Below are positions 1 through 64,000 of a DNA stretch of 64,000 bases, in pieces (position 1 is the stretch's first letter; each line of letters begins with the position of its first letter). The translations under genes were made by a program, and so were the position numbers. The notes under the pieces were generated by a model. That model did not search any database, was not told the DNA's origin, and saw only the letters and a list, made by a program, of their open reading frames with translations. The DNA comes from Pseudomonas leptonychotis (GTDB lineage: Bacteria; Pseudomonadota; Gammaproteobacteria; Pseudomonadales; Pseudomonadaceae): the NCBI RefSeq assembly GCF_004920405.1, contig NZ_RFLV01000001.1:1612001-1676000 (forward strand). The letters are read 5' to 3'.

Positions 1-1088
1 AACAACGGCGTGCGCCCGGAGAACAGCAGGTAGATAAGGATGAACAACGGAATCAGCAAGTACCAACGCTGCTTCACTGCCGCCCAAGGGTTCGGGCACT
101 GGTCTTTCGGCAGGCCACGCAGGTTAGCGCGTTTGGCTTCCAGGTGAACCATCCAGAACACCGAGCCGAAATACAGCAAGGCCGGCACCAGCGCCGCCTT
201 GGCGACTTCAAAGAACGGCACGTTGATGGTCTCGGCCATGATGAACGCCACGGCGCCCATGATCGGCGGCATGATCTGGCTGCCCATGGAGGACGTCGCC
301 TCAACACCGCCGGCAAAGGCCGACTTGTAACCGAAGCGCTTCATCAGCGGGATGGTGAACTGGCCGGTGGTGACCACGTTGGCCACACCGGAACCGGTGA
401 TGGTGCCCATCAGCGCCGACGACACCACTGAGACTTTGGCCGGGCCGCCAAGCTTGTGGCCGAACAGGCCCATGGCGAAATCGGTGAACAGCTTGATCAT
501 CCCGGCCTGTTCGAGAAACGCACCAAACAGGATAAACAGGAAGATGTAGGTGGCCGATACATAGGTCGGCGTGCCGTACAGGCCTTCGGTGCCGAAGGAC
601 AGCTGGTTGACGATCTGATCGAGGTCATAACCGCGGTGCATCAGGTCGCCCGGCAGGTATTGGCCGAACAGACCATAGACCAGAAACAGCGCGCAAATCA
701 GCGGCAGGGCAATGCCCATGACGCGGCGCGCGGCCTCGAACACCAGGACGATCAACAGCAGGCCGATGGCCATGTCGCTGTTGGTCAAGTCGCCGGAGCG
801 CTGAATTAGATCAGCCTCGAAATACCACTGGTATGCCGCCGTGGCCATGCCGGCCAAACCGAGTAACCAGGCCATCGGCTGCCAAGGTTGGCCCTTGCCG
901 CGCAGCGGAAAGCAGAGAAACACCACCATCAACAGAAAGCCTACGTGGATTGCACGCAGAATCTGGCTCGACACCGGGTGAAAGGCGGCGGTGGTGATCT
1001 GGAAAATGGAGAACAGCAGCGCGACATAGAACAGCGCTTTGGGCCAGTCGCCGGGGTTGGCAGCTAAGCCTTGATTGTGGTCACTCAT
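1..1088 (-). CDS. TRAP transporter permease, fused 4TM/12TM (TAXI type), 3' end beyond window
   Basis: The frame is open from an ATG at 1088 to the window edge with no stop, about 362 residues. The product begins MSDHNQGLAANPGDWPKAL and consists of successive hydrophobic segments. Later stretches such as LMGTITGSGVANVVTTGQF and SSMGSQIMPPIMGAVAF match the DctM-type permease of TRAP transporters. The small-subunit-like helices lie at the N terminus, so this is the fused form typical of TAXI systems. It would import a carboxylate-like solute using an ion gradient, together with the binding protein encoded just upstream (1324-2277). The C-terminal half lies outside the window. Substrate unknown. 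Confidence 0.9.
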   Translation of the reverse strand, partial: MSDHNQGLAANPGDWPKALFYVALLFSIFQITTAAFHPVSSQILRAIHVGFLLMVVFLCFPLRGKGQPWQPMAWLLGLAGMATAAYQWYFEADLIQRSGDLTNSDMAIGLLLIVLVFEAARRVMGIALPLICALFLVYGLFGQYLPGDLMHRGYDLDQIVNQLSFGTEGLYGTPTYVSATYIFLFILFGAFLEQAGMIKLFTDFAMGLFGHKLGGPAKVSVVSSALMGTITGSGVANVVTTGQFTIPLMKRFGYKSAFAGGVEATSSMGSQIMPPIMGAVAFIMAETINVPFFEVAKAALVPALLYFGSVFWMVHLEAKRANLRGLPKDQCPNPWAAVKQRWYLLIPLFILIYLLFSGRTPL

Positions 1089-1195
1089 GGAGCGGATGCC
1101 CTCGTTACAACGTCGATAGCACAAGAGGCGCCAACAAAACCTGCCGTGACGATCACACCGGTTTTATTCGCAACTCTACTGACAGTGGAGCCTAG

Positions 1196-1303
1196 GTAGG
1201 ATGGGTTAGCCGCGCAGCGGCGTAACCCATCGAACGTTGCTGAAGCTTCTCTCCAGACTCAAGCCGTGCAGCATGGGTATCGCGTTGCTCAACCCATCCT
1301 ACG
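1196..1303. repeat. Palindromic intergenic repeat, GTAGGATGGGTT family
   Basis: GTAGGATGGGTTAGCCGCGC is answered about 100 bp later by its inverted counterpart AACCCATCCTACG, with partial inner copies between. It fills the gap between the TAXI binding protein and the permease. Related copies lie at 33258-33331 and 46873-47029, and half-copies at about 19007-19021 and 19517-19548. It may fold in mRNA and lower read-through to the permease (inference). Confidence 0.7.
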
Positions 1304-1323
1304 CAGCCAATCCTTCAACAGCC

Positions 1324-2277
1324 TTACAGCGCGCCAACTTCTTTGTAATAACGCTCAGCACCTGGGTGCAGCGGGATCGGCAGGTTTTTCGCTGCAGTTT
1401 CCAGCTTGATGTCCTTGGCGGCGGAATGGGCATTGCCCAGACGCTCAAGGTTTTCAAACATCAGTTTGGTCATCTGGTAGGCGACGTCTTCAGACACCCC
1501 TTCATGGCTAACCAAGATGTTGGTGATAGCCACAGTCGGCACCTCAGCATCCTGACCGTCATAGGTGCCGGCCGGGATCGAAGCAGCCTGGTAAGCATCG
1601 TTACCAATTTTCGCGGTTACTTCAGCCGGTACCGCAACGAAGGTGATTGGCAGGGTTGCCGCCAGGTCACGAATCGCCGCCATGCCCAGGCCCGAAGACT
1701 GCAGGGTGGCATCCAACTGACGGTTCTTAATCAGTTCTACCGACTCGGCGTACGGCAGGAACTCGACCTTGGCCATGTCGTCATAGCTCAAGCCAGCCGC
1801 CTTGAAGATGGCGCGCGCGTTGAGCTCGGTACCGGACTTCGGCGCGCCCACGGAGATGGTTTTGCCCTTGAGGTCAGCCAGGGTCTTGATCCCGGATTCC
1901 TTGCTGGCAACGATCTGGATGTAGTTCGGGTAGGTGCCGGCAATAGCGCGCAGTTTTTTCAGCGGCGCTTTGAAGCCGGCGTCTTCCACGCCATTCCAGG
2001 CATCGGCCACGGAATCGCCCAGGGCCAGGGCCAGTTCGCCACGGCCGGATTGCAGCAGGTTGAGGTTCTCAACCGAAGCTTTGGTCGCCTGTACCGAGGT
2101 CTTCGAGCCTTCGATACCGTTGCTGTACAGCTGCGACAGGCCAACACCAATCGGGTAGTACACACCGCTGGTGCCGCCGGTGAGAATATTGATAAAGGTC
2201 GGTGCAGCCAGTGCTGCGGTGCTGGCGGTAAAGGCTGCGGCAGCAGCAAATAGGCTGAAACGTTTGGTCATTCGCAT
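1324..2277 (-). CDS. TAXI family TRAP transporter solute-binding protein
   Basis: A 317-residue periplasmic binding protein. Residues 1-24 form a signal peptide (MRMTKRFSLFAAAAAFTAST, then AALA). The mature part opens with FINILTGGTSGVYYPIGVGL, the characteristic TAXI N-terminal motif. The ATG at 2277 is preceded by GGAG at a good distance, which supports this start. It should deliver a ligand to the fused TRAP permease 235 bp downstream. A DctB/DctD-like two-component system lies upstream on the same strand. Known TAXI ligands are carboxylates such as 2-oxoglutarate or glutamate, but nothing here fixes the ligand. Confidence 0.93.
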   Translation of the reverse strand: MRMTKRFSLFAAAAAFTASTAALAAPTFINILTGGTSGVYYPIGVGLSQLYSNGIEGSKTSVQATKASVENLNLLQSGRGELALALGDSVADAWNGVEDAGFKAPLKKLRAIAGTYPNYIQIVASKESGIKTLADLKGKTISVGAPKSGTELNARAIFKAAGLSYDDMAKVEFLPYAESVELIKNRQLDATLQSSGLGMAAIRDLAATLPITFVAVPAEVTAKIGNDAYQAASIPAGTYDGQDAEVPTVAITNILVSHEGVSEDVAYQMTKLMFENLERLGNAHSAAKDIKLETAAKNLPIPLHPGAERYYKEVGAL

Positions 2278-2542
2278 GGAAGAAACTCCGTCGTTGTTAT
2301 GGCTTTATGCAGAGGTTTTCACTGTAGACGCTGAAGGTCAGTACGACCGTGCAGGGCCCGATTTAGCTGAATGGCAGAAAGTGGCAGAGGCCAACGCACG
2401 ACCTGAGCCGAACGCACAAGAGAGAAGGTATTGATGCCGGACGCGCCGAGCGCGCAGATGATGCAGGGCAGTTCATGGGGTTCACCTCTTGTCTTTCTTA
2501 TGGGTGCCAGCGCAATCGAGTGCGCGGCTGACAAGAGCTATA

Positions 2543-2557
2543 GCAGATGCCGTGCCA
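2543..2557 (-). promoter_or_regulatory. Candidate sigma-54 (-24/-12) promoter for the TAXI transporter
   Basis: On the minus strand the sequence reads TGGCAC-GGCAT-CTGC, one base from the sigma-54 consensus TGGCAC-N5-TTGC. It lies about 265 nt upstream of the TAXI binding-protein start and about 325 bp past the stop of a GAFTGA-containing sigma-54 activator. The long leader is a weakness. Positional logic supports the call; no activator site was identified. Confidence 0.45.
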
Positions 2558-2696
2558 GTGACAGAAAAGCCCGCACTAGAGCCTTTACTCCAATCAGACT
2601 GCCAGCATGGCTGGATGTAGCAAGCGGAAATCCGCCACTGAAAAAACCTAGATAAGCGAAATTTCGCCTACGAACTCTCAAAGGTGCGAATTCGTC

Positions 2697-2776
2697 GGGT
2701 GGATGACGCTTCACCCATCCACCAACAGCCATGGTGGATGAAAACAGCGTCCGCTACGCGCCCCGACCCACCCTAC
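2697..2776. repeat. Palindromic repeat, GTAGGGTGGATG family
   Basis: GGGTGGATGACGCTTCACCC leads into CCATCCACCAACAGCCATGG, and the repeat closes with CGACCCACCCTAC. Similar units occur at 4280-4415, 10478-10546 and 22786-22858, so this is a dispersed intergenic family. It is non-coding. Confidence 0.7.
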
Positions 2777-2785
2777 ATCGCTCTG

Positions 2786-2853
2786 GTAGCCCGGATGCAA
2801 TCCGGGGGTGGTTTTATGAGCGCTATCGATACCCCGGATTTCATCCGGGCTAC
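2786..2853. repeat. Palindromic repeat with GTAGCCCGGATG ends
   Basis: GTAGCCCGGATG at the left is matched by CATCCGGGCTAC at the right, with a second nested pair (CAATCCGGGG and CCCCGGATT). This is a REP/BIME-like palindrome next to the end of the dctD-like gene, where it might also act as a transcript end or stabiliser. Confidence 0.65.
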
Positions 2854-2881
2854 AAATCACGTCACGTGTTTGCAGCCGTAC

Positions 2882-4234
2882 CTAGTCTTCGTCGTTGCTG
2901 CCGGCCGGCCGGTAGCTACTGCGCAGCAAGCCGTGACGCTGCATCTTCTCGTTGAGGGTGCGTCGTGGCAGCTGTAGCAGCGTCATGACCTCGGCAATAT
3001 TGCCCTGGCAATGTTGCAACGCGCGGTGCAGGCATTGCGCCTCGAAGGCTTCCATCTGCTCGGCCAGCGATTGCACCGGCAGCTCATCCGCAGGTTCCAG
3101 CCCGCCATTCAAACCGAGGGCGTGGCGTTCGGCCGCGTTAATCAGTTCACGCACATTGCCCGGCCAGTCATGCGCCAGCAGCCGGCTCAGCTCGCTGGGC
3201 GGTAGGCTCGGCGTCTCACGGCCATGACGTTGCGCGGCCTGGTTGGCGAAATGATCGAACAGCAGCGGAATGTCTTCACGGCGCTCGCGCAAAGCGGGAA
3301 TCCGTAGAGTGGCCACATTCAGGCGGTAGTACAGGTCTTCACGGAAACGCCCGGCCTTGACCTCATCGAGCAGGTCTGGCTTGACCGCACTGATCACCCG
3401 CAAATCAACCTGAATGCTGCGGTTGGAACCCAGGCGCTCCAGGGTTTTCTCCTGCAACACGCGCAGCAATTTGACCTGCTGGGCCAACGGCAGACTTTCC
3501 ACCTCGTCTAAAAACAGGGTGCCGCCATCAGCATGCTCGATACGACCGATGCGCTTGCCTTGGGCACCGGTAAAGGCGCCGCTCTCATGGCCGAACAGCT
3601 CGCTCTCAAACAGGTGCTCGGGAATCGCCGCGCAGTTCAGCGCCACAAACGGTTTGCCGGCGCGGTTACTGAAGTCATGTAGGCAGCGCGCCACCCGCTC
3701 CTTGCCACTGCCGGTGTCGCCACGCAGGAGGATATTCACCGAGGTGCCGGCCAGCTCGAGGATCTGCCGGCGCAGGGTGTCCATCGGTCGCGAGACGCCG
3801 AGCAGCTGCGACTCGATATGATCCTTGAGGGCGAACTGCTGACGCAGCTGGCGGTTTTCACAGACCAACCGGCGCTTATCCAAAGCCCGGCGCACGCTGT
3901 CGAGCAGGCGTTCAGGGGTGAAGGGCTTCTCGATAAAGTCATAGGCGCCCTGCCGCAAGGCTTGCACCGCCATCGGTACATCGCCATGCCCGGTGACCAG
4001 AATCACCGGCAAGTCGCGGTCGCGCTCCAGCACGCTGTCGAGCAGCTGCAAACCATCGGTGCCGGGCATGCGTACATCGCTGATGATGATGCCGGGATAA
4101 TCACGGTCAACCAGCGCCAACGCGGCCTGCGCCGTCGAGCAGCTCTGCACGCTGAAGCCGGACAACTCCAGCCACTGCTGTACCGCCTCGCGAATTGCCG
4201 CTTCGTCATCGACGACTATTACCTGCCCGGTCAT
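2882..4234 (-). CDS. dctD: Sigma-54-dependent response regulator, DctD-like
   Basis: A 450-residue NtrC-class activator. Residues 1-120 are a receiver domain with VVDDEAAIREAV and the phospho-acceptor region IIISDVRMPGTDG. An AAA+ domain follows (about 145-380) with Walker A GDTGSGKE, ESGAFTGAQ carrying the sigma-54 contact motif GAFTGA, and Walker B GGTLFLDEV. A Fis-type helix-turn-helix lies near the C terminus (EVMTLLQLPRRTLNEKMQ). The ATG at 4234 has AGGAGG just upstream. The partner kinase lies upstream at 4412-6166. In Pseudomonas DctB/DctD control C4-dicarboxylate uptake; here the nearest transporter is a TAXI TRAP system, so the effector may differ. Gene symbol by similarity only. Confidence 0.88.
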   Translation of the reverse strand: MTGQVIVVDDEAAIREAVQQWLELSGFSVQSCSTAQAALALVDRDYPGIIISDVRMPGTDGLQLLDSVLERDRDLPVILVTGHGDVPMAVQALRQGAYDFIEKPFTPERLLDSVRRALDKRRLVCENRQLRQQFALKDHIESQLLGVSRPMDTLRRQILELAGTSVNILLRGDTGSGKERVARCLHDFSNRAGKPFVALNCAAIPEHLFESELFGHESGAFTGAQGKRIGRIEHADGGTLFLDEVESLPLAQQVKLLRVLQEKTLERLGSNRSIQVDLRVISAVKPDLLDEVKAGRFREDLYYRLNVATLRIPALRERREDIPLLFDHFANQAAQRHGRETPSLPPSELSRLLAHDWPGNVRELINAAERHALGLNGGLEPADELPVQSLAEQMEAFEAQCLHRALQHCQGNIAEVMTLLQLPRRTLNEKMQRHGLLRSSYRPAGSNDED

Positions 4235-4279
4235 ACAACCTCCTGATTAATCGGCGGCAGTGTAACGCCTTGATAATTT

Positions 4280-4415
4280 GTAGGGTGGATGGCGCTTTAT
4301 CCATCCACCAACGCTGGCCCCATGGTGGATAAAAAGAGCGCTATCCACCCTACATGGCTTCACCCAGCCACCGCGATGAGCCAGTGGTGGATGTAAAGAG
4401 CGACATCCACCCTAC
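4280..4415. repeat. Tandem GTAGGGTGGATG-family palindromes
   Basis: GTAGGGTGGATGGCGCTTTA at the left is answered by GCTATCCACCCTAC at 4340-4353. A further half unit (GTGGTGGATGTAAAGAGCGA followed by CATCCACCCTAC) reaches 4415. It fills the gap between the sensor kinase and its response regulator, running up to the kinase stop codon, and would be transcribed between the two genes. Confidence 0.7.
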
Positions 4416-6166
4416 TGGTTTGGCGCAGCCGGCAGGCGCAGGGTAAACACCGCGCCCTGCTCGGCATTGGTTGCCTCCAGGCTACCGCCCAGCTCGCGCA
4501 CGATGCCGTAGGACACCGCCAGCCCCAACCCCAACCCTGCCCCTACCGGTTTGGTGGTGAAGAAGGGCTCGAACACATGCGCCAAAGCGTCCGCCGCAAT
4601 GCCGCCACCGCTGTCGGCGATGCTCAACACGCACTGCTCGGCTTGACGCTCGATACGGATATGCAGCTGTCGCGACTCGACTGCCGCCATCGCATCTAGG
4701 GCGTTGTTGAGCAGATTGAGCAACACCTGCTCCAGGCGAATCGCATCACCCAACACCAGCGCACTGCTATCGATGTCACTGTGCAGTTGCACCTGTTCAC
4801 TGCGTAAACGCGGCGCCAATAATTGCAAGGTTTGCTCCAGCACGTCGCTTAAACGCAAGCGTTCACTGAGCCCGGCCGGGCTCTTGCGGGCGAAGGTTTT
4901 CAGATGCCCGGTGAGCCCGGCGATGCGTTGCAGCAAGGCGTCGATGCGTTTTAACCCTTCACGTACATCGTCCTGGCGGCCGCTGTCGAGCAGCAGGCGC
5001 AGGCTGCCCAGTTGCATCTGCATGGCGGTCAGCGGCTGGTTTATTTCATGGGCCATGGCCGCCGACATCTGCCCCAGCGCGGCCATTTTCGCCGCATGCA
5101 CCAAGCCTTCCTGCGCCTCACGCAATTCGGCGGTGCGCAGCGCCACCTCGCGCTCCAGGCGCTCGCGGATACCCGCTTGCAGGCGCTGGTTTTTGCGGCG
5201 CTGGGCCAGGTAGAGCAATAGAAAAGCCAGGGTCATCCACACCCCAGCAGCGGCCAGGCGATAACTGCGCACAGAGTTCACCAGGGTTTTCGGTTCATGC
5301 AGCAGGTGCAAGGTCCAGCCTTCGTCGTCCATGGCCTGGCGCTGCCAGAGGTAATCACGTGGGCCATCCGGGCCATCAACCCGGCGCCACTGGCTATTGC
5401 TGTCGATTTGCCGGCGCAACGTATTGGGCAGCGGCTGCAAGGCTTGTTCGGCGTACTTGCGCACTTCTACCAGCTCGGCGCGCGCCTGCTCGCTCAGCTC
5501 ATCCAGAGCAAGGAAGCGCCAGGCCGGGCGATTACTGAGGATCACCACCGAGTAGCTGTCGGCCACCAGCAATATGCCGGGCTGATTGACCCAGTCACGC
5601 TGCAGCTCTTCCAGCTCCAGCTTGACCACCAGCACGCCGATCACCGTACCGCTGTCATCACGCACCGCATGGGAGAGGAAATAACCGGGGATGCCGGTGG
5701 TTACCCCCACCGCGAAATAACGGCCCGAGGACTGGCGCAGCGCATCCTGAAAATACGGGCGGAAGGCGTAGTTGTTGCCGACGAAGCTGCTCCAGTCGCG
5801 CCAGTTGCTGGCCACCAGCGTCTCACCCTGGGCATTGAGCAGATACAGCACATTGGAGCCGGCCGCCGTGTTGAGCTGCTCTAAGCGCAGGTTGAGTTTT
5901 TCACGCAGCAGACGGTCATCGGGGGCGCGCAGCAATGCGCGAATATCACTGTCCAGCGCCAGCACTTCGGGCACCGAGCGAAACCGTTCAACCAGGGTAT
6001 GGATCGACTGCGCATACAGCTGCAACTGGCCACGGGCTTCGATACTGCGCTCCTGCCAAGCACGCTGCTCGGCATAGCGCCCGGCCAGCCAGATGCTCGC
6101 CAACAGGCCGAGCAAAATCAGCAAGACGATCAGAACAACGCGATAACGCAGCAGGAAGGCAGGCAT
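4412..6166 (-). CDS. dctB: Membrane sensor histidine kinase, DctB-like
   Basis: A 584-residue kinase. An N-terminal transmembrane helix (VVLIVLLILLGLLASIWLAG) precedes a periplasmic double-Cache-type sensor region of about 270 residues and a second helix (LAAAGVWMTLAFLLLYL). After a coiled linker comes the HisKA box AAMAHEINQPLTAMQMQ with the phospho-accepting histidine. The HATPase domain follows, with NLLNNALDAM, DSGGGIA, FEPFFTTKP and GLGLGLAVSYG. It would phosphorylate the DctD-like regulator encoded downstream. Organisation is that of DctB dicarboxylate sensors; the signal here is not established, since the linked transporter is TAXI type. Confidence 0.88.
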   Translation of the reverse strand: MPAFLLRYRVVLIVLLILLGLLASIWLAGRYAEQRAWQERSIEARGQLQLYAQSIHTLVERFRSVPEVLALDSDIRALLRAPDDRLLREKLNLRLEQLNTAAGSNVLYLLNAQGETLVASNWRDWSSFVGNNYAFRPYFQDALRQSSGRYFAVGVTTGIPGYFLSHAVRDDSGTVIGVLVVKLELEELQRDWVNQPGILLVADSYSVVILSNRPAWRFLALDELSEQARAELVEVRKYAEQALQPLPNTLRRQIDSNSQWRRVDGPDGPRDYLWQRQAMDDEGWTLHLLHEPKTLVNSVRSYRLAAAGVWMTLAFLLLYLAQRRKNQRLQAGIRERLEREVALRTAELREAQEGLVHAAKMAALGQMSAAMAHEINQPLTAMQMQLGSLRLLLDSGRQDDVREGLKRIDALLQRIAGLTGHLKTFARKSPAGLSERLRLSDVLEQTLQLLAPRLRSEQVQLHSDIDSSALVLGDAIRLEQVLLNLLNNALDAMAAVESRQLHIRIERQAEQCVLSIADSGGGIAADALAHVFEPFFTTKPVGAGLGLGLAVSYGIVRELGGSLEATNAEQGAVFTLRLPAAPNQ

Positions 6167-6227
6167 GCATGCACGGCTCGCAACAAGGCAGAGCCGGCAT
6201 GGTAAGGCAAAAGCCCGCTACTGCGGA

Positions 6228-7016
6228 TTAGTCCGTTGGGTAACGCTGCAGCAAACCATCGCTGAGCCACTGGCGCAGCCAAGTCACGGCCTGTACCGGT
6301 GCCTGTTCACCCAAACCACTCAACTCGCCACACAGCTCGGCAAAGTTCCAGCCCTGCACAGCCATGCCCTGCAGCGCGGCGGCTTCATCCGTCGCCAGAC
6401 TGCGGTAGCGGGTAATCAACTGATCACGCCAGACCAGGCAGGTTTCAACCTCGGCCAACGGCTGGCTACCGGGGAATTCCGTCTGCTCTTTGCACGCGCG
6501 CCAGATCGCCACACTGTTATGTCCACACGTCAGCCATTGCACGCTGGGCAATAGGCGCACTTGCAGGCTGGGCCAGTCTTCAGCCGCCAGTTCGGCCATC
6601 TGCGCCATGCTCAATACCGGCGCCTCAATGGCATCGAAGGCCAAGGTGAAGGCCCATTCCAAACGCGCCAGTTCACTGAGCGGCGCGGCCTGTGCCGGCA
6701 CCAGATAGCCATCGATAAAATCCGCCAACTGCGCACCCAGCCAACGCAGACTGTAATGCTGCGACGGATGAGCATTGAGGTAGGCCAGCGCCAGCGCATC
6801 GAACTCGTCATCACCGAGCCAGCCATGCACGGCGGGGTAATCGCCGCGCAGGGTTTCCAACAGGCGCGCGCGGTAGGCGTTGTGATAAATCGCCAAGCCC
6901 TGCTCGGCGGTCAGCGCAGCGCTGCCGAGCAGGCTCGCCTGCAAGGCCGGATGAGGCGTCACGTCGCCATTCAGCAGGTAGCTTTGCACCTCTGCCTGCC
7001 AATCACTCAGGCGCAT
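6228..7016 (-). CDS. bufC: BufC/HvfC-type partner protein (DUF2063)
   Basis: A 262-residue soluble protein. Its N-terminal domain (MRLSDWQAEVQSYLLNGD, GLAIYHNAYRARLLETLRGD, YPAVHGWLGDDEFDALA) is that of the DUF2063/HvfC family, formerly called putative DNA-binding. In bufferin and HvfABC systems this protein partners the DUF692 iron enzyme and helps present the precursor peptide. Its start overlaps the end of bufB by 10 bp, indicating translational coupling. The gene is the last of the bufA-bufB-bufC set, with the DctB-like kinase gene 61 bp further on. Confidence 0.85.
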   Translation of the reverse strand: MRLSDWQAEVQSYLLNGDVTPHPALQASLLGSAALTAEQGLAIYHNAYRARLLETLRGDYPAVHGWLGDDEFDALALAYLNAHPSQHYSLRWLGAQLADFIDGYLVPAQAAPLSELARLEWAFTLAFDAIEAPVLSMAQMAELAAEDWPSLQVRLLPSVQWLTCGHNSVAIWRACKEQTEFPGSQPLAEVETCLVWRDQLITRYRSLATDEAAALQGMAVQGWNFAELCGELSGLGEQAPVQAVTWLRQWLSDGLLQRYPTD

Positions 7017-7852
7017 TGCGCACCACCCTGTAGCGTTTCTGCCGCCAACAGGCGGGCTTTGTTCAGCTCGCCGAGCAGCTCGTCCAGATCCGGAAAGTGA
7101 TCATCGCGCTCAAGCAAGGTCGACACCGGGCCGAGGTGCTGCAAGGTGCGTTGATACAGCTGCCAAACCGGGTCACTGACCGGATGATCATGGGTGTCGA
7201 TCAGGTAGCTGCCGTAATCACTGTGCCCGGCCAGGTGCAGCTGACGAATACGCTGCTTGGGCAGGCTGCTGATAAATTCCCAGGCATCGAAACCGTGATT
7301 GCGCGCGCTGACGTAAACGTTGTTCACGTCCAGCAACAACTCGCAGCCGCTCAGCTCGCTGAGGGCCGAGAGGAATTGCCATTCGCTGAATTGATCATCG
7401 GCGCAGCGCAAATAACTGGAGACGTTTTCCAGCACCAGCGGCCGCTCGATCACGTCCTGTACCTGGCGCACCCGCGCGGCCACGTGCTGCAGGCTTTCTT
7501 CGGTGTAGGGCAGCGGCAGCAGGTCGTGCAGCTGGTGGGCATTGCCGCGACTCCAGCACAGGTGATCGGAGATCCACGCCGGCTGTACCCGTTGCGCCAA
7601 GTGCTTGAGCCGGCGCAGGTAATCGCGATCCAGCTCATGCGGGCCGCCAATCGACAGCGACACGCCATGCATCACCAGCGGGTAGTGTTCGCCGATGGCA
7701 TCGAGAAAGTAGAGGGCTTTACCGCCCTCCACTAAATAATTTTCCGAGACAATTTCGAACCAGTCGATCGCCGGCCGTTGCTCGAGAATGGCTTGGTAGT
7801 ACTCACTGCGCAGCCCCAGGCCAAAACCCAGACTGTCTTGTCCAGCATTCAT
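7007..7852 (-). CDS. bufB: BufB-type multinuclear iron enzyme (DUF692, MbnB-like)
   Basis: A 281-residue TIM-barrel protein of the DUF692 family, whose studied members (MbnB, HvfB, BufB) use an iron cluster to modify cysteines of a precursor peptide. Expected metal-ligand segments are present: MHGVSLSIGG, ISDHLCWS, LVLENVSSYL, LLLDVNNVYVSARNHG and QLHLAGHSDYG followed by DTHDHPV. The start at 7852 has GAGGAG upstream. It lies 56 bp downstream of the cysteine-rich peptide gene and overlaps bufC. Function as peptide-modifying enzyme is inferred from family and context. Confidence 0.88.
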   Translation of the reverse strand: MNAGQDSLGFGLGLRSEYYQAILEQRPAIDWFEIVSENYLVEGGKALYFLDAIGEHYPLVMHGVSLSIGGPHELDRDYLRRLKHLAQRVQPAWISDHLCWSRGNAHQLHDLLPLPYTEESLQHVAARVRQVQDVIERPLVLENVSSYLRCADDQFSEWQFLSALSELSGCELLLDVNNVYVSARNHGFDAWEFISSLPKQRIRQLHLAGHSDYGSYLIDTHDHPVSDPVWQLYQRTLQHLGPVSTLLERDDHFPDLDELLGELNKARLLAAETLQGGAQCA

Positions 7853-7908
7853 CTATGGCTCCTCAGGCAGTGATGCGGGGCCGCCGAGTTGCGGCCGCCC
7901 CGATTCAC

Positions 7909-8163
7909 TTATTCGCCGGTTTTACCACCAGCGTTATTGCACTCGGCCAGGGTCATGCTCTTGAAGCCCTGGCCTTTGCAGGCAGCCTGACCTTTGCAGC
8001 TGTTCTCGGCGGTCTTGCAGTCGTTCTGGCCTTTGCAGGAGGTGACACCGTAGCAATGCACTACGGCTTCTTCAGCGACCGCGACCGTGCTGGTCATGCC
8101 AGCAAACAACGAAGCAGCAGCGAAGGCAATAGCAGCACCGGCGGCGGTAGTTTTGATAGTCAT
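7909..8163 (-). CDS. bufA: Bufferin-type cysteine-rich periplasmic metallophore precursor (BufA2-like)
   Basis: An 84-residue secreted peptide starting MTIKTTAAGAAIAF. A signal peptide of about 30 residues ends near STVAVA. The mature region holds six cysteines in the pattern CYGVTSCKGQNDC, then CKGQAAC and a last AEC, like the BufA2 family of RiPP metallophores linked to copper stress. I prefer the ATG at 8163 over that at 8169, because the GAGGAT ribosome-binding site is about 8 nt from the former and almost abuts the latter. Genes for the DUF692 enzyme and DUF2063 partner follow directly, completing a bufferin operon. The chemistry of the mature product is inferred from the family. Confidence 0.85.
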   Translation of the reverse strand: MTIKTTAAGAAIAFAAASLFAGMTSTVAVAEEAVVHCYGVTSCKGQNDCKTAENSCKGQAACKGQGFKSMTLAECNNAGGKTGE

Positions 8164-8293
8164 GGGCATATCCTCAATGGGTCAGGTAAGCCAGCGGATA
8201 GGTTTAGTGCATGCTGGCGTATCACTAGAGTAGTAACTCTTCACGACGTTACAGCGCAGTTGAAAATAATAGGCCACACGCTTAACAGCCTGA

Positions 8294-9424
8294 TTACTGC
8301 ACGGCCGCTGTCGCCGGGTTTGCCAGCAGCGCCGAACACACACGATTACGCCCGCCCTCCTTGGCCTCATACAACAGTTTGTCAGCCGCACCCAGTAATT
8401 GCTGACTAAGGGGCAAGCTCCCGCCTGCCTGATGACGGTACTGGCACAGGCCGACCGATGCGCTGACCCATTGCAGCGGGCTGGCGCTGTGAGGCACCTG
8501 CAAGGCATGGATACATTGGTTGAGGTTCAGCAACCAGCTAGGCGTATCACCGTGCACCATTTTGACCACGATAAATTCCTCGCCACCGAAGCGCACCAGT
8601 AAATCCAGCGGCAGCTCTTGCAGGGCCTTGGACACCGCAACCAGGCAAGCATCGCCCTTGAGATGGCCATAGTGGTCGTTGTACTTCTTGAAATAATCGA
8701 TATCGAGCAAACCAACGCACAGCGTGGTGCCTGGTTTGAGCTGACCGAGCAAGTGGCTGAGGCGTTTTTCAAATGAGTGCCGGTTGAGCGCCCCCGTGAG
8801 CTTGTCGGTTTCCGCTTTCAGGCGCTCAGCCAGCTGATAGCGAAAATGCAGGCGCTGTAACAGGTCAAGGCGATACTGGGTAAAGCTCAGCAGGAAGATG
8901 ACCAAGGTCAGATAAAACAGGCTCCAGCCCGTGTTCACGCCGCCTGCATATTTGACCAGCAACAGCCCCGCCAGCTGCAGTGACCAGAGCAGGAGTTTTT
9001 GCCCCATATGGAAGAACGTGATGGAGCCCAGCCCAACCGCCAACACCACAGGCCCACCAACACCCAGCGCACCATTGCGCAGCCCCGCGCTATAAAAAAC
9101 CGCATTGATGAGCAGAATCAGCAGCACAGCAACGGCAAACCACAGCCGCTGCAACTGCACGGCACTGACGCGGCGGGCATACGCCAGGGGAATTAGCAGC
9201 GTTGCGATAGCGATATAGCGCAGCAGGCTCTCCGGGCTGGCGAATGGCAAACCGCTGAGATAATCACTGAGGTTAAACAACAGCAGCAATAGCGCTGAGA
9301 CGAGCGCGAAAACCAGGCTGCTTTTACGCGCCTCGCGCGCTTTGGATGCGCGAAATTTCTGTTCTGCGTCGCGCTCCAACAATGAGCGTTCGGGCAGCCA
9401 GCGCAGCAACCGGGAAATCACCAT
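8294..9424 (-). CDS. Membrane-bound GGDEF diguanylate cyclase
   Basis: A 376-residue protein with about six hydrophobic helices in the first 190 residues (for example SSLVFALVSALLLLLFNLSD and AVLLILLINAVFYSAG), then a GGDEF domain. It contains DKLTGALNRHSFEKRL, GLLDIDYFKKYNDHYGH and the active-site signature RFGGEEF, so cyclic-di-GMP synthesis is likely. The residues just before GGEEF (LPLDLLV) lack an RxxD inhibitory site. A TTG at 9451 would add nine residues, but ATG at 9424 has GGTGGAGG well placed, so I use the latter. It is a single gene between the bufferin operon and the cobalamin cluster; signal unknown. Confidence 0.85.
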   Translation of the reverse strand: MVISRLLRWLPERSLLERDAEQKFRASKAREARKSSLVFALVSALLLLLFNLSDYLSGLPFASPESLLRYIAIATLLIPLAYARRVSAVQLQRLWFAVAVLLILLINAVFYSAGLRNGALGVGGPVVLAVGLGSITFFHMGQKLLLWSLQLAGLLLVKYAGGVNTGWSLFYLTLVIFLLSFTQYRLDLLQRLHFRYQLAERLKAETDKLTGALNRHSFEKRLSHLLGQLKPGTTLCVGLLDIDYFKKYNDHYGHLKGDACLVAVSKALQELPLDLLVRFGGEEFIVVKMVHGDTPSWLLNLNQCIHALQVPHSASPLQWVSASVGLCQYRHQAGGSLPLSQQLLGAADKLLYEAKEGGRNRVCSALLANPATAAVQ

Positions 9425-9695
9425 CTCGCCTCCACCTATCAAATCAGCCAACCGCCGGTAGGCCGGGCAACCCGCTGCCTACTGCCACTCTAGCAGCCGC
9501 ATAAGGCCAGAGAATGGTCATGGCGAATAGGTTGCGCTATCAGCAGCGCGCACAGGCTTGCTGTTGTGCAAGGCACTGCAGCGGTGCTGTATTAATCGCC
9601 GCAGTCGCGACTACTACGGCATGGATGCAGGCGGTAGAGCGAAGCACGCTACCCAAACCGAAAGCCCTTCTCACAGGGGTTGCAGCACTCAGGTG

Positions 9696-10412
9696 TTAGC
9701 CCTGATCGATACGCAGCTCAGGTACTGCACGCCCGGCCACCAGGCGCTCATCGACCAAGCGGATCAGCTCGGCCTCATCACGCACCCGGAACCATTCACC
9801 GGCCGGATAAAGGCTGGCCGTCGGGCCCAGGTCGCAGGGGAACTGACACTGCGTACGGGTGATATGCACGCCGCCTTCGCACTCCAGTTTGCCGGCGGCC
9901 TTGAGGCGCTGGCGCAGGGTTTTCCACAGGTCCAGCGCGCCGCGCCGGGTGCAGCGCGGGCCGTTGCACAGCAACAAACGCTGGGCATGCGGCGGAATCT
10001 GCGACCAGGCGTGATAGCCCGGTACGGCCTTCACGCCGACGCAGGGCAGGTGCAGCTCGGGGCGCTCAATCAATGCGCAGGCGGCGTCCACCGGCAAGCC
10101 TTCAGCTTGGCCAATCGCACTAGCGACAAACAGCTGCTCAGGATTGGCCTGCTGACTGAGCTCGCTGCGCAGCCAATCCAGATGCGGGCTGCTGCTCTGC
10201 GGCTCCAGATCGATCACCAGCAGCGGCCGTTCAGCCTCGGCCACGCGCTGCCAGAGCAGCGCATAACCCTCAGTGGTATCGACGATATCGGCCAGCACCG
10301 CTTCCCCGCGCAACTCCGCCAGACGCCGGCGAAACAGCTCGGCAAACGAACCCTCGTCCAGGTCCGGGCCGACAAACAAAATACGGGCGTAAGGCGAAAC
10401 GGGCGTGGTCAT
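9696..10412 (-). CDS. Thioredoxin-fold [2Fe-2S] ferredoxin-like protein of the cobalamin cluster
   Basis: A 238-residue protein starting MTTPVSPYARILFVGPDLDE. The C-terminal third carries LLLCNGPRCTRRGALDLWKT, followed by TQCQFPCDLGPTA. This C-x4-C plus C-x3-C spacing is that of thioredoxin-like [2Fe-2S] ferredoxins. The N-terminal ~140 residues are not recognised with certainty. It sits 138 bp downstream of cobK on the same strand, separated by a repeat at 10478-10546. A role as electron donor to a B12-pathway oxygenase or reductase is a guess from context. The upstream extension to 10502 runs into the repeat and is not used. Confidence 0.75.
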   Translation of the reverse strand: MTTPVSPYARILFVGPDLDEGSFAELFRRRLAELRGEAVLADIVDTTEGYALLWQRVAEAERPLLVIDLEPQSSSPHLDWLRSELSQQANPEQLFVASAIGQAEGLPVDAACALIERPELHLPCVGVKAVPGYHAWSQIPPHAQRLLLCNGPRCTRRGALDLWKTLRQRLKAAGKLECEGGVHITRTQCQFPCDLGPTASLYPAGEWFRVRDEAELIRLVDERLVAGRAVPELRIDQG

Positions 10413-10477
10413 AGCAGCCTCCAAAGCGGGGCGGCAGTCTAGCAGGGGATGTTTTGCGGTGGGCAACCCAGCAACCC

Positions 10478-10546
10478 GTAGGGTGGATGACGCTTCACCC
10501 ATTCACCAACTGCGATGGTGGATGAAAACAGCCTCATCCACTCTAC
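10478..10546. repeat. Palindromic repeat, GTAGGGTGGATG family
   Basis: GTAGGGTGGATGACGCTTCA at the left is matched by CATCCACTCTAC at the right, around inner ATTCACCAAC and GATGGTGGATGAAA. It lies between cobK and the ferredoxin-like gene. Confidence 0.7.
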
Positions 10547-10550
10547 CTGG

Positions 10551-11285
10551 TTACGGCTCAGCCAATCGCCGCTGAAGCGCCTCCCACAAGGCCTCCAGCT
10601 GCACGAACTCGCGGCTTACCCTTGGTAACTCGGGCCGACGCAGCAGCAATACAGGCACACCCAGCTCACGCGCCACCTGCAACTTGGGCTCGGTGGCCTG
10701 GCTGCCGCTGTTCTTGCTGATCAGCACATCGATGCCCAGCAGAGCGAACAGCGCGCGCTCGCCGTGCAGATCAAACGGCCCGCGGGCGCCGATAACTGTG
10801 GCACGCGGCACGCCTTCCTGCGCCGTTAGGCAACGCACGGTCCAGTGCTGGTGAGGAGGGATATCATGCAGATGCTCCAGCGGCTCACGGCCGAGGGTAA
10901 ACAGCGGACGACGGAAGTCTTGCAGTGCAGCAACCAGCCCGTTCCAGTCGTCCACCTCGCGCCAGTCATCGCCCTCGCCGGCTTGCCAGCCGGGACGACG
11001 CAGCGCCCAGCAGGCAACCCCGCTCAACTCGGCAGCGCGGGCGGCATTGGCGCTGATCTGCGCGGCATAGGGGTGAGTCAGGTCCAGCAGCAACTCAATG
11101 CCCTGCTCGCGGATAAACGCTGCCAGGCCTTCGGCCCCGCCAAAACCACCGACCCGCACTTCGCAGGGCAAGTCATCCGGCACCCGGCCCAAGCCCGCCA
11201 GGCTGTAGATGGCCGTGGCGGGTAAATCACGGGCCAAGCGAAGCGCCTCAGTGGTGCCGCCCAGCAGCAAAATACGAAGACTCAC
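10551..11285 (-). CDS. cobK: Precorrin-6A reductase
   Basis: A 244-residue protein starting [20 protein letters not shown], the NADPH-binding N terminus of CobK/CbiJ. Further family features are [20 protein letters not shown] and [20 protein letters not shown]. It reduces the macrocycle of precorrin-6A to precorrin-6B in aerobic cobalamin synthesis. Its start overlaps the cobL stop by 4 bp, so the two form one transcript that runs divergently from cobG. Length is normal for the family. Confidence 0.94.
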
Positions 11286-12484
11286 GGCTTACGCACCTCC
11301 AGTAGGGTGATCGGCAAGGCGCTGCGCCAGGTATCAAAGCCGCCCAGCGGCTGCGCCTGGGCCACGCTGATGCGGGTTAGCTCACCGCCCACCTGTTCAC
11401 GCCAGGCCACCAACGCCGCCTCGCTCTGCAGGGTCACGGCATTGGCCACCAGCCGCCCGCCCGGCTTAAGGCTGGCCCAACATTGTTCCAGCACGCCGGG
11501 GATGGTCACGCCGCCGCCGATAAAGATCGCATCCGGCGCGGCCAATCCGGCCAACGCTTCTGGCGCGCGACCGGCGATCAGTTGCAGGCCGGGTACACCG
11601 AGCGCATCGCGGTTGTGCTGGATATGCGCCTGGCGACCGGCATCGACCTCGATGGCCAGCGCCCGGCAGCGGGGATGGACGCGCATCCATTCGATACCGA
11701 TGGAGCCACAGCCGGCGCCAACATCCCAGAGCAGCTCACCGGGTTGCGGCGCCAACCGCGCCAGGGTGATAGCGCGCACATCGCGCTTGGTCAGCTGGCC
11801 GTCGTGCTGATAGGCGTCGTCCGGCAAACCCGGCGTAAGCGGCAGCAAACGCGCATCGGCGACGGCCACACAATCGATTGCCAGCAGATTTAAGTCAGCA
11901 ACGCGCGGCAACGCCCAATCACTGGCCAAGCCGTCAATGCGCCGCTCCTGGTTGCCACCCAAGTGCTCCAGTACGGTTATGCGGCTGGGACCAAAACCGC
12001 GTTCGCGCAGCAGCTCGGCCACCGCCGCCGGGCTCTCGCCGTCATTACTCAACACCAGCAGTCGAGCACCGGGGAAAACCTGCGCCTGCAGCGCCGCCAA
12101 CGGCCGCGCCACCAGCGACAGCACCGTGACCTCCTGCAGCGGCCAACCCAGGCGAGCAGCGGCCAAGGACACTGAGGACGGAAACGAGAACACCCGCATT
12201 TCCTCGGCCGGCAGCTGCCGCGCCAGGCTCGCGCCCACGCCATAGAACAGCGGATCGCCGCTGGCCAGCACACAGACCGGCGTACCGCGTCGCGCCAGTA
12301 CCGGCGCAACACTGAAAGGGCTGGGCCACAGCTCATGCTGACCCGGCAAATCAGCCGGCAACAACGCCAGCTGCCGCGCCGCGCCAACGATGCACTGCGC
12401 TTCAGCCAAGGCCTTGCGAGCCGCCTCGCCCAGGCCGACATAGCCGTCTTCACCGATTCCCACCAGGGTTAACCAGGCCGTCAT
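11282..12484 (-). CDS. cobL: Precorrin-6Y C5,15-methyltransferase (decarboxylating), CbiE-CbiT fusion
   Basis: A 400-residue bifunctional enzyme. The N-terminal half (about 1-210) is a tetrapyrrole methylase ([40 protein letters not shown]). The C-terminal half is a class I SAM methyltransferase of CbiT type ([36 protein letters not shown]). It methylates precorrin-6B at C5 and C15 and removes the C12 acetate carboxyl group. It is the first gene of the cobL-cobK pair and is divergent from the cobG-cobJ operon. The 500 bp between them hold a riboswitch that reads towards cobG, not cobL. Confidence 0.95.
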
Positions 12485-12566
12485 GCGCTTTCCTCAAACC
12501 GTCATCGTCGCGCCGCCCGACCAGTTGGCTGTCGTACCCGCGCGCAAAGCGGGCATAATAGCGCCT

Positions 12567-12873
12567 TCGTCGGTGCCCTAATGGGCCGAAGAACCTGTTT
12601 ACGATCTCGCGAGCTAGAGCCATGCAAGGCAAAAATAGGCGAGGAAGTGGAGTTTACGAGCTGTAAATGAGCATTCCGAGCCTGTTTTTAACGCAGTAGG
12701 GCCGACGCGCAGCAGATCGTAAACAGGTTCTAAGAGGGAATCAGGAGCGATCTGCTGATCGTGACCGAGCTGCCCCCGCAACTGTAAACAGCGAGTTTGC
12801 CGCAACTGTGCCACTGGGTAACCGGGAAGGCCGCAGCAGATGAAGACCTGTAAGCCAGGAGACCTGCCGACGA
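12567..12873 (+). promoter_or_regulatory. Cobalamin (B12) riboswitch upstream of cobG, interrupted by a palindromic repeat
   Basis: The core from 12731 shows the conserved B12 elements in order: AGAGGGAATC, GCCCCCGCAACTGTAAACAG, GCCACTGGGTAACCGGGAAG and GCCAGGAGACCTGCC (12854-12868). The 5' part lies before a 140-bp repeat: TCGTCGG (12567-12573) pairs perfectly with CCGACGA (12867-12873), as the P1 helix should, and GGTGCCCTAATGGGCC gives a P2-like hairpin. The repeat thus sits inside the aptamer. It would repress cobGHIJ when adenosylcobalamin is abundant; how the insertion affects binding is unknown. Confidence 0.9.
12591..12730 (+). repeat. 140-bp MITE-like palindromic repeat, copy A, inside the cobG riboswitch
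   Basis: The unit is bounded by perfect 17-bp terminal inverted repeats GAACCTGTTTACGATCT (12591-12607) and AGATCGTAAACAGGTTC (12714-12730). The interior includes GGAGTTTACGAGCTGTAAAT. It codes for no transposase. Closely related units lie at 28025-28163 (in the second B12 riboswitch) and 21480-21619 (in the chlD-like gene). No clear target-site duplication is visible for this copy. It reads in the same orientation relative to its riboswitch as copy C. Confidence 0.85.
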
Positions 12874-12985
12874 CGCTAGTCGCGAGTGCCAACATCGGGC
12901 GGGGTGTACCGATGCCATTGAGTCCCCTGTGCCAGGGCGGGCTCTGCTGGTTCGGTCGCCGCGTCTTTGTTGTTGGTGACCTTTT

Positions 12986-14329
12986 TTGCGCGACCATTCC
13001 ATCACCGTCGATCCATCACTACCACGCCCCAGCGCGTGCCCCGGCCTGCTGCGCATTGTGCAAGCACTGGACGGTGGCATCTGCCGGGTCAAGCTGGCTG
13101 GCGGTGTACTCAGCAGCAACCAAGCCCGCGCCATCGCCGAGGCCGCCGAACACTGCGCCAGCGGTGTGCTGGAGCTGACCAACCGCAGCAATCTGCAGAT
13201 TCGTGGCGTATTAGCTGGTCAGCAGGCCGAGCTGATTGAGCGCCTGCTCGCCGCCAACCTGGGCCCAAGTAACCCGACGGCTGATGATGTGCGCAACCTG
13301 CTGCTCAGCCCCGCCGCCGGTCTCGACCCGCAGGCGCTGCTCGACACCCGACCGTTAGCCGCCGCGTTGCTTGAACTGCTGCAAAGCACCCCGGCACTGC
13401 ACGGGCTATCGGCCAAATTCGCCATTCAGTTGGATGGCGGCGAAGCCCTGGCGATGCTCGAACACCCGCACGATATCTGGCTTAGCGCTCTGCCCGGCAT
13501 GCCGGCACGGCTGGCCTTTGGCCTGGCTGGCTGCCCAGGTGATCAGCCACTGGGCGTGGTCGACGCAGAGCAAACCGTGTCGCTGGTAGAGCAGCTGCTA
13601 AGGCTGTTTATCGAACTGGCCGGCAACGCACACAGCCGTATGCGCCAGCTGCTAAGCGTGATTCCAGCCAGCCAGCTGCTGCAACAGCTGCAAACGCGCC
13701 TGCCCTTTGCCGTGCAAGCGCCGCCGGCCGATTGGCAACGCACACCGGTCAGCCCACGCGCGCCGATCGGCATTTATCCCCAGCAGCAAGCGGACCTGCG
13801 CATGGTCGCCGCTGGCGCGCGCCTGGGACGGATCGACGCCGCGCAATTGCAGGCCCTGGCCGATCTGGCTGAACAACATGGCGATGCCAGTCTGCGCCTG
13901 ACGCCCTGGCAGGGTGTGTTGCTGCCAAATATCCCCGAACACTCGACGGACACACTGCTGCACAAGCTGAACGACCTCGGCTTGCTCACCGATGCGCAAG
14001 AACCGTTAAGCCAGCTGATCGCCTGCACCGGCTCCGCCGCCTGCGCTAAAGGCTTGAGCGACAGCAAGGCCGATGCCCTGCGCCTTTCCGCACGGCTGCG
14101 CGCCAGCAGCGTCCGCCCTCAGGTGCATTTAAGCGCCTGCCCGCGCTCCTGCGCCGCTGCGCACACCGCGCCCTTTACCTTGCTGGCCAGCAGCGCTGGC
14201 CACTACCAACTCTATCAACGCACGCCGCAGGCAGCCGGTTTCGGCCAACTGCTGGCCAGCGCCATTACGATCGACGAGGCCGGCGACTGGTTCGCCGCCC
14301 ACTGCGCAACAGGAAATAGCGATGCTTGA
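12986..14329 (+). CDS. cobG: Precorrin-3B synthase
   Basis: A 447-residue protein related to sulfite and nitrite reductases. Ferredoxin-like half-domains are followed by the iron-sulfur/siroheme-type ligand set CTGSAAC (C-x5-C) and CPRSC (C-x3-C) near residues 350-390. CobG uses oxygen to hydroxylate precorrin-3A and form the lactone, so its presence marks the aerobic B12 pathway. The start is a TTG at 12986; an in-frame TGA at 12977 leaves no earlier choice, and a weak GGTGA lies upstream. It is the first gene after the riboswitch and overlaps cobH by 8 bp. Confidence 0.92.
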   Translation: MRDHSITVDPSLPRPSACPGLLRIVQALDGGICRVKLAGGVLSSNQARAIAEAAEHCASGVLELTNRSNLQIRGVLAGQQAELIERLLAANLGPSNPTADDVRNLLLSPAAGLDPQALLDTRPLAAALLELLQSTPALHGLSAKFAIQLDGGEALAMLEHPHDIWLSALPGMPARLAFGLAGCPGDQPLGVVDAEQTVSLVEQLLRLFIELAGNAHSRMRQLLSVIPASQLLQQLQTRLPFAVQAPPADWQRTPVSPRAPIGIYPQQQADLRMVAAGARLGRIDAAQLQALADLAEQHGDASLRLTPWQGVLLPNIPEHSTDTLLHKLNDLGLLTDAQEPLSQLIACTGSAACAKGLSDSKADALRLSARLRASSVRPQVHLSACPRSCAAAHTAPFTLLASSAGHYQLYQRTPQAAGFGQLLASAITIDEAGDWFAAHCATGNSDA

Positions 14330-14948
14330 TTACATCCGCGATGGCCAGGAAATCTACCGCCAATCCTTCGCCACCATCCGCGCCGAGGCTGACCTCAGCA
14401 ACATTCCCGCTGATCTGGAAAAGCTTGCCGTGCGCCTCATCCACGCCTGCGGCATGGTCGATGTGGTGCAGGACCTGCGCTTCTCCGCCGGTGCCGGTGC
14501 TGCCGGCCGCGCCGCACTGGCCAAGGGTGCGCCGATTCTCTGCGATGCGCGGATGGTCGCCGAAGGCATCACCCGCCCGCGCCTGGCTGCGAATAACCCG
14601 GTGATCTGCACCCTGCATAACGAAGGCGTGATTGAGCAGGCCCGTGCACTGGGTAATACCCGCTCGGCAGTCGCGCTGGAGCATTGGCGCGAGCACCTGG
14701 AAGGCAGCGTGGTGGTAATCGGCAACGCGCCCACCGCGCTGTTTTACCTGCTGGAAATGCTCGACGCCGGCGCGCCAAAACCAGCGCTGATTATCGGCAT
14801 GCCGGTGGGCTTTATCGGCGCGGCGGAATCCAAGGACGCCCTGGCCGCCGATAGCCGTGGCGTGCCCTATGTAATCGTGCGCGGCAGGCGTGGCGGCAGC
14901 GCCATGGCGGTAGCCGCGGTCAACGCTTTGGCCACGGAGGTGGAGTGA
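14322..14948 (+). CDS. cobH: Precorrin-8X methylmutase
   Basis: A 208-residue enzyme with the family hallmarks [20 protein letters not shown] and [14 protein letters not shown], which contains the catalytic histidine region, and the C-terminal [17 protein letters not shown]. It moves the C11 methyl group to C12 to give hydrogenobyrinate. It overlaps cobG by 8 bp and cobI by a TGATG junction, so cobGHI are translationally coupled. Length and motifs are normal. Confidence 0.95.
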
Positions 14949-15697
14949 TGAGTACCCAAAAAGGCCGCCTGCTTGGCATCGGCGTTGGTCCCGGCGACCC
15001 GGAGCTGATCACTCTTAAAGCCCTGCGTTTGCTGCAGTCGGCGCCGGTGGTTGGCTACTTCGTGGCCAAGGCCAAAGCCAACAAGGGTCAGGGCGGCAAC
15101 GCCTTCGGCATTATCGAAGCGCACCTGACCGACAGCCAGCAGCGCCTACCGCTGGTCTACCCGGTGACCACGGAAAAACTCGCCGCGCCGCTGAGTTATG
15201 AAGATGTGATCAGCGACTTCTACGACACCTGCGCAGTGCAAATCGCAGCCCACCTGGACGCTGGTCAGGATGTCGCGGTGATCTGCGAAGGCGACCCGTT
15301 CTTCTACGGCTCCTACATGTACCTGCACGATCGTCTAGCCGCGCAGTACGAGGTCGAAGTGGTGCCCGGCGTGTGCTCCATGCTCGGCTGCTCCTCGGTG
15401 CTCGGTACGCCGCTGGTGTACCGCAACCAGAGCTTGAGCGTGCTCTCCGGCGTGCTCCCCGAAGACGAACTCAAGCAGCGCCTGCACAGCGCCGAAGCCG
15501 CCGTGATCATGAAGCTAGGGCGCAACTTCGAGAAAGTTCGCCGCGTGCTGCAAGAGCTGGGCATCGACGACCGCGCCCACTACGTTGAGCGCGCCACCAT
15601 GGGCAACCAACGCATCGTGCCGTTGGATGAGGTGGAGCCGATGTCCTCGCCGTATTTCTCGATGATCGTTATTCCCGGCGAGAAATGGCGCGGTTAA
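14948..15697 (+). CDS. cobI: Precorrin-2 C20-methyltransferase
   Basis: A 249-residue tetrapyrrole methylase starting [20 protein letters not shown], with the SAM-binding loop [16 protein letters not shown] and [13 protein letters not shown]. It methylates precorrin-2 at C20 to form precorrin-3A, the substrate of CobG. ATG at 14948 has GGAGGTGGAG directly upstream and shares bases with the cobH stop; a GTG one codon earlier is less likely. A 58-bp inverted repeat follows before cobJ. Confidence 0.95.
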
Positions 15698-15713
15698 AAA
15701 CTGCACACAACCC

Positions 15714-15773
15714 GTGGGAGGGGCTTTAGCCGCGATATGCCTTATGTAGCTCGCGGCTAAAGCCCCTCCCACA
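15714..15773. repeat. Inverted repeat, GGGAGGGGCTTTAGCCGCG family
   Basis: GTGGGAGGGGCTTTAGCCGC at the left is a near-perfect inverse of GCGGCTAAAGCCCCTCCCAC at the right, with a short loop. The same element occurs at 26602-26663 between cobN and cobW. It lies between cobI and cobJ, and in RNA would form a long hairpin without a T tract. Confidence 0.8.
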
Positions 15774-15790
15774 AACAGATGGAACACCTT

Positions 15791-17452
15791 ATGACCAGCG
15801 CTCCCGCCATTATCATTCTCGGTTCCTCTGCACTGCCCTGCGCGCGGCGCATCCAGGCGCTTTATCCACAGGCGCAGATCTACGGCCTGAGCGGTCGAGT
15901 GGCAGGCGTTGAGCAGCTGTATGACAACTTCGGCAACACCCTGCGCGCGTTGTACCGCGCCGGTACACCGATCATCGCCCTGTGCGCCGTCGGCATCGTC
16001 ATCCGTAGCCTGGCCTCCGTGCTGGGGGAGAAAGACTGCGAGCCGCCGGTGCTGGCCGTAGCCGAAGACGGCAGCGCCGTGGTGCCGCTGCTCGGTGGTC
16101 TGGGTGGCGTTAACCGTATGGCGCGCGAAGTTGCCGCGCACCTTGAAGTCAACGCGGCGATCACCACCAGCGGTGAACTGCGTTTCGGCACCTGCCTGCT
16201 AGAGCCGCCCGCCGGCTATGTACTGGCCGATCTTGAGCAGGGCAAAGGCTTTGTCAGCGACTTGCTCGGCGGTCAAACCGTGCGGATTGAAGGCGACGCG
16301 CCCTGGCTGGCCCAGGCCAAACTGCCAGTGGATAACAGCGCCGCGCGGGTCATCCACATCAGCCCACACACACGCGCAACCAATCCGGATGAGCTGCTGA
16401 TTCACCCACAACAAGTGGCCGTGTGGGTCGAACAGGCCAGCCCTGCATTAGTCAGCGAACTGCAACAGGCGCTACAGACCAGCAACCTGGCCGCGCAAAG
16501 CCTGGCCTGCCTGCTCGCCGTCCCCGCGCTGATGGCCAACACCGAGCTGCACGCCGCCGCCGCGCAGCTCAAGCTACCGCTGCGCTTTATCGACGACGTC
16601 AGCCAACTGCCGCCGCTGCACAGCCAGCACGCCAACCTGCGCCTGCTGCTGGCCGCTACGCCCATCGATACCAGCCAACTCGGCCGCCCGCGTGGCCGTC
16701 TGACCGTGATCGGCCTCGGCCCCGGTGCCGCCGAATTTATGGTGCCCGCCGCACGCCAGGCGCTGGACGAGGCGCAAGACCTGCTCGGCTACGAAACCTA
16801 TATCAACATGGCCGGCCCGCTGCGCCCGGAGCAGGTGCGCCACTGCACCGATAACCGCGAAGAAATGCAGCGCGCCCGCCATGCCTTCGAGCTAGCCGCC
16901 AGCGGTCGGCGGGTGGTGGTGGTGTCGTCCGGCGACCCCGGCGTATTCGCCATGGCCGCCGCTGTATTGGAAGCCTTGCACGAGTCGACCGATGCCGAGT
17001 GGCAGCGCGTTGATCTGCAGGTCTTCCCCGGCGTTTCCGCTGCGCTTGCCACCGCCGCCAAGGCTGGCGCACCACTGGGCCATGACTTCTGTCTGATCTC
17101 CCTGTCAGACAACCTCAAGCCCTGGGCGATTATCGAAAAGCGTCTTGAGCACGCCGCCGCCGCTGACCTGGTAATGGCCTTCTACAACCCCATATCCAAA
17201 GCCCGCCCCTGGCAGCTCGGCTCTGCGCTGGAGATCATCCGCCAACAACGCACCCCGGAAACCTTGGTGGTGCTCGGCCGCGACATCGGCCGCCCCGGCG
17301 AAACCCTGCACACCCTCACCTTGGGTGAACTGACATCGGAGATGGTCGACATGCGCACCCTGGTAATCATCGGCTCTAGCCAAACCTGCCGCTTCCCACG
17401 AGCCGAGGGTGGCGAGTGGGTGTATACCCCGCGCAGTTATCCGCAGATATAG
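15791..17452 (+). CDS. cobJ: CbiG-like domain fused to precorrin-3B C17-methyltransferase
   Basis: A 553-residue fusion. Residues 1-300 resemble CbiG (IIILGSSALPCARRIQALYP, VVPLLGGLGGVNRMAREVAA, GSAV before it). The C-terminal 240 residues are a tetrapyrrole methylase (RLTVIGLGPGAAEFMVPAAR, LGYETYINMAGPL, VVSSGDPGVFAMAAAVLEA). CobJ methylates C17 and contracts the ring. The ATG at 15791 is chosen because GGAAC lies at a suitable distance; an in-frame ATG at 15779 would add four residues and abuts the repeat. A separate cobE is present at 28286, so CbiG-C/CobE-like sequence may occur twice in the cluster. CbiG-CobJ fusions are usual in Pseudomonas. Confidence 0.93.
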   Translation: MTSAPAIIILGSSALPCARRIQALYPQAQIYGLSGRVAGVEQLYDNFGNTLRALYRAGTPIIALCAVGIVIRSLASVLGEKDCEPPVLAVAEDGSAVVPLLGGLGGVNRMAREVAAHLEVNAAITTSGELRFGTCLLEPPAGYVLADLEQGKGFVSDLLGGQTVRIEGDAPWLAQAKLPVDNSAARVIHISPHTRATNPDELLIHPQQVAVWVEQASPALVSELQQALQTSNLAAQSLACLLAVPALMANTELHAAAAQLKLPLRFIDDVSQLPPLHSQHANLRLLLAATPIDTSQLGRPRGRLTVIGLGPGAAEFMVPAARQALDEAQDLLGYETYINMAGPLRPEQVRHCTDNREEMQRARHAFELAASGRRVVVVSSGDPGVFAMAAAVLEALHESTDAEWQRVDLQVFPGVSAALATAAKAGAPLGHDFCLISLSDNLKPWAIIEKRLEHAAAADLVMAFYNPISKARPWQLGSALEIIRQQRTPETLVVLGRDIGRPGETLHTLTLGELTSEMVDMRTLVIIGSSQTCRFPRAEGGEWVYTPRSYPQI

Positions 17453-17612
17453 GCCGGCATCACTGCATTCGGCAGTCCTGCAAAAAGACGATTAATCGAC
17501 AGCCTGGGCAGGCATAACTTGTCTTGTTTAACGATGAGTCACTAAGGTGACCGTCACTGTTTATCAGCCCCGGACGCATCAGGCTCGGGTTACCTCATCA
17601 AGGATGATTGGC

Positions 17613-18485
17613 ATGCTACGCACCCTCCGGCTTACCGCCACACTGTTCGCCAGCGCTCTTCTGTTGCTCTGCACACTCACCAGTCAGGCGGCGATCAAGC
17701 AATGCCCGGTGACGCTTGATCAATCAGACGAAGCCAACATCCTGGACCATGCGCAGCGGGCGCATGCCGGCGATGCCTGCGCCCAGTTCAACATGGGCTA
17801 CCAGTTTTACACCCAGCAACGCTACGCCGAGAGTGAGCGCTGGTACGCCAAAGCCGCCGAGCAAGGGGTTACCCGCGCGGCATTTGAAATTGCCATGCTG
17901 TACCGCGACAAACTCCTGCCGGGTGACGACTCCGAGCGCAAACGCTGGCTAAATCAGGCCGCCGAACAAGGCTTGGTGCTGGCTCAAGTTGAACTGGGCA
18001 TCGACTATCTGGACAACCCCGGTGATCAGGATGAGCGCTACCAGGCCATGCACTGGTTTGAACAAGCGGCCGACCAAGGCGATATACAAAGCCAATACCT
18101 GCTGGGGGAGCTGTACTGGAGCCGTAATAGCGGCGTGGAGTTTGCCGCCAGCGGCGATGAGCGCGCCATGCACTTCAGCAGCGACGACAGCAAAGCGCTT
18201 TACTGGATCTGCAAAGCCGCGCAAAGCAACCATGCCGCCGCGCAATTCAGCCTCAGCGAGGCCTACAGCACCGGCACGGGCGTAGCCGTCAATCGCGACC
18301 AACAGCGACTGTGGCTGGAACTGGCCGCCAGCAACGGCAGTGAAGAGGCCAAGGAGCGACTGGATGACAGCGGTTTACCTTGGTACACCCGCCTGGAAAA
18401 TTGGGGCAAGCGGCAAATGATCGACGAAACAGCTCAATGCCCGGACTTAGAACTGGAAGCCACAGAACAGCAGGCAAGCTACTAA
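17613..18485 (+). CDS. Secreted Sel1-repeat protein
   Basis: A 290-residue protein with a signal peptide (MLRTLRLTATLFASALLLLC, ending near TSQAA). Around five Sel1/TPR-like repeats follow, such as CAQFNMGYQFYTQQRYAESE, RWYAKAAEQGVTRAAFEIAM, AMHWFEQAADQGDIQSQYLL and WLELAASNGSEEAKERL. Such repeats mediate protein contacts. The ATG at 17613 has AAGGA at the right distance; an upstream ATG at 17604 and GTG at 17547 are less suitable. No link to B12 synthesis is evident although it sits between cobJ and cobF. It is followed after 14 bp by a second exported protein. Confidence 0.8.
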   Translation: MLRTLRLTATLFASALLLLCTLTSQAAIKQCPVTLDQSDEANILDHAQRAHAGDACAQFNMGYQFYTQQRYAESERWYAKAAEQGVTRAAFEIAMLYRDKLLPGDDSERKRWLNQAAEQGLVLAQVELGIDYLDNPGDQDERYQAMHWFEQAADQGDIQSQYLLGELYWSRNSGVEFAASGDERAMHFSSDDSKALYWICKAAQSNHAAAQFSLSEAYSTGTGVAVNRDQQRLWLELAASNGSEEAKERLDDSGLPWYTRLENWGKRQMIDETAQCPDLELEATEQQASY

Positions 18486-18499
18486 CGAAAGGAATCAGC

Positions 18500-18982
18500 A
18501 TGCGCCCCTTTGTTATTTTTCCTTTGCTCGCTCTGGGCCTGACTGCATTTCACGCCACCGCGCGCGACACCAATGAAGTGGTCTCCTCTGACCGGCAGAA
18601 CCCGGCCGTCTCAGCGGCCGTGCGCCAGGCACAGGCAGGCCTGACCGAGTTCCTGGCACTGGCCGCAAAACCGCCCGCCAATACCCATGACTACAAGGTT
18701 CAGGTCATGGCCGAAGACAGCAACGGCATAGAAACCTTCTGGGTCACGCCCTTCCACGCGCTTGAGCAGGGTTTTATCGGCACCGTGGCCAACGAGCCGC
18801 GCATCGTCAAAAGTGTCGTCTGGGGCCAACAACTGCGCTTTACCCGCGAACAGATCACCGACTGGGGCTACCTGAAAAACGGCCGCCAGGTTGGAAGCTT
18901 CACCATCTGCGCGCTGTTTAAAGAGATGCCACCCGAACAGGTGGAGTACTACCGCAGCCAACACGGTTTTGACTGCCAATAA
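18500..18982 (+). CDS. Exported DUF2314 (YegJ-like) protein
   Basis: A 160-residue protein with a cleavable signal peptide (MRPFVIFPLLALGLTAFHAT, AR) followed by a DUF2314 domain, recognised from YKVQVMAEDSNGIETFWVTP, FIGTVANEPRI and RFTREQITDWGYLKNGRQVG. The start ATG at 18500 has AAAGGA upstream. Function is unknown in the family. It lies 14 bp after the Sel1 gene and is probably co-transcribed with it. Confidence 0.8.
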   Translation: MRPFVIFPLLALGLTAFHATARDTNEVVSSDRQNPAVSAAVRQAQAGLTEFLALAAKPPANTHDYKVQVMAEDSNGIETFWVTPFHALEQGFIGTVANEPRIVKSVVWGQQLRFTREQITDWGYLKNGRQVGSFTICALFKEMPPEQVEYYRSQHGFDCQ

Positions 18983-19166
18983 CCACAAAAGCCGAAGCCT
19001 GCGCGGCCCGACCCATCCTACGAACTATGGTCAATCCACAGGTTTATGCGGGTTACCAGCTATCCGTCTGGACCAATGATGTACGGATAGGCCTAGCATA
19101 AGATTATTGAGCGGTCATTCAGAAATGTATCTAATGCCACTCAATGATCCTTTAGGAGACTGCTCC

Positions 19167-19487
19167 ATGGGCCACGTCATCAACCGCAGCTTGCTCCATC
19201 TACGGCGTTTGACTATCAATCTGGTCACCTATCCCGAAGGCCATCGTGTGATGCGCCACAATGACCCGATGGGAAACGGCAGCTACTACAAACTCAATGT
19301 TGTGTTGATCAAGCCTGAAGAAGGTGGAGTTTTCGAAACAGATCGTGTGATTTTCTCCATTTTTAACCGCATTATCCTGTTTCGTCCTGATCTATACGAT
19401 CACAGCGTATCGACCATCATGCGTGGCAAACGTGTATTGCTGAGTATCGCGCTGCATGCACCTTGGGGTTCTACTGCCCAAGGCTAA
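19167..19487 (+). CDS. Small 2OG-Fe(II) oxygenase-like protein
   Basis: A 106-residue protein that resembles the core of prolyl-hydroxylase-type 2-oxoglutarate oxygenases. It has INLVTYPEGHRVMRHNDPMG with an H-x-D pair (HND), VIFSIFNRIILFRPDLYDHS, which could supply the second histidine, and MRGKRVLLSIALHA, where an arginine could bind 2-oxoglutarate. The ATG at 19167 has AGGAG eight bases upstream. The lower GC content compared with neighbours and lack of operon partners suggest an independent or acquired gene. Substrate unknown; the oxygenase assignment rests on motif order only. Confidence 0.6.
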   Translation: MGHVINRSLLHLRRLTINLVTYPEGHRVMRHNDPMGNGSYYKLNVVLIKPEEGGVFETDRVIFSIFNRIILFRPDLYDHSVSTIMRGKRVLLSIALHAPWGSTAQG

Positions 19488-19678
19488 CTCCCCAACATTG
19501 CATCGGCCTGACAGAACGTAGGATGGGTTGAGCGTGGGATACCCATCAGAGCAACGGACGATTCGCGGGCAAAAAGGGCCATCGCTAACAATGATGTCAA
19601 TCTGACATAATCGCGCCGCACCGGCCGCTAGGCCGTGCTGTCAAACCCTATACACACTGCCCTGAAAAGGATTTCCTC

Positions 19679-20122
19679 ATGCAAAACCGCTTCAAGTTGT
19701 TTATTGCCGCACTCGGTATCGCCGTTCTTTCCGGTTGCGCGTCCGTACCGATGGACACCCCTTCGGCAGATGCTGCACTGAAGTCTTTCCCCGCACCACC
19801 AGCCGACCAAGCTGGCCTGTATATCTACCGCGACAGCTTCGCCGGCCAAGGGCTGAAAAAAACCGTCAAGATCGATGGCGAAGTGATTGGCGAAACAGCC
19901 AACCGCACTTACTTCTACCGCCATATCAGCCCGGGTAACCACGTCCTCGCCACCGAGTCAGAGTTCAGCGATAACGCCATCAACCTGCTAGCCGTCGCCG
20001 GGCAGAACTACTACGTACGTCAGTCCATCAAAATGGGCGTATTCGTCGGTGGCGCCAAATTGGACGTTGTCCCGGAAGAAACCGCGCAAAAGCACCTGCA
20101 GAAGTGTGAACTGGCAAAGTAA
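19679..20122 (+). CDS. DUF2846 lipoprotein
   Basis: A 147-residue protein with a lipoprotein signal (MQNRFKLFIAALGIAVLSGC) whose lipobox LSGC implies membrane anchoring. The mature part contains GLYIYRDSFAGQGLKKTVKI and TYFYRHISPGNHVLATESEF, typical of DUF2846. AAAGGA precedes the ATG. Function unknown. It converges on cobF, with an inverted repeat at 20136-20157 between the two. Confidence 0.82.
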   Translation: MQNRFKLFIAALGIAVLSGCASVPMDTPSADAALKSFPAPPADQAGLYIYRDSFAGQGLKKTVKIDGEVIGETANRTYFYRHISPGNHVLATESEFSDNAINLLAVAGQNYYVRQSIKMGVFVGGAKLDVVPEETAQKHLQKCELAK

Positions 20123-20135
20123 TTGAACGTTCGAT

Positions 20136-20157
20136 GGTTCCCATCTAGGTGGGAACC
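20136..20157. terminator. Possible bidirectional terminator hairpin between the lipoprotein gene and cobF
   Basis: GGTTCCCA and TGGGAACC form an 8-bp perfect stem around TCTAGG between two convergent genes. There is no clear T tract, so termination is plausible but not certain. Confidence 0.45.
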
Positions 20158-20158
20158 C

Positions 20159-20917
20159 TCACACTTTCCTCAGCAGGTAGCTGTCCATAATCCACCCATG
20201 CTGCTCGCGCAGCTCTGCACGACAGGTGCGGATGGTGTCGGCGACTTCACTAAGCGGGCCGGCGATTAGCACTTCGTCCGGGGTGCCGATATAAGCGCCC
20301 CAGTAGATGTGCATGGGCTGGCCGACAAAACGCTGGTAGGTGTCCTGGGCGTCGAGCATCACCAGCACGCTGTCCACGCCCTCGGGAAAGCCGCCTTCGG
20401 CCAGACGCCGTGCCGGGGTGATCTGGAAGGCCTGACCGATGCTGTTAAAGCAGACCTTATGCTTGGCTGCCAGAGCTTGCAGGCTGGTGATGCCGGGGAT
20501 GACTTCGTACTCGATCTGCTCGCTGCTGTTGGCCACAATCTGCTCGACGATGCGCAGGGTGCTGTCGTACAGCGCCGGGTCGCCCCAGACCAGAAAAGCC
20601 CCGGTTTCACCGTCGCTCATCTGCTCGCGGATCATGCCTTCGAACACCTGCTGCTTGTCCTGATTGAGATCAACCACGCTGCCGTGATAGTCGGGCACAT
20701 CGCGCACCCGCTCCGGGCACTCGGCGCTGGCAAAACGATAGTCGCGGCCGTTAATAAAGCGCTCGCAGATGGTCTTGCGCAGGCCGATCAGGCTGTCCTT
20801 GGCGCTGCCTTTGTCCATCAGGAAGAACACGTCCGTGCGGTTCAGCGCGTTGATCGCCTGCACGGTCAGGTAGTCCGGGTCGCCGGCACCGATGCCGATT
20901 ATCAGAAGGGTTTTCAT
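20159..20917 (-). CDS. cobF: Precorrin-6A synthase (deacetylating)
   Basis: A 252-residue tetrapyrrole methylase starting MKTLLIIGIGAGDPDYLTVQ, with FLVWGDPALYDSTLRIVEQI and YEVIPGITSLQALAAKHKVC. CobF methylates C1 and removes the acetyl group, another step specific to the aerobic pathway. It overlaps the upstream VWA (chlD-like) stop by 4 bp, placing it in the cobN-chlI-chlD-cobF transcript. Length is normal. Confidence 0.94.
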   Translation of the reverse strand: MKTLLIIGIGAGDPDYLTVQAINALNRTDVFFLMDKGSAKDSLIGLRKTICERFINGRDYRFASAECPERVRDVPDYHGSVVDLNQDKQQVFEGMIREQMSDGETGAFLVWGDPALYDSTLRIVEQIVANSSEQIEYEVIPGITSLQALAAKHKVCFNSIGQAFQITPARRLAEGGFPEGVDSVLVMLDAQDTYQRFVGQPMHIYWGAYIGTPDEVLIAGPLSEVADTIRTCRAELREQHGWIMDSYLLRKV

Positions 20918-21753
20918 GGGGTTGTCTCCAGGCTGCCGGCCAGTACCGGCAGCGAATCAATATGTCGGTAGTCTGCGCCTAACTCCGCCGCCAGTTGTCG
21001 GGCGCGGCCGAGGCGGATCGGGGCGCTTTCGATATCCACCAGCAGCGCCGGGCAGGCGCTTGGCGCTAACGCCGGCCAGTCGCGCAGACGGCCGTCGGTG
21101 ATGATCAACAACCGCTGAGTTTCGCCCGGGTGTAAGCGCTGACGCCGCGCCTGCCAGTCGGCCGCTTGTTGCAGCGCATCAAACAACGGTGTGCCGCCGC
21201 CTGCGCCCAATTCGGCGAGCCATTGTTGCAAGGCTGCGGAGGCTTTCTGCCCTTGCCACAACCACTGCGCCTGGCGGCCAGTGGCGTGCAGCAAAGCCAA
21301 GCGCGCACGTTGCCGGCGAGCCTGCTCGAACACTTCACTGAGCAAACCCTTGGCTTTGCTCAGCGCGCCATGGCGGCGAGTCGAGGCCGAGGCATCGACA
21401 ATTACCAGCCAAAGTTCAGCCGGCTTGGCGCTGCGCGGACGCAACACGAGATCCAGACGATTGCGCGGGCAACCTTTAAGGCCACCTCTAAAAACTACCT
21501 GCGTTGTCATCGCAGCGTTAAAAACAGGCTCAAAATGCTCATTTACAGCTCGTAAACTCCGCTTTTTCGCCTGCTTTTGCCTTGCGCTGACTTCCTCGCC
21601 TACGTATTTAAAAGCGGCCTTAAGCAAGCTCGCCGGCCAGTCGATACGGCCCGTCGCACCACTGCGATTGGCACCGTTACGACCATTGCCGAATTTGCCG
21701 GGAGCGGCCCTGGCATCCGCGCCTGGGGCTGTGCGCGGGCGGATGCCTAGGGC
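20914..21753 (-). CDS. chlD: ChlD-like VWA segment of the cobalt chelatase, -1 frame continuation of chlI, with in-frame repeat insertion
   Basis: This frame has no normal start. It is open from a TGA at 21775, and its first plausible start codon is a TTG at 21627. It is in the -1 frame relative to chlI, so I treat it as the part reached by frameshifting at 21753-21759: 279 codons, fused product about 616 residues. A basic, glycine-rich linker (APGKFGNGRNGANRSGATGR) is followed by a VWA domain with MIDAS elements DASAS, GGGTP and TDGR. Between linker and VWA, 48 codons (KAAFKYVGEEVSARQKQAKK onwards) derive from a MITE-like repeat. It would act with ChlI and CobN in ATP-driven cobalt insertion. 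Confidence 0.82.
   Translation of the reverse strand, partial: ALGIRPRTAPGADARAAPGKFGNGRNGANRSGATGRIDWPASLLKAAFKYVGEEVSARQKQAKKRSLRAVNEHFEPVFNAAMTTQVVFRGGLKGCPRNRLDLVLRPRSAKPAELWLVIVDASASTRRHGALSKAKGLLSEVFEQARRQRARLALLHATGRQAQWLWQGQKASAALQQWLAELGAGGGTPLFDALQQAADWQARRQRLHPGETQRLLIITDGRLRDWPALAPSACPALLVDIESAPIRLGRARQLAAELGADYRHIDSLPVLAGSLETTP
21480..21619 (-). repeat. 140-bp MITE-like repeat, copy B, inserted in frame in the chlD-like gene
   Basis: The interior (CGGAGTTTACGAGCTGTAAA and flanks) is closely similar to the repeats at 12591-12730 and 28025-28163, but the ends differ: imperfect inverted repeats GGCC-RCYTYTAAA. TTAA flanks both sides (21476-21479 and 21620-21623), consistent with a 4-bp target duplication. 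140 + 4 = 144 bp equals 48 codons, so the reading frame is preserved. Confidence 0.82.
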
Positions 21754-21759
21754 TTTTTT
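21708..21759 (-). promoter_or_regulatory. Programmed -1 frameshift signal at the chlI/chlD junction
   Basis: In the chlI frame the codons are ACA AAA AAG CCC TAG, giving the slippery heptamer A_AAA_AAG at 21759-21753. Directly after it CCCT-A-GGCATCCGC (21752-21739) pairs with GCGGATGCC-AGGG (21720-21708), a 13-bp stem with one bulged A. A -1 slip leads into the open VWA frame. Programmed frameshifting in chlD genes has been reported for other B12 producers. Confidence 0.82.
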
Positions 21760-22763
21760 GTCCAGCGGGGCGGTTCACGCCGGACGCCGAGGCTTTGCAC
21801 TTGGGCAGGTAATTCGCCCCACTGGCCCTCGCCTTGCGGCGCTTGTGGCTGTTCGCTGGGCGCGCTGTTGTCCGGTTGTGACTGAGGCTGCGGAGGTTGT
21901 GCGGCTGGTGGTGGACTCTGCCGGCGACGGTGGCGCAGTACGAACTCTGCCACCGCATCAATATCCTCGGACGCAATCTGCTCGACGCCACGCCAAGCGG
22001 CATGCGCCCGGGCGGCGCGCAGCCAGACCAGATCAGCACGCAAACCATCGACCGCAGCAGCAAAGCAGCGCTGGCTGATTTGCTCCAGGGCGGCGTCATC
22101 TAGCGGAATCGTCGCGAGGCGCTCGCGGGCACGTTGGCAACGGCCGCGTAGCTCGTTTTGCTGCACCTGCCAACGCTGCAGAAATGCCTGCGGATCGGCA
22201 TCAAAGGCCAGCCGGCGGCGAACAATTTCGGCGCGCTGCGCCGGTTGCGGCTGGGCGTCCAGGGCCAGATTAAGGCCGAAGCGGTCGAGCAGTTGCGGGC
22301 GCAGTTCGCCCTCTTCGCCGTTCATGGTGCCAATCAGCACAAAGCGCGCGGCATGCCGATGGGAGATGCCATCGCGCTCGATATGGTTGACCCCGCTGGC
22401 GGCGGCATCTAGCAGCAGATCGACCAGATGATCGGGCAGCAAGTTGACCTCATCCACGTACAACACGCCGCCATTGGCCTTGGCTAGCAGACCGGGGGAA
22501 AACTGCGCGCGGCCCTCGCCCAGCGCGGCATCCAGGTCGAGCGTGCCGACAATGCGCTCCTCACTCGCCCCCAACGGCAAGGTGACAAAGGTGCCGCTGG
22601 CCAGCAGATCGGCCAGGCCACGGGCCAGGGTCGATTTGGCCATGCCGCGCGGGCCTTCGATCAGCACGCCGCCTATCGCCGGATCAATCGCCGCCAAGCA
22701 CAGCGCCAACTTGAGGTCGTCAGCGCCAACCACGGCGGCGAGGGGAAAGTGATGTTCAGTCAT
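21747..22763 (-). CDS. chlI: ChlI-like AAA+ ATPase, small subunit of cobalt chelatase
   Basis: A 338-residue ATPase ending RREPPRWTKKP. Walker A is GPRGMAKST, in which alanine replaces the usual glycine before the lysine, and Walker B is GGVLYVDEVNLLPDHLVD. An arginine-finger region follows (LRPQLLDRFGLNLAL). It belongs to the Mg-chelatase ChlI/BchI family; lying next to cobN rather than chlH it should serve cobalt insertion into hydrogenobyrinate a,c-diamide. The C-terminal part (QSPPPAAQPPQPQSQPDNSA) is proline/glutamine rich. Its stop codon TAG follows a frameshift site that connects it to the VWA domain. Confidence 0.9.
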   Translation of the reverse strand: MTEHHFPLAAVVGADDLKLALCLAAIDPAIGGVLIEGPRGMAKSTLARGLADLLASGTFVTLPLGASEERIVGTLDLDAALGEGRAQFSPGLLAKANGGVLYVDEVNLLPDHLVDLLLDAAASGVNHIERDGISHRHAARFVLIGTMNGEEGELRPQLLDRFGLNLALDAQPQPAQRAEIVRRRLAFDADPQAFLQRWQVQQNELRGRCQRARERLATIPLDDAALEQISQRCFAAAVDGLRADLVWLRAARAHAAWRGVEQIASEDIDAVAEFVLRHRRRQSPPPAAQPPQPQSQPDNSAPSEQPQAPQGEGQWGELPAQVQSLGVRREPPRWTKKP

Positions 22764-22785
22764 GGTTGCAGTCCATCAAGTTTGC

Positions 22786-22858
22786 GTAGGGTGGACGACG
22801 CTTTTCTCGTCCACCATGGCGGTGTTTTGGTGGATGGATAAAGCGCCATCCACCCTAC
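22786..22858. repeat. Palindromic repeat, GTAGGGTGGATG family, overlapping the cobN stop
   Basis: GTAGGGTGGACGACGCTTTT at the left is matched by AAAGCGCCATCCACCCTAC at the right. Its right end contains the cobN stop codon (CTA on the plus strand at 22855-22857), so the repeat has replaced or defined the very end of cobN. It separates cobN from chlI. Confidence 0.7.
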
Positions 22859-25800
22859 GACTCCTCGCTATCAATCAGCAGGTTTTCCAGGGTTTCGCGG
22901 TACTCACCGGGTTCCTGCCAGAGGCCGCGTTGCTGGGCTTCGAGCAGGCGTTCGAGGATGTCCTGCAGGGCACCGGGGTTGTGTTGTTGGATAAAGTCGC
23001 GGGTACTTTTATCGAGCAGATAAGCATCGGTGAGCAGCGCATATTGGTGGTCGTCAACCAGTTCGCTTGTGGCGTCGAAAGCGAATAAATAGTCGATGGT
23101 CGCCGCCAACTCAAACGCGCCTTTGTAACCGTGGCGCTTCATGCCGTCGATCCACTTGGGATTGGCCGCACGGGCACGCACCACGCGGTTGAGTTCTTCC
23201 TTCAAGGTGCGGATACGCGGTGTATCCGGCTGGCTATTGTCGCCGTGGTAACTGGCCACTTTGGCCCCGCGCAGGGTTTCCACCGCCGCGAGCATGCCGC
23301 CCTGAAACTGGTAGTAGTCGTTGGAATCGAGAATGTCGTGTTCGCGGTTGTCCTGGTTGTGCAGCACCGCCTGCATCTGCTCCAGACGCTCGGCGAACTG
23401 CGCGCGCGCGGGGGTGCCTTCGCTGTGCGCGCCGTAGGCATAGCCGCCCCAGTTGAGGTAGACCTCGGCCAGGTCTTCGCGGGTTTGCCACAGGCGTTCT
23501 TCGATGGCGTTTTGCACGCCCGCTCCATAAGCCCCCGGCTTGCTGCCGAACACGCGCCAACCGGCTTGCTTGCGTGCCTCGGCTTCGTCCAGGCCGCTGT
23601 CTTGCAGGGTCAGGGATTCACGCCAAACCCTTGCCGACAGCGGGTTCATGTCCTCCGGCTCATCGAGATCGACCACCGCCTGCACCGCGTCGTCAAACAG
23701 GCGAATCAGGTTGCTGAAGGCATCACGAAAGAAACCGGAAACACGCAGGGTCACGTCCACCCGTGGGCGGCCGAGTTGCGCCAGCGGCAGCACCTCGAAA
23801 CGCTCGACGCGCTGGCTGCCCGCCTGCCATACCGGGCGCACGCCCATCAGCGCGAGGGCCTGGGCCATATCATCGCCGCCGGTACGCATAGTCGCCGTAC
23901 CCCACATCGACAGGCCGAGCTGGCGCAGATGGTCGCCGTGGTCCTGCAGATGCCGTTCGAGCAGACGATCCGCTGCCTGCACGCCGATGCGCCAGGCGGT
24001 CGGCGTCGGTAAGTTGCGCACATCCACGCTGTAGAAGTTACGCCCGGTGGGCAGCACATCCAGGCGCCCGCGACTCGGCGCGCCACTCGGCCCAGCCGGG
24101 ACAAAGCGCCCATCCAGCGCCGATAACAAACCGTGCATCTCGGCATCGCCGCAGGCATCCAGCAGTGGCGCGATTTGCTCATGCAAGCGTTGCAGCACCT
24201 GGCGACTTTGCGCACCCACGGCTTGGTAATCCGCTGTATCGATCAGCTGTAAAGCCAGCAACTCCAAACGCTCGCGGGTATCGCCGGTACTGCGCCAAGC
24301 TTCATCGCTCAGCTCTGCCAGCACCGGCGGGCGCAGTCCCTGCCAGGGCGCGGCCATATCGCAGTCGAGCGGATCGAAGGCCAATTGCAGGTCGCTGGCC
24401 AAGGCGCGCAACAGACTGGCATTGCCGCCCTGGCCATCGCCACGGGGAATGCGTAGCAGCGCCAGCAAGGTGTCGCGGCGCAGCGTGCCGACGGGCGACT
24501 CGCCGAAGACATGCAGGCCGTCGCGAATCTGTGATTCCTTCAAATCACACAGATAAGCGTCGAGCTGCGGCAGCCAACTGTTGGGGTCTTCGTTGAGTTG
24601 CAGGCCCAGTTCGCGATCCAAGCTGGCCTCGCGCACCTTGAGCAGAATCTCCCCACGCAGCTCGGCGGCGCGGCGCAGGTCGAGCTGGCTGGCCTCGTAA
24701 TACTCGTCGGCCAGGCGCTCCAGATCGCGCAGCGGGCCGTAGCTTTCGGCGCGGGTCAGCGGCGGCATCAGGTGGTCGATAATCACCGCCTGAGTACGCC
24801 GCTTGGCCTGCGCACCCTCGCCCGGATCGTTGACGATAAAGGGGTAGATATTCGGCAGCGGGCCAAGAATTGCGCTCGGCCAGCACTGCTCGGATAAACC
24901 GACGCTCTTGCCCGGCAGCCACTCCAGATTGCCGTGCTTGCCGACGTGGATCACGGCATCGGCAGCAAAGGTTTTGCGCAGCCAGCAGTAGAACGCCAGG
25001 TAACCGTGCGGTGGCACCAAATCGGGGTCGTGGTACACCGCCGCCGCATCCAGCTGATAGCCGCGCGCCGGCTGGATGCCGACAAAAGTCAGGCCGAAGC
25101 GCAGACCGGCGATCATCAAGCGCCCGCCACGGAACATCGGGTCCTGCTGCGGCTCGCCCCAGCGTTCACGCACCGCTTGCTGGTTGGTTTGCGGCAGGCT
25201 GTGGAAGAACGCCAGGTAATCGTCCAGTGCCAGGCTCTGCGCACAGGGCCGTAGGTCGAGGTTATCCAGATCATTGGTCACGCCACCGAGCAACTGGTGG
25301 ATCAGCGCCGTACCGCTGGCAGGCAAGCCTTCAACCGGATAGCCCTGCTGTTCGAGCGCGCGAAGAATATTCAGCGCCGCCGCCGGGGTGTCCAGGCCAA
25401 CACCATTGCCGATACGGCCGTCGCGAGTCGGGTAGTTGGCCAGCACCAAGGCAATGCGCTTATCGACGTTGGCCTTGTCAGCCAAGGCGATCCAGTTGCG
25501 CGCCAGCTCAGCGACGAAATCCATCCCCGGCAGATGCGGCTGGTAACACACCACATCGCTCTGGCTGCGCTCGCTGTGCCAGGCCATACCTTTAAAGCTG
25601 ATGGGCTGGGTAATCAACCGGCCATCCAACTCCGGCAGCACAACGTGCATGGCCAAGTCGCGGGAACCCAAACCTTGAGCGCTGGCTTGCCACTGCGCAT
25701 GGTTATCCAGCGCGCAGATGACTTGCAGCACCGGGATATCGCGGCGGAAAGGCCGCGCACTCGGCGCTTCTGGATTAGATAAAGCGAACGCGGTGGTGTT

Positions 25801-26589
25801 GATGATCAGCGCCGTGTGGGTGTCGTCCAGCCAGGTTTCGACCTGAGCCAAACAGGCGGCTTCTTTGAGGCTGGCCACGGCAATCGGCAGCGGATTGAGG
25901 CCCTGAGCCTGCAAGCGTTGGCAGAACACATCAATAAAGCCGGTGTTCGCCGCCTGCACCTGGGTGCGATAAAACAGCAGCGCCACCACCGGCGCAGCGG
26001 GTTGCCAATTGGCCTGCCAGTCGGCCAAAACCGCGCCGACCTGCTGTGGGTGATACAGGCCCACGCGCGGCAACGGCTGCGGTTCGCCCCAGGCATAGTC
26101 GCGCTGTAGCCACTGGCTGGCGATGCAGTTGAACAGCTGCAAGGCATTATGCGCACCGCCCTGCCGGAGGAACTGCCAGAGCCGCTCGGCATCAACCAGC
26201 GGCACAGTGCTCAGGCCCATCAGCTCAGGGTCGGGGTTGTCGCAGCCGGGCACCATGATCACCCGCGCACCGCGCTCGGCCAACTCAACCAAACGCTCAA
26301 TACCGTAGCGCCAGTAACTGACGCCGCCGTGCACGGCAATCAGGATGACCTTGGCATGCTGTAGCACCTGCTCGACATAGAGATCCACCGAGGCGTGATT
26401 GCTCAGCTGCGCCGGGCTGGCCAGACGCAGGCTGGGGTAATCCTCGGGTAACTGCCGCGCCACCTCCGCCAACAGCGACAGCTGCGAATCGCCGGTGCAG
26501 AGAATCACCAGCTCAGCCGGGGTCTGGCCGAGATCAGCGATGCTGTCGACCGGCACTTGGCTGCCGGGCTGGGTGCGGATTAGGTGCAT
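22855..26589 (-). CDS. cobN: Cobaltochelatase large subunit
   Basis: A 1244-residue protein of the CobN/ChlH family starting [20 protein letters not shown]. Recognisable segments are [60 protein letters not shown] and [13 protein letters not shown]. It binds hydrogenobyrinate a,c-diamide and cobalt and inserts the metal with the help of an AAA+/VWA ATPase motor, here supplied by chlI/chlD downstream rather than cobS/cobT. It follows cobW after a repeat (26602-26663). The stop codon lies inside a dispersed repeat. Confidence 0.96.
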   Translation of the reverse strand: [1244 protein letters not shown]

Positions 26590-26601
26590 GATTACTCTTC
26601 T

Positions 26602-26663
26602 TGTAGGAGGGGCTTTAGCCGCGACCCCTGTCAGGCCTAGTCGCGGCTAAAGCCCCCTCCCAC
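26602..26663. repeat. Inverted repeat, GGGAGGGGCTTTAGCCGCG family
   Basis: TGTAGGAGGGGCTTTAGCCG and CGGCTAAAGCCCCCTCCCAC form a long imperfect inverted repeat between cobW and cobN; the same element occurs at 15714-15773. It is probably transcribed within the cobW-cobN message. Confidence 0.8.
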
Positions 26664-26670
26664 ACTCTGC

Positions 26671-27723
26671 TCAGGCCAATGCCGCTTGTAGCTCGGCTTC
26701 AATTGTCGCCTGATCAAGCTGCTGACCGATCACGATCAAGCGGCTGACCCGCGCCTCATCGGCCTGCCAGGCGCGGTCGAAGTGTTTGTCGAAACGCTGA
26801 CCAACGCCTTGCAGCAACAGGCGCATCGGCTTGCCGGGAATCGCCGCGAAACCCTTGATACGCAGAATGCCGTGCTTGGCCACTGCATCCTTCAAGGCGC
26901 TCAGTAAGCGTGCTTCCTCGGCTTGCGGTAGTTCCACCTGGAACGAGTCGAATTCGTCATGATCGTGGTCTTCATGGCCTTCCAGGTCATGGTGGGTTTT
27001 ACGCGCATCGATGTGCAGTTCGGTTTCGCAGTTCAGGCCCAGCAACACATCCAGCGGCAGTTCGCCGCCATGGGCTTCGATGATTTTCACCGCAGGTGGC
27101 AGTTCCTCGGCCACTTCGGCACGCACTGCAGCCAGCGCCGCAGCGTCGAGCAAGTCGGCTTTATTGAGGATCACCAGGTCGGCGCTGGCCAGTTGGTCGG
27201 CGAACAGCTCGTGCAGCGGCGATTCGTGGTCCAGATTCGGGTCGAGCTTGCGCTGCTGGTCGACCTGATCAGGGAAGGCGGCGAAGGTGCCGGCGGCCAC
27301 GGCTGGGCTGTCGACCACAGTGATCACCGCATCGACGGTGCAGGCGTTGCGGATTTCCGGCCAGTTGAAAGCCTGCACCAGAGGCTTGGGCAGAGCCAGG
27401 CCGGAGGTCTCAATGAGGATGTGGTCCAGCTCGCCACGGCGCGCCACCAGTTCGCGCATCACCGGAAAGAATTCTTCCTGCACTGTGCAACACAGGCAGC
27501 CGTTGGCCAGTTCGAAGATCCGCCCATTGGCCTCTTCTTCGCTGCAACCGATGGAGCACTGCTTGAGGATTTCGCCGTCGATGCCCAGCTCGCCGAATTC
27601 ATTGACGATCACCGCAATGCGCCGCCCGTCAGCGTGGCCAAGCATATGGCGGAGCAAGGTGGTTTTACCGGCGCCGAGAAAGCCGGTAACGATGGTGACG
27701 GGAAGTTTGCCGAGGGTTTTCAT
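26671..27723 (-). CDS. cobW: CobW, metal-binding GTPase of the COG0523 family
   Basis: A 350-residue G3E GTPase starting MKTLGKLPVTIVTGFLGAGK, with Walker A GFLGAGKTT, the metal-binding motif GCLCC (ANGCLCCTVQEEF), the LNKADLLD guanine-recognition box and an acidic His-rich stretch GHEDHDHDEFD. CobW proteins load cobalt for the chelatase. The ATG at 27723 is preceded by AGGAC; a longer frame to 27813 runs into the riboswitch leader and is not used. It is the first gene of the cobW-cobN-chlI-chlD-cobF unit and lies downstream of a B12 riboswitch. Confidence 0.94.
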   Translation of the reverse strand: MKTLGKLPVTIVTGFLGAGKTTLLRHMLGHADGRRIAVIVNEFGELGIDGEILKQCSIGCSEEEANGRIFELANGCLCCTVQEEFFPVMRELVARRGELDHILIETSGLALPKPLVQAFNWPEIRNACTVDAVITVVDSPAVAAGTFAAFPDQVDQQRKLDPNLDHESPLHELFADQLASADLVILNKADLLDAAALAAVRAEVAEELPPAVKIIEAHGGELPLDVLLGLNCETELHIDARKTHHDLEGHEDHDHDEFDSFQVELPQAEEARLLSALKDAVAKHGILRIKGFAAIPGKPMRLLLQGVGQRFDKHFDRAWQADEARVSRLIVIGQQLDQATIEAELQAALA

Positions 27724-27837
27724 GGCGAGTCCTGCATAGCGTCGAAAGAAAGACGAGCAGGAGGCGGCACAGACATGACAGCCACAGGGCGTCAGCCAAC
27801 ACCACCGGATCACCCCGCCCGGTTGTCGAAAACGTGA

Positions 27838-28181
27838 CGAGGCAGGTCTCCTGGCTCACGACCGGGCTGGCGTAGAGTCGCCGGCTATCCCTTCGCCTTC
27901 CCGCGTTGACGCAGTGGCTGTTGTGCTGCAGCGCTTGAGCGGCAGAACAACACAAGGGAACGAGTCGTTTACAGTTGCGGGGGCAGCCAAGGCATCAACC
28001 TTGTTCCCTCTTAGCTCCGGCTAAGAACCTATCCAAAATCTGCTGCGCGTCAGCCCTGCGGCGTTGGAAAGAGGCTCGGAATGCTCATTTACAACAGTAA
28101 ACTCCGCTTCCTCGCTTCTTTCCGCCTTGCATGGCTCTAGCTCGCTAGATTGTGAACAGGCTCTTCCCACGAAGAACCTCG
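27838..28181 (-). promoter_or_regulatory. Cobalamin riboswitch upstream of cobW, interrupted by a palindromic repeat
   Basis: On the minus strand the core shows AAGAGGGAACAAGG, GCTGCCCCCGCAACTGTAAA, AGCCACTGCG, CGGGAAGGCG and GAGCCAGGAGACCTGCC. The last base stretch CCTCG (27838-27842) pairs with CGAGG (28181-28177), giving a short P1 across a 139-bp repeat at 28025-28163. GGTTCTTCGTGGGAA after CGAGG could form the P2-like hairpin. It should repress the cobW-cobN-chl-cobF transcript when cobalamin is high. The 5' part is less certain than in the cobG riboswitch. Confidence 0.88.
28025..28163 (-). repeat. MITE-like palindromic repeat, copy C, inside the cobW riboswitch
   Basis: The repeat shares with copy A the series AGCTAGAGCCATGCAAGGC, CGAGGAAG, GAGTTTAC, GTAAATGAGCATTCCGAGCC and GCGCAGCAGAT when read on the riboswitch strand. 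Ends are degenerate (GAGCCTGTTCACAATCT and AGATTTTGGATAGGTTC). It occupies the same place in the riboswitch and has the same orientation as copy A. It contains no gene. Confidence 0.82.
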
Positions 28182-28285
28182 AACGCAGCAAGGCTACGCA
28201 GAGCATGGCGGTCGGTCAATCACGGTTGACCGCTGATGGCCCGCATGGTGAGCTACGCCGCCGCACAACCCGAGCGCTGTTGATG

Positions 28286-28726
28286 ATGCCCAGCCCTGTC
28301 TATAACCGCCTCGCGCCCGCCATTCAAGTGGTCGCCGGGCTGGGCTGTCGACGTGGTTGCTGCCTCGAAGACTTATCCACACTGTTGCTCGACAGCCTAC
28401 AGGCGCAGGGCCTGACGCTGGATAACCTCGTGGCGCTGGCGAGCATCGCGCACAAACGCGATGAGCTTGGGTTACTGGCATTGGCCGAACACCTCGGCCT
28501 GCAGCTGATCTACTTCAGCCCTGAAGAGCTGCTGCTCTATCAAAACCTCGTTGAAGCTTGCGCGCTTACCCTGTCCGTCACCGGCAGCCCGGCCGTCGCC
28601 GAACCTTGCGCCCTGGCGCTGGCCGAACGCCTGGGCGGCCAACCTGCCAGCCTGCTCGGCGGCAAAACCCGGAATGCCAGCGCCACCTGCGCCCTGGCGT
28701 TGATTGCAGCCAAGGAGCTGTCATGA
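28286..28726 (+). CDS. cobE: Cobalamin biosynthesis protein CobE (CbiG C-terminal-like)
   Basis: A 146-residue protein with VVAGLGCRRGCCLEDLSTLL, ASIAHKRDELGLLALAEHLG and SVTGSPAVAEPCALALAERL, the standard CobE/CbiG-C signature. CobE is a small protein of the aerobic B12 route thought to handle pathway intermediates. The start is uncertain: ATG at 28283 or 28286 fits the family length, whereas the frame extends back to 28064 only through the MITE-like repeat. No strong ribosome-binding site is visible. Its stop overlaps cobM (ATGA). Confidence 0.85.
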   Translation: MPSPVYNRLAPAIQVVAGLGCRRGCCLEDLSTLLLDSLQAQGLTLDNLVALASIAHKRDELGLLALAEHLGLQLIYFSPEELLLYQNLVEACALTLSVTGSPAVAEPCALALAERLGGQPASLLGGKTRNASATCALALIAAKELS

Positions 28727-29478
28727 CTGTTTACTTTATCGGCGCCGGCCCCGGCGACCCTGAGCTGATCACCGTCAAGGGCCAGCGCCTGCTGCGCAGC
28801 TGCCCGGTGATTCTCTACGCCGGTTCACTGGTGCCGGCAGCGGTGCTGGAAGGCCACAGTGCCGAGCAGGTGGTTAACACCGCCGAACTGCACCTGGATG
28901 AGATCATCGAGCTGATTGCCCAGGCGCACAGCAAAGGTCAGGACGTTGCCCGCGTGCATTCCGGCGACCCGTCGCTGTATGGCGCGATTGGTGAGCAGAT
29001 CCGCCACCTGCGTCGGCTGGAGATTCCTTTTCAGATCATTCCCGGGGTCACCGCCACTGCCGCCTGCGCTGCATTGCTGGAAAGCGAGCTGACCCTGCCC
29101 GAGGTGTCACAGACGTTGATTCTCACCCGCTATGCGAGCAAGTCGGAGATGCCGGCGGGCGAGCAGCTGAGTGATCTGGCGCGCCACGGCGCGACCATGG
29201 CCATCCACCTCGGAGTGGTGCATCTGAGCAAGATAGTGGCCGAACTGCTGCCGCACTACGGCGCGGACTGCCCGATTGCTGTGGTGCATCGCGCCAGCTG
29301 GCCGGATCAGGATTGGGTCAGCGGCACACTCGCCACCATCGAGGAACAGGTGCGCGCCAAGGGCTTTCGCCGTACCGCACTGATACTCGTCGGCCGCGTG
29401 CTGCATGCCGAACAGTTCGCCGACTCGGCGCTGTATAACGCCGAACATCGGCATCTGTTCAGGTCGTCCGACGCCTAA
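28723..29478 (+). CDS. cobM: Precorrin-4 C11-methyltransferase
   Basis: A 251-residue tetrapyrrole methylase starting [20 protein letters not shown], with VARVHSGDPSLYGAIGEQIR, IIPGVTATAACAALLESELT and ILTRYASKSEMPAGEQL. It methylates precorrin-4 at C11. AAGGAG lies at 28711-28716 and the ATG overlaps the cobE stop. The cobE-cobM pair is divergent from cobW. No riboswitch faces this direction. Confidence 0.95.
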   Translation: MTVYFIGAGPGDPELITVKGQRLLRSCPVILYAGSLVPAAVLEGHSAEQVVNTAELHLDEIIELIAQAHSKGQDVARVHSGDPSLYGAIGEQIRHLRRLEIPFQIIPGVTATAACAALLESELTLPEVSQTLILTRYASKSEMPAGEQLSDLARHGATMAIHLGVVHLSKIVAELLPHYGADCPIAVVHRASWPDQDWVSGTLATIEEQVRAKGFRRTALILVGRVLHAEQFADSALYNAEHRHLFRSSDA

Positions 29479-29494
29479 GAGCTTGTCGGCTATT

Positions 29495-30256
29495 TCAGCG
29501 GCGCAACAAACGCCGCATGAGCAACAGCAGATCATCCACCGCTGGAACGCTGGCCAATAGCACCAAAAACAAGGCCAGCGGCACAGTCGCGATGTAGCCC
29601 AGATAGTTAAAGCCCAGGGCGCCGACAACGCCTCCCAGGAAGAAATACACAGCCAGCAAGCTAAGTACCCACAGCCGTTGGCGGTCTGCCATCACCCGGG
29701 CGATCTCAGGGTTGTGGGTGCGATTCCAATAAAATAATTTACCCAACTCGATACCGATATCAGTAATGATCCCGGTGATATGGGTGGTGCGAATTTCGGC
29801 GTTGGAGAGCTTGGTGATCAGCGCATTCTGCAAGCCCATGATGAAGCACAGCAGGATCACCGTCAGCGGCACAAACAGGCCAGTAATCTGCGCCAACGCC
29901 GCGCCGAGAAAGCCAAAGCACAACAGCAAGACGGCTTCGAGCAATAACGGCAAGGCATACTCACTGTGCAGCTGCCGCCGCCGTGAGTAATTGACCATCA
30001 CCGTCGAACACGCCGCGCCAAGCAGAAACGACAGCACCGCGCCGAGACCACCCCACACCAGCTCGTGGGCACCCAGCGCGATGTTGTCGGCCATGGCCGA
30101 AACAATGCCGGTCATATGCGAGGTGTATTGCTGCACGGCCAAGAAGCCACCAGCATTAATCGCACCGGCAACAAACGCCAGGGCGAAACCTAAATGTCGA
30201 TTAGCCGCTGCACTGCGCTCACGGCCAATCAGACGCCTCGCATACCCAATGGGCAT
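29495..30256 (-). CDS. YoaK family inner-membrane protein (DUF1275)
   Basis: A 253-residue protein with six or more membrane helices (for example HLGFALAFVAGAINAGGFLA, LPLLLEAVLLLCFGFLGAAL, LFVPLTVILLCFIMGLQNAL). Family hallmarks are GAINAGGFLAVQQYTSHMTG and NAEIRTTHITGIITDIGIEL. Function of DUF1275/YoaK proteins is unknown. It converges on cobM and begins 9 bp after a small hypothetical gene on the same strand. Confidence 0.85.
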   Translation of the reverse strand: MPIGYARRLIGRERSAAANRHLGFALAFVAGAINAGGFLAVQQYTSHMTGIVSAMADNIALGAHELVWGGLGAVLSFLLGAACSTVMVNYSRRRQLHSEYALPLLLEAVLLLCFGFLGAALAQITGLFVPLTVILLCFIMGLQNALITKLSNAEIRTTHITGIITDIGIELGKLFYWNRTHNPEIARVMADRQRLWVLSLLAVYFFLGGVVGALGFNYLGYIATVPLALFLVLLASVPAVDDLLLLMRRLLRR

Positions 30257-30265
30257 AAATGATCC

Positions 30266-30496
30266 TCAAAGATGGATCTCTGCACCTTTAATACCGAGTA
30301 GCCGCAGCTCTTCGATCAGGCTGTTGAGGTCGGCAAAGGATTCCACCTGCTCCTGCTGATCAACCAGAAAAAAGCTGGTGCCCGCGTCTTTCTTCAACAG
30401 CACAATCCACTCTTGGGTGTTAGCCGGATTGACGATCACATGCGTATCGAACAACACCCCGGCTGCATGTTTGGCCCTTATGTCTTCGCGTTTCAC
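30266..30496 (-). CDS. Small hypothetical protein
   Basis: A 76-residue soluble protein starting with GTG (MKREDIRAKHAAGVLFDTHV) and ending LRLLGIKGAEIHL. It has an alternating charged/hydrophobic pattern and no signal peptide or cysteine motif. GGGAAGAGG precedes the GTG. A longer frame up to 30562 would overlap the 3' end of glmS and is unlikely. It may be co-transcribed with glmS (stop at 30519) and the YoaK-type gene. No function recognised. Confidence 0.7.
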   Translation of the reverse strand: MKREDIRAKHAAGVLFDTHVIVNPANTQEWIVLLKKDAGTSFFLVDQQEQVESFADLNSLIEELRLLGIKGAEIHL

Positions 30497-30518
30497 ACCT
30501 CTTCCCTCTTGAGCACTG

Positions 30519-32366
30519 TTACTCGACCGTGACGCTCTTGGCCAAGTTGCGCGGCTGGTCAACGTCGGTGCCTTTGAGCACGGCCACGTAGTACGACAAC
30601 AGCTGCAGCGGGATGGTGTAGAGAATTGGCGCGAGAGCGTCGTGGATGTGCGGCATATTCACCACGTGGGTGCCTTCACCGTTGCTCATGCCGGCTTGCT
30701 CGTCGGCAAACACCACCAGCTCACCGCCACGGGCGCGCACTTCCTGCAGGTTGGATTTGAGTTTTTCCAGCAGCTCGTTGTTTGGCGCCACGGTGACCAC
30801 CGGCATATCGGCGTCGACCAAGGCCAGCGGACCGTGCTTGAGTTCACCGGCTGGGTAGGCTTCGGCGTGGATATAGGAGATTTCCTTGAGCTTGAGCGCG
30901 CCTTCCATCGCCACCGGGTACTGCGCGCCCCGACCGAGGAACAGGCTGTGGTGCTTCTCGGCAAACAACTCGGAAACCTTCTCCACCACATCGTGCATGG
31001 CCAAAGCCTCGCCCAGACGGGTCGGCAGGCGACGCAGCTCATCGACTAATTCGGCTTCCAGGGCTTTATCCAGGGTGCCGCGTACCTGACCGAGGGACAG
31101 GGTCAGCAACATCAATGCCACCAGTTGGGTGGTGAAGGCTTTAGTCGAAGCCACGCCGATTTCTGGACCGGCCAAAGTCAGCAGGCACAGATCCGATTCA
31201 CGCACCAAGGAGCTGATGCCAACGTTACAGATCGCCAGGCTGGCCAAGTAGCCCAGCTCTTTACCATTACGCAGCGCGGCCAGAGTGTCGGCGGTTTCGC
31301 CGGACTGGGAGATGCTGACAAACAGAGTGTCGGGCTGCACCACCACCTTGCGATAGCGGAACTCGCTGGCCACTTCGATCTGGCAGGGAATCCCGGCTAG
31401 CTCTTCCAGCCAGTAACGAGCGACCATGCCGGCGTGATAACTGGTGCCACAGGCGACGATCTGCACGTTGCGCACTTTGCCAAACAGCTCGGCGGCTTGT
31501 GGGCCGAACGCTTGCACCAGTACGTGATCAGAACCCAGACGGCCTTCTAGGGTGCGCTGCACCACCTTAGGCTGCTCGAAAATTTCCTTGAGCATAAAGT
31601 GACGATACTCGCCCTTGTCGGCGGCTTCGGCGCCTTCGTGGTACTGCACGCTTTCGCGCACCACAGGCTGGCCCACAGCGTCCCAAATCTGCACGCTGTC
31701 GCGCTGGATTTCGGCGATGTCGCCTTCTTCCAGATACATGAAACGGTCAGTGACTTGCCTTAGAGCAAGCTGGTCGGATGCCAGGAAGTTTTCACCCAAA
31801 CCCAGACCAATCACCAGCGGGCTGCCGCTGCGCGCAGCGATAAGACGGTCAGGCTGCTTGGCACTGATCACTGCCAAACCGTAAGCGCCGTGCAGTTGCT
31901 TAACCGCCAACTTCAGAGCGGCAGTCAAATCAGGCTGGGATTTGAGGGTGTGGTCGAGCAGGTGCACGATCACCTCGGTATCAGTATCCGAGCTGAATAC
32001 ATAACCCTGCTCTTTCAGCTGAGCACGCAGTGCTTCGTGGTTTTCGATGATGCCGTTATGCACCACCGCCAGCTCGCTACCGGGCTCTTTACCAGAGAAG
32101 TGCGGGTGGGCATTGCGCTCGCTTGGCGCGCCGTGGGTGGCCCAGCGGGTGTGGGCTATGCCCAGGCGGCCAGCCAGCGGCTCCTGGCTCAATGCCGCTT
32201 CCAGCTCGCTGACCTTGCCCACCCGACGACTGCGTTGCAGGCCGCCCTGATCATTCAGCAACGCCACACCGGCGCTGTCATAACCGCGGTATTCCAGGCG
32301 CTTGAGGCCTTCAACCAACACGGCGGTAATATTACGTTCGGCGACTGCGCCCACGATGCCACACAT
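30519..32366 (-). CDS. glmS: Glutamine-fructose-6-phosphate aminotransferase (isomerizing)
   Basis: A 615-residue enzyme. The N terminus [20 protein letters not shown] supplies the catalytic cysteine of the glutaminase domain, and the C-terminal half holds two SIS isomerase domains ([55 protein letters not shown]). It makes glucosamine-6-phosphate for peptidoglycan and LPS. It follows glmR by 15 bp. No glmS ribozyme or obvious leader motif was noticed. The region just after glmS is the classical Tn7 target in bacteria; no insertion is present here. Confidence 0.97.
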
Positions 32367-32381
32367 AGTCTTCTCCTTAAC

Positions 32382-33149
32382 TTAAACGTCTATTGCCGCG
32401 CAGATCAGCTTGATCCCGCGGGCGGTCAATTGTTCACGAGCCTCATCAGCGAGGCGCTCGTCGGTTATCAGGGTATGGATGCCGCTCCAGGGCAGCTCCA
32501 GATTGGGAATCTTGCGGCCGATCTTGTCGCTCTCGACCATCACCACCACTTCGCGGGCTACGTCCGCCATTACCCGGCTCAAACCCAGCAACTCATTGAA
32601 AGTGGTGGTGCCACGATTGAGGTCGATGCCATCTGCACCGATAAACAGCTGATCGAAATCGTAAGAGCGCAGCACCTGTTCGGCGACCTGGCCCTGGAAA
32701 GACTCCGAATGCGGGTCCCAGGTGCCGCCGGTCATCAGCAACACCGGTTCATGTTCCAGCTCGCTGATGGCACGGGCCACGTTCAGCGAGTTGGTCATCA
32801 CCACCAGACCGGGCTTATGGCCGAGCTGCGGAATCATCGCCGCCGTGGTGGTGCCACTGTCGATGATGATCCGTGCGTGCTCACGAATGCGCGCCACACC
32901 GGCACGGGCGATGGCTTGCTTGTATTGCGAGATGGGTTGAACGTCACTGATCAACTCTTGCGGCATCGTCACGGCGCCGCCGTAACGACGCAGCAGCAGG
33001 CCACTCTTTTCCAGGGCGGCGAGATCCTTGCGAATGGTCACTTCAGAGGTGGCGAAGGCTTTCGACAACTCATCCACACTCACTTCACCTTGCTCAGCGA
33101 GCAGGGCAAGAATGGTGTGGCGACGTTGCGGAGTGTTGCGTTTCGACAT
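32382..33149 (-). CDS. glmR: DeoR/GlpR family transcriptional regulator next to glmS
   Basis: A 255-residue regulator. An N-terminal winged helix (RRHTILALLAEQGEVSVDEL, TSEVTIRKDLAALEKSGLLL) is followed by a sugar-phosphate sensor domain (IIDSGTTTAAMIPQLGHKPG, FIGADGIDLNRGTTTFNELL). Such proteins usually repress nearby sugar genes. The location directly upstream of glmS and downstream of glmU suggests control of amino-sugar synthesis. The symbol follows Pseudomonas usage for this locus and is tentative. Confidence 0.85.
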   Translation of the reverse strand: MSKRNTPQRRHTILALLAEQGEVSVDELSKAFATSEVTIRKDLAALEKSGLLLRRYGGAVTMPQELISDVQPISQYKQAIARAGVARIREHARIIIDSGTTTAAMIPQLGHKPGLVVMTNSLNVARAISELEHEPVLLMTGGTWDPHSESFQGQVAEQVLRSYDFDQLFIGADGIDLNRGTTTFNELLGLSRVMADVAREVVVMVESDKIGRKIPNLELPWSGIHTLITDERLADEAREQLTARGIKLICAAIDV

Positions 33150-33257
33150 GCTAAGTTTCGATTCGAAAGATAATTGCGCGAATCAAAACCTAATGAAGCT
33201 TTTACGTCAAGCAGGAAAACGACAAAAGGCAGCAAAAGCCGCCTTGAGAATCAGATC

Positions 33258-33331
33258 GTAGGATGGGTTGAGCGTAGCGATACCCATGCTGCATGAGCGA
33301 TGGGTTACGCCGCTAGGCTAACCCATCCTAC
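33258..33331. repeat. Palindromic repeat, GTAGGATGGGTT family
   Basis: GTAGGATGGGTTGAGCGTAG and CTAACCCATCCTAC are inverted ends around inner ATACCCATG and CGATGGGTTACG. It lies between glmU and glmR and may mark the end of the glmU transcript. Confidence 0.72.
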
Positions 33332-33339
33332 GTCCATCC

Positions 33340-34698
33340 TCACTTCTTGGTCGGCCGCTTCCAGCCTTCGATGTTGCGCTGCTTGGCGCGACCGACAGCC
33401 AGGGTGTTATCCGGCACATCACCAGTAATCACCGAACCGGCGCCGGTGGTGGCGCGATCACCCAGAGTCACTGGCGCAACCAATGCGCTGTTGGAGCCGA
33501 TAAAGACGTCTTCACCGAGTACGGTTTTGAACTTGTTGGCACCGTCATAATTACAAGTAATGGTGCCAGCACCAATATTGCTTCGCGCACCGATCTCAGC
33601 ATCGCCCAGATAACTCAGATGGCCGGCCTTGGCGCCTTCACCCAGCTTGGCGTTCTTTAGCTCAACGAAGTTGCCCACATGAGCCTTGGCGCCCAACACC
33701 GTACCCGGACGTAGACGCGCGAACGGGCCGCAATCGGCGCCCTCACCTACTTCCGCACCTTCCAAGTGGCTATTGGCTTTGATGATCGCACCGGCGCGCA
33801 GGGTGCTGTTCTTGATCACGCAGTTCGGCCCGATCTGTACGCCATCCTCGATCACCACCTGACCTTCGATAATCACGTTGATGTCGATGGTGACATCGCG
33901 ACCCACCGTGACCTCACCGCGCAGGTCAAAACGCGCAGGGTCGATCAGGGTCACGCCCTGTACCATCAGCTGGCGCGCGGCGCGGTACTGGTAATGACGC
34001 TCCAGCTGCGAGAGCTGAATGCGGTCGTTGGCGCCCAACACTTCCATTTCATCAGCCGCCTGTTCGGTGGCGACTACCAAGCCATCAGCCACTGCCATGG
34101 CGATCACGTCGGTCAGGTAATACTCACCCTGAACGTTGCTGTTAGACAGGCGACCCAGCCATTCGCCCAGACGTTTGCCCGGTACGGCAAGAATGCCTGT
34201 GTTGCCTTCACTGATGAGACGCTGCTCGGCGCTGGCGTCCTTGTGCTCGACGATGGCGTTGACTACACCACGGGCGTCGCGAACGATGCGGCCGTAACCG
34301 GTCGGGTCATTCAGGTTGACGGTCAACAGTCCAAGCTGCTGCTCGCTGACCAACTTCAACAAGCGTTGCAAGGTTTCCACTTCGATCAGCGGTACATCGC
34401 CGTAGAGAATCAGCACACGCTCGGCCGTCAGCTCGGGTAAGGCTTGGGCGACAGCGTGGCCGGTGCCCAGCTGCTCAGTTTGCAGCACGAAGTTCAAATC
34501 ATCCGCGGCCAACTGCTCGCGTACCCGCTCTGCACCGTGGCCAATCACCACATGAATGCCTTGTGGCTTGAGCTGGCGTGCCGTGTCGATCACATGCCCG
34601 AGCATGGATTTACCGGCAATCGGATGCAGAACCTTGGGCAAGGCGGAGCGCATGCGGGTGCCTTGGCCGGCGGCGAGGATGACGATATCGAGCGACAT
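33340..34698 (-). CDS. glmU: Bifunctional UDP-N-acetylglucosamine pyrophosphorylase / glucosamine-1-phosphate acetyltransferase
   Basis: A 452-residue enzyme starting [20 protein letters not shown], with the nucleotidyltransferase signature GxGTRM and, from about residue 250, a left-handed beta-helix of hexapeptide repeats ([35 protein letters not shown]). It produces UDP-GlcNAc. The ATG at 34698 is the family start; the frame runs further upstream but lies in non-coding sequence. It follows atpC after a terminator. Confidence 0.96.
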
Positions 34699-34784
34699 AA
34701 GGGCAGATCCCAAGCAATAGCGGGTTGTTCCTTGTGGGCTAGGCCACTGCACAACCCGCAGAAAAGATGAAATGACAGACAAGA

Positions 34785-34810
34785 AAAAGGGTAGCCAAGG
34801 CTACCCTTTT
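34785..34810 (-). terminator. Rho-independent terminator of the ATP synthase operon
   Basis: AAAAGGGTAGCC and GGCTACCCTTTT form a 12-bp stem around AA, followed on the minus strand by TTCTTGTC. It lies 26 bp past the atpC stop. Confidence 0.88.
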
Positions 34811-34835
34811 ACTCGTTTGCGATGAAGCGGCGAAA

Positions 34836-35261
34836 TTAACCGCCGAACTTCTTACGCAACTGCTGAACGGTACGCAGCTGAGCTGCAACCTCGGCCAGAT
34901 GAGCAGCCGCAGAGCCGTAATCGAACTCGGCACCTTGCTCATGCAGCGCTTTCTCAGCAGCCTGGAGGGCTAGCTGAGCAGCAGCTTCATCGATATCGGC
35001 AGCACGCTGCACGGTATCAGCCAGCACTTTGATCATGCTCGGCTGGACTTCCAGGAAACCACCGGAGATGTAAAACACCTCGGCTTCGCCACCCAGCTTG
35101 ACCAGACGAATCGGGCCCGGCTTGAGGTCGGTGATCAGCGGCGCGTGACCTGGAGCGATACCGATATCACCCAGGTTACCGTGCGCAATCACCATCTCGA
35201 CCAGACCGGAGAAGATCTCGCCTTCTGCGCTGACGATGTCGCAATGGACTGTCATAGCCAT
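34836..35261 (-). CDS. atpC: F1 ATP synthase epsilon subunit
   Basis: A 141-residue subunit starting [20 protein letters not shown] with [20 protein letters not shown]. It couples rotation to the c-ring and inhibits ATP hydrolysis. The ATG at 35261 is the usual family start; the frame is open to 35273. It is last in the atpIBEFHAGDC operon, 82 bp after atpD. Confidence 0.96.
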
Positions 35262-35343
35262 GTCTAACCTCACGTATCGATCTGCTTACAGACTAACAGC
35301 TTGCAAACAGACCGTAAGCGCCCGTTGCCGGGCGCACGGGTGA

Positions 35344-36741
<1,398 letters not shown>

Positions 36742-36767
36742 TCAACCGTCTAACAGTTGAACCGTGC

Positions 36768-37628
36768 TTAAACCGCGGCAGCGCCGCCGACGATTTCCGA
36801 AATTTCCTGGGTGATCGCTGCCTGACGTGCCTTGTTGTAAACCAACTGCAGGTCTTTGATGATATCGCCAGCGTTGTCGGTGGCGTTTTTCATCGCGATC
36901 ATCCGTGCCGCTTGTTCAGCCGCGTTGTTCTCAACCACTGCCTGGTACACCTGCGACTCCACGTAACGCACCATCAAGCCATCCAGCAACTCTTTGGCGT
37001 CGGGTTCGTACAGGTAATCCCAGTGGTGCTTGAGTTCTTTATCCGGATCGGCCACCAGCGGAATCAACTGCTCCACTGTCGGCTTTTGCGTCATGGTGTT
37101 GATGAACTTGTTCGAGACCACGGACAAACGATCGATACGACCATCGAGGTACGCATCGAGCATTACCTTGACGCTACCGATCAGATCATTGATCGACGGT
37201 TCTTCGCCCAGGTGGCTGATCGCAGCAACGATGTTGCCACCAAAGTTGCGGAAGAATGCCGCACCCTTGCTGCCAACGACGCAGAGATCAATCTCAACGC
37301 CTTGCTCGCGATTGCTCGCCATGTCTTTAACCAGAGCCTTGAACAGGTTGGTATTCAGACCACCACACAGACCACGGTCCGAACTCACCACGACATAACC
37401 AACACGCTTAACGGCACGGTCGACCATGAACGGATGACGGTATTCCGGGTTAGCGTTGGCCAGATGACCAATCACCTGACGGATACGCTCCGCGTAGGGA
37501 CGGCTAGCAGCCATGCGCATTTGTGCTCTGCGCATTTTGCTGACCGCCACTTTTTCCATGGCGCTGGTGATCTTCTGCGTGCTTTTGATGCTCGCAATCT
37601 TGCTGCGAATCTCTTTTGCGCCTGCCAT
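36768..37628 (-). CDS. atpG: F1 ATP synthase gamma subunit
   Basis: A 286-residue rotor subunit starting [20 protein letters not shown] and ending with the conserved coiled-coil ([40 protein letters not shown]). Both termini form the central stalk. Order atpA-atpG-atpD is standard. Confidence 0.97.
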
Positions 37629-37678
37629 TTGACACCTATCGGGTTAGCAAGCGGGGACCTTGCGGTCCCCACTGCGGC

Positions 37679-39223
37679 TTACCAGGTTTGGGTGGCCTTG
37701 AACTTCTCGATACCGGCTTTCAGCTGGCCATCGATGTCGTCATTGAAGTCACCCTTCTCGTTGATCTTCGCCAGCAGAGCGGCGTGATCCCGGTTGAAGT
37801 AAGCAATCAGGGCCTGTTCGAATGCGCCAACTTTGGCGACTTCGATGTCGACCAGGAAACCACGCTCGGCGGCATACAGCGATACGGACATGTCGGCAAT
37901 CGACATTGGCGCATATTGCTTCTGCTTCATCAGCTCGGTAACGCGCTGACCATGCTCAAGCTGCTTACGGGTGGCTTCGTCCAGGTCAGAAGCAAACTGG
38001 GCGAATGCTGCCAGTTCACGGTACTGAGCCAGAGCGGTACGGATACCACCGGAGAGCTTCTTGATGATCTTGGTCTGTGCAGCACCACCCACGCGGGATA
38101 CCGAAATACCGGCGTTGACCGCAGGACGGATACCCGAGTTGAACATGGCCGATTCGAGGAAGATCTGACCGTCGGTGATCGAGATCACGTTGGTCGGAAC
38201 GAACGCGGAAACGTCGCCAGCCTGGGTTTCGATGATCGGCAGAGCGGTCAAGGAACCGGTCTTGCCAGTCACGGCGCCATTGGTGAACTTCTCAACGTAC
38301 TCTTCGGAAACGCGGGAAGCGCGCTCCAGCAGACGGCTGTGGAGATAGAACACGTCGCCTGGGTAGGCTTCACGGCCTGGCGGACGGCGCAGCAGCAGGG
38401 AAATCTGGCGGTAAGCCACTGCTTGCTTGGACAGATCGTCATAAACGATCAGCGCGTCTTCACCGCGGTCGCGGAAGTATTCGCCCATGGTGCAACCGGC
38501 GTACGGTGCAATGAACTGCAGCGCAGCGGATTCGGAAGCGGAAGCCGCGACAACGATGGTGTTAGCCAGCGCGCCGTTTTCTTCCAGCTTGCGAACCACG
38601 TTGGCGATGGTCGATTGCTTCTGACCAATGGCAACGTAGACGCACTTAATGCCGCTGTTTTTCTGGTTGATGATGGCGTCGATGGCCAGAGCGGTTTTAC
38701 CGATCTGACGGTCACCGATGATCAGCTCACGCTGGCCACGGCCAACCGGGATCATGGCATCGACCGACTTATAACCGGTTTGCACCGGTTGGTCGACCGA
38801 CTTACGCCAGATCACGCCCGGCGCAACCTTCTCAACCGCGTCGGTAGCGACGTTGTTCAGCGGGCCTTTGCCGTCAATTGGGTTGCCCAGTGCGTCGACA
38901 ACGCGACCCAGCAATTCCGGACCAACCGGAACTTCCAGGATGCGGCCAGTGCACTTGGCGCTCATGCCTTCGGCCAGGGAGGTATAAGCCCCCAGGACAA
39001 CTGCACCCACGGAGTCTTGCTCCAGGTTCAGTGCCATACCGTAGACACCGCCCGGGAACTCGATCATTTCGCCGTACATAACGTCGGCGAGACCGTGAAT
39101 ACGCACAATACCGTCAGATACGCTGACGACAGTGCCTTCGTTACGGGCTTGAGAGGCGACATCGAGATTATCGATACGCCCCTTGATGATTTCACTTATT
39201 TCGGAAGGATTGAGTTGCTGCAT
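37679..39223 (-). CDS. atpA: F1 ATP synthase alpha subunit
   Basis: A 514-residue subunit starting [20 protein letters not shown], with Walker [19 protein letters not shown] and [20 protein letters not shown]. It forms the non-catalytic nucleotide sites of F1. Located 21 bp after atpH. Confidence 0.98.
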
Positions 39224-39244
39224 AGCTCTGCTGCCCCTTCAAAC

Positions 39245-39781
39245 TCAAGATTTCAATGCTTCGGCCAGCTTCGCGATTTTGCCGCGAACTGAGCCATCGA
39301 TAACCAGGTCGCCGGCGCGGATCAGAACACCACCTATAAGAGTGGCATCCTCCGCGGCGTGCAGACGCACTTCTCGGCCGAGCCGTGCACTGAGAACCTT
39401 GGCGAGTTTGTCTTGCTGTTCATCGCTCAATGCGAAGGCACTGGTAACGTCCACGTCGATCGACTTTTCCTGCTCGGCCTTGTACAGGTCGAACAGTTCA
39501 ACGATCTCTGGCAACAGGGCCAGGCGATCGTTTTCAGCGACGATATGAATGAAATTGCGTACCTTGGCGTCGAACTTATCACCACACACCTCAACAAAGG
39601 TGGTGGCCTTGTCTGTACTCGTCAAACGCGGTGCTTTAAGCACGCTTTGCATGGTGTCGTCTTGCGACACCGCTGCAGCCAGGCCGAGCATGGCTGACCA
39701 AGAGGCCAGTTGCTGGTGGGCCTGAGCATACTCAAAGGCAGCCTTGGCGTAAGGTCGGGCCAACGTGGTCAGTTCTGCCAT
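39245..39781 (-). CDS. atpH: ATP synthase delta subunit
   Basis: A 178-residue protein starting [20 protein letters not shown], typical of the OSCP/delta family, and ending [20 protein letters not shown]. It joins F1 to the peripheral b stalk. It starts 14 bp after atpF. Confidence 0.97.
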
Positions 39782-39795
39782 GATCGCGCCCTCGC

Positions 39796-40266
39796 TTAAA
39801 TTTCGGCTGCCAGTTTGGAAACCAGCTCCGCATGCGCGTTTTGGTCGATAGATGCGCCCAGGATCTTCTCGGCACCGCTAACGGCCAGGCTACCCAGTTG
39901 GGCACGCAGCGCGTCTTTGACACCGTTGATTTCCTGCTCGATCTCGGCCTGAGCCTGAGCCTTCACACGGTCAGCTTCGACACGGGCCTGTTCACGGGCT
40001 TCGTCGACGATCTGGGTACCGCGTTTCTTGGCTTGCTCAATGATCTCGGCTGCTTGGCCTTTGGCTTCGCGCAGTTGCTGACCCACTTTCTCTTGGGCCA
40101 ACTCCAGGTCACGAGCCGCACGGCTAGCGGCGTCCAGGCCGTCTGCGATCTTCTTCTGACGTTCTTGCAAAGCCGTAATGACCGGAGGCCACACGTACTT
40201 CATGCAGAACAGCACGAAGATGAAGAAGGCAACGGACTGACCAATCAGGGTTGCATTAATGTTCAC
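39796..40266 (-). CDS. atpF: F0 ATP synthase subunit b
   Basis: A 156-residue stalk subunit: one N-terminal membrane helix ([20 protein letters not shown]) and a long charged coiled coil ([40 protein letters not shown]). Two copies form the peripheral stalk. Confidence 0.97.
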
Positions 40267-40322
40267 GCCAACACCTCGCTCGTTCGTTGTCCATCACAAC
40301 CAATCACTCGAAAACCGAGTGA

Positions 40323-40610
<288 letters not shown>

Positions 40611-40694
40611 TTAAGGTTTCTAAGGGTAAAGCGGTAAAACAAAATCGGTACTTCTGTGCCCTTGCGAGCGTCCACCATGAGCGCCTAAACGCTC

Positions 40695-41988
<1,294 letters not shown>

Positions 41989-42147
41989 CATTTTTTCCTG
42001 GAAACTAAACTCGGGCGTCGACACCCAAAAAATCAATAACTTGGCATACTTTGTGCCGACGAAATGCGCGCAGAGTATAGGGGCGCTTCCACCCCTGTTC
42101 AACTGCCAGGTAGTGATTTCCGACTAGTCGCTACACGGCCAATTGTT

Positions 42148-43020
42148 TCAGCGAATGTGGGCGAGCACGCCTTGCAGCTCATCCAGCGAGCTGTAGCTGA
42201 TCACTAATTGACCTTTGCCTTTCTGCCCATGCTTGATCTGCACCGGCGAGCCCAGGCGCTCAGCCAGGCGCTGTTCCAGGCGAATGATGTCTGGATCAGC
42301 CTTGACCTCGGTCACAGGCTTTTCCTTGCTGTTCAGCCATTGGCGCACCAGTGCTTCAGTTTGGCGCACGGTGAGGCCACGTGCGACAACATGTCGCGCA
42401 CCTTCGGTCTGCTGTTCGGCCGGTAATCCGAGCAAGGCACGGGCATGGCCCATTTCCAGATCGCCATGAGACAGCAGAATCTTGATCTCTTCCGGCAGGG
42501 CGATCAGGCGCAACAGGTTGCTGATGGTTACCCGCGATTTACCCACTGCATCGGCGACTTGCTGCTGAGTCAGCTGGAACTCTTGCTGCAAACGCTGCAA
42601 GGCCATGGCTTCTTCGATGGGGTTGAGGTCTTCACGCTGGATATTCTCAATCAGCGCCATGGCAATGGCCGCTTCGTCCGGCAGTTCACGCACCATGGCC
42701 GGAATTTTGTCCAGGCCAGCTTGCTGACTGGCGCGCCAGCGGCGCTCACCGGCAACAATCTCAAAACGGCCATCAGCGATCGGGCGAATCACGATCGGCT
42801 GCATCACCCCATGAGATTTGATCGATTGCGCCAATTCTTCCAGGGCGGTCGAATCCATATCGCGACGTGGCTGGTATTTGCCGCGCTGAATCAGGTCCAG
42901 TGGCACATATTGCAACTCACGGCTGTCGACCTGTGCGGCCTCTTCCTGCAAGGCATTGACGCTGCTACCGCCCAGCAGAGCGTCCAGACCGCGTCCCAGT
43001 CCTCGTTTTTTCACAGCCAT
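42148..43020 (-). CDS. parB: Chromosome-partitioning protein ParB
   Basis: A 290-residue protein starting MAVKKRGLGRGLDALLGG. The ParB/Srx domain contains GKYQPRRDMDS and IVAGERRWRASQQAGLDKIP, the CTP-binding GERR region, then a helix-turn-helix (LTQQQVADAVGKSRVTISNL). It binds parS sites, two of which lie in recF in this window, and works with ParA in origin segregation. It lies 10 bp after parA. Confidence 0.96.
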   Translation of the reverse strand: MAVKKRGLGRGLDALLGGSSVNALQEEAAQVDSRELQYVPLDLIQRGKYQPRRDMDSTALEELAQSIKSHGVMQPIVIRPIADGRFEIVAGERRWRASQQAGLDKIPAMVRELPDEAAIAMALIENIQREDLNPIEEAMALQRLQQEFQLTQQQVADAVGKSRVTISNLLRLIALPEEIKILLSHGDLEMGHARALLGLPAEQQTEGARHVVARGLTVRQTEALVRQWLNSKEKPVTEVKADPDIIRLEQRLAERLGSPVQIKHGQKGKGQLVISYSSLDELQGVLAHIR

Positions 43021-43030
43021 GCGAATTTCC

Positions 43031-43819
43031 TTATGCGGTTGCGGTGTGGGCACTGGCACGCTGACGGCGAACCAACTCGCCGGCCAACGCGAGATAGGCG
43101 ATGGCCCCACGTGATTGCTTGTCATACACCAGCGCCGGCATGCCGTAGCTAGGGGCTTCGGCCAAACGCACGTTACGCGGAATGACCACGTCGTAGAGCT
43201 TGTCGCCGAAATGTTCTTTGAGCTGCGCACTGACATCGTTGGTCAGGCCCATGCGCGGGTCATACATGGTACGCAGCAGGCCTTCGATCCTCAGTTTTGG
43301 ATTGAGAATCTCGGCGATACGCTGAATGCTGTTGACCAGATCAGACAACCCCTCCAATGCGTAGTACTCGCACTGCATGGGGATAATCACGCCGTCGGCG
43401 GCGACCAACGCGTTGATGGTCAGCATCGACAGCGCCGGCGGACAGTCAATCAGGATGTAATCGTAATTTTCACGAATTGGCGCCAACGCATAACGCAGCC
43501 GGCTTTCCTTCATTTTCATTTCCAGCAGCGAGACTTCTGCAGCGGTCAGGTCGCGGTTGGCCGGCAATAACTGGTAACCACCGTGTTCAGAAAACTGCAT
43601 GGCGTCGACCAGGTTGCATTCGCCGATCAGCACGTCGTAGATCGAGTGCTCCAACGCGTGCTTATCCACACCGCTGCCCATGGTCGCGTTGCCTTGGGGA
43701 TCGAGGTCAATCAGCAGTACACGGCGCTTGGTGGCTACCAGCGATGCCGCCAGATTGATGCAGGTGGTGGTTTTGCCCACGCCGCCTTTCTGGTTAGCGA
43801 TTGCGAATACCTTAGCCAT
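43031..43819 (-). CDS. parA: Chromosome-partitioning ATPase ParA (Soj)
   Basis: A 262-residue deviant Walker ATPase starting MAKVFAIANQKGGVGKTTTC (KGGVGKTT) with IDLDPQGNATMGSGVD and LIDCPPALSMLTINAL. It pairs with ParB at the origin. Downstream of rsmG and upstream of parB, as in all Pseudomonas. Confidence 0.97.
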   Translation of the reverse strand: MAKVFAIANQKGGVGKTTTCINLAASLVATKRRVLLIDLDPQGNATMGSGVDKHALEHSIYDVLIGECNLVDAMQFSEHGGYQLLPANRDLTAAEVSLLEMKMKESRLRYALAPIRENYDYILIDCPPALSMLTINALVAADGVIIPMQCEYYALEGLSDLVNSIQRIAEILNPKLRIEGLLRTMYDPRMGLTNDVSAQLKEHFGDKLYDVVIPRNVRLAEAPSYGMPALVYDKQSRGAIAYLALAGELVRRQRASAHTATA

Positions 43820-43832
43820 GCTGTCGTTCCCC

Positions 43833-44480
43833 CTAGACCGAGCGACGCAGTATCAGCAGATGGCGCTGACCTTGGCAACCTGGAACCTTGAGCACATGAG
43901 TGGCAGTGAGAGAGAAGTCCGCAGGCAGGGCTTGCAGTTCGTCATCTGGATGCACGCCTTTCATGGCCAGCCATTGGGTATTCACATCGCCCAGATGGCG
44001 GGTCCAATTGCTGAAATCTTCCAGGGAGCTGAACGCCCGTGAGCAAATGCCACTGAATGGCTGCTCAGGTTGAAACTCTTCGACCCGGCTGTGGATAACT
44101 TGCAAGTTAGCCAGTTTCAGCTCGAGCTTCACCTGGGTGAGGAAGCGAGTCTTCTTGCCGTTTGAGTCAAGCAAGGTGAACTGCCGCTCAGGAAACAAAA
44201 TGGCCAAAGGAATACCGGGCATGCCGCCGCCACTGCCAACGTCCAGCCAGTTATCCCCAGCCTCGACGACGTAGGGCACCACACTGAGGCTGTCGAGCAA
44301 ATGACGCGAGACCATCTCATCCGGATCGCGCACTGCAGTGAGGTTGTAAGCCTTGTTCCACTTGATCAGTAGGGCCAAGTAGGCGAGCAGCTGTTCGTGT
44401 TGCTCGGCACTCAGTTCTACACCCAATTCACGGGCGCCTTCGCGCAGTTCTTCGGCGTGCTGTGCAGTAACCAACGACAT
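43833..44480 (-). CDS. rsmG: 16S rRNA (guanine527-N7)-methyltransferase
   Basis: A 215-residue SAM methyltransferase (GidB) with [20 protein letters not shown] as the SAM motif and [20 protein letters not shown]. It methylates G527 of 16S rRNA. It overlaps mnmG by one base. Confidence 0.96.
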
Positions 44481-46375
44481 CAGGCGCTGTGCTCCAACTG
44501 CTGACCGGCAGTGCGTTTTTTCAGGTGAATCAGCAACAGCGAAATCGCCGCCGGAGTGACACCGGGAACTCGCGAGGCCTGGCCTAGGGTTTCCGGGCGG
44601 GTGTCGCCAAGCTTGTGCTGAATTTCTTTGGATAGACCGGAAATTCCCGCGTAATCGATATCGGCCGGCAGTTTGGTGTTCTCACTGGCGCGCAGGCGGG
44701 CAATTTCATCCTGCTGGCGGTCGATATAGCCAGCGTATTTGGTTTTGATCTCAACCTGATCGGCCACTTGCGGGTCTTGCGCGCCACCGCCGGTGATAGC
44801 CACCAAGCCGGCGTAATCGATTTCCGGACGTGCGAGCAGGTTGAGCAGATTGTATTCGTGGGTCAGCGGCGTGCCGAAGTGCTCGGCAATCGCATCGCCC
44901 TGATCCGTACCCGGGCGCACCCAGGTGCTTTTCAGACGTTGTTCTTCCTGCACGATGGCTTCGCGCTTGGTTTCAAACGCCACCCAACGCACATCATCGA
45001 CCAGACCTAACTCACGGCCCTTTTCGGTCAGACGCAGATCGGCGTTGTCTTCACGCAGGATCAGTCGGTATTCGGCGCGCGAAGTGAACATGCGGTAAGG
45101 CTCTTGGGTGCCCAAGGTAATCAGGTCGTCGACCAGCACACCGATGTACGCCTCATCGCGGCGTGGGCACCAGCTGTCCTTGCCCTGAGCACGCAGTGCG
45201 GCGTTGCAACCTGCCAGCAAACCTTGCGCGCCGGCTTCTTCGTAGCCGGTAGTTCCATTGATCTGCCCGGCAAAGAACAGCCCGGCAATCACTTTGGTTT
45301 CCAGGCTGTACTTCAAATCACGTGGATCGAAGTAGTCGTACTCTATGGCATAGCCAGGACGCACGATGTGGGCGTTTTCCATACCTTGGATACTGCGCAC
45401 AATCTGCAACTGCACGTCGAATGGCAACGAGGTGGAAATACCGTTGGGGTACAGCTCATGGGTGTTCAAGCCTTCTGGCTCGATAAACACCTGGTGGCTC
45501 TCTTTGTCGGCGAAGCGATGAATTTTGTCTTCAATCGATGGGCAATAGCGCGGACCAACCCCTTCGATCACGCCCGAGTACATCGGCGAACGGTCGAGGT
45601 TGGCGGCGATGATTTCGTGAGTACGCGCATTGGTATGGGTGATCCAACAACTGACCTGCCGGGGTTGTTGCTCGGCGCGACCGAGGAATGACATCAGCGG
45701 CGTTGGCGTATCGCCCGGCTGTTCGGTCATCAGCGAAAAATCCACAGATCGCCCATCGATACGTGGGGGCGTGCCGGTTTTTAGTCGACCGACCCGCAAT
45801 GGCAACTCACGTAAGCGTTGCGCCAGGGCAATCGACGGCGGGTCGCCGGCGCGACCACCGGAGTAGTTCTGCAAACCGATGTGGATAAGTCCACCGAGGA
45901 AGGTGCCGGTGGTCAGTACCACGGAGTCTGCAAGGAAACGCAGGCCCATCTGGGTGACGACGCCTTTGACTTCATGGTTTTCGACGATCAGGTCATCCGC
46001 TGCCTGCTGAAATATCCACAGGTTGGCTTGGTTTTCCAGGGTTTCGCGAATCGCCGCTTTGTACAGCACGCGGTCTGCTTGAGCCCGTGTGGCCCTTACG
46101 GCTGGGCCTTTGCGGCTGTTCAGTACACGAAACTGAATACCACCACGGTCGGTGGCTTCTGCCATGGCGCCGCCAAGGGCATCGATTTCCTTGACCAGAT
46201 GGCTCTTGCCTATCCCGCCAATCGCCGGGTTGCAGCTCATCTGCCCCAGCGTTTCCACGTTATGGGTCAGCAACAGGGTTTTTACCCCCATGCGTGCTGC
46301 CGCCAGTGCGGCTTCGGTACCGGCATGACCGCCGCCGATGACGATCACCTGAAAACGGGAAGGGAAATCCACCAC
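44480..46375 (-). CDS. mnmG: tRNA uridine-5-carboxymethylaminomethyl modification enzyme, FAD subunit
   Basis: A 631-residue flavoprotein (GidA) with the Rossmann motif [20 protein letters not shown], followed by [20 protein letters not shown] and the C-terminal [20 protein letters not shown]. With MnmE it modifies the wobble uridine of several tRNAs. Two tandem GTG codons (46375 and 46372) can serve as the start, with GAGGTG just upstream. An origin-like region lies immediately upstream. Confidence 0.97.
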
Positions 46376-47030
46376 GCACCTCGTGCCTGTTGCGAATTAG
46401 GGGGCTTTTTGGATTGAAAAGCGGGAAAGGCGGCAAGTATAGGCAGTTAGAACAGCTGAAAGAAGCCTTTTGCACAAAAAATAGCCAGCTGGCTTAGGCA
46501 AGAAAATGAACGTGCGGTTAATAAAGATTAAAAGAATGAATTTTTATAGAGCTTTGTTTTTATGTTTATTACTTACAAAGCAGTTTTCTGTGGATAGATT
46601 GCTACAGGTCAATCAAATCAATGTGTACAGCGTTCTGAAAGGTTGTGCTAATCCTGGCATTTTTCTGTTCAGTTGCCGTATGCAAGCTGTGGATGAAAGC
46701 GATGGTTATCCACAGGGGCCGTTATCCTCAGTTTTATCACCGGGTTATAGGCAGGGCTTAGGCTGGGTTTTCCACAGGGCTTAGGTGGATAAATAAATGG
46801 GTTGATGAGCTTTTTTCGCCCACGCGAAAGCCTGCCGTTTGGCATTAATGAAGGTTTAGAGACCGACGCTATGCAGGATGGGTTAAACGCAGGTGGACAA
46901 TCGTGAAGGCAACAGAAGGATGGGGGTGCGGTAACCCATCAGGAATCGGGTGCAGATGATGGGTTACGCGCCGGGCTGGATTTGTATTGGTGGCACGTTC
47001 AACGTTCTGCGCCGCTAACCCATCCTACGG
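46376..47030. other. Second origin-like region upstream of mnmG (DnaA boxes, AT-rich stretch)
   Basis: No gene is supported. An AT-rich stretch (46501-46580) is followed by a cluster of DnaA-box-like 9-mers: TGTGGATAG 46589, TGTGGATGA 46688, a perfect TTATCCACA at 46706-46714, TTTTCCACA 46768 and GGTGGATAA 46784. Pseudomonas is known to carry a second autonomously replicating segment at this place. From 46873 a GTAGGATGGGTT-type repeat cluster runs to the mnmE stop. Confidence 0.75.
46873..47029. repeat. GTAGGATGGGTT-family repeat cluster
   Basis: AGGATGGGTTAAACGCAGGT opens and CTAACCCATCCTAC closes the stretch, with inner GGTAACCCATC and GATGGGTTACGC pairs. It lies next to the stop of mnmE, separating the mnmE message from the origin-like region. 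Confidence 0.65.
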
Positions 47031-48398
47031 TTATTTACCGATACAGAAGCTGGAGAAAATCCGCCCAAGTAGGTCGTCCGAGCTAAAGGCACCAGTGATT
47101 TCCCCCAGGCTTTGCTGAGCCATGCGCAGGTCTTCAGCCAGCAGCTCTCCCGCCCCGGCAAGGGTCAACTGAGCATGGCCATGCTCCAGGTGTGTGGATG
47201 CTTGGCGTAGGGCCTCCAAGTGACGCCTGCGAGCGCTGAAGCTGCTTTCTGAGGTCTGCTCATAGCCCATACAGGCCTTCAGGTGTTCGCGCAGTAGATC
47301 CAGGCCTTCTGCGGACTTGGCCGAGAGGCTGATGGTGATATGGCCGTCATTGCAGGCTTCAAGCATTACCGACTCGCCAGACAGGTCGGCCTTGTTGCGA
47401 ATGAGCGTGACCTTGGCGGGATCTGGACGCAGGTCGAGAAACTCTGGCCACAGGGCAAAAGGATCGTCTGCTTCCGGTGCAGTGGCATCCACCACCAATA
47501 GAATGCGGTCGGCTTCACCAATCGCTTTGAGTGCGCGCTCTACACCGATGCGTTCAACCTGATCGTCGGTATTACGCAGGCCTGCGGTATCGACCACATG
47601 CAGGGGCATACCGTCGATGTGGATATGTTCGCGCAATACATCACGGGTGGTGCCGGCGATCTCGGTGACGATGGCGGCCTCACGCCCAGCCAGGGCATTG
47701 AGCAGGCTGGATTTGCCCGCGTTTGGCCGGCCGGCGATCACCACGGTCATACCATCACGTAGCAGCGCACCCTGCCCGGCTTCGCGCAGTACGCCAGCAA
47801 GGTCGGTACGCACGCCATCGAGCAGGCTCAGGACATGGCCGTCGGCAAGAAAGTCGATTTCTTCTTCGGGGAAGTCGATGGCCGCTTCTACATAAATCCG
47901 CAGGCTGATCAGGCGCTCAGTCAGGCCATGCACACGTCGGGAGAACTCCCCCTGCAGTGAGCGCAGAGCATTACGCGCCGCCTGCTCAGAACTGGCCTCG
48001 ATCAGGTCAGCAATCGCCTCAGCTTGCGCCAGGTCGAGCTTGTCATTGAGAAAGGCGCGTTCGCTAAATTCGCCCGGGTTGGCCAGGCGTGCGCCGAGTT
48101 GTACACAACGGCGCAGCAGCAGATCGAGCACCACCGGGCCGCCATGACCCTGCAATTCCAGCACATCCTCGCCGGTAAATGAGTGAGGGCCAGGGAAGTA
48201 CAGCGCCAGACCTTCGTCGAGTACCTGTTGGGCATCAGCGAAGAACGGGCCGTAGTGTGCATAGCGTGGCTTGAGCTCACGTTGGCAAATCTCTTCAGCC
48301 AGTTTTCCCGCCAGCGGCCCGGACACGCGCACGATGCCGACCCCACCCCGACCTTGGGCAGTGGCGACGGCGGCAATGGTTTCACGGACTGTTTGCAT
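47031..48398 (-). CDS. mnmE: tRNA modification GTPase
   Basis: A 455-residue GTPase starting [20 protein letters not shown]. The G domain has [22 protein letters not shown] and DTAGLR, and the C terminus is the invariant FCIGK. It partners MnmG. The ATG at 48398 has GGAG at a good distance and matches the family start, so the longer frame from 48419 is not used. Confidence 0.97.
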
Positions 48399-48422
48399 GC
48401 GGGTCTCCAGATGCGACATAGC

Positions 48423-48448
48423 AAAACGCCCCTGAAGAGGGGCGTTTT
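48423..48448 (-). terminator. Terminator after yidC
   Basis: AAAACGCCCC and GGGGCGTTTT form a stem around TGAAGA, 25 bp past the yidC stop. A T run on the minus strand completes a rho-independent terminator for the rpmH-rnpA-yidD-yidC transcript. Confidence 0.85.
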
Positions 48449-48472
48449 ATCCAGCTTAGAAGCTTGTGCGGC

Positions 48473-50218
48473 TTAGGCGTCTGCGGCCTTGGCTGCGGCT
48501 TCGATCTTGCGCGTAATGTACCACTGCTGGGCGATGGACAAGACGTTGTTGACCACCCAGTACAGCACCAGACCTGCTGGGAACCAGAGGAAGAAGAAGG
48601 TGAAGATGATTGGCATCAGCTTCAGTACCTTGGCTTGCATCGGATCTGGCGGCGTCGGGTTGAGCTGCTGCTGGATAAACATGGTGGCGCCCATGATGAT
48701 CGGCAGGATAAAGAACGGATCCTTGATCGCCAGATCGGTTATCCACAGCAACCACGGTGCTTGGCGCATTTCCACCGACTCCAGCAACACCCAGTAGAGT
48801 GCGAGGAATACCGGCATCTGCACCAGGATCGGCAAGCAGCCGCCCAGCGGGTTGATCTTCTCTTTCTTGTACAGCTCCATCATCGCCTGGGACATCTTCT
48901 GGCGATCATCACCGTGCTGCTCTTTCAACTGAGCCAGTTTCGGTGCTACGGCACGCATGCGCGCCATGGATTTGTAGCTAGCAGCGGACAGTGGGAAGAA
49001 GATCAGCTTGATGATCACGGTCAACATGATGATCGACCAGCCCCAGTTGCCGAGCAGGTTGTGGATAACTTCTAGCAGCCAAAAGATTGGCTGGGCCAGG
49101 AACCACAGGATGCCATAGTCGACAGTCAGCTCAAGACCTGGAGAGAGGGTCTTGAGATGCCCTTGTAGCTTCGGGCCGGCATACAGAACTGCACTGGTTT
49201 CACCCTGAGCGCCGGCAGCAACCTGAATGGCCGGGCCGGTAAAGCCGACAATGTAGTTGCCTTGGCTGTCTTTGCGGGTCTGTATTTGGTTAGTGCTGTC
49301 TTTGCTTGGGATCCAGGCAGTGACGAAGTAATGCTGTAGCCAGGCAACCCAGCCTCCTTGAACGGTTTCTTTGAAGGCTTGTTTATCGATGTCTTTCATC
49401 GACACTTTTTTGTACGGCTCTTCGGTGGTCCACAGGGCGCCACCTAGGTAAGTCGCGGTGCCGGTCGCGGTGGTGGACGACGGATCGTCGCTACCATCAC
49501 GCTTGAGCTGGGCAAACATATTGCCGCTCCAGGCCTGAGCGCTCTGGTTGTCAATCAGGTAGCTGACAGTCACCTGATACGACGAAGGGTCAACGCAACC
49601 AGGCTTCTTTTGCTGCTGTTCCTTGGCGGAGCATTCAGCGTTCAAGCCGCGCTTGAAGGTAAAGCGCTTGATGTAGTTAACACCGGCTTCGCTGAGTGTG
49701 AGATCAACCTGCAATTGCTCCTGGCCGTCAGCCAGCTCATAGCTTTTTTGCGCGCTGCTCCACAGGGCACGACCGCTGGATTTGTCCGGCGCATTACTGC
49801 CGATCAAACCGCTCTGAGCCAGGTAGGTGCGCTCGCCGCCATTGTCGAACAGCTGGAACGGTACATCCGGACGATCCTGACGACGTGGGTACTGCGGCAA
49901 GCGCAGTTGCACCACATCACCACCGCGCGGGTCGATGGCGAGATCAAGTACATCGGTCTTTACCCGAATCAGTTCATCACTGGCTGCTGTTGGAGCGGCG
50001 CTGATAGCGTTGGGCTCAACAGCAGGCGTGGCGCTCGGAATATCGTCGCTGCCAGTTGAGGTCGTGACAGCAGTATCTGGCAAGCCGGGTACCGTACTGC
50101 TAGTCGCGGCAATTTCTGTCGGCAGGGCAGTTTGACCGTAGTCCTGGTTCCACTGGAGAACCATCATATAGGACACGATTGCCAGGGCGACGATCAGGAT
50201 CGAGCGTTGAATATCCAT
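48473..50218 (-). CDS. yidC: Membrane protein insertase YidC
   Basis: A 581-residue insertase starting MDIQRSILIVALAIVSYMMV. A large periplasmic domain follows the first helix, then the conserved core (LGNWGWSIIMLTVIIKLIFF, NPLGGCLPILVQMPVFLALY, LKLMPIIFTFFFLWFPAGLV). The ATG at 50218 is the family start. It inserts inner-membrane proteins such as subunit c. Confidence 0.97.
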   Translation of the reverse strand: MDIQRSILIVALAIVSYMMVLQWNQDYGQTALPTEIAATSSTVPGLPDTAVTTSTGSDDIPSATPAVEPNAISAAPTAASDELIRVKTDVLDLAIDPRGGDVVQLRLPQYPRRQDRPDVPFQLFDNGGERTYLAQSGLIGSNAPDKSSGRALWSSAQKSYELADGQEQLQVDLTLSEAGVNYIKRFTFKRGLNAECSAKEQQQKKPGCVDPSSYQVTVSYLIDNQSAQAWSGNMFAQLKRDGSDDPSSTTATGTATYLGGALWTTEEPYKKVSMKDIDKQAFKETVQGGWVAWLQHYFVTAWIPSKDSTNQIQTRKDSQGNYIVGFTGPAIQVAAGAQGETSAVLYAGPKLQGHLKTLSPGLELTVDYGILWFLAQPIFWLLEVIHNLLGNWGWSIIMLTVIIKLIFFPLSAASYKSMARMRAVAPKLAQLKEQHGDDRQKMSQAMMELYKKEKINPLGGCLPILVQMPVFLALYWVLLESVEMRQAPWLLWITDLAIKDPFFILPIIMGATMFIQQQLNPTPPDPMQAKVLKLMPIIFTFFFLWFPAGLVLYWVVNNVLSIAQQWYITRKIEAAAKAADA

Positions 50219-50220
50219 GA

Positions 50221-50466
50221 TTATTCGGCCATCGAAGAGGAACGGGAGGTTTTCGCGGGGGGAACCGGGTCGTAGCCACCGGGATTCCACGGGTGACAGC
50301 GGCCAAGCCGACGCAGGGTCAGCCAGCCACCGCGCAGGGTGCCATGATATTCAATGGCCTCAAGCGCGTAGCAAGAACAGCTTGGGTAGAAACGACAATG
50401 GCTGGCCATCAAGGGGCTGATGGCGTAGCGGTAGAACTGGATGGGAAGCAAGGCCAGTTTACGCAT
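50221..50466 (-). CDS. yidD: Membrane protein insertion efficiency factor YidD
   Basis: An 81-residue protein with [20 protein letters not shown] and [20 protein letters not shown], the cysteine-rich YidD/DUF37 signature. It lies 2 bp upstream of yidC and overlaps rnpA by 8 bp, the normal order. Confidence 0.95.
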
Positions 50467-50863
50467 GGGGACTGTCGTTCACCCCAGGTGTTGCAACGGC
50501 TTCCGGGCTTGGCTTGCTGCGTTCGAGGCGTTTCCAGAGTTTGCCAAACTGGCGTGCCAGTTCCTCATTCTCAAGATCACCAAGGCCTTTACGCGCCACC
50601 ACCACGATGTCCCACCCAACCAAGTTGTCTTGATTCAGGCGGAACGATTCGCGGATCTGGCGTTTCAAGCGATTGCGCTCAACCGAGAGCTTGACGCTCT
50701 TCTTACCGATCACCAATCCCAGACGGGGATGATCAAGTTCGTTGTTGCGCGCCAGCAAAAGGACATTTTTGCCCGGAGCTTTGCCGCTAGGGGAGTCGAA
50801 GACTGCCTTGAATTGCCGGGGGGTTAGCAGACGCTTTTCCCGGCTGAAGTCTCGACTCACCAC
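50459..50863 (-). CDS. rnpA: Ribonuclease P protein component
   Basis: A 134-residue basic protein with RNR-like motif [16 protein letters not shown] and the start [20 protein letters not shown]. Two tandem GTGs (50863, 50860) can start it and no strong ribosome-binding site is seen, as often with rpmH-rnpA coupling. It processes tRNA 5' ends with the RNase P RNA. Confidence 0.95.
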
Positions 50864-50874
50864 AAGACCGAAAT

Positions 50875-51009
50875 TTAAACGGCGAGACGCTTACGGCCTT
50901 TGGCACGGCGACGCTGCAGAACAGCACGGCCGCCCTTGGTGGCCATACGGGCACGGAAACCGTGGGTGCGAGCGCGTTTGATAGTGCTGGGTTGGAAAGT
51001 ACGTTTCAT
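50875..51009 (-). CDS. rpmH: 50S ribosomal protein L34
   Basis: A 44-residue, very basic protein [20 protein letters not shown] and [17 protein letters not shown], the invariant L34. It is the first gene of the rpmH-rnpA-yidD-yidC operon, diverging from dnaA. Confidence 0.97.
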
Positions 51010-51533
51010 GATGCGGTACCTGGGTGGTCGACTACGGGCCGGAATGGCCCCCGTTTTAAGAGACCGGCAATTCTAGAGAAACCCGAGGGTCAGGTCAATT
51101 TCCAACCAGGCTTTTCCTGCATAAAGAAATATAAAGAAGAGAATATTTAAAGATCTTTAGTAATGTTAGTAACTATTAGTGCGGCCATTGTCTGTGCATA
51201 AGTGCTTTAAGAGCAATGGTTTAGGGCTGTCCAGACAAGGGTAAGTCTGTCAAAAAAGCGTGCTGCACCTGTGTGGAAGCAGCGCATAAGCTGAGGATGA
51301 AATGCCTTTTTACCCACAGCAGGGTTTTCCACAGGGTTTTACCCCAGGTTACCCCATGAGCTTACGAGCTGTTATCCACAGCCTTTATCGACCTTAGTAT
51401 TATTAGCGTCAAATACCAATAACACCTTGATTTTACTTGCGCATAAGCAGGACTGCATGTGGATAACTCAAGGCTAGACGGCTACAATGACGGCTGTTTT
51501 TTGCCTCACCGCCTTTCGATTTAGGGGATGTCC
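51010..51533. other. Replication origin region (oriC) between rpmH and dnaA
   Basis: The 524-bp gap holds an AT-rich tract (51115-51180) and DnaA-box-like sequences: TGTGCATAA 51193, TTACCCACA 51311, TTTTCCACA 51326, and two perfect boxes TTATCCACA 51373-51381 and TGTGGATAA 51458-51466. It lies next to dnaA, as in the primary Pseudomonas origin. Promoters for rpmH and dnaA must also lie here but were not resolved. No gene is seen. Confidence 0.88.
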
Positions 51534-53003
51534 GTGTCTGTGGAACTTTGGCAGCAGTGCGTCGAGCTTCTGCGCGATGAGCTGCCTGCTCAGCAATTCA
51601 ACACCTGGATCCGTCCATTGCAGGTCGAAGCCGAAGGCGACGAGCTTCGTGTCTATGCGCCGAACCGGTTTGTGCTTGATTGGGTGAATGAGAAGTATCT
51701 CGGTCGCTTGCTTGAGTTGCTCACTGAACGGACTAACGGGCTGGTACCGGCACTCTCCTTATTAATAGGCAGTAAGCGCAGCTCGGCTCCGCGTGCGGCG
51801 ATGGTCAGTACACCGTCAGCAGCACCTAGTGTGTCGATACCTACTCATGCTGCTGCATCAGCCGTCGCAACTGCTCACACAGAACCTTCGCGTGCCAGCT
51901 TTGATCCTATGGCCGGTGCCGCTAGCCAACAGGCTCCGGCTCGAACTGAGCGAACGGTGCAGGTCGAGGGTGGGCTGAAGCACACCAGTTATCTGAATCG
52001 CACCTTTACCTTTGATAACTTTGTCGAAGGTAAATCCAACCAGCTGGCCCGCGCTGCGGCCTGGCAGGTAGCGGATAACCCCAAGCATGGCTATAACCCA
52101 CTGTTTCTCTATGGTGGGGTCGGCTTGGGTAAGACTCACTTGATGCATGCGGTGGGTAACCACCTGTTGGCGAAGAATCCCAATGCCAAGGTCGTGTACC
52201 TGCATTCGGAGCGCTTTGTCGCGGACATGGTTAAGGCGTTGCAGCTGAACGCGATCAATGAGTTCAAGCGTTTTTACCGTTCGGTCGATGCGTTGCTGAT
52301 CGACGATATTCAATTCTTCGCCAAGAAAGAGCGTTCCCAGGAAGAGTTCTTCCACACCTTCAACGCGCTGCTTGAAGGTGGCCAGCAAGTCATCTTGACC
52401 AGCGATCGCTACCCGAAAGAAATCGAAGGGTTGGAAGAGCGTCTGAAATCACGTTTCGGTTGGGGTTTGACGGTGGCTGTCGAACCGCCTGAACTGGAAA
52501 CTCGTGTGGCGATTCTGATGAAAAAGGCCGATCAGGCCAAAGTCGATTTGCCCCATGACGCCGCCTTCTTTATTGCTCAGCGTATTCGCTCCAACGTGCG
52601 TGAATTAGAAGGCGCGTTGAAGCGGGTAATTGCTCACTCGCACTTCATGGGGCGGGACATTACCATCGAGCTGATTCGTGAATCGCTCAAGGATTTGTTG
52701 GCGCTGCAGGACAAGCTGGTCAGCATCGATAATATTCAGCGTACGGTGGCTGAGTACTACAAAATCAAAATTTCCGATCTGCTGTCAAAGCGTCGCTCGC
52801 GTTCAGTGGCGCGGCCACGGCAAGTGGCCATGGCCTTGTCGAAAGAGCTGACTAACCACAGCTTGCCGGAAATTGGTGATGCCTTCGGTGGTCGCGATCA
52901 CACGACGGTATTGCATGCTTGTCGTAAGATTGCTGAACTTAAGGAATCCGACGCGGACATCCGCGAGGACTATAAGAATCTGCTGCGTACACTGACTACC
53001 TAA
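51534..53003 (+). CDS. dnaA: Chromosomal replication initiator DnaA
   Basis: A 489-residue initiator: domain I ([20 protein letters not shown]), a variable linker rich in Ala, Ser and Pro, an AAA+ domain with [19 protein letters not shown], and the DNA-binding domain with [21 protein letters not shown] choose GTG at 51534 because AGGGG lies about 7 nt before it and the protein then starts MSVELW as in other Pseudomonas. The ATG at 51528 directly abuts the AGGGG and would add two residues. Confidence 0.97.
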
Positions 53004-53034
53004 TACGCAACTCCACTAGGCAAGGGACTAGACC

Positions 53035-54138
53035 ATGCATTTCACCATTCAACGCGAAGCCTTGTTGAAACCGCTGCAACTGGTCGCCGGCGTCGTGGAA
53101 CGCCGCCAGACCTTGCCGGTGCTTTCGAATGTTCTGCTGGTTGTCGAAGGTCAGCAACTTTCGCTGACGGGCACTGACCTCGAAGTAGAACTCGTCGGCC
53201 GGGTAACTTTGGAAGAGCCTGCTGAGCCGGGTGAAATCACCGTACCGGCACGCAAGCTGATGGACATCTGCAAAAGCTTACCCAGTGATGCGCTGATTGA
53301 TATTCGCATCGACGAACAGAAGCTGTTGGTCAAGGCGGGTCGTAGCCGTTTCAGCCTGTCTACGTTGCCAGCCAACGATTTCCCAACTGTTGAAGAAGGC
53401 CCCGGCTCACTGACCTTCAGCCTGGTGCAAAGTAAGTTGCGTCGTTTGATCGAGCGCACCAGCTTTGCCATGGCGCAGCAGGATGTTCGCTATTACCTCA
53501 ATGGCATGCTGCTAGAAGTTCAGACCGGCATTCTGCGTGCTGTGGCAACCGACGGTCACCGTCTGGCCATGTGTTCCATGGACGCGGCGATCGAGCAGGT
53601 TGAGCGCCACCAGGTCATCGTGCCGCGCAAAGGTATTCTCGAACTGGCCCGTCTGCTCACTGAGCAGGATGGAAGCGTCAGCATCGTCCTCGGTCAGCAT
53701 CACATTCGTGCGACGACCGGTGAGTTCACCTTTACCTCGAAACTGGTCGACGGCAAATTCCCGGATTACGAGCGTGTACTGCCGCGCGGTGGTGACAAGC
53801 TGGTGGTTGCTGATCGTCAGGGCTTGCGTGAAGCGTTCAGTCGTACCGCGATTCTGTCCAACGAGAAATACCGTGGCATTCGTTTGCAGCTGGAGTCCGG
53901 CCTGCTGAAAATTCAGGCCAATAACCCTGAGCAAGAAGAAGCCGAAGAAGAGATCGCAGTCGACTACAACGGCAGTGCGTTGGAAATCGGTTTTAACGTC
54001 AGCTACCTACTCGATGTATTGAGTGTGATGACTACCGAACAGGTACGTCTGATCCTCTCCGACGCCAACAGCAGTGCTCTGGTGCAGGAAGCCGATAACG
54101 ACGATTCGTCTTATGTTGTTATGCCGATGCGCCTGTAA
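53035..54138 (+). CDS. dnaN: DNA polymerase III beta clamp
   Basis: A 367-residue sliding clamp starting MHFTIQREALLKPLQLVAGV, with three repeated clamp domains and the C terminus SSYVVMPMRL. It lies 31 bp after dnaA, part of the dnaA-dnaN-recF-gyrB series. Confidence 0.98.
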   Translation: MHFTIQREALLKPLQLVAGVVERRQTLPVLSNVLLVVEGQQLSLTGTDLEVELVGRVTLEEPAEPGEITVPARKLMDICKSLPSDALIDIRIDEQKLLVKAGRSRFSLSTLPANDFPTVEEGPGSLTFSLVQSKLRRLIERTSFAMAQQDVRYYLNGMLLEVQTGILRAVATDGHRLAMCSMDAAIEQVERHQVIVPRKGILELARLLTEQDGSVSIVLGQHHIRATTGEFTFTSKLVDGKFPDYERVLPRGGDKLVVADRQGLREAFSRTAILSNEKYRGIRLQLESGLLKIQANNPEQEEAEEEIAVDYNGSALEIGFNVSYLLDVLSVMTTEQVRLILSDANSSALVQEADNDDSSYVVMPMRL

Positions 54139-54198
54139 TCGATACGCCGTTGAATCCGAATCTTCGCGTGCTACGTTTTTAAACGGCCTGCTAATCCA

Positions 54199-55302
54199 AT
54201 GTCGCTGACTCGCTTTACCGTCACCGCGGTGCGTAATCTGCACCCGGTGACCCTCTCCCCTTCCCCGCGAATCAACATCCTCTCTGGCGATAATGGCAGC
54301 GGTAAAACCAGCCTGCTGGAAGCCATTTATCTGCTCGGTCTGGCTCGCTCCTTTCGCAGTACGCGTCTGCTTCCGGTTATCCAATATGAGCAACTTGCCT
54401 GCACCATCTTTGGCCAAGTTCAATTAGCGGATGGCCGTCAGAGTAGCTTGGGTATTTCTCGTGATCGTCAGGGTGAATTTCAGATTCGCATCGACGGTCA
54501 GAATGCGCGTAGTGCTGCGCAGTTGGCTGAAACCCTGCCGCTGCAGTTGATCAACCCGGACAGTTTTCGTTTGCTCGAAGGCGCGCCAAAAATCAGAAGG
54601 CAGTTTCTCGACTGGGGAGTGTTCCACGTGGAACCTCGCTTTCTTCCTGCCTGGCAGCGGCTGCAGAAGGCCCTGCGTCAACGGAACTCGTGGCTGCGGC
54701 ATGGTACACTTGACGCCGCTTCGCAGGCGGCCTGGGATCGTGAGTTGTGCCTGGCCAGCGAAGAAATAGACGGCTACAGGCGTGCCTATATCCAGGCCCT
54801 GAAACCGGTATTTGAACGCACCCTGAGTGAGCTGTTGGATCTACAAGGTTTAAGCCTCAGCTACTACCGAGGTTGGGATAAAGAACGTGAGCTAACTGAA
54901 GTGCTCGCCTCTACCCTCATCCGTGATCAGCAGCTGGGTCATACCCAAGCGGGTCCGCAGCGCGCCGATTTACGGCTGCGACTGGGTGCGCATAATGCTG
55001 CTGAGGTTCTGTCTCGCGGCCAGCAAAAATTAGTTGTATGCGCCCTGCGTATTGCCCAGGGACACTTAGTCAATCAGGCCAAGCACGGCCAATGCATCTA
55101 TCTAGTGGATGACTTGCCGTCAGAACTGGATGAGCACCACCGCCGTGCCTTGTGCCGGTTGTTAGAAGACTTGCACTGCCAGGTGTTCATCACCTGTGTA
55201 GACCATGAATTGTTGAGGGAAGGCTGGCGCACGGATACGCCAGTTGCCATGTTCCACGTGGAACATGGTGGCATCACCCAGACCCACGACCACCGGGAGT
55301 GA
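54199..55302 (+). CDS. recF: DNA replication and repair protein RecF
   Basis: A 367-residue SMC-like ATPase with Walker [19 protein letters not shown] and the signature [20 protein letters not shown], Walker [17 protein letters not shown]. It helps load RecA at gaps. Two parS palindromes are embedded in its coding sequence (54620 and 55250); both encode the residues FHVE. Stop lies 3 bp before gyrB. Confidence 0.97.
54620..54635. other. parS-like site in recF (one mismatch)
   Basis: TGTTCCACGTGGAACC contains the 14-bp palindrome GTTCCACGTGGAAC; one end base deviates from the 16-bp parS palindrome. It is a likely ParB-binding site near the origin, read through as FHVE in RecF. Confidence 0.8.
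55250..55265. other. parS site in recF (perfect palindrome)
   Basis: TGTTCCACGTGGAACA is a perfect 16-bp palindrome that differs from the usual parS form only in the C/T choice of the left arm. It lies near the recF 3' end, within 12 kb of parAB, where Pseudomonas parS sites are concentrated. Confidence 0.9.
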
Positions 55303-57723
<2,421 letters not shown>

Positions 57724-57782
57724 TTGTTAGTAGGCGGGCAACTGCCCTCTTCTGCCAAATTCAGTGTCCAGTAGTTGAAATG

Positions 57783-57819
57783 AAAAAGCCCGGTAGACCT
57801 TAGGTCTACCGGGCTTTTT
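57783..57819. terminator. Bidirectional terminator after gyrB
   Basis: AAAAAGCCCGGTAGACC and GGTCTACCGGGCTTTTT form a 17-bp perfect stem with a loop of TTA. A/T runs on both sides allow termination of gyrB and of the convergent lipid cluster. Confidence 0.95.
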
Positions 57820-57861
57820 CGTTATGGACGAAGATTAAAAGGTGATCGCTACCGCGTTGCT

Positions 57862-58803
57862 TTAGGCCAAAGGCACCCACCAGTAACGCACGAAGTGGAA
57901 GAAGATCGGCGCGGCAAAGCATACGGAATCGAGGCGATCGAGCATGCCGCCGTGGCCTTCGATCATATGCCCCCAGTCTTTCACGCCACGGTCGCGCTTG
58001 ATCGCCGACATCACCAGGCCGCCGGCGAAGCCCAGCAGGTTAACGGTTAAGGCCATTAGGGCGGCCTGCCAGAAGTTAAATGGGGTGATCCAGCACAGCA
58101 ACGCGCCGATCAAACAGGACAAGCTGACGCCACCGACAAAGCCTTCCACGGTTTTTGACGGTGACAGCAGTGGGGCAATTTTATGTTTGCCGAACAGCTT
58201 GCCGCAGACGTACTGCAGTACATCGGATAGCTGCACCACGATGATCAGCCAGGCAATCAGCAGCAAGTTGCGTCCTTCATAGCCCGGTATGTCCAGGGTC
58301 AGCAGCGCCGGTACCGAGGAGATGCAGTACACCGCAATCATCAGTCCCCACTGCACCTTTGATGCGCGCTCAAGGAAACGGGTGGTGTCGCCGCCCAAGG
58401 ACGCCAAAATTGGCAACAGCAGGAACAGGTAAACCGGAATAAAAATGGCGAATAAGCCATACCAGTCCAGAGCTATCAACAGGTACTGCATGGGCAGGGC
58501 GAAGTAGAAGGCCGCTACCAGTGCTGGGTAGTCGCTGCGCCTCGTGGGCGTAAGCGTCATAAACTCGCGCAGGGCGTAGAACGAGACAAAGTAAAACAGC
58601 AAGATCACGCCCAGGTCGCCGAACAGGAAGGCGACTCCGATTACCAACACCATCACCCACCAGGCATTGATCCGTGCATTAAGGTTGTCGATAACCGGGT
58701 TGGGAGTGCCCCCGCTGCGTCGTTTGAGGAAATAGCCAATGGCCGATGCGAACAGCAACAGGGTGCCGATACCAGCGAACAGCAGCAGGGTGTTGTTATC
58801 CAT
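57862..58803 (-). CDS. Phosphatidate cytidylyltransferase (CdsA-like)
   Basis: A 313-residue membrane protein with about eight helices. The CDP-diglyceride synthetase signature is complete: SAIKRDRGVKDWGHMIEGHG then GMLDRLDSVCF. It should convert phosphatidate and CTP to CDP-diacylglycerol. This is not the essential cdsA of the lpx/uppS locus but the paralogue at the end of a lipid gene cluster (57862-63630, all minus). It starts 1 bp after the acyltransferase stop. Confidence 0.9.
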   Translation of the reverse strand: MDNNTLLLFAGIGTLLLFASAIGYFLKRRSGGTPNPVIDNLNARINAWWVMVLVIGVAFLFGDLGVILLFYFVSFYALREFMTLTPTRRSDYPALVAAFYFALPMQYLLIALDWYGLFAIFIPVYLFLLLPILASLGGDTTRFLERASKVQWGLMIAVYCISSVPALLTLDIPGYEGRNLLLIAWLIIVVQLSDVLQYVCGKLFGKHKIAPLLSPSKTVEGFVGGVSLSCLIGALLCWITPFNFWQAALMALTVNLLGFAGGLVMSAIKRDRGVKDWGHMIEGHGGMLDRLDSVCFAAPIFFHFVRYWWVPLA

Positions 58804-58804
58804 T

Positions 58805-59425
58805 TCAAGCCTCCTCGGGCGCTATGGCCAGCAGGGCGTTACGCGCACGTTCGAGGAACGCGGTTTTGCTTTCGTCTTCTAGATGCTGCAATGGTTCGCC
58901 AAAGCTCAGGGTGCACAGCAAGGGCAACGGCAGCGCCCTGCCCTTGGGCATGACCCGGCTGAGATTGGCGATCCATACGGGAATCAGTTCGACCTGTGGT
59001 CTGGCGCTGGCCAAGTGGAACAGACCGCTTTTGAACGGCAGCAGGCCGTCTTCAAGGTTGCGTGTACCCTCGGGAAACAGGATCAGTGAGTCGCCTTGAT
59101 CCAGGGCATCAAGCATGGGTTGCAGTGGGTTGGCCTCAGGTGTGGCGCGCTCGCGGTCGATCAGTACGCCGTTGAATACCTTGTTGATCAGGTATCGGCG
59201 CACGCCGTCACGCTGCCAGTAGTCCGCGCCGGCCACCGGCCGGGTGCGGCGTCGCAGTTCATCCGGCAGTGATGCCCAGAGCAGCACGAAATCGCCGTGG
59301 CTGCTGTGGTTGGCGTAATACAGCCGCTGCACGGGTTGTGGCGTGCAACCGAGCCACAGCGCGCGGGCGCCGGTGAGCAGACGCGCCGCCGAGGTGATGA
59401 CGAACGCGGTGAGAGACGCGAGCAT
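58805..59425 (-). CDS. Lysophospholipid (1-acylglycerol-3-phosphate) acyltransferase, PlsC-like
   Basis: A 206-residue membrane-associated acyltransferase with the motifs NHSSHGDF (H-x4-D), LIDRERA and LFPEGTRN. One N-terminal membrane helix precedes the catalytic domain. It would acylate a lysophosphatidate-type acceptor, giving substrate for the CdsA-like enzyme next to it. Its start lies 10 bp after the preceding small membrane gene. Confidence 0.9.
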   Translation of the reverse strand: MLASLTAFVITSAARLLTGARALWLGCTPQPVQRLYYANHSSHGDFVLLWASLPDELRRRTRPVAGADYWQRDGVRRYLINKVFNGVLIDRERATPEANPLQPMLDALDQGDSLILFPEGTRNLEDGLLPFKSGLFHLASARPQVELIPVWIANLSRVMPKGRALPLPLLCTLSFGEPLQHLEDESKTAFLERARNALLAIAPEEA

Positions 59426-59435
59426 GGACGACTCC

Positions 59436-59891
59436 TTATCCAGTGATTGAAAGCCAAGGCAGGCCTAATACGGTCAACGTAACCAGCAGCAACTGCGCCA
59501 ACAGCCAGAGCCCTTGCGTACGCAGCAAGCGCAGCGCACCTAGGCTGCGCTCATCCCAGTTACGTGCGGACTGATGTGCAGGTTGCAGCTTGAGCTGGAC
59601 CAGGGCCTGATCAAGGTCGCTGGTGTGAATGGCTAAATGGTTTATGCGCTCAGCGAGGTGTTGAAACAGCTCGGCGTCCAATGCCACTCGTAACGCCCAG
59701 TACTTCTGTCCAAGCCCCAGTACCAGCATCAGCGCACAGAACAGCGCCGTCAGTGGCTGTGCAGTGACACCGAGCAACGGTGCCAGGCCGATCAGCAGGG
59801 CGACCAGCGTAAGCCCGCTGGATAGCCAATCCAGCGCCCTACCCCGGCGCAGTAGGCTGGCCACGGTGAACAGCTGCATTTCAGTAGCCAT
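59436..59891 (-). CDS. Small membrane protein of the phospholipid cluster, unknown function
   Basis: A 151-residue protein with two close membrane helices near residues 25-70 (LSSGLTLVALLIGLAPLLGV, LTALFCALMLVLGLGQKYWA), a soluble middle part (ELFQHLAERINHLAIHTSDL) and a C-terminal helix (GLWLLAQLLLVTLTVLGLPW). It overlaps the phosphatase gene by 11 bp, suggesting tight co-expression. Family not recognised; it may be a scaffold or a subunit for its neighbours. Confidence 0.78.
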   Translation of the reverse strand: MATEMQLFTVASLLRRGRALDWLSSGLTLVALLIGLAPLLGVTAQPLTALFCALMLVLGLGQKYWALRVALDAELFQHLAERINHLAIHTSDLDQALVQLKLQPAHQSARNWDERSLGALRLLRTQGLWLLAQLLLVTLTVLGLPWLSITG

Positions 59892-61239
59892 GGACGAGTG
59901 CTGCGTTGGGCGTGGAGTTGCGATTTAGCTGCAACATGCCGTGCAGCGCGCGTTGATGGGCGTCGCTCAACACCACTTGGGGCCGCGCTTTACGCAGATG
60001 GCTCAGCGCTTCAGGCACATCTTGGCAACGCCCGCTGTGCAGCAACCAGGCGGCTACTGCCGTGGCACTGCGCGAATAACCCAATGCGCAATACACCAGT
60101 ACGTTGCCATGGCTGCGCAGCATGTCGATGGCCTGCGCGGCTTCCAAGCAGGCGGCTGGGCTGGGCACGCAGAGGTCGAGCAGTGGCAACGAGTGGTAGG
60201 CCATGGGTGGTGTTCTAGCCGGTAACTCGGCGCACAAATCGAGCTGGGCATGGAACTGCTCGGCCTGACCTGGCGCAGGAATACGGCCGAGCCACACGCC
60301 TGGTTCAATCTCATCGGCGTGCGGGTGGGTGCGGGTCCATAAACGTGAGTTAAGCCAAGCGGCCGCCAGGTAAGGCGCGAGTAGCCAAGTGACGGCGCTG
60401 CTCAGGCGGCCATTGGCGTCTTTCTGGAAGCCCGCCGCACCAAACAGCAGATAGTTGAGCGCCACCAACAGTAAAGAGAGCGCCGGCCACAGCAGCCACA
60501 ACCAGATGCCGCCGAGGCTCACCGCCAGGGCAGTGAGCAGGGCGGCGCCCAGGCTGTAGCGCAAGGCCAGCCGCCAGCGTTGTGGCTCGCGCGTCAGTTG
60601 CCAATGCAGCAGCGGACTGCGGCCATCGTGCGGCCATAACCACACACACAACCAGCCGGCCAGAACGCCGGTGGGCACGTCGATAAAATGATGTTGCCAG
60701 GTGGTCAGCACCGACAGGCCAATCAAGGCCATCCAAGCGTGCATCAGACCGCGTAACAACACGCCCTGGGTGTGCCGGGCGAACATCGCCCAGATCACCA
60801 CCAGCAGGGCGATATGCAGCGAAGGCGCTTGGTTGAAGGGTTTGTCGAAGCCCATCAGCACGTCGAACATGCCGCCAAACAAGCCACTCAGCTCGGGGCG
60901 CTCGAAGGTGAAACGCAACGGCCAGAGCAGAAAGCAGGCAATGCACAGCACTTGCACGCTGAGTAAACGCAGGCCGTGGCGATCCATTTCACGACGTGTG
61001 GCCGGCAGTAGGAACGACAGGCCATACAGCAAGTCAATCGACCAATACGGCGCGATAGTCCATGGCCATAGCGGCATCTGGCTTTCCCAGGCAAATACCA
61101 GGGTGCCAACATCGTCACGCTGGCCGCTCAACCAGTTGGCAAAGCTGTAGCTGGCAAAGAACAGCGGGGCCAGTAGCAATAGCCAGAGCACCCCGCGTTT
61201 CCACAGGCCGGCCTCACGACTAGAGGCAAGCTGCTCCAT
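59881..61239 (-). CDS. PAP2 membrane phosphatase fused to a dual-specificity phosphatase domain
   Basis: A 452-residue protein. The N-terminal ~300 residues are membranous, with PAP2-like motifs (KPFNQAPSLHIALLVVIWAM; WQHHFIDVPTGVLAGWLCVW). The C-terminal ~150 residues form a DUSP/tyrosine-phosphatase domain with VLVYCALGYSRSATAVAAWL, that is the C-x5-R catalytic loop. It could dephosphorylate a phospholipid head group or precursor. The ATG at 61239 overlaps the stop of the preceding gene (ATGA). Mitochondrial PTPMT1 is a DUSP acting on phosphatidylglycerophosphate, which makes a lipid role plausible. Confidence 0.85.
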   Translation of the reverse strand: MEQLASSREAGLWKRGVLWLLLLAPLFFASYSFANWLSGQRDDVGTLVFAWESQMPLWPWTIAPYWSIDLLYGLSFLLPATRREMDRHGLRLLSVQVLCIACFLLWPLRFTFERPELSGLFGGMFDVLMGFDKPFNQAPSLHIALLVVIWAMFARHTQGVLLRGLMHAWMALIGLSVLTTWQHHFIDVPTGVLAGWLCVWLWPHDGRSPLLHWQLTREPQRWRLALRYSLGAALLTALAVSLGGIWLWLLWPALSLLLVALNYLLFGAAGFQKDANGRLSSAVTWLLAPYLAAAWLNSRLWTRTHPHADEIEPGVWLGRIPAPGQAEQFHAQLDLCAELPARTPPMAYHSLPLLDLCVPSPAACLEAAQAIDMLRSHGNVLVYCALGYSRSATAVAAWLLHSGRCQDVPEALSHLRKARPQVVLSDAHQRALHGMLQLNRNSTPNAALVHGY

Positions 61240-62996
61240 CAGGACACCCGCTGCGCCAGGGAAACGCTGAAGATGCCCCATTCGTCGATCCGCTGGGTAA
61301 CCTTGCGAAAGCCTGCGGCCTCAACCAGTTGATCCATTTCGGCTTGGCTGCGGCGGCGCATCACCCAAGCTTCGCCGTCGCGATGGCTGGTCAGCGCGCG
61401 GGCAATCAGCTCAAGCTGTGGGTGCCAGGGCTGCCCGGTGTACACCAGATAACCACCCTCTTCCACGGCCGCCGCCAATCCTGCCAGCGAATCCCCCACC
61501 ATCTGGTTGCTGCCGAACAGTTCATACAAACCTGAGACCACGGCCAAGGTCGGCTTAGGCGTGAGGGCTGCCAGATCGGCCTTGTCGAAGGCATCGCCTT
61601 TAACAAAGCGTGCGATGTCCGTCAGGCCCTTCTGCTCGATCAAGGCGCTGCCGTCGCGCACGTTGATATCGCTGTAATCGCGCAACAGGATCGAGTCCGG
61701 TTTCTGCTCCATCCCTTCTAGCGCTTCGAGGATGTAGCGACCATGGCCGGCAGCGATATCGACGATGCGCACGTCGCGGCCCTGCTCGCGTAGCTTGCCC
61801 ATGGTCAGGCGCAACAACTCCTCAGCATGCAGTTTGCGCTGGCGAATGCCGCGCCAGCCGATGGAGTTGAGGTAGTTCTGATCGATCAGCCTACCGATTG
61901 GCGACTTTCCGCTCGGTTGGTTGCGGTAGACGTAGTCCAGGGTGCTGCCGGAATCGAAGCCGGTGTCGAAACCCAGTTTCACCCCGTCGGCCAGATTGCT
62001 GCCGAACCTGAGACCGGCACGCGTGGCGCGCCAGTAAAGGTCGCCGAGGGAGTTGTGCGGCAGCGGCGCGGCCAGGCTTTCCGATTCGGCGCAGGTTACA
62101 CCCAGACGATCGGCATCGAGCAAGGACGGGCGTTGCACGGGCTCTTCAAAGCAACGCAGCAGAAAGCGCTGAGCGCGGCTCAAGGCGTGGCTGCGGTCAC
62201 GCTCACCGAGGGTGTCGTGGAAGAAGCCGGGAAGGATGTGCATTTCTTTGCGCACGCTACCCAGGCGTTCGAAAAACTGCTGCTGGGGTTTGCGGTGCAC
62301 CACGAAATCGGCGCCCGAGATCAGTAGTTGGGTTGGAATCTGGATGGCCTGGGCATCGGCCACCACGCGTTCTGCGGCGTCATACAGGCCGAGCAGCATG
62401 TTCACTGAAATGGCGCGGGCGATCAGCGGGTCGGCATCGAAGGAGGTAATGCGTTCTGGGTCGTGGCTGAGGTATTTGGCTTTTACATAACTGTTGACGA
62501 AAAAATTGCCGCGCAGCGCCCGCATCAGCTTGAGACCGGGGCGGGCGAAGGGCACGTAAAGCTTGACCTTGAAGGCTGGCGAGGCGAGTACCAAGGCACG
62601 AATTTTCGGCGCGTAATCATGGGCCCAGGCCGACACCACCACCGCGCCGACGCTCTGCGCGAGCACGGCAATGTCTTCCACCACCATGTCGTGACTGGCG
62701 CTGATGTGGTCGATAAAGGTCTGCACATCACGCACGCTGGTGGCGAAGCTCGGACTGTCGCCGCGCTCGCCGGGCGACAGTCCATGGCCGCGCGCGTCCC
62801 AAGCGAAGAAGTCGAAGTCGGGCATGTTCAGTTCATCGACCAGATGGGCCATGCGTCCGCCGTGTTCGTGGCCACGGTGGAACATCACCACCGCGCGTTT
62901 TGGCGCGGCGCCATCAGGGTTACTGGCTGGCCAGTGGCGGTAGAACAGTGCTACGCCGTCATGGGTGGTAAAGCTGAATTCTTGGGCTTCACGCAT
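61239..62996 (-). CDS. Fusion of alpha/beta-hydrolase and class I SAM-dependent methyltransferase
   Basis: A 585-residue two-domain protein. Residues 1-310 are an alpha/beta hydrolase of the monoacylglycerol-lipase type (FYRHWPASN, FHRGHEHGGR, nucleophile loop AQSVGA with serine, and H near GFFHDTLGERD). Residues ~330-585 are a SAM methyltransferase (IVDIAAGHGRYILEALEGME, LRDYSDINVRDGSALIEQKG). It lies 10 bp after the CDP-alcohol transferase gene and overlaps the phosphatase gene. A role in remodelling or modifying a phospholipid made by the cluster is inferred; substrate unknown. Confidence 0.88.
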   Translation of the reverse strand: MREAQEFSFTTHDGVALFYRHWPASNPDGAAPKRAVVMFHRGHEHGGRMAHLVDELNMPDFDFFAWDARGHGLSPGERGDSPSFATSVRDVQTFIDHISASHDMVVEDIAVLAQSVGAVVVSAWAHDYAPKIRALVLASPAFKVKLYVPFARPGLKLMRALRGNFFVNSYVKAKYLSHDPERITSFDADPLIARAISVNMLLGLYDAAERVVADAQAIQIPTQLLISGADFVVHRKPQQQFFERLGSVRKEMHILPGFFHDTLGERDRSHALSRAQRFLLRCFEEPVQRPSLLDADRLGVTCAESESLAAPLPHNSLGDLYWRATRAGLRFGSNLADGVKLGFDTGFDSGSTLDYVYRNQPSGKSPIGRLIDQNYLNSIGWRGIRQRKLHAEELLRLTMGKLREQGRDVRIVDIAAGHGRYILEALEGMEQKPDSILLRDYSDINVRDGSALIEQKGLTDIARFVKGDAFDKADLAALTPKPTLAVVSGLYELFGSNQMVGDSLAGLAAAVEEGGYLVYTGQPWHPQLELIARALTSHRDGEAWVMRRRSQAEMDQLVEAAGFRKVTQRIDEWGIFSVSLAQRVS

Positions 62997-63006
62997 CGAG
63001 ACATCC

Positions 63007-63630
63007 TTATTTCGAGTTAGTTGGCTGCGCCGCTTCGGCCAGACCTTGGCGCACACGGTTATAGAGGGTGTAAAGCAACAGGGCGAGGATCACTGCGAGC
63101 AGGCCATTGAGCCAGACAGCGGGCAGCAATTCGCAGGCCACACCCGCACCGAGCACCCCAAAGCAGAAGGCACGGTCGCTTTTGCCCATGGGGCCGTCAT
63201 AGCGGCGTGAGGCGCCAACCATGGGCCCAAGTACGCCGGCGTATTCGCTGATCAAGGCAAACACCACCACCAGCACCACCAGCAGCGGCGAGACCCCGGG
63301 GAGCAAGGCGAAGGGCAGAAACAGGGCGCAGTCGGCGATCAGGTCGCAGAGCTCATTGAGGTAGGCGCCGAGCCGCGATTGTTGGCCGAACTCGCGAGCA
63401 AGCATGCCATCGACGGCATTCAACGCCATGCGCAGCAGCATCCATAGGGGAATCAGGGCGAATAGCCAGGTGTGCTGAGGCAGAGCCAGCAGCAGGATAC
63501 CGAGCAGAACGGAAACCACGGCGGCGAACAGGGTGACCTGATTGGCCGTGACGCCTCTGTCGTAGAGGCGCTTGACCCCCGGGCGCAGGAGGTTCTGAAA
63601 AGCCGGCTTGAGCTGATAAATGGAGAGCAT
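63007..63630 (-). CDS. CDP-alcohol phosphatidyltransferase family protein with atypical motif
   Basis: A 207-residue membrane protein with the family motif in the form NAVDGMLAREFGQQSRLGAY followed by LNELCD. The family pattern is D-x2-DG-x2-AR-x8-G-x3-D-x3-D; here the first and third aspartates are asparagines while the second and the catalytic fourth aspartate remain. It would transfer a phosphatidyl group from CDP-diacylglycerol to an alcohol. It is the first gene of the lipid cluster, whose promoter should lie in 63631-63877. Confidence 0.85.
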   Translation of the reverse strand: MLSIYQLKPAFQNLLRPGVKRLYDRGVTANQVTLFAAVVSVLLGILLLALPQHTWLFALIPLWMLLRMALNAVDGMLAREFGQQSRLGAYLNELCDLIADCALFLPFALLPGVSPLLVVLVVVFALISEYAGVLGPMVGASRRYDGPMGKSDRAFCFGVLGAGVACELLPAVWLNGLLAVILALLLYTLYNRVRQGLAEAAQPTNSK

Positions 63631-63863
63631 GGCGAAGAATTCCTTTTCGCTGCATGGGGTGTCGACCCAGCTTAGCTGCTTCGCTCCGTGCGCAGGTTAC
63701 TAAGACTGTGCGCGAGTGCCCGGTTTAGCGGGTTGGCCCGCGCAACGGCGCTGCTGAGGAAAACTTATCCCCTATCGCCTGGCGTCCCTGGTAGGGCATA
63801 AACGCGTTATTAATCAATAAATTGAAGCGTGTAATAGCACTTTGACGCTATTCGATACACAGC

Positions 63864-63872
63864 TTATCCACA
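63864..63872. other. Isolated perfect DnaA box
   Basis: TTATCCACA is a perfect DnaA-box 9-mer located 6 bp from the stop of the gene at the right edge. It stands alone, so it may be chance or a titration site. Confidence 0.4.
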
Positions 63873-63877
63873 ATTGC

Positions 63878-64000
63878 TTAGGCTGGTGCCTGAGTGGCTT
63901 TCGGCTGGTTTTGCCCATGCAGTGAGCCGATATCGCGTTGCGCCTGGCTGACCCAGGCAAAGGCGCGGTCATTGAGTTCGGCAATGGCGCGTGGGCCTGT
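63878..64000 (-). CDS. C-terminal tail of an unidentified gene, 5' part beyond window
   Basis: An open frame runs in from the right edge for 40 codons to TAA at 63878 (ends RDIGSLHGQNQPKATQAPA; preceded by IAELNDRAFAWVSQAQ). It looks coding because the residues are balanced and the frame is consistent, but the family is not recognisable from so little sequence. It is transcribed towards the lipid cluster, 247 bp upstream of it. Confidence 0.55.
   Translation of the reverse strand, partial: TGPRAIAELNDRAFAWVSQAQRDIGSLHGQNQPKATQAPA

Follow-up and report, generated by a model that had tools for sequence, protein, structure and literature searches.

The window analyzed here, a 64,000-nucleotide stretch of the Pseudomonas leptonychotis genome, carries two cobalamin riboswitches, each of which precedes a B12-type gene (cobG-type and cobW domains). 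An Rfam scan of the window gave an RF00174 match in the leader of the cobG-like gene at 12689-12885 (+), with 85.3 bits (gathering score, 31.5). The initial 42 nt of this match are the sequence of a repetitive element, on which the model draws P1 and P2 with several mispairs, and the true 5' part of the riboswitch is 12567-12586. Thus, a repeat that splits an aptamer can cause covariance models to misplace P1 and P2; the Rfam 5' boundary is off by ~120 nt here. The features of the cobG locus are as follows.

12554 to 12559, plus strand: putative -10-like promoter hexamer CATAAT, found by eye directly before P1
12567 to 12574, plus strand: P1 5' strand UCGUCGGU, pairing 8/8 with 12866-12873
12575 to 12586, plus strand: P2 hairpin GCCC-UAAU-GGGC, from the fold and the P2 of orthologues
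12588 to 12590, plus strand: left copy of the target duplication, now GAA and TAA in empty sites, from orthologue comparison and a flank survey
12591 to 12730, plus strand: MITE-like element of 140 bp with 17-bp terminal inverted repeats GAACCTGTTTACGATCT, from inverted-repeat, BLAST, and flank evidence
12701 to 12707, plus strand: GCCGACG within the element, a 7-mer that also makes up most of the P1 3' strand; possible transient decoy, from folding
12731 to 12733, plus strand: right copy of the target duplication, TAA, part of the conserved UAAGAGGGAA, from sequence, orthologues, and the flank survey
12734 to 12873, plus strand: remaining aptamer, including AGGGAA, L5 (12774-12779), AGCCAGGAGACC, and the P1 3' strand, from the RF00174 match and a custom model, R1 (137.4 bits)
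12893 to 12914, plus strand: P13-like hairpin CATCGG-GCGGGGTGTA-CCGATG, similar in orthologues
12986 to 14329, plus strand: cobG-like gene (precorrin-3B synthase type) under the riboswitch, with PF03460 and PF01077 and a plasmid homologue annotated cobG

P1 joins UCGUCGGU to its 3' strand GCCGACGA (12866-12873) across the insert. The same helix is the RNAalifold consensus of 21 uninterrupted cobG riboswitches, among which two pairs show one pair-keeping double change each and one pair is broken in one sequence. A preliminary description of this DNA had placed P1 at 12567-12573/12867-12873; the helix was right, and its length is 8 bp rather than 7. The P2-like hairpin proposed there (GCCC, 12575-12578; GGGC, 12583-12586) is also the P2 of orthologues, and its placement of the element inside the aptamer, between P2 and AGGGAA, agrees with the uninterrupted orthologues and with P1 closing around the insert. 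Farther downstream, the loop of the P13-like hairpin, GCGGGG (12899-12904), is complementary to L5, CCCCGC (12774-12779), a predicted kissing loop that follows the L5-L13 scheme of cobalamin riboswitches outlined in the available part of PMC10907184. The GGGCATAATA motif is present in 41 of 44 cobG loci, just upstream of P1 wherever displayed. The nearest named proteins to the window CobG are 86 to 87% identical and include those of P. guineae and Pseudomonas sp. HMWF032.

Two further observations concern the sequence around the junction. Closely related empty orthologues have a longer P2 loop than the UAAU (12579-12582) seen here, which is similar to the right flank of element copies located in P2 loops elsewhere (site A below) and may be a scar left by a previous insertion that was then lost. 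Separately, the right end of the element (12705-12719) is 87% complementary to a P4-like arm (12748-12762), possibly a competing pairing or an older remnant.

The terminal inverted repeats of the element are perfect over 18 nt (12590-12607/12714-12731), and its bounds were set at 12591-12730 because of the symmetric ends and the target duplication, in agreement with the 140-bp element and perfect repeats first described. With up to 3 mismatches allowed, the window contains the 17-nt end 3 times (at each end of the first copy and at one end of a second), against 0.06 expected. BLAST returned 46 pieces in the genome itself; since some of these belong together, we estimate ~40 genomic copies. Among the 38 genomes examined, 19 had element matches (P. 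leptonychotis and 18 of 37 relatives). We then surveyed the flanks of 65 full-length copies with distinct flanks from the loci gathered, some of which are orthologous sites. Identical 3-bp flanks were found at 26 of the 65, all of them TNA (TTA, 13; TAA, 8; TCA, 5), and identical 4-bp flanks at none; the base before the element is C in 40 copies and the base after it is G in 52. These statistics indicate a target of approximately CTNAG with a TNA duplication. At the cobG riboswitch the duplication reads GAA/TAA, with one base changed (left TAA to GAA). The repeat had been called mobile in type, which the dispersed BLAST pieces and the TNA duplications corroborate: it is short, has inverted ends, contains no transposase gene, and combines dispersed copies with a target duplication, as does a miniature inverted-repeat transposable element (MITE).

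A search for PF13340 in 15 genomes gave 6 matches in 3 of them, and one for PF01609 in 12 genomes gave 25 matches in 8; no facing pair of element ends lay at these loci, and no autonomous transposase with such ends was found at the PF13340 and PF01609 loci of the genomes searched. A loose scan of other loci returned 10 pairs of ends 500 to 2,600 bp apart, one of which (at L033; L and G numbers are our handles for loci and genomes) is a remnant plus a separate copy. In a plasmid search, the element had partial matches in 14 records, none covering 80%. Within the window, a 71-nt element fragment with 90% identity (21515-21585, minus strand) lies inside the N-terminal part of a VWA-domain open reading frame (20914-21627, minus strand), where the element letters are read as NEHFEPVFNAA.

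The preliminary description had suggested looking in relatives for an uninterrupted version. We found 44 cobG loci and scanned 18 with Rfam; 15 of the 18 proved uninterrupted, with the order P1-P2-UAAGAGGGAA, and scored 96.4 to 119.1 bits against RF00174. With the element in place, the corresponding scores are 89.3 bits in P. guineae (L098), 83.5 bits in CC6-YY-74 (L108), and 85.3 bits in the window. The model R1, for which the 21 empty cobG riboswitches served as the training set, gave 137.4 bits on the window at 12701-12878, with no alignment across the element, compared with 150.9 bits on L108, 149.6 bits on L098, and 143.3 (L115), 153.2 (L122), 191.0, and 191.9 bits on training sequences. 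The orphan P1-P2 piece (12566-12609) scored 9.6 bits with R1, second best in a 701-base stretch.

In P. boanensis (L128), a different repeat lies in another peripheral arm, and the riboswitch scores 87.3 bits against RF00174. That repeat is a short palindrome with TGTGTGAAAACGTCG-like ends, located ~35 to 90 nt past the start of the core; a longer one with similar ends lies upstream of the riboswitch. A second repeat family has perhaps entered this riboswitch as well.

One could read the 140 bp as an ordinary, large peripheral domain of a riboswitch subclass, with no insertion at all. Cobalamin riboswitches do have peripheral domains (PMC10907184, available part), and RF00174 fits the right end of the element as P1/P2. 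Nevertheless, dozens of copies lie away from riboswitches, and 40 loci that we scanned lack any Rfam match; the TNA duplication also speaks against this reading, and the empty orthologues refute it, so that we give it practically no chance. The locus holds a real, well-bounded MITE insertion within a riboswitch aptamer.

A nonautonomous palindromic MITE inserted at the CTAAG of the conserved CCUAAGAGGGAA and duplicated TAA, so that the 3' copy left UAAGAGGGAA whole. In the RNA, the inverted ends are predicted to pair, and the element would leave the P2/P3 junction as a separate arm; P1, P2, the P3-P6 core, and L5-L13 can therefore still form. B12 control of cobG is probably kept, and we infer that sensing is retained.

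Folding predictions are in line with the suggestion, made at the outset, that the palindrome folds away as an extra arm. For a 323-nt RNA, the minimum free energy (MFE) was -130.0 kcal/mol, against -61.9 for the joined core plus -66.2 for the element, and the MFE structure held 8/8 pairs of P1 and 18/18 pairs of the element ends. The probability of P1 in this RNA, which has 12 more 3' bases than a transcript ending at P1, was 0.42, and of two joined element-free versions that we folded, one (12588-12730 removed; -62.1) lacked the native P1 in its MFE structure; single-strand folding is thus a weak judge here. In the transcript ending at P1, the P1 probability was 0.91 with the element and 0.905 without it, and 0.908 to 0.910 with six other genomic copies in its place. 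Across 60 shuffled inserts the probability averaged 0.70, and across 50 coding 142-mers 0.75. It reached at least 0.5 in 44/60 and 43/50 of these, respectively; in the longer RNA, 29 of 100 shuffled inserts kept P1 in the MFE structure. In most of the folding runs, P1 and the core come out the same with the element in place; it behaves as a fold-neutral insert, as random sequences frequently do as well.

Alternatively, the insertion may have disabled or decoupled the riboswitch, such that cobG is no longer B12 regulated and the aptamer is decaying. Both the RF00174 and the R1 scores are below those of most orthologues, and the GCCGACG of the element is predicted to pair with the P1 5' strand during transcription, at 0.85 to 0.87 for 3' ends at 12708-12716. 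This pairing falls to zero from 12720 on; the decoy would be let go once the element ends begin closing, which makes it a candidate folding delay. The lower scores can be explained by the distant P1/P2, the core letters being kept. Moreover, P1, the P13-like loop, and the conserved letters of the core have all been preserved, and for each of the P2-loop, P2/P3-junction, P4-loop, and 3'-arm sites described below, riboswitches with an element at the same place occur in at least two genomes. We therefore regard loss of function as quite unlikely and retain the reading of an arm that folds out of a core still able to form.

Going beyond the preliminary description, we found a copy of the element in the second riboswitch of the window and recurrent insertions across relatives. 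The features of the cobW locus are as follows.

26671 to 27723, minus strand: cobW gene, with PF02492 and PF07683 (26674-27738); ATG start by eye, in a reading frame that opens at GTG 27813
27824 to 28181, minus strand: second cobalamin riboswitch, upstream of cobW, from an RF00174 match of 82.6 bits (27824-28047), sequence, and the empty orthologue L208
28025 to 28163, minus strand: second element copy, lying within the P2 loop of this riboswitch; it shares 84% identity with the first copy, and L194 has a copy in the same place

By eye, P1 of the cobW riboswitch pairs CGAGGU (28181-28176) with GCCUCG (27843-27838), and P2 pairs CUUCG (28174-28170) with CGGAG (28019-28015).

To obtain a census, the window and the gathered loci were searched with regular expressions, which yielded 183 distinct aptamer core sequences. 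In this sample, tilted to element-rich genomes (18 of 24 same-genus relatives entered the riboswitch search, 16 of them chosen for element matches, and the six left out had none), 14 of the 183 aptamers hold the element. Genome G391 was added after being flagged by a DNA search of 398 genomes, while named genomes entered via cobG and not via the element. Since the census requires an intact core, insertions that destroyed riboswitches are missed. The 14 cases fall at four structural sites, and a fifth site lies just 3' of P1, as follows.

Site A, P2 loop: cobG riboswitches of L098 and L108; cobW riboswitches of the window and L194
Site B, P2/P3 junction at TAA: cobG riboswitch of the window, L201 (G391), and L206 (G008)
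Site C, loop of the hairpin that follows AGGGAA (P4 in our mapping): P. argentinensis (L111), P. punonensis (L112, whose core is shared by L113 and L219), and PA27 (L114)
Site D, 3' peripheral arm: L073/L214, L215, L216, and L217
Site E, just 3' of P1: full copies in L156 and L163

Remnants were found at three of these sites. At site C, PA15 (L139) has a 30-nt hairpin made of the element ends only where its sister PA27 has 143 nt; at site D, L033 has 42 nt where L216 has 140; and at site E, a hairpin of 16 nt, again end-only, takes the place of the full copy in P. peli (L164) and HMWF032 (L165). L033 belongs to the P. leptonychotis genome itself, before a cobO-like open reading frame named by eye, and of the five cobalamin riboswitches in this genome two thus have the element and a third the 42-nt remnant. 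The remnants of 30, 42, and 16 nt fold at -15.0, -14.9, and -12.0 kcal/mol, respectively (the third including TAA flanks), better than all 200 shuffles of each (z, -6.7, -4.1, and -5.0). Internal deletion may thus shrink the element to a short hairpin of its ends.

A quick tree of 46 CobG proteins, with six riboswitch states in which the remnant and P. boanensis were counted apart, requires at least nine changes of state. The G391 protein (L259; site B) is sister to that of the uninterrupted L122 with full support, while the G008 protein (L260; site B) sits on a long branch in an unsure place. From the sites and the tree we infer at least six separate aptamer insertions (A twice, B twice, C, and D). 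The same element family has entered cobalamin riboswitches repeatedly, in peripheral loops or junctions wherever the site is visible, and the cobG insertion is one instance of a recurring process. In the 398 genomes, the junction pattern matched twice (P. leptonychotis and G393), a count that is not a frequency because the pattern is strict and missed G008 and G391; the DNA search likewise scored two candidates per genome and gives no frequency. As a rough gauge of chance, if 12% of the genome is taken as intergenic and 40 copies are distributed uniformly over that space, five 200-nt aptamers would receive 0.076 copies, with probabilities of 0.003 for at least two and 7e-5 for at least three; this is a crude assumption, and the case itself was selected because such a copy is present.

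Several neighboring arrangements deserve mention. In L101, L105, and L293 (G417:C91:50208-50348), a copy of the element follows the P13-like hairpin of the cobG leader, and its flanks are nearly identical between P. peli and G417; this is a further leader insertion, outside the aptamer. L212 (G416), of the riboswitch type of L033, has an insert of ~100 nt of other sequence between conserved halves. Divergent cobalamin riboswitches stand in back-to-back pairs ~100 nt apart at L040, L153, L155, L162, and L158 (e.g., G001:C4:284718-285181).

We also asked whether the element seeks out such RNAs. Scanning up to 1.5 kb on each side of 40 other element loci (28 from the same genome and 12 of 29 from relatives, with L073 excluded for its position in a riboswitch) gave no Rfam match, and the element is therefore not generally aimed at structured RNA. 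Target preference was rejected as the cause of the recurrence: CTNAG is not enriched in aptamers, with 91 occurrences against 108 expected. GGGAA was found in 178 riboswitches, and in 58 of them the motif immediately precedes it.

Another possibility is recruitment, in which selection maintains the arm and the arm adjusts ligand affinity, the kinetics of folding, or the stability of the mRNA. We compared the identity of the element copy with that of flank windows in eight pairs of riboswitches sharing a copy. Three pairs exceeded every window (G008/G391, 97.1% versus 75.9 to 94.8; L214/L215, 100 versus 93.0 to 98.3; L216/L217, 100 versus 94.0 to 98.3), and the cobW riboswitch copy and its L194 counterpart (96.4%) exceeded four of five (80.3 to 91.7; the fifth was 97.0 with 78 gap letters). 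In addition, the G008 and G391 copies are 97.1% identical while their CobG proteins share 58%, and no other copy of at least 100 nt in these genomes exceeds 86% identity to the G008 copy. On the other hand, four of the eight pairs lay within the flank range (L098/L108, 88.2; L112/L113, 95.5; L111/L113, 98.7; L112/L114, 91.6), and short G008 pieces reach 93%. Shared copies outside riboswitches behave alike: identities were 97.9% for L008/L296 (flanks, 84 to 85), 92.9 for L295/L304 (86 to 87), and 93.1 for L313/L298 (80 to 85). This control took 30 of 46 matches from P. leptonychotis, 15 (plus L194) of 42 from G417, 15 of 47 from G411, 10 of 23 from G008, and 10 of 42 from G391; four genome comparisons gave 7 pairs, of which two are riboswitch pairs (cobW/L194 and G008/G391), one (L001/L293) is not the same site, and four are others, including L299/L318 with only 44 aligned bases. 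L008 has no Rfam match, and the G417 members of the other three pairs lie outside the four RF00174 matches of that genome. Because nonriboswitch copies also exceed their flanks, we do not claim riboswitch-specific selection, and recruitment appears unlikely. The G391 and G008 copies have the same base and orientation in surrounding DNA that differs by about a quarter; their likeness could reflect recent transfer, two insertions of one subtype, or constraint.

Altogether, the likely explanation is insertion of a MITE whose arm folds out and leaves a core able to form, with recurrent entry into such riboswitches and decay to hairpins. Palindromic MITEs are best read as being tolerated as fold-out arms in peripheral loops, where they can decay into ordinary-looking helices. 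We give somewhat less than even credence to the broader proposal that palindromic elements are a recurring source of these helices, in which case part of the variable stems in cobalamin riboswitches would be fossil MITEs, and some of them might tune the switch. Under this proposal, elements would enter permissive aptamer loops as self-folding arms, be inherited across species, and shrink to helices that no longer look mobile. Full, empty, and remnant versions coexist among related species, so that the idea of aptamer helices arising from mobile elements can be tested directly.

Among known systems, the cobG riboswitch of the window resembles RF00174 members in its core, P1, and L5-L13 complementarity and differs from them by a 140-nt mobile insert at the P2/P3 junction. 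Members of the IS1031 group of the IS5 family duplicate a 3-bp TNA target. The element shares this duplication, while no transposase with its ends was found at the PF13340 and PF01609 loci searched. MITEPsy1 of Pseudomonas syringae, probably derived from an IS5-family element, is likewise a small Pseudomonas MITE with 18-nt ends; it differs in its length of 100 nt, its ends GGAAGGTCTGAAAAAGCC, its 4-nt target CTAG/YTAA, and the absence of a riboswitch link in the available part of the source (PMC3189936). Identity with MITEPsy1 was rejected on account of the different ends and the 3-nt TNA found here versus the 4-nt target. That insertion into an aptamer is little described, as first supposed, fits the open-licence literature, in which we found no paper joining a cobalamin riboswitch to a miniature inverted-repeat transposable element; PMC4465626, in its available part, reports riboswitches and no insertion in them. 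In the pneumococcal trp operon, a BOX element lies between two T-box riboswitches (PMC3049150, available part); as is probable here, a mobile repeat is cotranscribed in a riboswitch leader with apparently working switches, but it stands between two T boxes rather than inside an aptamer, in a Gram-positive organism and at one locus. The palindromic RPE elements of Rickettsia, which lie within the genes for tmRNA and RNase P RNA (Ogata 2002, as described in the available part of PMC2229807), similarly show a palindromic repeat tolerated in a structured RNA, the host there being a ribozyme or tmRNA and not a ligand-sensing RNA. As far as these sources and the open-licence literature extend, BOX and RPE are the nearest known cases to the insertions described here.
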